NCBI GenBank assembly: GCA_022600695.1
Contig: JAHZJY010000172.1
Location: 1-25,470 of the forward strand
Length of the DNA stretch: 25,470 bases
DNA from: Actinomycetes bacterium
GTDB taxonomy: Bacteria > Actinomycetota > Actinomycetes > Mycobacteriales > Mycobacteriaceae
Direction: 5' to 3'
Part shown: positions 1 to 25,470 of the stretch, one piece after another
How the letters are laid out: every line of letters starts with the position of its first letter
How positions within the stretch are numbered: position 1 is the first letter of the stretch
The notes under the pieces: model-generated
The model's input: only the letters and a program-made list of their open reading frames with translations
Told to the model about the DNA's origin: nothing
The model's database searches: none
Program-made: the position numbers and the translations under genes

Positions 1-1
1 C

Positions 2-391
2 AACCCGGATGGCACCGTCACCGTGCTGGTCGGGCCCGTTGATCCTGGCGGCGGCAACTGGCTGGACACCAAAGGCCGCTCGGAGACCATCTTGTTGGCC
101 CGGTACCTGCTGCCCCGAGACGACTTGGCATTGCCGGCGGAACCGATTCACCGGATCCGGGCCGCCGCGGCCGGCGAGAAAGACGCCGTCCCCCTGCCCG
201 CCCGGCGCTCAGTCCGGATCCGGGCTCCCGTCGTAGCGCAATTGCGGCATCGCTGTGGTCATGTCCCCGTAGAGGATCGCCATCCGGTCGAGGTACCAGA
301 GCTTGATGCCGGTGATGAGCAGCATGCCGACCACAGTGGGCCACACCAGGAGGTCGACCAGACCCCACACCAGGAACGGAAGCCCGCTTAG
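2..391 (+). CDS. C-terminal fragment of a DUF1214-like protein
   Basis: The frame is open from the left edge, so only the C-terminus is present. The segment around residues 8-40 (a Gly-rich turn followed by GNWLDTKGR and an ILLARYLLP strand) resembles the end of DUF1214-family proteins, whose function is poorly defined. Similarity fades after about position 190. The frame then runs on to a TAG at 389-391, overlapping the convergent membrane-protein gene by about 180 bases. Such an overlap is unlikely between two intact genes. The tail may be spurious, the true end may lie near 236 in another frame after a shift in the C-run at 190-194, or the gene may be decaying. Family assignment is from pattern memory only. 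Confidence 0.45.
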   Translation, partial: NPDGTVTVLVGPVDPGGGNWLDTKGRSETILLARYLLPRDDLALPAEPIHRIRAAAAGEKDAVPLPARRSVRIRAPVVAQLRHRCGHVPVEDRHPVEVPELDAGDEQHADHSGPHQEVDQTPHQERKPA

Positions 392-730
392 TTGCGCGAG
401 GTTGAGCACATGCGGGACGCGCCGGTGCCGCGCAGGTACCGGAACTCTGTTGCGGTTCGACCAGAGTCGCTCGCCGAAGACCCCCTTGCTCATCCAGGCG
501 CTGTCATCGGCAGCCGGGCCGAAGGATCGCGGATTCAGCCAGATCCAGGCCAATGCGCCTGCGACCGGGATCAGCGACCACGGCCCCCACCAGACCCGGC
601 TCCAGATGGCCACCGCCAGCAAAGGCAGTGCGGTGACCACCCGGGTCCACCCGCTGTACGGGTTGGCGTGCCGTGCCCAACCTGCGTCGTCGAGGCGGAA
701 GGCCCGGGCGACCCGGGCTTCGGCGGTCAC
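209..730 (-). CDS. small membrane protein, DUF6653-like
   Basis: The protein has 173 residues with a GTG start. There are two hydrophobic blocks: roughly residues 31-66, Trp-rich and ending in WLNPRSFGP, and roughly 113-150, ending in KLWYLDRMAILYGDM. A short basic stretch with GERLWSNRNRVPVP lies between them. The N-terminal WARHANPYSGWTR and the GERLW segment recall the DUF6653 family of uncharacterised actinobacterial and archaeal membrane proteins. The gene lies 52 bases downstream of ilvC on the same strand, so it could be read as a tail of the ilv operon. Nothing in the sequence ties it to amino-acid synthesis. Its function is unknown. Confidence 0.65.
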   Translation of the reverse strand: MTAEARVARAFRLDDAGWARHANPYSGWTRVVTALPLLAVAIWSRVWWGPWSLIPVAGALAWIWLNPRSFGPAADDSAWMSKGVFGERLWSNRNRVPVPARHRRVPHVLNLAQLSGLPFLVWGLVDLLVWPTVVGMLLITGIKLWYLDRMAILYGDMTTAMPQLRYDGSPDPD

Positions 731-782
731 CGTTCGACCCTATCGCTCAGTCCCGCCGAAACCGGGCCGACGCCGGCAAAGC

Positions 783-1820
<1,038 letters not shown>

Positions 1821-2330
1821 TTATTTCGAGTTCGTCATGCCGCGGGGTCCGCGCGATAGTGCTACCACACCGGATTGAACCGTCTCGCGGATGCCGTACG
1901 GCTCCAGTACCCGCAGCAGCGCCTCGAGCTTTTCCGCGGTACCGGTCGCTTCCACGGTCAACGAGTCGTTGGACACGTCGATGATCTTGGCGCGGAAAAG
2001 ATTCGCCGCTTCGATCACCTGGCTACGAGTTGTGGTGTCGGTACGCACCTTGATCAGCACCAACTCACGCGCCACCACGTTGTCGTCCTCGTGTTCGAAA
2101 ATCTTGATGACGTTGATGAGCTTGTTCAGTTGCTTGGTGATCTGCTCGAGTGGGGTCTCCTCGGCGGTGACCACGATTGTCATCCGGGACATGTTCTTGT
2201 GCTCGGTAGCACCCACGGCCAGTGACTCGATATTGAACCCCCGGCGGGAGAACAACGCGGCGACGCGAGCCAGCACGCCGGGCTTGTCCTCGACGAGAAC
2301 CGAAAGTGTGTGTGTGACCGTGTTTCCCAT
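1821..2330 (-). CDS. ilvN: acetolactate synthase small (regulatory) subunit
   Basis: This is the regulatory subunit of acetohydroxyacid synthase. It activates the IlvB catalytic subunit and confers feedback inhibition by valine and other branched-chain amino acids. The protein is 169 residues, the usual length. An ACT domain covers about residues 5-80, opening with HTLSVLVEDKPGVLARVA and containing FNIESLAVG. The C-terminal half matches the ALS small-subunit C domain (VIEAANLFRAKIIDVS, then EALLRVLEPYGIRE). The ATG start overlaps the ilvB TGA stop in an ATGA junction, which indicates translational coupling and fits the paired roles of the two subunits. Confidence 0.97.
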   Translation of the reverse strand: MGNTVTHTLSVLVEDKPGVLARVAALFSRRGFNIESLAVGATEHKNMSRMTIVVTAEETPLEQITKQLNKLINVIKIFEHEDDNVVARELVLIKVRTDTTTRSQVIEAANLFRAKIIDVSNDSLTVEATGTAEKLEALLRVLEPYGIRETVQSGVVALSRGPRGMTNSK

Positions 2331-4216
2331 CAGGCTCGTCCCTCCTCATTGTCCTCGTCGAACAGTGGACGGATGTTGCGGGCGGCCATGATCTCGTCAT
2401 TGCCGGTGCCGGCGGCCACCATGGGCCACACCTGCGCGTCGGCGCCGACGATGAAGTCGATCACCACGGGGCGATCGTTGATCGCACGGGCCTCGTTGAT
2501 GACGTCTGCAACGTCTTCCTCACGCTCGCATCGCAATCCGACGCACCCGAGCGCCTCGGCCAGCTTGACGAAATCGGGGATACGCCGGCTGTGGGTGGAC
2601 AGATCGGTCTGGCTGTAGCGCTCGCCGTAGAACAGCGTCTGCCACTGCCGCACCATACCCAGGTTGCCGTTGTTGATCAGGGCAACCTTGATCGGCACGC
2701 CCTCCACCGCGCAGGTCGCCAGTTCCTGGTTGGTCATCTGGAAACAGCCGTCGCCGTCGATCGCCCACACCTCGGTGTCGGGGCAGGCCATCTTGGCGCC
2801 CATGGCCGCCGGGATGGCGTAACCCATGGTGCCCAGCCCGCCGGAGTTGAGCCAGGTGCGCGGCTTCTCGTAGGAGATGAACTGTGCCGCCCACATCTGG
2901 TGCTGGCCGACCCCGGCGACGTAGATGGCATCCGGGCCGGCGATCTTTCCCAACTCGGAGATGACGTATTCGGGGCTCAGGCTGCCGTCGTGCTGCGGCG
3001 CCCAACTCAGCGGGTAGGTCTCCCGCAGGCCGTTGAGGTAAGCCCACCAGTCGGTGAGGTCGGCGTCCCTGATGCCCTCGTTGCCGATCCGGTCGGGACC
3101 GGCAGACTGGTGTCGAAGCGCACCAATCAGGTCGCGGATGACGGCCTTGATATCGCCCACGATCGGGACGTCGGGGTTGCGGTTCTTGCCGATCTCGGCC
3201 GGGTCGATATCGGCGTGAATCACCTTGGCACCGGGGGCAAACGTGTCCAGCTTGCCGGTTACCCGGTCGTCGAAGCGGGCGCCGAGAGTGATCAGCAGGT
3301 CGCTCTTCTGCAGAGCGGCCACCGCCGCCACCGTGCCGTGCATACCGGGCATCCGGAGGTTCTGGGGATGGCTGTCCGGGAAGGCCCCGCGCGCCATCAG
3401 GGTGGTGACCACCGGGATGCCGGTCAGCTCGGCCAGTTCGTGCAGTTCCTCACATGCGTCACCGCGGATCACCCCGCCGCCGACATAGAGCGCCGGTTTG
3501 CGGGCCGCGGTGATCAGCTTCGCGGCCTCTTTGATCTGTCGGCCGTGCGGCTTGGTGTTCGGCTTGTAGCCGGGCAGTTCCAGCTGCGGCGGCCAGGAGA
3601 AGGTGCACTGGCTCTGCAGGACGTCTTTCGGAAGGTCGACGAGAACAGCACCGGGGCGTCCGGTGGCGGCGATGTGGAACGCTTCGGCGAGCGAACGCGC
3701 GATATCGTCGCCGTCGCGGACCAGGATGTTGTGCTTGGTGATCGGCATGGTCATACCGGTGATGTCAGCCTCCTGGAAGGCATCGGTGCCGATCAGGCTG
3801 CGCCCCACCTGCCCGGTGATCGCAACGACCGGGATGGAGTCCATCTGGGCGTCGGCCAGCGCAGTCACCAGGTTCGTCGCCCCCGGGCCGGAGGTGGCCA
3901 TCATCACGCCGACCCGTCCGGTCGCGTGCGCGTAGCCGCTGGCCGCGTGGCCGGCTCCCTGCTCATGGCGCACCAGGACGTGCCGCAGCTTGCGCGAGTC
4001 GAAGAGCGGGTCGTACACCGGCAGCACGGCCCCGCCGGGGATGCCGAATATCAACTCGACGTCGAGTTCCTCCAACGATCGCACTACGGCCTCAGCTCCG
4101 GTGAGCTGCTGCGGCGCGACCCGACTGTCGACGGGGTTCACGGGTTCGTGATGGGCGCCGTTCGTCGGGAAGGGATCAGCCGAGGTGTTCGTCGCTCGGG
4201 TGGCGGGTGCGCTCAC
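2330..4216 (-). CDS. ilvB: acetolactate synthase large (catalytic) subunit
   Basis: This ThDP- and FAD-dependent enzyme condenses two pyruvates, or pyruvate plus 2-oxobutyrate, in the first common step of branched-chain amino-acid synthesis. With the GTG at 4214-4216 the protein is 628 residues, close to mycobacterial IlvB1. GTG is preferred because GAGGA lies about 8 bases upstream and the N-terminus VSAPATRA resembles the M. tuberculosis start; an upstream ATG at 4276 falls inside the attenuator. The catalytic Glu is E85 in VRHEQGAGH. The FAD/substrate segment is [19 protein letters not shown]. The ThDP motif GDG(x)nNN is in [10 protein letters not shown] to ALINN near the C-terminus. The first about 37 residues are a variable, low-complexity tail. 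Confidence 0.96.
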
Positions 4217-4274
4217 TGGGGTCCTCGATCTCTTGAACTGTGTTTCCTGGGGCGATGTCGACGGGTTTGACAAC

Positions 4275-4311
4275 AAAAAACCCCCGTCAGCGTCGGCAGC
4301 TGTACGAGGGT
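4275..4311 (-). terminator. intrinsic terminator of the ilvB attenuator
   Basis: Read on the minus strand, ACCCTCGT (4304-4311) pairs with ACGGGGGT (4280-4287) with one G-T wobble. Inside it, after a single bulged base, CAGC pairs with GCTG, leaving a 7-base loop. Six T residues follow at 4275-4280. This is a textbook Rho-independent terminator, about 60 bases before the ilvB GTG and after the leader peptide stop. Its position makes it the attenuation terminator rather than the end of another gene. Confidence 0.85.
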
Positions 4312-4368
4312 GGCGCGCTGGTGCGTGTGGCTAAACCCGGCGGAGGGCTAGCGCGGCACCAACGCGCT
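4309..4368 (-). promoter_or_regulatory. competing attenuator helices (segments 1, 2 and 3)
   Basis: Segment 1, AGCGCG at 4363-4368, pairs with CGCGCT at 4350-4355 within the coding part of the leader peptide. Segment 2, the 11-mer at 4350-4360, can instead pair with the 11-mer at 4309-4319: CGCGCT with AGCGCG, one C-C mismatch, then GGTG with CACC. The latter helix occupies 4309-4311, which the terminator stem needs. The leader Ile-Val-Val codons (4373-4381) lie just 5' of segment 1. A ribosome stalled there would cover segment 1, free segment 2, and prevent termination. The pairings are read from the sequence; the mechanism is inference by analogy with known ilv attenuators. Confidence 0.75.
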
Positions 4369-4399
4369 GACCTACTACGATTTCTCCGCCGGACAACAT
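4331..4399 (-). CDS. ilvB leader peptide (22 residues)
   Basis: A short reading frame of 22 codons plus TAG precedes the ilvB terminator. It begins MLSGGEIVVG and is rich in the amino acids made by the operon: Ile7, Val8 and Val9 in a row, then Val13, Leu17, Leu19 and Val22. The Ile-Val-Val triplet lies immediately before the first attenuator helix. There is no clear ribosome-binding site, and the predicted transcript start is only 2-3 bases upstream, so it may be translated from a near-leaderless mRNA, which mycobacteria do well. Its role is to sense charged Ile-, Val- and Leu-tRNA, not to make a functional protein. Confidence 0.8.
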   Translation of the reverse strand: MLSGGEIVVGQRVGAALALRRV

Positions 4400-4407
4400 A
4401 GTGCTGA

Positions 4408-4437
4408 AGGTTAGTCGCGCCACAGGTCAGGCGTCAA
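4408..4437 (-). promoter_or_regulatory. probable SigA promoter of the ilvB leader
   Basis: On the minus strand TTGACG (4432-4437) and TAACCT (4408-4413) are separated by 18 bases. These fit a -35 box and the mycobacterial -10 consensus TANNNT. The expected start is near 4401-4402, two or three bases before the leader peptide ATG. The promoter lies close to the start of the divergent PH-domain gene at 4453. Confidence 0.6.
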
Positions 4438-4452
4438 ATTGCCGGCAGTGCC

Positions 4453-4869
4453 ATGATGGGCGTCATGGCAGGCGGCCCCGGCAGTACCTCCACGGTGATC
4501 CGGATCTCCCGGATGGCGCATTTCGCCTCCGCCTTCCTGGCCCTCGCGCTCCTCGCAATCGTCCCGGCGCTCGGCACATCGGGTCTGACGCTGTTGGTCA
4601 TCCCGGTGCTGATTTCGGTGGCCATCGAACGGCTGCGCACCGTGGCCGACCGAGAGACCGTCACCGCCCGCACGCTGGTCAGCAGCCAGACGTTGCCGTG
4701 GTCTGAGATCGTCGGTCTCAAGTTCACCCGCGGGGGTTGGGCACGGGCCTGCCGGGACGGCGCCGACGACGTGCTGTTACCGGCAGTGACTTTCGCGACG
4801 CTGCCACTGCTGACCGCCGCCAGCGAGGGGAAGGTCCCGAATCCGTATCAGCGCTCCGACCTCGAGTAG
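4453..4869 (+). CDS. PH-domain (bPH2/YdbT-like) membrane protein, Cfp6-like
   Basis: The protein has 138 residues with an N-terminal hydrophobic hairpin (about residues 22-60, AHFASAFLALALLAIVPAL then LTLLVIPVLISVAI). A small bacterial PH-like domain follows, with TLPWSEIVGLKF and LLPAVTFATLPLLTAASEGKVPNPY. The sequence and position match M. tuberculosis Rv3004 (cfp6, low-molecular-weight antigen 6). That protein was found in culture filtrate, although this sequence looks membrane-anchored. Its molecular role is not known. The start is uncertain: ATG at 4453, 4456 and 4465 are all possible and none has a strong ribosome site. It is divergent from ilvB and converges on doxX. Confidence 0.85.
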   Translation: MMGVMAGGPGSTSTVIRISRMAHFASAFLALALLAIVPALGTSGLTLLVIPVLISVAIERLRTVADRETVTARTLVSSQTLPWSEIVGLKFTRGGWARACRDGADDVLLPAVTFATLPLLTAASEGKVPNPYQRSDLE

Positions 4870-4892
4870 CCGGACTTCGAGCGGGTAACCGA

Positions 4893-5741
4893 TCAGGCGA
4901 ACGGGTTATTGCCGCTCAGCAGGAACCACGCCGCCACTCCGCCGCCGATACCGAGGACAAGGGCCAGGAATGAACCGATGAACGGCCGTCGGGCCCAACC
5001 GCGGCTGCCGTCGAAGCCGTAGCGCCCCGGCCCGACAAGGATGACCGCCGCCGCCGCGGCGGTGAGCACCAGCAGGTATTCCGCGTCGGAACCGAAGACG
5101 AACAGCCCGCCCTCCTCACGCTGGGCGGTGAAGTTGGCCAGCACACCGTTGACCAGGAAGGCCAGGGCCACCGAGGCGGCCAGGGGGGTGAACAGGCCGA
5201 GCACCAGCAGCACGCCGGCCGCGATCTGAGCGCCGGCCGCGACATAGGTCAGCAGCCCGGCGTTCTGGTAACCGGCCTCAGCCAAGGGGTTCGAGAAGCC
5301 GGTCGCGCCCGTTTCGCCCCACCAGCCGAAGGCACTCTGCAGGCCGTGGGCGATGAACACCACACCGAGTGACATCCGCAGCAGCAGCAGACCCAGGTCC
5401 TGGGTGCCGCGCCGCTTGGCGGCCTTGGCCTGTTCCTCGGCGTCGATCGGCGTGATCTGCGCCGGGGCGGCCATCGGGGCCGCCAGATCGGTGTGGGGCT
5501 GCTGGTAGGGCAGCGGTTCAGGATCGTGGAGCAATCCGTATCCGGTGGACGGCGCCGGCCCCGGTACCGACGCACCGGCGGCGGGAGCGCTGTGCGGCGA
5601 CGGAATCCTGGTGGTCTCGGAGTCGCCACCGTAGGTGCCCGAACCGAGATCGTCTTCGGGATCGACCAGTCGGGCCGAAGCCGGGCGGACCGCGGGGTCC
5701 TCGGGCCGCTGCCAGCCTTGGTCGGGATTCGGGCTTGTCAC
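4893..5741 (-). CDS. DoxX-family membrane protein (Rv3005c-like)
   Basis: The protein has 282 residues. The first about 110 are hydrophilic and rich in Pro, Asp and Ser, probably a disordered cytoplasmic region. The rest is a DoxX domain with about four membrane helices: LGLLLLRMSLGVVFIAHGL, LLTYVAAGAQIAAGVLLVLGLF, LVLTAAAAAVILVGPGRYGFDG and a final FIGSFLALVLGIGGGVAAWFLL. The M. tuberculosis counterpart Rv3005c has been reported in a membrane complex with superoxide dismutase SodA and the thiosulfate sulfurtransferase SseA that protects against oxidative stress. Transferring that role here is inference from orthology and gene order. It is divergent from lppZ across a 159-base spacer. Confidence 0.9.
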   Translation of the reverse strand: MTSPNPDQGWQRPEDPAVRPASARLVDPEDDLGSGTYGGDSETTRIPSPHSAPAAGASVPGPAPSTGYGLLHDPEPLPYQQPHTDLAAPMAAPAQITPIDAEEQAKAAKRRGTQDLGLLLLRMSLGVVFIAHGLQSAFGWWGETGATGFSNPLAEAGYQNAGLLTYVAAGAQIAAGVLLVLGLFTPLAASVALAFLVNGVLANFTAQREEGGLFVFGSDAEYLLVLTAAAAAVILVGPGRYGFDGSRGWARRPFIGSFLALVLGIGGGVAAWFLLSGNNPFA

Positions 5742-5887
5742 ACCGCCAGCCTAAGTGTTCGCCGGCCCAAATCGGGGATTTGACCGGCACTTCGAGTGCC
5801 CGAATCTCCCCCGCGCACCCGCCCCCGGGGGCAGGCGCCGCGGCGAACTTCGGCCAGCCACCGTGGCGAGCATCGCCCACTGATCCG

Positions 5888-5893
5888 TAACCT
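5888..5893 (+). promoter_or_regulatory. candidate -10 box for a leaderless lppZ transcript
   Basis: TAACCT fits the mycobacterial -10 consensus and lies 7 bases before the lppZ ATG at 5901, so transcription would begin at or next to the start codon. The same hexamer sits 8 bases before the ilvB leader ATG. No convincing -35 box is seen, which is common in mycobacteria. Confidence 0.4.
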
Positions 5894-5900
5894 GGCGGGC

Positions 5901-7019
5901 ATGCGAACACCCACCCCGATCCGGGCAATGGCCGTGCTGTGCGCGGCGGTCGTGCTCGCAACCGGGTGCGCACGGTTCGACAACGCGGTGTCCCAGCCGT
6001 TCACCACGCCGCCGAAAATGGTGCCCGGCCCGCCGTCGACCCCGCCTCCTCCGCCACCCCTGCCACCCAAGCCGTTCCCGAAGGTCTGTCCGGCTCCCGG
6101 TGTGATGCAGGGCTGCCTGGAGAGCACCAGTGGCCTGATCATGGGATCGGATGCCAAGACCGCCTTGGTCGCCGAGCGAACCACCGGCGCGGTCAAGGAG
6201 GTCGCGATCGACGCCGAACCGACGGTTCGGATGGTCATCCCGGTCGACGGGAGCGGTGACGGCGGCCTGATGTCGATCGTCAAATCGCCGACCTACAGCC
6301 AGGATCGGCTGATGTACGCCTATATCAGCACTCCCACCGACAATCGGGTGATCCGAATCGCCGACAACGACGTGCCCAAAGATCTGTTGACCGGTATCCC
6401 CAAGGGGGCGACGGGCAACACCGGATCGCTGATCTTCACCAGTCCGACCACATTGGTGGTTCAGACAGGCGACGCCGGCAGTCCGGAACTGGCCAATGAT
6501 CCGAAATCGCTGGCCGGCAAGGTCATCCGGATCGAACAGCCGACCACCGTGGACCAGGCCCCTCCGACCACCGCCTTGAGCGGGATGGGAGTCGGCGGCG
6601 GCATGTGCCTCGACCCGGCCGACAAGTCGCTCTACATCACCGACCGCACCCCGGCCGGTGACCGGTTGCAGCGTATCGGCCCGGATTCGAAAGCCACCAC
6701 GGTATGGACCTGGCCGGATCGGCCGGGAGTGGCCGGGTGCGTGGCGCTGGACGGCACCGTGCTGGTCAACCTGATCAACACCAAAGAGACAGTGGCGCTG
6801 CAGCTGGCCCAGGCCACCGGTGCGGTCACAGACGACCCGGAAGTGGTGAGGGAAGGCAAACACGGGCACGCGTGGGCGCTGGCCGTGGCTCCGGACGGAA
6901 ATATCTGGGGAGCGACGGTCAACCGCACGGCCGGCGATGCAGAGAAGCTCGACGACGTGGTCTTCCCGCTGTTCCCGCAGGGCGGCGGTTTCCCGCGGGC
7001 CAACGCCGAAATCACCTAG
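5901..7019 (+). CDS. lppZ: lipoprotein LppZ, sugar-dehydrogenase-like beta-propeller
   Basis: The protein has 372 residues with a lipoprotein signal: MRTPTPIRAMAVLCAAVVLA followed by TGC, so Cys23 should be lipidated and the protein held on the outer face of the membrane. A Pro-rich linker (residues about 45-60) follows, then a propeller domain of the glucose/sorbosone dehydrogenase type, with segments such as GLIMGSDAKTALVAERTTG, DGGLMSIVKSPTYSQ and GNTGSLIFTSPTTLVVQTGD. It matches M. tuberculosis LppZ (Rv3006, about 373 residues). The enzyme activity is not established. ATG 5901 is chosen over 5796 because the signal peptide starts there. Its TAG overlaps the stop of the convergent hydrogenase-cluster gene at a shared CTAG. 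Confidence 0.93.
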   Translation: MRTPTPIRAMAVLCAAVVLATGCARFDNAVSQPFTTPPKMVPGPPSTPPPPPPLPPKPFPKVCPAPGVMQGCLESTSGLIMGSDAKTALVAERTTGAVKEVAIDAEPTVRMVIPVDGSGDGGLMSIVKSPTYSQDRLMYAYISTPTDNRVIRIADNDVPKDLLTGIPKGATGNTGSLIFTSPTTLVVQTGDAGSPELANDPKSLAGKVIRIEQPTTVDQAPPTTALSGMGVGGGMCLDPADKSLYITDRTPAGDRLQRIGPDSKATTVWTWPDRPGVAGCVALDGTVLVNLINTKETVALQLAQATGAVTDDPEVVREGKHGHAWALAVAPDGNIWGATVNRTAGDAEKLDDVVFPLFPQGGGFPRANAEIT

Positions 7020-7852
7020 CGACTGTTCAGCAGCAGCCCCGGGTCAAACGTTGCGCGGGCGGCGACGGAGGCCACGGCGGCGGAGACCACCAGCGCACCG
7101 TCCCCCTCGTAACCCTTGGGAAAGACGATCTCCGCATTGTCGGGCCCGTCCCGATGGGCCATCAGCCAGTCATAGAGCAGCCAGTCCACCGCGCACGCGA
7201 GCGCAAGAGGGTCGGCCTCCGGTGACCGCGACGCCGCGACCACCGACTGCAGTGCATCGCGGTGTTCTTTGCGCGCGGCCTCCTTGTTCGTCCCGGAACT
7301 GTCGAAGAACACCATCGACAAGGTCAGCGGAAAACGTTGCCCAACTTCGGTTCGCAGCACCCAGCGGCCTCCCCGCCAGGGTTGTTGCGGGTCGACCTGC
7401 TGCATCTCCCCGAACCCACCGACGACTCCCGGTGATGGCTCATCGAGTTCGCCGTCGAACGGGGCGGGCCCCAGCAGACCCAGCGGCTGACGTGCCCGGA
7501 TCGAGAAAAGCGCCGCGGTACCGACGATCTTGCCGGCTCGAAGGTCGGCGCCCAGCCCGGCTACCTCCAGGCCCGCCGCGTAGTCGAAGCACAGCCGGTC
7601 CAGCGTGCGGTGCAACTCCAGCAGATCATCCCGTTCACCGTCGGCGGCCGGCCCCCGGCCGCCGCCGAGGATCTCACCGAAGCGCCCGGCGGCGATGATC
7701 AGGGCATCGTCAAGTGCCTCCAAGTGGGTGGCGAGCAGACGGTCCGGCTCGTCATCCTCGGCGATCAAGGCCTGCAAGGTGGTCGGGACGCCGGCGGGGG
7801 TGGCCCAGAAAAAGCCGATCTGATCCTGCCCCTGCACGATCCGCGGCCTCAT
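7016..7852 (-). CDS. hydrogenase-cluster protein of unknown function
   Basis: I do not recognise this 278-residue protein. It is soluble-looking and acidic, with no signal peptide or membrane helix. The N-terminus (IGFFWATPAGVPTTLQALIAEDDEP) and the middle (GGRWVLRTEVGQRFPLTLSMVFFDSSGTN) look like mixed alpha/beta structure. A run EALDDALIIAAGRFGEILGGGRGP precedes a helical region with LDRLCFDYAAGLEVAGLGADL. Its ATG overlaps the stop of the NHL-repeat gene (ATGA), so it is almost certainly the last gene of the hydrogenase operon. A role in assembly, regulation or electron transfer of that enzyme is inferred from position only. Its stop shares CTAG with lppZ. Confidence 0.8.
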   Translation of the reverse strand: MRPRIVQGQDQIGFFWATPAGVPTTLQALIAEDDEPDRLLATHLEALDDALIIAAGRFGEILGGGRGPAADGERDDLLELHRTLDRLCFDYAAGLEVAGLGADLRAGKIVGTAALFSIRARQPLGLLGPAPFDGELDEPSPGVVGGFGEMQQVDPQQPWRGGRWVLRTEVGQRFPLTLSMVFFDSSGTNKEAARKEHRDALQSVVAASRSPEADPLALACAVDWLLYDWLMAHRDGPDNAEIVFPKGYEGDGALVVSAAVASVAARATFDPGLLLNSR

Positions 7853-9048
7853 ACCGACCGCCGCCAGAGCATCACCCGATTATTGCCCGAGTCGGCGACT
7901 GCCAACCGATCGCCCCGCAGCGAAAGACCGTACGGCCAGCACAGCGTGTCGTGTTGCACCGAGGTCCAGCGGTTCTCGCCGTTGGAGCCGAAATCCGGCT
8001 GCGCGAGTACATAGTCGGCGCCCCGGCAGGGCGCGCCGCCCGGTGTACCGTCCCAGATCAAAACCCGGTTGTTGGCGGTGTCGGCGATGGCCAGCCGCTC
8101 GGTGCCGTGATGGGAGTCGAGACTGGCGGCGTAGGGGAATCGAAACCGGTCTGAGGTGTGTGGCCCGTACGGCCACTCCTCGGCGCTGCTGAAATCCGGC
8201 TGTCCGAGCAGCAGGTGGGCATCGGTGTCGCCGGCCGGCTGCGGTGACCATCCAAGAACACGGTGATCGCCTGCATCGGCGACCAGCAGCAGGTCCCCCC
8301 GGCCGGTGATGTCGTGCGGCCACCGGAAACTCGCCGGGCCGGCAGGCCCGCCCCGGTTCTCCTCGCGCGATTCCCCGTCCGGCTGGCCCAGGATGATGTC
8401 GGCGGGTTGATCGGATCCGGGAATACCGTTGCGCCAGCCGAGGACCCGACGATTTCCGGTATCCGCGACCCAGAAGGCGTCACCGACCATGGCGATCCCG
8501 AACGGCCAGTAGAAGCTTGTGGGCGAACAGTCCCCGCCCCGGTTCACCTCCACCGAACTCGGACCCGACTGGCCTATCACCACATCGGGTGGCACGTCAT
8601 CGGACTCCGGCACGGTGTTCCACACCAGGATCCGGTGATGCCAGGCGTCGGCGACGACGAGCCGGTCTTCATGGATCAGCACTCCGGTGGGCAGGTACAT
8701 CCCTTGTTCGGGGCCGCGACCGCCGGCGGCGGGGCCCTCGGACTGACCGTCCGGCTGTCCCAGCACGACATCAGCAGGCTGCTCGTCGCGCTCCGGCAGG
8801 CCGTGCCAGATCAGCACGCGGTGGTTGCCGGAGTCGGCCGCCACCAGGTGATCGGCCCCGAGGAAGACCCCGCGTGGGGAGTACATCCACGCCATCGAGG
8901 GTTGCGCGGCTGGCAGCGCCAGTCCGCCCGGGGCGGGCGCGCCGAGCCAAGTTTCGCCGACCCATCCGCCGGACAGATCGACCGACGGCGCGACATCACG
9001 GCGGCGCCCAAGCCCACTCACATTGTGTCGGACGGTGTATCGGCTCAC
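7849..9048 (-). CDS. NHL-repeat six-bladed propeller protein of the hydrogenase cluster
   Basis: The protein has 399 residues with six NHL repeats. The hallmark AD-x(3-4)-R-V-L-x-W strands occur at about residues 71, 133, 195, 257, 322 and 385, a spacing of about 62. Most blades are followed by an ADVVLGQPDG-type loop (LGQPD or close variants at about 96, 158, 220, 281 and 348). This should fold as a closed six-bladed propeller. There is no signal peptide, so it is probably cytosolic. NHL proteins are recurrent neighbours of group 1h hydrogenase genes in actinobacteria, but their role is not settled; scaffolding is plausible. GTG at 9046-9048 is preferred because it overlaps the upstream TGA (GTGA). 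Confidence 0.88.
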   Translation of the reverse strand: MSRYTVRHNVSGLGRRRDVAPSVDLSGGWVGETWLGAPAPGGLALPAAQPSMAWMYSPRGVFLGADHLVAADSGNHRVLIWHGLPERDEQPADVVLGQPDGQSEGPAAGGRGPEQGMYLPTGVLIHEDRLVVADAWHHRILVWNTVPESDDVPPDVVIGQSGPSSVEVNRGGDCSPTSFYWPFGIAMVGDAFWVADTGNRRVLGWRNGIPGSDQPADIILGQPDGESREENRGGPAGPASFRWPHDITGRGDLLLVADAGDHRVLGWSPQPAGDTDAHLLLGQPDFSSAEEWPYGPHTSDRFRFPYAASLDSHHGTERLAIADTANNRVLIWDGTPGGAPCRGADYVLAQPDFGSNGENRWTSVQHDTLCWPYGLSLRGDRLAVADSGNNRVMLWRRSV

Positions 9049-9935
9049 CCGACGCGCACCCAAACCTCGCCATCGTCAACCCGCAACGGCAGCGCCTCGA
9101 GTTGGGCGCCGGGCGCGCTGAGACATTCCCCCGAACCGGCATCGAAGCAGAACCCGTGCCAAGGACAGGTCAGCGTGCCGTTGGCGACGTCGAGCACCGC
9201 GTTGTCAAGCGGCAGTGCTTCGTGGGCGCACTCGTTGCGGTAGGCCGAGAGTCGCTTTCCGACGTTGACGACGATCACCCCGATGGCCTCTCCCGCCACG
9301 GTGCTCGCCGTCGTGGGCGACAGGTCGTCGACCGGGAACTCCGCAGCCGAACCCAGCTTGGCCCAGCCCTCGGTGGACGGGGCGCCACCGCCTATCCGCA
9401 GGGATTCCACCGGGATCAGGGTGGGTGTCGGCTCGTTCGCCACCACCTCAACGGCATTGATCGCCGGAACATGCTGCACCAGAGCCTCTTCCACCAAGTT
9501 ACGCAGCGTTACCGAGGACATCGAGCAGCCGTTGCAGGCACCCTCCAACCGAACGAACGCGGTGCCGTCCTCCACCCGGACCAGCGCCACGTCGCCGCCG
9601 TGGCTGTGCAACTGCGGACGCACGGAGTCCAGAACCTGCCCGGCATGGGTGATCGGGTCGGGCCGGATGATGCCGTGCAGTGAGAGCAACAGACGCACTG
9701 CCGGGTCGTCGACGAGGTCAAACAGGACCGTTCGGGCGCCGTCGTCCGCCCGCATGGCCTGCACAATGGTCACCAGACCGGCCCGGTGAACGGCCTCGAC
9801 CGCCGCCTTCAGTTCCTCCGCCACCGCGCGAGCGGTAGGGTCGAGTTCGTCGAGAGCAGCCATCGCGTCATCGACCCGCTTGGCCAGCTCTTCGAAAGTC
9901 TCTTCGGCCGAGACTTTTTCAGATGTTTCAGTCAT
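9045..9935 (-). CDS. NifU-like/Rieske iron-sulfur fusion protein (HhyE-type)
   Basis: This 296-residue protein carries two iron-sulfur modules. Residues about 100-165 form a NifU C-terminal (Nfu) domain with GACNGCSMSS supplying C134 and C137. Residues about 188-296 form a Rieske domain with CAH (C236, H238) and CPWH (C257, H260), the four ligands of a [2Fe-2S] cluster. The first about 90 residues are helical and have no recognised domain. As I recall, related proteins in M. smegmatis (HucE/HhyE) have been linked to H2 uptake. The likely job is to carry electrons from the hydrogenase towards the quinone pool, or to help cluster assembly. Its ATG overlaps the TPR gene stop (ATGA). Confidence 0.9.
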   Translation of the reverse strand: MTETSEKVSAEETFEELAKRVDDAMAALDELDPTARAVAEELKAAVEAVHRAGLVTIVQAMRADDGARTVLFDLVDDPAVRLLLSLHGIIRPDPITHAGQVLDSVRPQLHSHGGDVALVRVEDGTAFVRLEGACNGCSMSSVTLRNLVEEALVQHVPAINAVEVVANEPTPTLIPVESLRIGGGAPSTEGWAKLGSAAEFPVDDLSPTTASTVAGEAIGVIVVNVGKRLSAYRNECAHEALPLDNAVLDVANGTLTCPWHGFCFDAGSGECLSAPGAQLEALPLRVDDGEVWVRVG

Positions 9936-11191
9936 CCTGCATCCTCTGTCGCGTCAGTACGGCTCAATGCCCCTTGCCGGGCGATTTCGTCGAGCACCCC
10001 TCGAACCGTCCGGACGGAATCGTGGTCGCCGAGTTCCTCGAACAGGAACCTCGCCTCATACAGTTTGGCTTTCGCCTGATCGAAGTCGCCGAGATGGGCG
10101 AGGACGTTGCCCTGGTTGGCCAGCACCCGGGCACGGCCCAGCGGATCGGTATCGCGATCCCGCGCCGCCAATACCGCCTCATACAGTTCAACCGCCTCCA
10201 CCAGATTGTCGGCCTGGTGACTCGACGGGGTGTAGACCAGCGAGTTGGCGAGATTGAGCTGCACGCTCGCCCACTGTTCCGGATAGTCCTCGGGGGTGTA
10301 CACCTTCAGCGCGGAGCGCAGCGACTGGGCGGCCACCCCCAGCCGCAACTGACTCGAGGCCTCGGTCATCGGCATAGTGAGGTAAGCGGTGGCGAGATTC
10401 GCGTGGGCGGAGGCCCACAGCAGCGGCGCCTCATCCCGCAGCACCAGCTGCAGCGCCGAATGGTAGTGCGGCACAGCCCGAACCAGCAGATCCAGCCGAT
10501 CTCCGGCCTGTTCGTGAAGTAACCCGGCCAGTGTCAGGTGCAGTTCCGCGCGGGCCAAGCGCAGGCCCTCTGAACCCTCCAGCGCCCGCAGCGCGCGTTC
10601 GAAGCGGGTACCCGCATCGTTGCCGCCGGCATCGGCGGAGATCGACGCCGATGCCCCCAGCAGCACACCGCGTAGCGGTTCGGAGACGCCGGCGGCCTGC
10701 TCGGCGGCCCGGTCCAGCGCGTCGATCGCGTCCGCCGCGTCGCCGGCGTCCAGGGCCGCGCCGGCCTGGCTCGAGAGCACCACCGCCGCCAATTCCCCGG
10801 TCGCCCCGGCAGCCTCGGGTGCGGTGTCGGTGCGGCCCAGCGCGAACAGCACCACATCCACCAGCACCCCGAATTCCCCTAGCAGTGGGCGTAGTTCGTC
10901 TGGATCCTCGGCGTCCGGATCCATCACGAAACGGTTGTACCGGCTGACCGGGTCGGATCCGGTCAGCTCCGCCAGAGCGCCGTCACGGTCACCGGCAAGG
11001 GCCAGCTGATGCACCCGCAGGGCAGCCGGCCAGTCCGGAGTCTGCCCGGCCAGCAGTGCCAGCCTCGCCGCCTCCGTGTCCGGCGAGGCGGGAACCAGCA
11101 GGTAGCCCACCGGCAGCGGGAAGGCGCCCAGCGGTTGCGGACGGACCGCGAGAACGGCCGGATCCATCAGGTCGGTCACAACACTCCTCAT
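9932..11191 (-). CDS. TPR-repeat protein of the hydrogenase cluster
   Basis: The protein is up to 419 residues and strongly helical. The C-terminal 200 residues contain TPR-like units, for example LLWASAHANLATAYLTMPM, QWASVQLNLANSLVYTPS and GRARVLANQGNVLAHLGDFDQAKAKLYEA. The N-terminal about 100 residues are not recognised. It probably acts as a protein-binding scaffold or chaperone for the hydrogenase or its iron-sulfur partner; this is inferred from fold and neighbours. The start is uncertain: ATG at 11191 has no ribosome site, while GTG at 11177-11179 follows AGGAG by only 4 bases. A tandem 18-bp repeat lies immediately upstream. Confidence 0.85.
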   Translation of the reverse strand: MRSVVTDLMDPAVLAVRPQPLGAFPLPVGYLLVPASPDTEAARLALLAGQTPDWPAALRVHQLALAGDRDGALAELTGSDPVSRYNRFVMDPDAEDPDELRPLLGEFGVLVDVVLFALGRTDTAPEAAGATGELAAVVLSSQAGAALDAGDAADAIDALDRAAEQAAGVSEPLRGVLLGASASISADAGGNDAGTRFERALRALEGSEGLRLARAELHLTLAGLLHEQAGDRLDLLVRAVPHYHSALQLVLRDEAPLLWASAHANLATAYLTMPMTEASSQLRLGVAAQSLRSALKVYTPEDYPEQWASVQLNLANSLVYTPSSHQADNLVEAVELYEAVLAARDRDTDPLGRARVLANQGNVLAHLGDFDQAKAKLYEARFLFEELGDHDSVRTVRGVLDEIARQGALSRTDATEDAG

Positions 11192-11192
11192 A

Positions 11193-11247
11193 GTTTCATC
11201 CTGGGAAGGGGTTTCATCCTGGGAAGGGGTTTCATCCCTGGGTGGGT
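11193..11247. repeat. 18-bp tandem repeat before the TPR gene
   Basis: Two perfect copies of gtttcatcctgggaaggg lie at 11193-11210 and 11211-11228, followed by a degenerate third copy to about 11247. Read on the minus strand each unit contains an ATG, and the array forms a 15-codon frame (MKPLPR twice, then MKL) whose TGA overlaps the first possible ATG of the TPR gene. It fills most of the 63-base gap between the small unknown gene and the TPR gene. Confidence 0.9.
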
Positions 11248-11254
11248 TGGTGTC

Positions 11255-11506
11255 TCATCCAAAACGAGGTCCGCGGATGTTGCGCTCGGCGGCGCGCCTG
11301 ATCAGGCCGGCCGAGATCTCGGCCCGCACCTTCGTGGCATGGGTATCGATGCGTTTGCGGACCACCCCGTCGGCGAACACCACCACGATTTCCACCGCCC
11401 ACCGCCCACGGTCGGCTACCACCACGGTCTGCACGTCGATCGCCTCGTCGGCGGAACTGTCCCGGCGCACCGCGGTCCGAGGCTGCTGATCATCGAATCT
11501 GGTCAT
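11255..11506 (-). CDS. small conserved-looking protein of the hydrogenase cluster
   Basis: This is an 83-residue protein (87 if ATG 11518 is used) that I do not recognise. It has a charged N-terminus (MTRFDDQQPRTAVRRDS), two likely strands (DVQTVVVADRGRWAVEIVVVFADG) and a basic C-terminal helix (KVRAEISAGLIRRAAERNIRGPRFG). There is no cysteine, so it is not an iron-sulfur protein, and no signal or membrane segment. It lies 12-24 bases after the maturation protease gene on the same strand, so it should be co-transcribed with the hydrogenase. A HypC- or HupF-like chaperone role is not supported, because the N-terminal Cys of those proteins is absent. Confidence 0.7.
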   Translation of the reverse strand: MTRFDDQQPRTAVRRDSSADEAIDVQTVVVADRGRWAVEIVVVFADGVVRKRIDTHATKVRAEISAGLIRRAAERNIRGPRFG

Positions 11507-11530
11507 CGAACCCCGCATGAAACACCGCGA

Positions 11531-12391
11531 TCACGAATCCAGCGGGATCCGCAGCACCTTGTGCTCATCATCCCAGAATGCCGGACGAATACCGGAGCGG
11601 AACCGGTCGCCGAGAACTTCCCGGACCAGCGCCGCCCGGTCCCCGGCCGGGTTGCGCTGTTTCAGCAGCAGCCCTCCGCTACTCGGCCCGCGCAGCGGGA
11701 ACAACCACAGCTGACCGTCACGGAGGACCGCCGCCAGGGCATCGGAGGGGAATCGGGTTGCGGCCAACGCGGCGTCCACCCGCAGATAACCGTTGTCGGT
11801 GATCTCCACGGATACCTCATCCTGCAACTGCGGCCTAAGCGGTGCCAGGTAGTCCCGCTCGATCAGCTCGATCACCTGTTCCATGGCGGTCCGGACCGGC
11901 TCGGACAGCTCGGCACCCAACTCAACCGAGGCCGCTTCGATGAGGAACACGGTGATATCGGTGGGGCAGGCCTCGCCCAATGCCCACCGGGCAAAGGCGA
12001 TTGCGTGGTCCCACCGGAACGAGTGGGTGTGCAGGCCCTCCAGCGGAGGCAGTTCACCGAGCTCTTCTCCCGGGACCCGATAGACCGTGCCCGGGGCGGC
12101 ACCGGCGTCCCCCTGGGTCAGACAGGCGTCGACGATCACCACCCGCTGGGCGCCGCGCATCTGAAACGCCACATCCATGCCGGCCGTGCCGCCGTCGACC
12201 AGCCGGCCTCCCTGCGGCACGCCGCGGTCCCACAGGTGGCGGATCAGGACCGGGCCGACACCGTCGTCACCACGCAGTAGGTTCCCGCAGCCGACGATCA
12301 ACGCAGCGCAGCCGGGCGGCTCGATATCGACAGCGGCGTCGGTATCGGAACCGCCGGGCTCGCTGCGGGATTCGGGTGCGTCTGAGGTCAC
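11531..12391 (-). CDS. hydrogenase maturation endopeptidase with extra C-terminal domain
   Basis: The protein has 286 residues. Residues about 28-185 match HybD/HupD-type endopeptidases, which remove the C-terminal tail of the large subunit after nickel insertion. The motif GCGNLLRGDDGVG (34-46) carries the first acidic metal ligand (D42/D43). D88 in VVIVDAC is the second, and a His in LHTHS (H121 or H123) the third. The family is usually about 150-165 residues. Here about 95 more residues follow (192-286), with LWLFPLRGPSSGGLLLKQRN and a C-terminal DDEHKVLRIPL; I do not recognise this part. GTG at 12389-12391 overlaps the hhyL TGA (GTGA), so translation is probably coupled to the subunit it processes. 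Confidence 0.9.
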   Translation of the reverse strand: MTSDAPESRSEPGGSDTDAAVDIEPPGCAALIVGCGNLLRGDDGVGPVLIRHLWDRGVPQGGRLVDGGTAGMDVAFQMRGAQRVVIVDACLTQGDAGAAPGTVYRVPGEELGELPPLEGLHTHSFRWDHAIAFARWALGEACPTDITVFLIEAASVELGAELSEPVRTAMEQVIELIERDYLAPLRPQLQDEVSVEITDNGYLRVDAALAATRFPSDALAAVLRDGQLWLFPLRGPSSGGLLLKQRNPAGDRAALVREVLGDRFRSGIRPAFWDDEHKVLRIPLDS

Positions 12392-13995
12392 ACCATGCCG
12401 TTGATGACGAACTTCGACAGCTCCTTGCCGCTCTTCCCGTCGTAGGCGTGCACGGTGCACACCAGGCAGGAGTCGAAGCTGCGCGCCACATGGCCCAGTT
12501 CCACGGGATCCTCCGGGTCCACGATCGGCGATCCGATGAACGCCTTCTCCATCGGGCCCAGAACCTCGTTACCGTCCCGCGGACCGATATTCCATGCGGT
12601 GGGGGTGACCACCTGGTAATTCTTGATCTTGTTGTTCTCGATGACGATCCAGTCCGCCAGCGACCCGCGGGCGGCCTCGGTGGCACCGAACCCCCTACCT
12701 TCGGCGTATTCGGTGGGTTTGGTGTAGAAGCTCTCTTTGAGGTCGAGCTGATCCAGCCACGACCGGACCCACTTGAAGTACTTTGGTGCCTCGTGCAGCC
12801 GGGCGAGCTGACGGGTCAGCACACTCGGACCGACCTTGTTGTAGATGTCCAGGAACAGCGGATCATTGTCCTGGTGCGCAGCGGCGTTAGGCCCGGCCGC
12901 CGCTATCCGGCGGGCAAGCGGACCGGTCTCCAGCGGAAGGTTACCCAGCCCATCGATCTCATAGCGGGGCGACTTGGCCCAGCTGTACTTACCCTGCTTC
13001 TTGGCCGCTTCCGGATCCAGCGGGATGGTCTCCCCCTCGAACGGGTGCAGCGGCCGGCTGCCCTCGTAGAACGCATGGGTGACATCCTCACGAACCCGCG
13101 CCTGGTCGAACTCGTGCCACTGCCCCCCGGCGAAGATGCCGCCGCGGCCGACCAGCGCCTTGTTGCGGCCATCGATGGTCGGGTTCGCGTACATCGCGGG
13201 ATCGAAGTAGGTACCCATGGCGAGGTAGTTGCCGACACCTTTGCCGAACTTGTCCAGCCCGATATCCAACGAGTAGCGGATGAAGAACCCGAGGTCGCTG
13301 TTGTACTGCGACTCGTTCTCGTCGACCCAGGCCAGGACGTCCTCCCAGGTCTTGTTCTCCAGCCAGCGGTCGACACTGCAGCCGAGCAGCTTGGACTCGA
13401 GCCAATTGTCCTTCCAGTTCTCCAGGATCGCGATCGCGCGGGTGACATCGGTCAGGGTCGCCGCACCCATCACGCCGCCGGGCACCATGAAGCTGGAGTG
13501 TGGCCACTGCCCACCGAAGATCGCATACACCTCGACCGGCTTCTGGGACAGCACCACACCGGGTTGGTAGCTGGTGCCGACGTACGGCGCGAACCGGCGC
13601 ACCGCCTCGTCATACATCGGTGATTTCGCGTAGTTCTTGTTCACCAGGTCGATGGCGAACAGCGCGTAGAAGTAGCGCGGAATCGACTGCAGCGTTTCGC
13701 AGGCCTGGGCGATATTGCGCACCAGCGTGGCGTTGGCCGGCATATGGGTGCGCCAGGCGGTGTCCAGCGCATAGGCCGACTTGTACAGGTGGCTGCCGCC
13801 GCAGATACCGCAGATGCGCGGACAAACGATGAGGCCGGCCTGCGGGTCCTTACCCCGCAGGATGATCTCGAATCCGCGGAACATCGCGGCTTCGGTCCAG
13901 GCCGAGGTGACGACACCGTCCTCAATGGTGACTCGGACGTCGAGGTCGCCCTCGACCCTTCCGAGTGGGCTGACGTGGAGATCGAGCGCGGTCAT
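12388..13995 (-). CDS. hhyL: [NiFe]-hydrogenase large subunit, group 1h type
   Basis: This 535-residue catalytic subunit carries the NiFe(CN)2CO site that splits H2. The four nickel-binding cysteines are in RICGIC (C62, C65) and DSCLVC (C510, C513). The second motif has Ser where most [NiFe] enzymes have Pro (DPCxxC), as in actinobacterial-type group 1h enzymes. H516 marks the expected cleavage point; the 19-residue tail beyond it should be removed by the neighbouring endopeptidase. ATG at 13995 is chosen because AAAGGA lies just upstream and the protein begins at the conserved LHVSPLGRVEGD. The gene starts 44 bases after hhyS. Assignment to 1h rests on motif resemblance and the accessory genes. 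Confidence 0.95.
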   Translation of the reverse strand: MTALDLHVSPLGRVEGDLDVRVTIEDGVVTSAWTEAAMFRGFEIILRGKDPQAGLIVCPRICGICGGSHLYKSAYALDTAWRTHMPANATLVRNIAQACETLQSIPRYFYALFAIDLVNKNYAKSPMYDEAVRRFAPYVGTSYQPGVVLSQKPVEVYAIFGGQWPHSSFMVPGGVMGAATLTDVTRAIAILENWKDNWLESKLLGCSVDRWLENKTWEDVLAWVDENESQYNSDLGFFIRYSLDIGLDKFGKGVGNYLAMGTYFDPAMYANPTIDGRNKALVGRGGIFAGGQWHEFDQARVREDVTHAFYEGSRPLHPFEGETIPLDPEAAKKQGKYSWAKSPRYEIDGLGNLPLETGPLARRIAAAGPNAAAHQDNDPLFLDIYNKVGPSVLTRQLARLHEAPKYFKWVRSWLDQLDLKESFYTKPTEYAEGRGFGATEAARGSLADWIVIENNKIKNYQVVTPTAWNIGPRDGNEVLGPMEKAFIGSPIVDPEDPVELGHVARSFDSCLVCTVHAYDGKSGKELSKFVINGMV

Positions 13996-14039
13996 GGAAG
14001 TCCTTTCAGAGCAATCTCTCAGCGGGGCAGTCAGGATGG

Positions 14040-15011
14040 CTAGACCACGAACATGTCCTCTTTGGACCAGGCCGGTGCGGCCACCCGGGCCGCCGCGGCT
14101 GCGGCCATATAGGACAGCTTCTTGGTGCCGGTCCCGGTTTCCTTCGGGATGACGCCGGCGACCTTCTGGGTCTTGAACACCGTCCCCGGGGCGAGGTCGA
14201 AGTGCGGAAACTCCGGCTCGGTGCAGCCGTAGCAAGGTTGACCTGCCCGCGTCTTCGATGACTGGCGGTTCCACAGGATGCGGTTACACGGCGAGTGGGT
14301 CATCGGCCCGCGGCAGCCGAACTCGTAGAACAGGCAGCCGGTCCGGGTGCCCTCGCCGAAGGACAGCGTCGACTGTTTGTACTCGTAGAACTGGACCCGG
14401 GTGCAGCCGGTCTGGGTGAACGTCTTGAAGAACGTCTCGGGTCGCTGTAGTTCGTCGAGCGCGATATCGCTGGTTCGCCCGGTGGCCAACGCCACGAGGA
14501 TCTGGGTGATCCAGTCAGGGTGAGCGGGGCAGCCCGGGATGTTGATGACGGGCAGGCCGGCCTTGGATCTGAAGTCCGGGCCGAGGAAGCCGCCCTTGGC
14601 GCGCTTGTGGAACTGCAGTCCCGTCGAGCCGGACGGGTTCGGCTCCATCGCCGGGATGCCGCCCCAGCAGGCGCAATCGCCGATCGCGACGACGATCCCG
14701 GCCTGGGATGCCAGTTCGGTCACCCACTCCTTCATCGGCCGGTCGGCGAACATGTCCATCCGGCCGGTCCCGTTCGGCGCCTCGATCACCGAGCCCTCGA
14801 ACACGAACACGTCCATCTGACGGGCGCCGGTGGCGCAGTCGGTGAACAACTTCTGAGCGTGCTTGCCCAGTTCCATTCCGAGGGAGGGGTGCCAGATGAC
14901 GTCGAGGCCGAAGTCCACGATCAGATCGACGACATTGGGCTCATCTGCGTTGAGAAATGACATCGTGTTGCCACTGCACGCCCCTCCCTGGAACCACAGA
15001 ACCGAAGCCAT
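14040..15011 (-). CDS. hhyS: [NiFe]-hydrogenase small subunit, group 1h type
   Basis: This 323-residue electron-transfer subunit relays electrons through iron-sulfur clusters. It has no Tat leader: it starts MASVLWFQGGACSGNT, so the enzyme should stay on the cytoplasmic side. The usual proximal CxxC is reduced to C12 with N15 in the second place. Other candidate proximal ligands are C113 (GDCACWGG) and C161 (IPGCPAHPDW), with an Asp possibly serving as the fourth, as reported for the Ralstonia actinobacterial-type enzyme. The remaining clusters can use C203, C226, C233, C242, C260 and C263. ATG 15011 follows AGAGGAG by 7 bases. It is the first gene of the eight-gene cluster. Confidence 0.95.
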   Translation of the reverse strand: MASVLWFQGGACSGNTMSFLNADEPNVVDLIVDFGLDVIWHPSLGMELGKHAQKLFTDCATGARQMDVFVFEGSVIEAPNGTGRMDMFADRPMKEWVTELASQAGIVVAIGDCACWGGIPAMEPNPSGSTGLQFHKRAKGGFLGPDFRSKAGLPVINIPGCPAHPDWITQILVALATGRTSDIALDELQRPETFFKTFTQTGCTRVQFYEYKQSTLSFGEGTRTGCLFYEFGCRGPMTHSPCNRILWNRQSSKTRAGQPCYGCTEPEFPHFDLAPGTVFKTQKVAGVIPKETGTGTKKLSYMAAAAAARVAAPAWSKEDMFVV

Positions 15012-15218
15012 GGACGAACTCCTCTCACTATCGCCCCGGGGCGACGCCGAGTTCGCGGGACGAAAACAGGGACGCGAAATGCGCGCATTGTCAGCGTCTC
15101 CGACCCTACCGGCGCGACCGCCGATCGGGAACGAATTCCTCAGCCGAAACGCGCCGGAAATATGACGGATTCGACGCGAGGCCGCGGAGCGGCCACCACC
15201 GCGCACTGAGCGCCGGCG
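15012..15218 (-). promoter_or_regulatory. hydrogenase operon control region
   Basis: This 207-base spacer holds no gene. On the minus strand a candidate -10 box TAGGGT lies at 15103-15108, without a good -35 box. Two perfect palindromes lie between it and the hhyS start: AATGCGCGCATT at 15078-15089 and TCGCCCCGGGGCGA at 15031-15044. Either could bind a dimeric regulator. Group 1h hydrogenases are typically induced in stationary phase or carbon limitation, so a repressor or activator site is expected, but I cannot name one. The AGAGGAG ribosome site for hhyS is at 15019-15025. Confidence 0.45.
15180..15194 (-). terminator. GC-rich hairpin downstream of gatB
   Basis: GGCCGC and GCGGCC form a 6-bp stem with a 3-base loop, about 25 bases past the gatB stop codon. 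A 12-bp palindrome AGCGCCGGCGCT spans the stop itself (15209-15220). There is no U-tract. This could help end gatB transcription before the hydrogenase promoter, but GC-rich hairpins are common in this genome type. Confidence 0.3.
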
Positions 15219-16730
15219 CTAACCGTCCTGGCCGCACGCTGCCAGGACGATTTCCCGGACCCGGGCGGCGTCGGCCTGGCCCTTCGTGGCCTTCATCACC
15301 GCGCCCACGATCGCTCCGGCCGCCGCCACCTTGCCACCGCGGATTTTCCCGGCGATATCCGGGCTGGCTGCCAGCGCCTCGTCGACGGCGGCCTGAATCA
15401 GCGAATCGTCGCGCACCAGCGCCAGGCCCCGGTCGGTCATGACCTGCTCGGGCTCACCCTCGCCGGCCAGCACCCCCTCGACGACCTGGCGCGCCAGCTT
15501 ATTGGACAGCGCGCCCTCCTCGACCAGGGTGATGATGGCGGCAACCTGGGCCGGGGTGATCGCCAGCGCGTCAAGCTCAAGTCCGCTTTCATTGGCTTTC
15601 TGCACCAGGAAGTTGCCCCACCAGGCGCGGGCCGCCTCGCTGGATGCCCCATGGCCGACGGTGGCCGCCACCAATTCGACAGCGCCGGCGTTGACCAGGT
15701 CGCGCATCACCTCGTCGGAGACCCCCCACTGCTGCTGAGTTCGCCTGCGCGACAGCCATGGAAGCTCGGGGATCGTGTCACGCAGCCGGGCCACCATCTC
15801 GGCACTCGGGGCGACCGGCTCGAGGTCCGGCTCCGGGAAGTAGCGGTAGTCCTCGGCGGTCTCCTTGTCACGACCCGGTGAGGTGTGGCCGTCCTCGTGA
15901 AAGTGCCGGGTCTCCTGGTGGATCGACCCGCCGGCGGCCAGTATCGCCGCCTGACGACGCATCTCGTAGCGAACCGCGACCTCGACGCTTTTCAGTGAGT
16001 TGACGTTCTTGGTTTCGGTCCGGGTTCCGAACTCGCCACGGCCGATCGGCCGCAGCGACACGTTGGCGTCGCAGCGCAGCGAACCCTGATCCATCCGCAC
16101 ATCCGAAACACCCAAGCCGCGCAACAGGTCCCGCAGTGCGGCGACATAGGCGCGGGCCACCTGCGGCGCGTGCTCCCCGGCACCCTCGACCGGCTTGGTG
16201 ACGATCTCGATCAGCGGGACACCGGCCCGGTTGAAATCCAGCAGCGAGTTGGTGGCACCGTGAATGCGGCCGGTCTCGCTGCCGATATGGGTCAACTTGC
16301 CGGTGTCCTCCTCCATGTGCGCCCGTTCGATATCGATCCGGACGGTGGTGCCGTCCTCCAACGGCACATCGAGGAAGCCGTTGAACGCGATCGGCTCGTC
16401 GTATTGGGAGATCTGGTAGTTCTTCGGCATATCCGGATAGAAGTAGTTCTTCCGGGCGAATCGACTCCAGGGCGCAATCTCGCAGTTCAGCGCCAACCCG
16501 ATCCGAATGGCCGACTCGACGGCGACCGCGTTCAAGGTGGGCAGCGCGCCGGGCAGAGCCAGGCACACCGGGCACACCTGAGTGTTCGGTTCGGCACCGA
16601 AGGTCGTCGCACAGCCGCAGAACATCTTGGTGGCCGTGGACAACTCGACGTGCACTTCCAGGCCGAGTACCGGGTCGAACCGCGCTACGACATCGTCGTA
16701 GTCCATCAGGTCGGCGGTGGTCGTCGTCAT
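15219..16730 (-). CDS. gatB: Asp-tRNA(Asn)/Glu-tRNA(Gln) amidotransferase subunit B
   Basis: GatB recognises misacylated Glu-tRNA(Gln) or Asp-tRNA(Asn) and activates the acyl group with ATP, while GatA supplies ammonia. The protein is 503 residues, the normal size. The opening GLEVHVEL, the zinc-site cysteines in MFCGC and [10 protein letters not shown], and the kinase-like segment [16 protein letters not shown] are all present. The C-terminal about 150 residues form the helical tail and YqeY-like domain, ending [13 protein letters not shown]. The ATG at 16730 is chosen because the conserved N-terminus begins there; the frame is open further upstream but reads through the cutinase gene. It is separated from gatC-gatA by pfkA and the cutinase gene. 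Confidence 0.97.
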
Positions 16731-16774
16731 AGACGCCGATCCTAGTGGGTCACCGTCCGCGACCTCACCCTCGT

Positions 16775-16830
16775 GAGCAGACATAAACTCGCACGAAACG
16801 GGGCCGCATCGTGCGAGTTTATGTCTGCTC
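16775..16830. repeat. 22-bp perfect inverted repeat between cutinase gene and gatB
   Basis: The arms at 16775-16796 and 16809-16830 are exact reverse complements over 22 bp, with a 12-base loop (aacggggccgca). Pairing continues for a few more bases after one wobble. The arm begins gagcagacataaactcgc. Similar gagcagacgcaaa... palindromes recur between genes in mycobacteria, as I remember, so this is probably a copy of a dispersed palindrome. It lies 12 bases after the cutinase stop and may act as its terminator or as an mRNA-stabilising hairpin, although it has no U-tract. Confidence 0.9.
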
Positions 16831-16842
16831 GCGGGACAGGGG

Positions 16843-17508
16843 TCAGGTGCGCGCAGCCACGAAGGCAGCAGCGTCGGAGACGTACGGCGGGAACTCGTAG
16901 CCGTTGTGAGCCGCGCGGTCCCGTCCCCCCTGAGAGCAGATCGGATCGCCGCCGCTGCACAGGTCGATGGCCCGGCCCGCGAAGATCCCGGTCGACGACA
17001 GCGGAGTGCCGAACCGGGCACCGGGATTTCCGAAGACCGCGACCGCGGCGATCCGTGAGGCGGTACCCGGCGGTAATGGCGGCGCTGATCCGAGGCTGCC
17101 GATCCGGTCCCCGACCGGCGGCACCCCGGCCAGCATGGATACCACGGCAGCGCCTTGGGAGAACCCGCCGAGCACCAGTCGGGTGTTCGGGCATGCGCCC
17201 GCGATCGCGCTGAGATGGGCCGCCGCGTCGTTGGCGCCGCCGGCCGTGGCCAGGAAGTTGATCCCCGCCGGATAGTTGACCCCGTAGGTCGCCAGGCTGC
17301 GGCCACCCAGTTGAGGCGCCAGCGTATCGGCCAGCGCCTGCCCCACCCGGCCGATACCTGCGGGCTCACCGGTGCCGCGGGCGAACACCAACTCGACATC
17401 GGGACAGTCGGCGGCCAGTACCGGCGCGGCCGGCGCACCGAGGACAGCCGCACCCACCGCCAGGGCGGCGAGCAACGGCATGCCCCTAACCAAAGAAGGC
17501 GGCCGCAT
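16843..17508 (-). CDS. secreted cutinase-like serine esterase
   Basis: The protein has 221 residues. An N-terminal signal peptide (MRPPSLVRG, then a hydrophobic core) is probably cleaved after APVLA near residue 32. The mature part is a cutinase-fold alpha/beta hydrolase: nucleophile S117 in GGFSQG, D188 in GGDPIC and H201 in AAHNGYEF. C35/C106 and C184/C191 could form two disulfides. Mycobacterial cutinase-like proteins (Culp, Cfp21) cleave lipid esters outside the cell. ATG 17508 overlaps the end of pfkA by 23 bases and gives a basic n-region; ATG 17481 is the alternative. M. tuberculosis has no cutinase gene at this position, to my knowledge. Confidence 0.92.
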
Positions 17509-18517
17509 CGTCGTAGCGGCTCTGCGGCACCAGTTTGAGCTGCCGGACCGCGTCGGCCAACGGCACCCGGCCGATGTCCTCCCCGCGCAGCGACACCATG
17601 ATCCCGTACTCGCCGGCGTGCGCGGCATCGGCGGCGTTCACGCCGAATCGGGTGGCCAGCACCCGGTCGTAGGCGGTGGGGGTGCCGCCGCGCTGGATAT
17701 GGCCGAGCACGGTCACCCGGACCTCCTTGCGAATGCGTTTCTCGACCTCATGCCCCAACTGCTGGGCAACCCCGGTGAACCGCTCATGGCCGAACTCATC
17801 GACGCCGCCGTGCCGGAGGTCCATCGAACCCTCAATCGGTTTCGCGCCCTCGGCGACGACGCAGATGAAATGTGAGGCTCCGCGCTGGAACCGCTGTTTG
17901 ACCAGACGACACACTTCCTCGACGTCGTAGGGCTGCTCGGGGATCAGCGTCATATGCGCGCCGGAGGCCAGCCCGGAATTCAGCGCGATCCAGCCGGCGT
18001 GCCGTCCCATCACCTCGACCAGCATCACCCGTTGATGGGATTCAGCGGTGCTGTGCAGCCGGTCGATCGCCTCGGTGGCGATCATCAGGGCGGTGTCATG
18101 ACCGAATGTCACGTCGGTGCAGTCGATGTCGTTGTCGATGGTCTTGGGCACCCCGACGACGGGTACGCCCTCTTCGGTCAGCCAATGCGCCGCGGTGAGC
18201 GTCCCCTCGCCGCCGATCGGGATCAGCACGTCGATCCCGTTGTCCTCCAGGGTGGCCTTGATGTCGTCGATACCGGCTCGCAGCTTTTCCGGGTTGGTCC
18301 GGGCGGTGCCCAGCATGGTGCCGCCCTTGGCCAGTAGCCGGTCGTTGCGGTCATCGTTGTAGAGCTGGACGCGCCGGTTCTCCAGCAAGCCCCGCCAACC
18401 GTCCTGAAATCCGACCACGGAGGAGCCGTAGCGGGCGTCACAGGTCCGCACGACCGCACGGATGACCGCATTGAGGCCGGGACAATCGCCACCGCCGGTG
18501 AGAACTCCGATGCGCAT
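17486..18517 (-). CDS. pfkA: 6-phosphofructokinase (ATP-type, actinobacterial)
   Basis: This enzyme phosphorylates fructose 6-phosphate to the 1,6-bisphosphate, the committed step of glycolysis. The protein is 343 residues. The nucleotide site GGGDCPGLN is at residues 8-16, GGEGT at 102-106, the catalytic PKTIDND at 124-130 (D128) and the substrate segment MGRHAGWIA in the middle. Gly105 in GGEGT, where PPi-dependent enzymes have Asp, argues for ATP as donor. Lys125, in place of the Gly seen in E. coli, is usual for the actinobacterial group. GAGGAGG lies about 12 bases before the ATG. The gene sits between gatA (38-base gap) and the overlapping cutinase gene. Confidence 0.96.
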
Positions 18518-18555
18518 ATCTCTATCTAACCTCCTCGAACCGAACCCCGGAGGGC

Positions 18556-20040
18556 TTAGAGGGCGGTCGGCAGCGGCCCGCGCGCCTCCTCGTAGGCCGC
18601 GCCTACCCGGTAGAGCCGGTCGTCGGCCAGCGCCGGGGCCATGATCTGCAGGCCGACCGGCAGGTTGTCATCCGGCGACAGCCCCGACGGCACTGACATC
18701 CCGCAGTGCCCGGCCAGATTCAGTGGCAGCGTGCACAGGTCGAACAGGTACATCGCCAGCGGATCGTCGACCTTCTCCCCGAGCCGGAAAGCAGTGGTCG
18801 GAGTCGCCGGGGACACCAGCACGTCGACACTCTGATAAGCCTTCTCCAGGTCGGCGGCGATCAGGGTTCGGACCTTCTGCGCCTGGTTGTAGTAGGCGTC
18901 GTAGTAGCCGGCCGACAGCGCGTAGGTGCCGATCATGATGCGCCGCTTGACTTCCGGGCCGAAACCGGCGGCCCGGGTCAGGGCCATCACTTCTTCGGCA
19001 CTCCTGCTTCCATCGTCGCCGACCCGCAGGCCGTAGCGCATGGCGTCGAAGCGGGCCAGGTTGCTGGACACCTCGGAGGGCAGAATCAGGTAGTAGGCGG
19101 ACAGCGAGTGGTCCAGGTTCGGGCAGTCCACCTCGCTGACCCGCGCGCCGAGCGCCTCCAACTGCGCCACGGCGCCGTTGAAGGATGCCAGCACCCCGGG
19201 CTGATACCCCTCGCCGCTGCGCAATTGCTTCACCACGCCGATCCGCACCCCGTTGAGGTCACCTGAGGCCCCTGCCCGGGCGGCCCCGACGACATCCGGG
19301 ATCGCGACGTCCAGGGAGGTGGAGTCCCGTGGGTCGTGGCCGGCGATCACCGCGTGCAGCAGTGCGGTGTCTCCCACCGTGCGCGCACACGGTCCGCCCT
19401 GGTCAAGCGAGGAGGCGCAAGCGACCAGACCGTAGCGCGACACTGTGCCGTAGCTGGGCTTGACACCGACGGTCGCGGTCAGCGCCGCCGGCTGCCGGAT
19501 CGACCCGCCGGTGTCGGAACCGATGGCCAGCGGGGCCTGGAAGGCCGCCAGCGCAGCGGCGCTGCCGCCCCCGGAGCCGCCGGGAACCCGGTCGGTGTCC
19601 CACGGGTTGCGAGTCGGGCCGTAGGCCGAGTTCTCGGTGGAAGAGCCCATGGCGAACTCGTCCATGTTGGTTTTGCCGAGGATCGGCATCCCGGCGGCGC
19701 GAATCCGCGCGGTGACGGTCGCGTCGTAGGGCGATATCCAGCCGTCGAGGATCTTCGACCCGCAGGTGGTCGGCATGCCGGTGGAGGTGAAGACATCCTT
19801 AAGCGCCAACGGCACCCCGGCCAGCGGTGAGGGCAGGTCATCTCCGGCGGCCACTGCGGCGTCGACGTCCGCGGCTACCGCCAGCGCCTGGTCGGCGGCG
19901 ATATGCAGGAATGCGTGGTAACGCCCGTCGGTGGCGGCGATCTGGTCCAGGCAGGCCTGGGTGAGCCGCACCGAGGAGATCTCGCCGGCGGCGATCCTGC
20001 CGCCGAGGGTGGCCGCGTCGAGACGGATGAGCTCGTCCAC
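18556..20040 (-). CDS. gatA: Glu-tRNA(Gln)/Asp-tRNA(Asn) amidotransferase subunit A
   Basis: GatA is the amidase subunit. It hydrolyses glutamine and passes ammonia to the tRNA-bound acyl phosphate in GatB. The protein is 494 residues, a normal length. The amidase-signature triad is visible: K81 in LALKDVF, cis-Ser S156 in PGGSGGGS and nucleophile S180 in [10 protein letters not shown]. It starts with GTG, which shares one base with the gatC TAG stop (TAGTG), so translation is coupled to gatC. GatCAB is essential in mycobacteria, which lack a glutaminyl-tRNA synthetase. Confidence 0.97.
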
Positions 20041-20351
20041 TAGCCCTCCTCCCCCAGGATCTGCGGCACCGCGAACCGCCCGTCATCGGACGAGGGGGCC
20101 TCGGCCAGCGCCTGCTGGTGGCTCAGGCCGGGCAAGACGATGTCCTCGCGGGTGACGTTGACCACCTCCTGGGCCCCCGGCCGCGCGTTTCCGGTGGGAT
20201 CGACGTCGGTGACATCGACGGCCTGGATCTGGCCGACGTAGCCGAGGATCGCGTCGAGTTGGCCGGCGAAGTTCAACAGTTCGTGGTCGGTCAGGGCGAG
20301 GCGGGCCAGTTTGGCGAGCCGCGCCACCTCATCGCGGGAGATCGTGGACAC
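20040..20351 (-). CDS. gatC: Glu-tRNA(Gln)/Asp-tRNA(Asn) amidotransferase subunit C
   Basis: The 103-residue GatC wraps around GatA and GatB and stabilises the complex. The N-terminal helix pair [22 protein letters not shown] and the motif [21 protein letters not shown] are typical. The C-terminal part ([20 protein letters not shown], then [12 protein letters not shown]) matches the extended strand that reaches GatA. It starts with GTG and is the first gene of the gatC-gatA-pfkA run. It is divergent from the ACT-domain gene across about 100 bases. Confidence 0.95.
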
Positions 20352-20452
20352 GGGGGAAGCCTAAACCGTTGCCGGGATCGCGGTTCCCGGGCATGAAACC
20401 GGGGCCCATCCGCCGACACGAGCCGGCACCGCGGATGTGGGAGGGTGGGCCG

Positions 20453-21121
20453 GTGAGTTCGTATCTGCTGCGATTGCAGCTTGAGGACCGCCCGGGCAGC
20501 CTGGGCTCGCTGGCTGTGGCGCTCGGCACGGTCGGGGCGGACATCCTGTCGCTCGACGTCGTCGAGCGTGGAACGGGCGCGGAATCGAACTGGGTGATCG
20601 ACGACCTGGTGGTCGAACTGCCTGCCGGGGCAATGCCCGACTCGCTGATCACCGCCGCCGAAGGGCTCACCGGGGTGCGGGTGGAGGCCATCCGTCCCCA
20701 TACCGGACTGCTGGAGGCCCATCGCGAACTCGAGCTCATCGACCACGTCGCGGCTGCCGGACCCCGGCAGGCCAAACTCCAGACGCTCGTCGACGAGACT
20801 CCGCGGGTACTCCGGGTGGGCTGGTGCACAGTAGTCGAACACAACGCAGCCGGGCCGAAGCGGATCGCCGGCAGCCCCGGCGCCCCGGAAACCCAGGCCG
20901 CGGCCACCCCGTGGTTGCCGATCGGCCGGGCCGAGGCGCTCGACGCCCAAGCGGACTGGGTCCCGCAATTGTGGCGGGATATGGACACCACGCTAGCCGC
21001 CGCGCCGCTGGGCGAACCGCACATCGCGATGGTGCTCGGGCGCCCGGGCGGTCCGCAGTTCCGGGCGTCGGAGGTGGCCCGGCTGGGCTATCTGGCCGGG
21101 ATCGTCGCCACCCTGCTTCGT

Positions 21122-21124
<3 letters not shown>
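20453..21124 (+). CDS. ACT-domain protein (Rv3013-like)
   Basis: The protein has 223 residues. An N-terminal ACT domain (SSYLLRLQLEDRPGSLGSLA, then VGADILSLDVVERG) suggests binding of an amino acid or similar small ligand. A conserved middle (HTGLLEAHRELELIDHVAAAG) and a C-terminal half of unknown fold (ending EVARLGYLAGIVATLLR) follow. It matches M. tuberculosis Rv3013 in position and sequence. The function is unknown; a regulator of amino-acid metabolism is only a guess from the ACT domain. GTG 20453 is chosen because GGGAGGG lies about 7 bases upstream and the ACT strand starts there. Its TAA is the first triplet of the tandem repeat shared with ligA. Confidence 0.88.
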
Positions 21125-23288
<2,164 letters not shown>

Positions 23289-23304
23289 CTAGCCCCTCGG
23301 CGGC

Positions 23305-24861
23305 CTATTTACGGCCGGGCAAGCGCATGACGGCCTGGACGATCGGCAGCAGCGACTTCTGCCAGAGGGCAGGCGGCGCACCGAATGGCGGGTCCAGGTT
23401 CAGCACCCGGGCGGTGGCGACCGTCTGTGCCTCGGTGTACTTGAGCAATCCCTCCGGGCCGTGCCGCCGGCCCACCCCGGAGGTCCCCATACCTCCCATC
23501 GGTGCGCTGAGGCTGCCCCAGGCGAACGCGTAGCCCTCATTGACGTTGACCGTGCCGGAGCGCAGACGTGCGGCGATCTTCTCCCCCTCGGCGGTCGACC
23601 CGGCCCAGACGCTGGCATTGAGCCCGTACTCGGTGTCGTTGGACTTCTCGATCGCCTCCTCGACGTCGGCGACCGGGTAGATCGATACCAGCGGCCCGAA
23701 GGTTTCGATGGCCGCACACTCCATCTCGGCGGTGACACCGGTCAGCACCGTGGGTTCATAGAACAGCGGACCGATATCGGGCCGCGCCCGGCCCCCCGCA
23801 ATCACTTTGGCGCCCTTCGATTTCGCATCGTCGACATGATCGGTGACCATCTTCAACTGACCCTCCGAGATCAGGCTGCCCATATCCGCGGAAAAGTCGT
23901 AGCCGGTGCCGAGCTTCATCGCGCGCACGGCGTCACCGAATTTCCGGGTGAACTCATCGGCGATATCGGACTCGATATAGATCCGCTCGATGGAGATACA
24001 CAGCTGACCGGCGTTGGAGAAACACGCCCGGGTGGCGGCCTTGGCCACCTTGCCGAGGTCGGCACCGCGGGTCACGATCATCGCGTTCTTCCCGCCCAGT
24101 TCGGCGGAGAACCCGATCAACCGACGCCCGCACTGCTCGGCGAGCAGGCGGCCGGTGGCCGTGGACCCGGTGAACATCAGGTAGTCGCAGTTGTCCAGAA
24201 TGGCGGTCCCCACGATTGAGCCCGGGCCGGGTACCACCGCGTACAGGTCCCGCGGGAGGCCGGCCTGATAGAGAAGTTCGGCGCAGGCCAGCGCGCAGTA
24301 GGGCGTCTGGCTGTCCGGTTTGACCACCACCGCATTGCCGGCGATCAGGGCCGGCACCGAATCCGAGGCGGTCAGCGTCATCGGATAGTTCCACGGCGAG
24401 ATCACCCCCACCACACCTTTGGGCTGGTAGCGGACTGTGGTCTTTCCGATCCCCGGCAGCAACGCCTGCACCTGATGCGGCTTCAGCAAGTCTGCGGAGA
24501 CCCGTGCGTAGTAGTTCGCGTTGGCCATCAGGTCGATGAGTTCCTCCTGCGCGGCCCAGCGAGCCTTGCCCGCCTCGGCCTGCAGCAGGTCCATCAGAAA
24601 ACCGCTGTTCTTGATCACCAGATCGCGGTAGCGCTCGACGATCTTGAGCCGGTCGGAGACCGGCCGGCCGGCCCAGTCGACCGCAGCGGTGCGGGCCCTG
24701 GCGACGGCCGCCTCCACATCGGCGGCCGTCCCGACCGGGATGGTCGCCAGCGGCCGTCCGGTGAAGATCTCCTCCACGGTCCGGGTCGGCCGTGTGGCGG
24801 CGTCCTGAATCGCGGCGAGCGAACGGAGGCGGTCGAAAACTTCAGCTGAGGGAGCGGACAT
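23305..24861 (-). CDS. gabD2: succinate-semialdehyde dehydrogenase, GabD2-like
   Basis: This 518-residue aldehyde dehydrogenase equals in length M. tuberculosis GabD2 (Rv1731), which oxidises succinic semialdehyde to succinate. N158 in PWNYPMT, K181 in VVVKPDS, general base E254 in SAELGGKNAM and catalytic C288 in NAGQLCISIERIYI are all present. The C-terminus (PFGAPPALWQKSLLPIVQAVMRLPGRK) is typical of this subgroup. The gene lies 25 bases before ligA on the same strand. In M. tuberculosis gabD2 is not next to ligA, so the position differs. Substrate assignment rests on overall resemblance; a related aldehyde is possible. Confidence 0.88.
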   Translation of the reverse strand: MSAPSAEVFDRLRSLAAIQDAATRPTRTVEEIFTGRPLATIPVGTAADVEAAVARARTAAVDWAGRPVSDRLKIVERYRDLVIKNSGFLMDLLQAEAGKARWAAQEELIDLMANANYYARVSADLLKPHQVQALLPGIGKTTVRYQPKGVVGVISPWNYPMTLTASDSVPALIAGNAVVVKPDSQTPYCALACAELLYQAGLPRDLYAVVPGPGSIVGTAILDNCDYLMFTGSTATGRLLAEQCGRRLIGFSAELGGKNAMIVTRGADLGKVAKAATRACFSNAGQLCISIERIYIESDIADEFTRKFGDAVRAMKLGTGYDFSADMGSLISEGQLKMVTDHVDDAKSKGAKVIAGGRARPDIGPLFYEPTVLTGVTAEMECAAIETFGPLVSIYPVADVEEAIEKSNDTEYGLNASVWAGSTAEGEKIAARLRSGTVNVNEGYAFAWGSLSAPMGGMGTSGVGRRHGPEGLLKYTEAQTVATARVLNLDPPFGAPPALWQKSLLPIVQAVMRLPGRK

Positions 24862-24901
24862 ACCACCAGACTAGGGCAGCGGGCGGCGGCGGTCGGGCCG
24901 G

Positions 24902-25470
24902 TTAGACGGCTTCGGGATCCTCGGCGATCGCTTCGGCTGCGCGACACGTCAAACCGGTCGCCTGGCGAGCCCAGGCTGCGGTGGCGCCGGCCAGCCCGCA
25001 GACCGGACTGATACCGACCCGGTCGCCGAGCACGCTGCGCGGGAAACCGAGCCGGTCGGTGACCGCCGCCGCATTGCGGGCGACTTCGGCGAAGCTGGGC
25101 GGGCGATCGGGAGCGATGGCGGGCACCAGTCCCAGGACCACACTGCGGCCCGCGTCGATGAACTCCGCCAGCCCGTCCAACCCCGCATCGTCCAACGTGC
25201 CGAAATCAACCGAAACGGCCCCGATACGGCTGCGCCCCAGGGCGTTCCAGGGCAGGCCCGGTGCGCAGCTGTGCAGCAGTACCTCCCCACCGATCCGATC
25301 AACACAGGCGTCTAACAGCGCGACGACCAAGGTCTCGTCGACAGGATGCACAGGGGTCATCGCCGTCACCCCGGTCAACCGACCGGCCAGAGCAGCGGGC
25401 AGCAGCGGTTCGTCGAACTGCACCACCACCGGCGCCGAGAGCCGTCGGGCCAGCTCATCCCGGTGGACCG
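24902..25470 (-). CDS. methionine-synthase-like protein (Rv3015c-like), C-terminal part
   Basis: The frame is open through the right edge, so the N-terminus is missing; the internal GTG at 25429 is not the start. The visible 189 residues include HRDELARRLSAPVVVQFDEP, IGGEVLLHSCAPGLPWNALG and AVSVDFGTLDDAGLDGLAEFI. These match the C-terminal domain of B12-independent methionine synthase (MetE) and uroporphyrinogen decarboxylase-like proteins. The HSC segment would hold zinc-binding His and Cys, and DVGISPVCGLAG-type C-terminal sequence (here GISPVCGLAG) supplies the last Cys. It corresponds in place to Rv3015c. The true substrate is unknown; these short MetE-like proteins need not make methionine. 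Confidence 0.85.
   Translation of the reverse strand, partial: VHRDELARRLSAPVVVQFDEPLLPAALAGRLTGVTAMTPVHPVDETLVVALLDACVDRIGGEVLLHSCAPGLPWNALGRSRIGAVSVDFGTLDDAGLDGLAEFIDAGRSVVLGLVPAIAPDRPPSFAEVARNAAAVTDRLGFPRSVLGDRVGISPVCGLAGATAAWARQATGLTCRAAEAIAEDPEAV

What the first reader, a model, noticed from the sequence alone, without database searches (positions are those of the whole stretch)
7016..15011. Complete group 1h [NiFe]-hydrogenase cluster inserted into the conserved lppZ-gatB interval
Eight same-strand genes encode both subunits, a maturation protease and five accessory proteins, joined by ATGA/GTGA overlaps. The flanking genes follow the M. tuberculosis order (lppZ ... gatB), where Rv3007c/Rv3008 lie instead, and in M. 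smegmatis the equivalent enzyme is, as I recall, encoded elsewhere. This suggests lineage-specific gain or relocation of an atmospheric-H2 scavenging system. No integrase, transposase or direct-repeat scar is visible.
Basis: partly seen in the sequence, partly recalled or inferred. Interest (0 to 1): 0.75.

Follow-up and report, generated by a model that had tools for sequence, protein, structure and literature searches.

The report
Stalkless Huc hydrogenase in small-genome mycobacteria
The gene cluster encodes an enzyme that probably lets a small-genome mycobacterium live on traces of hydrogen gas, but it is the Huc type rather than the type first named, and its lineage has lost the stalk protein thought to link this enzyme to the cell membrane while the part next to the electron-acceptor site was rewritten.

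Summary
The eight-gene operon is real, but its enzyme is group 2a Huc, not group 1h Hhy. HucL and HucS match M. smegmatis Huc structures over nearly their whole length (1048 and 669 bits); the 1h prototype 5AA5 gives 114 and 115. A mycobacterial 5AA5-type enzyme is 25% identical to HucL. The site is not unique to this species: huc lies between gatB and lppZ in relatives too.

Unexpectedly, hucM, the scaffold and membrane-stalk gene upstream of hucS, is missing. Of 396 sampled genus genomes 103 have Huc and 16 of these lack HucM. Those testable form one clade on Huc, flanking-gene and unlinked RpoB trees. The divergent AraC-family gene is gone from the same 16, and a conserved 29-bp element from their loci. 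HucS has by far the longest stem branch. Its loop before menaquinone-binding Tyr301 went from KEVPEG-S/T-DHLTY to KE-T/V-GTG-T/A-KKL-S/T-Y, while the quinone-site residues and low dN/dS remain. I infer a working stalkless Huc; how it reaches menaquinone is untested.

The parts
14040..15011 (-). hucS, small subunit of group 2a [NiFe]-hydrogenase (323 aa)
   Evidence: 669 bits to M. smegmatis HucS 7uur_D over residues 2-323; Lys212, Tyr229, Tyr301 kept
14118..14138 (-). hucS codons 292-298: clade-specific TGTGTKK loop directly before menaquinone-binding Tyr301
   Evidence: 19 HucM-absent rows from 16 genomes against 28 other rows; new loop in 5 of the 120 listed database clusters, all 89-93% identical to this HucS
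12388..13995 (-). hucL, large subunit (535 aa; RICGIC and SFDSCLVCTVH motifs, 19-residue tail after His516)
   Evidence: 1048 bits to 7uus_A over residues 2-516; PF00374
11531..12391 (-). hydrogenase maturation protease (HycI/HyaD family)
   Evidence: TIGR00072, PF01750; GTGA overlap with hucL read
11255..11518 (-). small conserved protein (79-87 aa, start codon uncertain)
   Evidence: tblastn matches in most named Huc loci
9932..11179 (-). TPR protein of the operon (start taken as the GTG after an AGGAG; the longest ORF begins at 11191)
   Evidence: PF13424; kept in most named Huc loci
9045..9935 (-). hucE-like NifU-Rieske protein (CAH-x18-CPWH)
   Evidence: PF01106 and PF00355; HucE description in PMC6883350 (passages)
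7849..9048 (-). NHL-repeat protein
   Evidence: PF01436; GTGA overlap with the hucE-like gene read
7016..7852 (-). 278-aa protein without a Pfam or NCBIfam match at the thresholds used, end of the operon, overlaps the lppZ stop
   Evidence: found in many named Huc loci
15012..15218 (-). 207-bp gatB-hucS gap; hucM, the AraC-family gene and the 29-bp element found upstream of hucS in relatives are absent
   Evidence: HucM profile, AraC tblastn, element scan
15219..16700 (-). gatB, flanking gene
   Evidence: NF004013, TIGR00133
5796..7019 (+). lppZ, flanking gene

Best explanation
This is a huc operon (group 2a [NiFe]-hydrogenase) that came into the gatB-lppZ interval in an ancestor shared with the M. 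rhodesiae/M. litorale group and was inherited vertically. In the branch leading to a clade of mycobacteria with 2.5-5.0 Mb assemblies, hucM and the divergent AraC-family gene upstream of it were lost once; in this species the interval was then trimmed until only the operon remained. SHOWN by sequence: Huc identity, absence of hucM and of the AraC gene, one clade on three trees, a long HucS stem branch, and the changed loop beside Tyr301 with the quinone-site residues kept. INFERRED: the enzyme works as HucSL or HucS2L2 without the HucM scaffold; H2 is split in HucL, electrons pass the HucS clusters to menaquinone at the same site, and the acceptor face, now Lys-rich instead of acidic, meets the membrane (or another carrier) directly instead of through the HucM tube. 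Transcription no longer depends on the AraC gene and its element.
For: Identity. HucM: a profile of 16 orthologues finds 87 of 396 genus genomes, all with HucS; 16 of 103 Huc genomes lack it (G359, whose HucS matches are 38-39% identical, set aside), 8 of the 16 being at least 90% complete. No match even at E<=1 in the 12 of 13 named HucM-absent genomes given (L039 not given), while both positive controls rang. The 19-sequence profile still finds HucM in L111 and L112, Acidimicrobiales-type loci. AraC gene: 0 of 16 HucM-absent genomes at E<=1e-60, 13 of 13 HucM-bearing ones chosen. Trees: Huc, 14 HucM-absent rows plus undetermined L042, SH-aLRT 100; GatB+PfkA+LppZ, 14 rows plus two Huc-less genomes, 99; RpoB, 8 of 8 rows, 100/98. 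HucS: 17 sites fixed differently against 0 in the sister control, 14 of them in HucS (binomial p 2e-4), five within 7 residues (62 of 200,000 random draws as clustered). HucS stem 0.153, longest of 38, next 0.057; with the same genomes, stems are HucS 0.185, HucL 0.085, RpoB 0.044, GatB 0.033. dN/dS 0.087 (HucS) and 0.151 (HucL). PMC10017518 passages: the hucM deletion mutant keeps active Huc without the large oligomer.
Against: No activity, structure or membrane data. L110 (Centralia MAG 342) also lacks hucM at its locus (about 0.4 kb between the AraC gene and hucS; only a weak E 0.046 partial hit elsewhere) yet keeps the ancestral loop, so loss of hucM does not force the loop change. Part of the acceleration is general: within the clade RpoB changes 2.5 times, HucL 1.9 times and GatB 1.2 times as much as in the sister rows, HucS 4.3 times. 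HucL's stem is also its longest branch (0.086 against 0.070) and is 13 times the sister's, HucS 20 times; the protease's is 6 times. M258Q, one of the 14, also occurs in HucM-bearing L084. HucM contact residues were not available to me, so the loop's place relative to HucM is inferred from its nearness to Tyr301. All 13 named HucM-absent records are MAGs. In HucM-absent G127 the gatB-lppZ interval (3.4 kb) holds no huc, which lies on another contig.
Confidence: 0.72

Rival explanations
1. Group 1h Hhy cluster newly inserted by gene transfer.
For: The interval is short in some mycobacteria (G077, G054).
Against: Best solved relatives are Huc; the second large subunit of the genome matching M. 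litorale F4 hits 5AA5 at 1088 bits and is 25% identical to HucL. Huc, flanking-gene and RpoB trees agree, and the interval already holds huc in HucM-bearing relatives.
Confidence: 0.02
2. HucM is present but too divergent to detect, or is replaced by an unrelated stalk protein encoded elsewhere, and the enzyme still sits on a membrane tube.
For: HucM-like subunits can diverge greatly: HysM shares 18% identity with HucM (PMC11018855, passages).
Against: The profile detects HucM in distant actinobacterial loci but nothing in 12 of 12 named HucM-absent genomes given at E<=1. No added gene is seen between the operon's genes in the window.
Confidence: 0.15
3. The enzyme has switched acceptor: electrons leave HucS through the NifU-Rieske protein (HucE-like) or another soluble carrier and menaquinone is no longer reduced at HucS.
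For: HucE is required for H2 consumption in M. smegmatis (PMC6883350 abstract passage); the HucE-like protein has the second highest within-clade ratio in the operon, 1.89.
Against: Lys212, Tyr229 and Tyr301 of the quinone site are kept in the rows compared.
Confidence: 0.2
4. The operon is decaying under genome reduction: hucM went first and the HucS changes are relaxation on the way to loss.
For: Two genomes in the clade (G252, 97% complete, and G126, 63%) have no Huc match; HucS dN/dS is 3.6 times that of the sister rows; RpoB is faster too.
Against: dN/dS stays at 0.09-0.15, the changed loop is itself nearly invariant across the clade, and the motifs are intact. In the four HucM-absent genomes checked besides the window's (G209, G210, G382, G127) no other full-length large subunit of the Huc or 5AA5 size was found, only a second type of about 430 aa matched at its ends in three of them, not classified further.
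Confidence: 0.15

Closest known systems
Huc, group 2a [NiFe]-hydrogenase of Mycobacterium smegmatis (7UTD, 7UUS, 7UUR, 8DQV; PMC10017518)
   Same: HucL (residues 2-516) and HucS (2-323) align without gaps; quinone-site Lys212, Tyr229, Tyr301 and HucL His166 kept; NifU-Rieske gene in the operon
   Different: No hucM, AraC gene or 29-bp element upstream; HucS loop 292-298 acidic to basic; gatB directly upstream. Whether M. smegmatis itself has the AraC gene and element was not tested
Huc of the nearest HucM-bearing relatives (M. rhodesiae DSM 44223 L047, M. litorale F4 L044, ENV421 L105)
   Different: Has hucM, AraC gene and element; intervals of 14-69 kb in the nine HucM-bearing genomes with huc inside
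Hhy, group 1h (5AA5 type; L237 in G009)
   Same: [NiFe] large-subunit family PF00374
   Different: 25% identity between large subunits; Rieske domain rather than two C-terminal CxxC motifs in the NifU-like partner
Hys, group 2e with HysM (PMC11018855, passages)
   Same: Another group 2 enzyme, modelled there on a HucM-like tube
   Different: It keeps its stalk subunit; the present clade does not

Membership tests
Group 2a Huc | Large and small subunits closest to M. smegmatis HucL/HucS | tested here: met
   1048 and 669 bits; clade nested among mycobacterial Huc
Group 2a Huc | NiFe-binding motifs and C-terminal extension with a maturation protease | tested here: met
   RICGIC and SFDSCLVCTVH in the sequence, tail after His516; protease TIGR00072
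Group 2a Huc | HucS menaquinone site Lys212, Tyr229, Tyr301 | tested here: met
   residues named in PMC10017518 section 8
Group 2a Huc | HucE with NifU domain and C-terminal Rieske motif | tested here: met
   the sequence shows CAH-x18-CPWH, where the paper prints CxH(x15-18)CxxC
Group 2a Huc | hucM directly upstream of hucS, scaffold and membrane stalk | tested here: not met
   groups are defined by the catalytic subunits (recalled), so I file this as a HucM-less variant of Huc
Group 2a Huc | Oxidises H2 at sub-atmospheric concentration | not testable with these tools
   needs enzyme or cells
Group 1h Hhy | Large subunit closest to 5AA5 HofG type | tested here: not met
   window 114 bits to 5AA5 against 1048 to Huc; positive control L237 1088 bits to 5AA5
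Group 1h Hhy | HhyE with two C-terminal CxxC motifs | tested here: not met
   Rieske domain instead; HhyE described in PMC6883350 (passages)

The most novel reading that the evidence does not exclude
A natural Huc has dispensed with the HucM quinone conduit: its HucS acceptor face was rebuilt (KEVPEGxDHLTY to KExGTGxKKLxY) into a basic membrane-docking patch, so that HucSL lobes take up and reduce membrane menaquinone directly, while transcription was freed from an AraC-type regulator.
Probability: 0.35. Interest if true: 0.78.

Novelty: new variant of a known kind. Interest (0 to 1): 0.62.

Why it matters
HucM is described as the device by which Huc draws menaquinone 94 A from the membrane (PMC10017518). 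A clade in which HucM is gone, HucS is still under purifying selection and the segment beside the quinone site has been rewritten is a natural experiment on whether that stalk is needed, and it gives a seven-residue region to test. Separately, the AraC-family gene and the 29-bp element that vanish with hucM are candidates for the direct huc regulator that PMC13098282 reports as unidentified (passages).

Tried and rejected
Gene transfer of the cluster: not supported, since the Huc tree agrees with the flanking-gene tree and with unlinked RpoB. The GatB, PfkA and LppZ markers lie beside huc, so they alone could not exclude transfer of the whole region; RpoB was added for that (20 of 30 genomes gave a usable locus). 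A site special to this species: rejected. hucM missing because the MAG is incomplete: rejected, since 16 genomes share the absence, 8 of them at least 90% complete, and the place upstream of hucS is sequenced in the window and in 13 named loci. General rate increase as the whole cause: partly true (RpoB 2.5 times within the clade) but HucS has the largest excess and by far the longest stem. AlphaFold2 model of HucS: mean pLDDT 46, not used, and no fold search was made. First RpoB tree: two rows were wrong-frame ORFs (G009, G382), so it was discarded and rebuilt. The lppZ row (dN about 1.0) was dropped as an extraction artefact; NHL and protease were not in that call. HucS residue numbers are one too low, so its printed counts for 212, 229 and 301 concern neighbouring residues; searches give the right ones. 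Literature: the searches listed no paper on a HucM-less Huc or on this small-genome clade; listings show only titles and abstract openings. Read beyond that: passages of PMC10017518 (with its sections 6 and 8), PMC6883350, PMC13098282, PMC11018855 and PMC10792529.
Full report
OBSERVATION. The window is one whole contig (C209) of a 2.82-Mb, 85.8%-complete assembly in the genus that holds Mycobacterium (genus read from the named relatives).

WHICH HYDROGENASE. The closest solved structures are M. smegmatis Huc chains (HucL 1048 bits over residues 2-516, HucS 669 bits over 2-323). The group 1h prototype 5AA5 gives 114 and 115 bits. The NifU-like accessory protein ends in a Rieske domain, which PMC6883350 (passages) gives as the mark of HucE, not HhyE. 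So the operon is huc, group 2a. The genome also has hypB, hypF, hypD and hypE on another contig and a 3b-like sulfhydrogenase; PF00374 found no further large subunit.

LOCATION. In named loci huc sits between gatB and lppZ, same orientation, in several species. From 30 genomes that I chose, mostly near relatives, 18 with gatB, hucS and lppZ located on one contig were compared: huc is inside the interval in 16 (7 HucM-absent, 9 HucM-bearing) and outside in G077 and G054. Against this, G127 has gatB and lppZ 3.4 kb apart on one contig and huc on another. The interval is 8.2 kb in the window and 14-69 kb in the nine HucM-bearing genomes. The Huc tree (window plus the best 80 of 425 named loci), the tree of flanking GatB, PfkA and LppZ (36 genomes, 11 of them under half filled) and the unlinked RpoB tree (20 genomes) all hold the HucM-absent rows together, next to the same relatives. 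I read this as one older relocation, vertical descent and later compaction. The M. tuberculosis gene order is recalled, not tested.

HUCM IS MISSING. In M. smegmatis hucM (MSMEG_2261) lies directly upstream of hucS and makes the scaffold and membrane stalk (PMC10017518). In the window 207 bp separate hucS from gatB. A profile of 19 HucM orthologues found HucM upstream of hucS in 62 of the 80 named loci, plus a fragment in L102 at a contig end; it was absent in 13 named loci, in the window and in L110, and could not be judged in L042, L064 and L113. In 396 genus genomes a profile of 16 orthologues found HucM in 87; HucS matched in 104, of which G359 (38-39% identity) is not counted as Huc; of the remaining 103, 16 lack HucM, and every HucM genome has HucS. 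The 16 are those with HucS at least 89% identical to the window's (G003 and G317 by fragments); no HucM-bearing genome exceeds 88%. Of 13 named HucM-absent genomes, 12 were searched whole at E<=1: 0 with a match; both positive controls rang.

WHAT ELSE WENT. In M. rhodesiae (L047) the order is gatB, 313-aa gene, GAF histidine kinase, AraC-family gene (reverse), hucM, hucS, with matching kinase and AraC positions in L052, L057 and L105. In HucM-absent L038, L040, L051, L072, L073 and L075 the kinase is next to hucS; in the window, L035, L036, L041 and L049 gatB is next. The AraC-family gene matches at 59% identity or more in 56 of 62 HucM-bearing named loci (five more at 34-43%, L111 none) and in 0 of 14 HucM-absent ones, L039 being too short upstream to tell; genome-wide it is in 0 of 16 HucM-absent and 13 of 13 HucM-bearing genomes given. 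A 29-bp element, TGACAG-N4-TGCGCGAA-N-GCGATAGGCA with up to 5 mismatches, lies within 1.2 kb upstream of hucS in 53 of 62 against 0 of 14, in 0 of 1540 shuffles, and once elsewhere in 2.81 Mb counted on both strands. In 6 of 16 distinct HucM-absent genomes (8 of 22 loci, some of them duplicates) a 20-31-codon ORF with its own ribosome site ends just before hucS; that of L038 (MTACAHAVGV) resembles the HucM start (MTANGQAVAV), perhaps a stub.

HUCS CHANGED. Sites at least 95% conserved in 57 HucM-bearing rows and changed in at least 80% of the HucM-absent rows (13, plus undetermined L042 for HucL; L036, identical to L035, left out): 17, of which 14 are in HucS; the sister control of 10 rows gave 0. 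Five lie at 292-298, directly before Tyr301, which hydrogen-bonds menaquinone. The 19 HucM-absent rows shown (16 genomes) read K/R-E-T/V-GTG-T/A-K-K/T-L-S/T-Y (L041 has F for L), net charge of 288-301 +2, once +1; the 28 other rows shown, 27 HucM-bearing and L110, from Mycobacterium to Acidimicrobiales-type loci, are -2. Among the best 120 of 1410 database clusters only 5 have the new loop, all 89-93% identical to this HucS. On a fixed topology of 41 rows (8 HucM-absent) the HucS stem is 0.153, its next longest branch 0.057; HucL's stem is also its longest (0.086, next 0.070); the five other proteins rank 4 to 23 of 38. Within-clade change relative to the sister is 5.4 for HucS and 0.95-1.89 for the other six. 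With RpoB and GatB added on 17 genomes, stems are HucS 0.185, HucL 0.085, RpoB 0.044, GatB 0.033, and within-clade ratios HucS 4.3, RpoB 2.5, HucL 1.9, GatB 1.2; the sister rows were not a clade on that tree. So some acceleration is general and HucS exceeds it, most of all on the stem. dN/dS remains low (HucS 0.087, HucL 0.151; sister 0.024, 0.080).

MECHANISM. The hucM deletion in M. smegmatis leaves active enzyme without the 0.8-0.9-MDa form. I infer that this clade runs such an enzyme as its normal state, with an acceptor face refitted for direct contact with membrane or carrier; a Lys-rich patch would suit lipid head groups, as the Arg/Lys/Trp helix of the HucM stalk is said to do. Against over-reading: L110 lacks hucM at its locus and kept the old loop; interface residues were not available; the AlphaFold model failed.

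VERDICT. Huc chemistry as known, a misnamed subgroup and a site shared by relatives; but a well-supported loss of the stalk subunit with matching change in its partner, which I did not find in print in the searches listed under Tried and rejected.

Noticed in passing
L047:7093-8154 (-) and the region towards hucM; same place in many HucM-bearing loci: AraC-family gene divergent from hucM with a conserved 29-bp element between them; candidate direct regulator and operator of huc.
   Followed up: partly
L110 (Centralia_MAG_342), 7501-8979: Separate absence of hucM, with the AraC gene and a degenerate element kept and the HucS loop unchanged.
   Followed up: partly
G000:C224:259-2309 (L146): Second [NiFe]-hydrogenase, 3b-like alpha and delta subunits by NCBIfam (below the curated cut-offs).
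   Followed up: partly
G000:C348:1524-7481 (L147): hypB, hypF, hypD and hypE genes away from the huc operon.
   Followed up: yes
L049, L051: Records titled Bifidobacterium breve carry huc genes that fall inside the mycobacterial clade, L049 with gatB and lppZ too; the titles look wrong.
   Followed up: no
G252 and G127: G252 (97% complete), inside the clade by flanking genes, has no [NiFe] large subunit match; in G127 the gatB-lppZ interval is 3.4 kb and huc is on another contig.
   Followed up: no
HucM-absent rows of the RpoB tree, e.g. G382, G329, G032: RpoB itself evolves faster in this clade than in its relatives.
   Followed up: no
L047:5882-7090 and homologues: GAF-HisKA_3 histidine kinase near huc in many Mycobacterium loci.
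   Followed up: no
window 11195-11245: Short tandem repeat (CCCCTTCCCAGGATGAAA) between the small gene and the TPR gene, read by eye.
   Followed up: no
P0070: Another HucS, labelled Mycolicibacterium sp., 80% identical, with a different altered loop (PKEVPDGTTRLRY); its hucM status is unknown.
   Followed up: no
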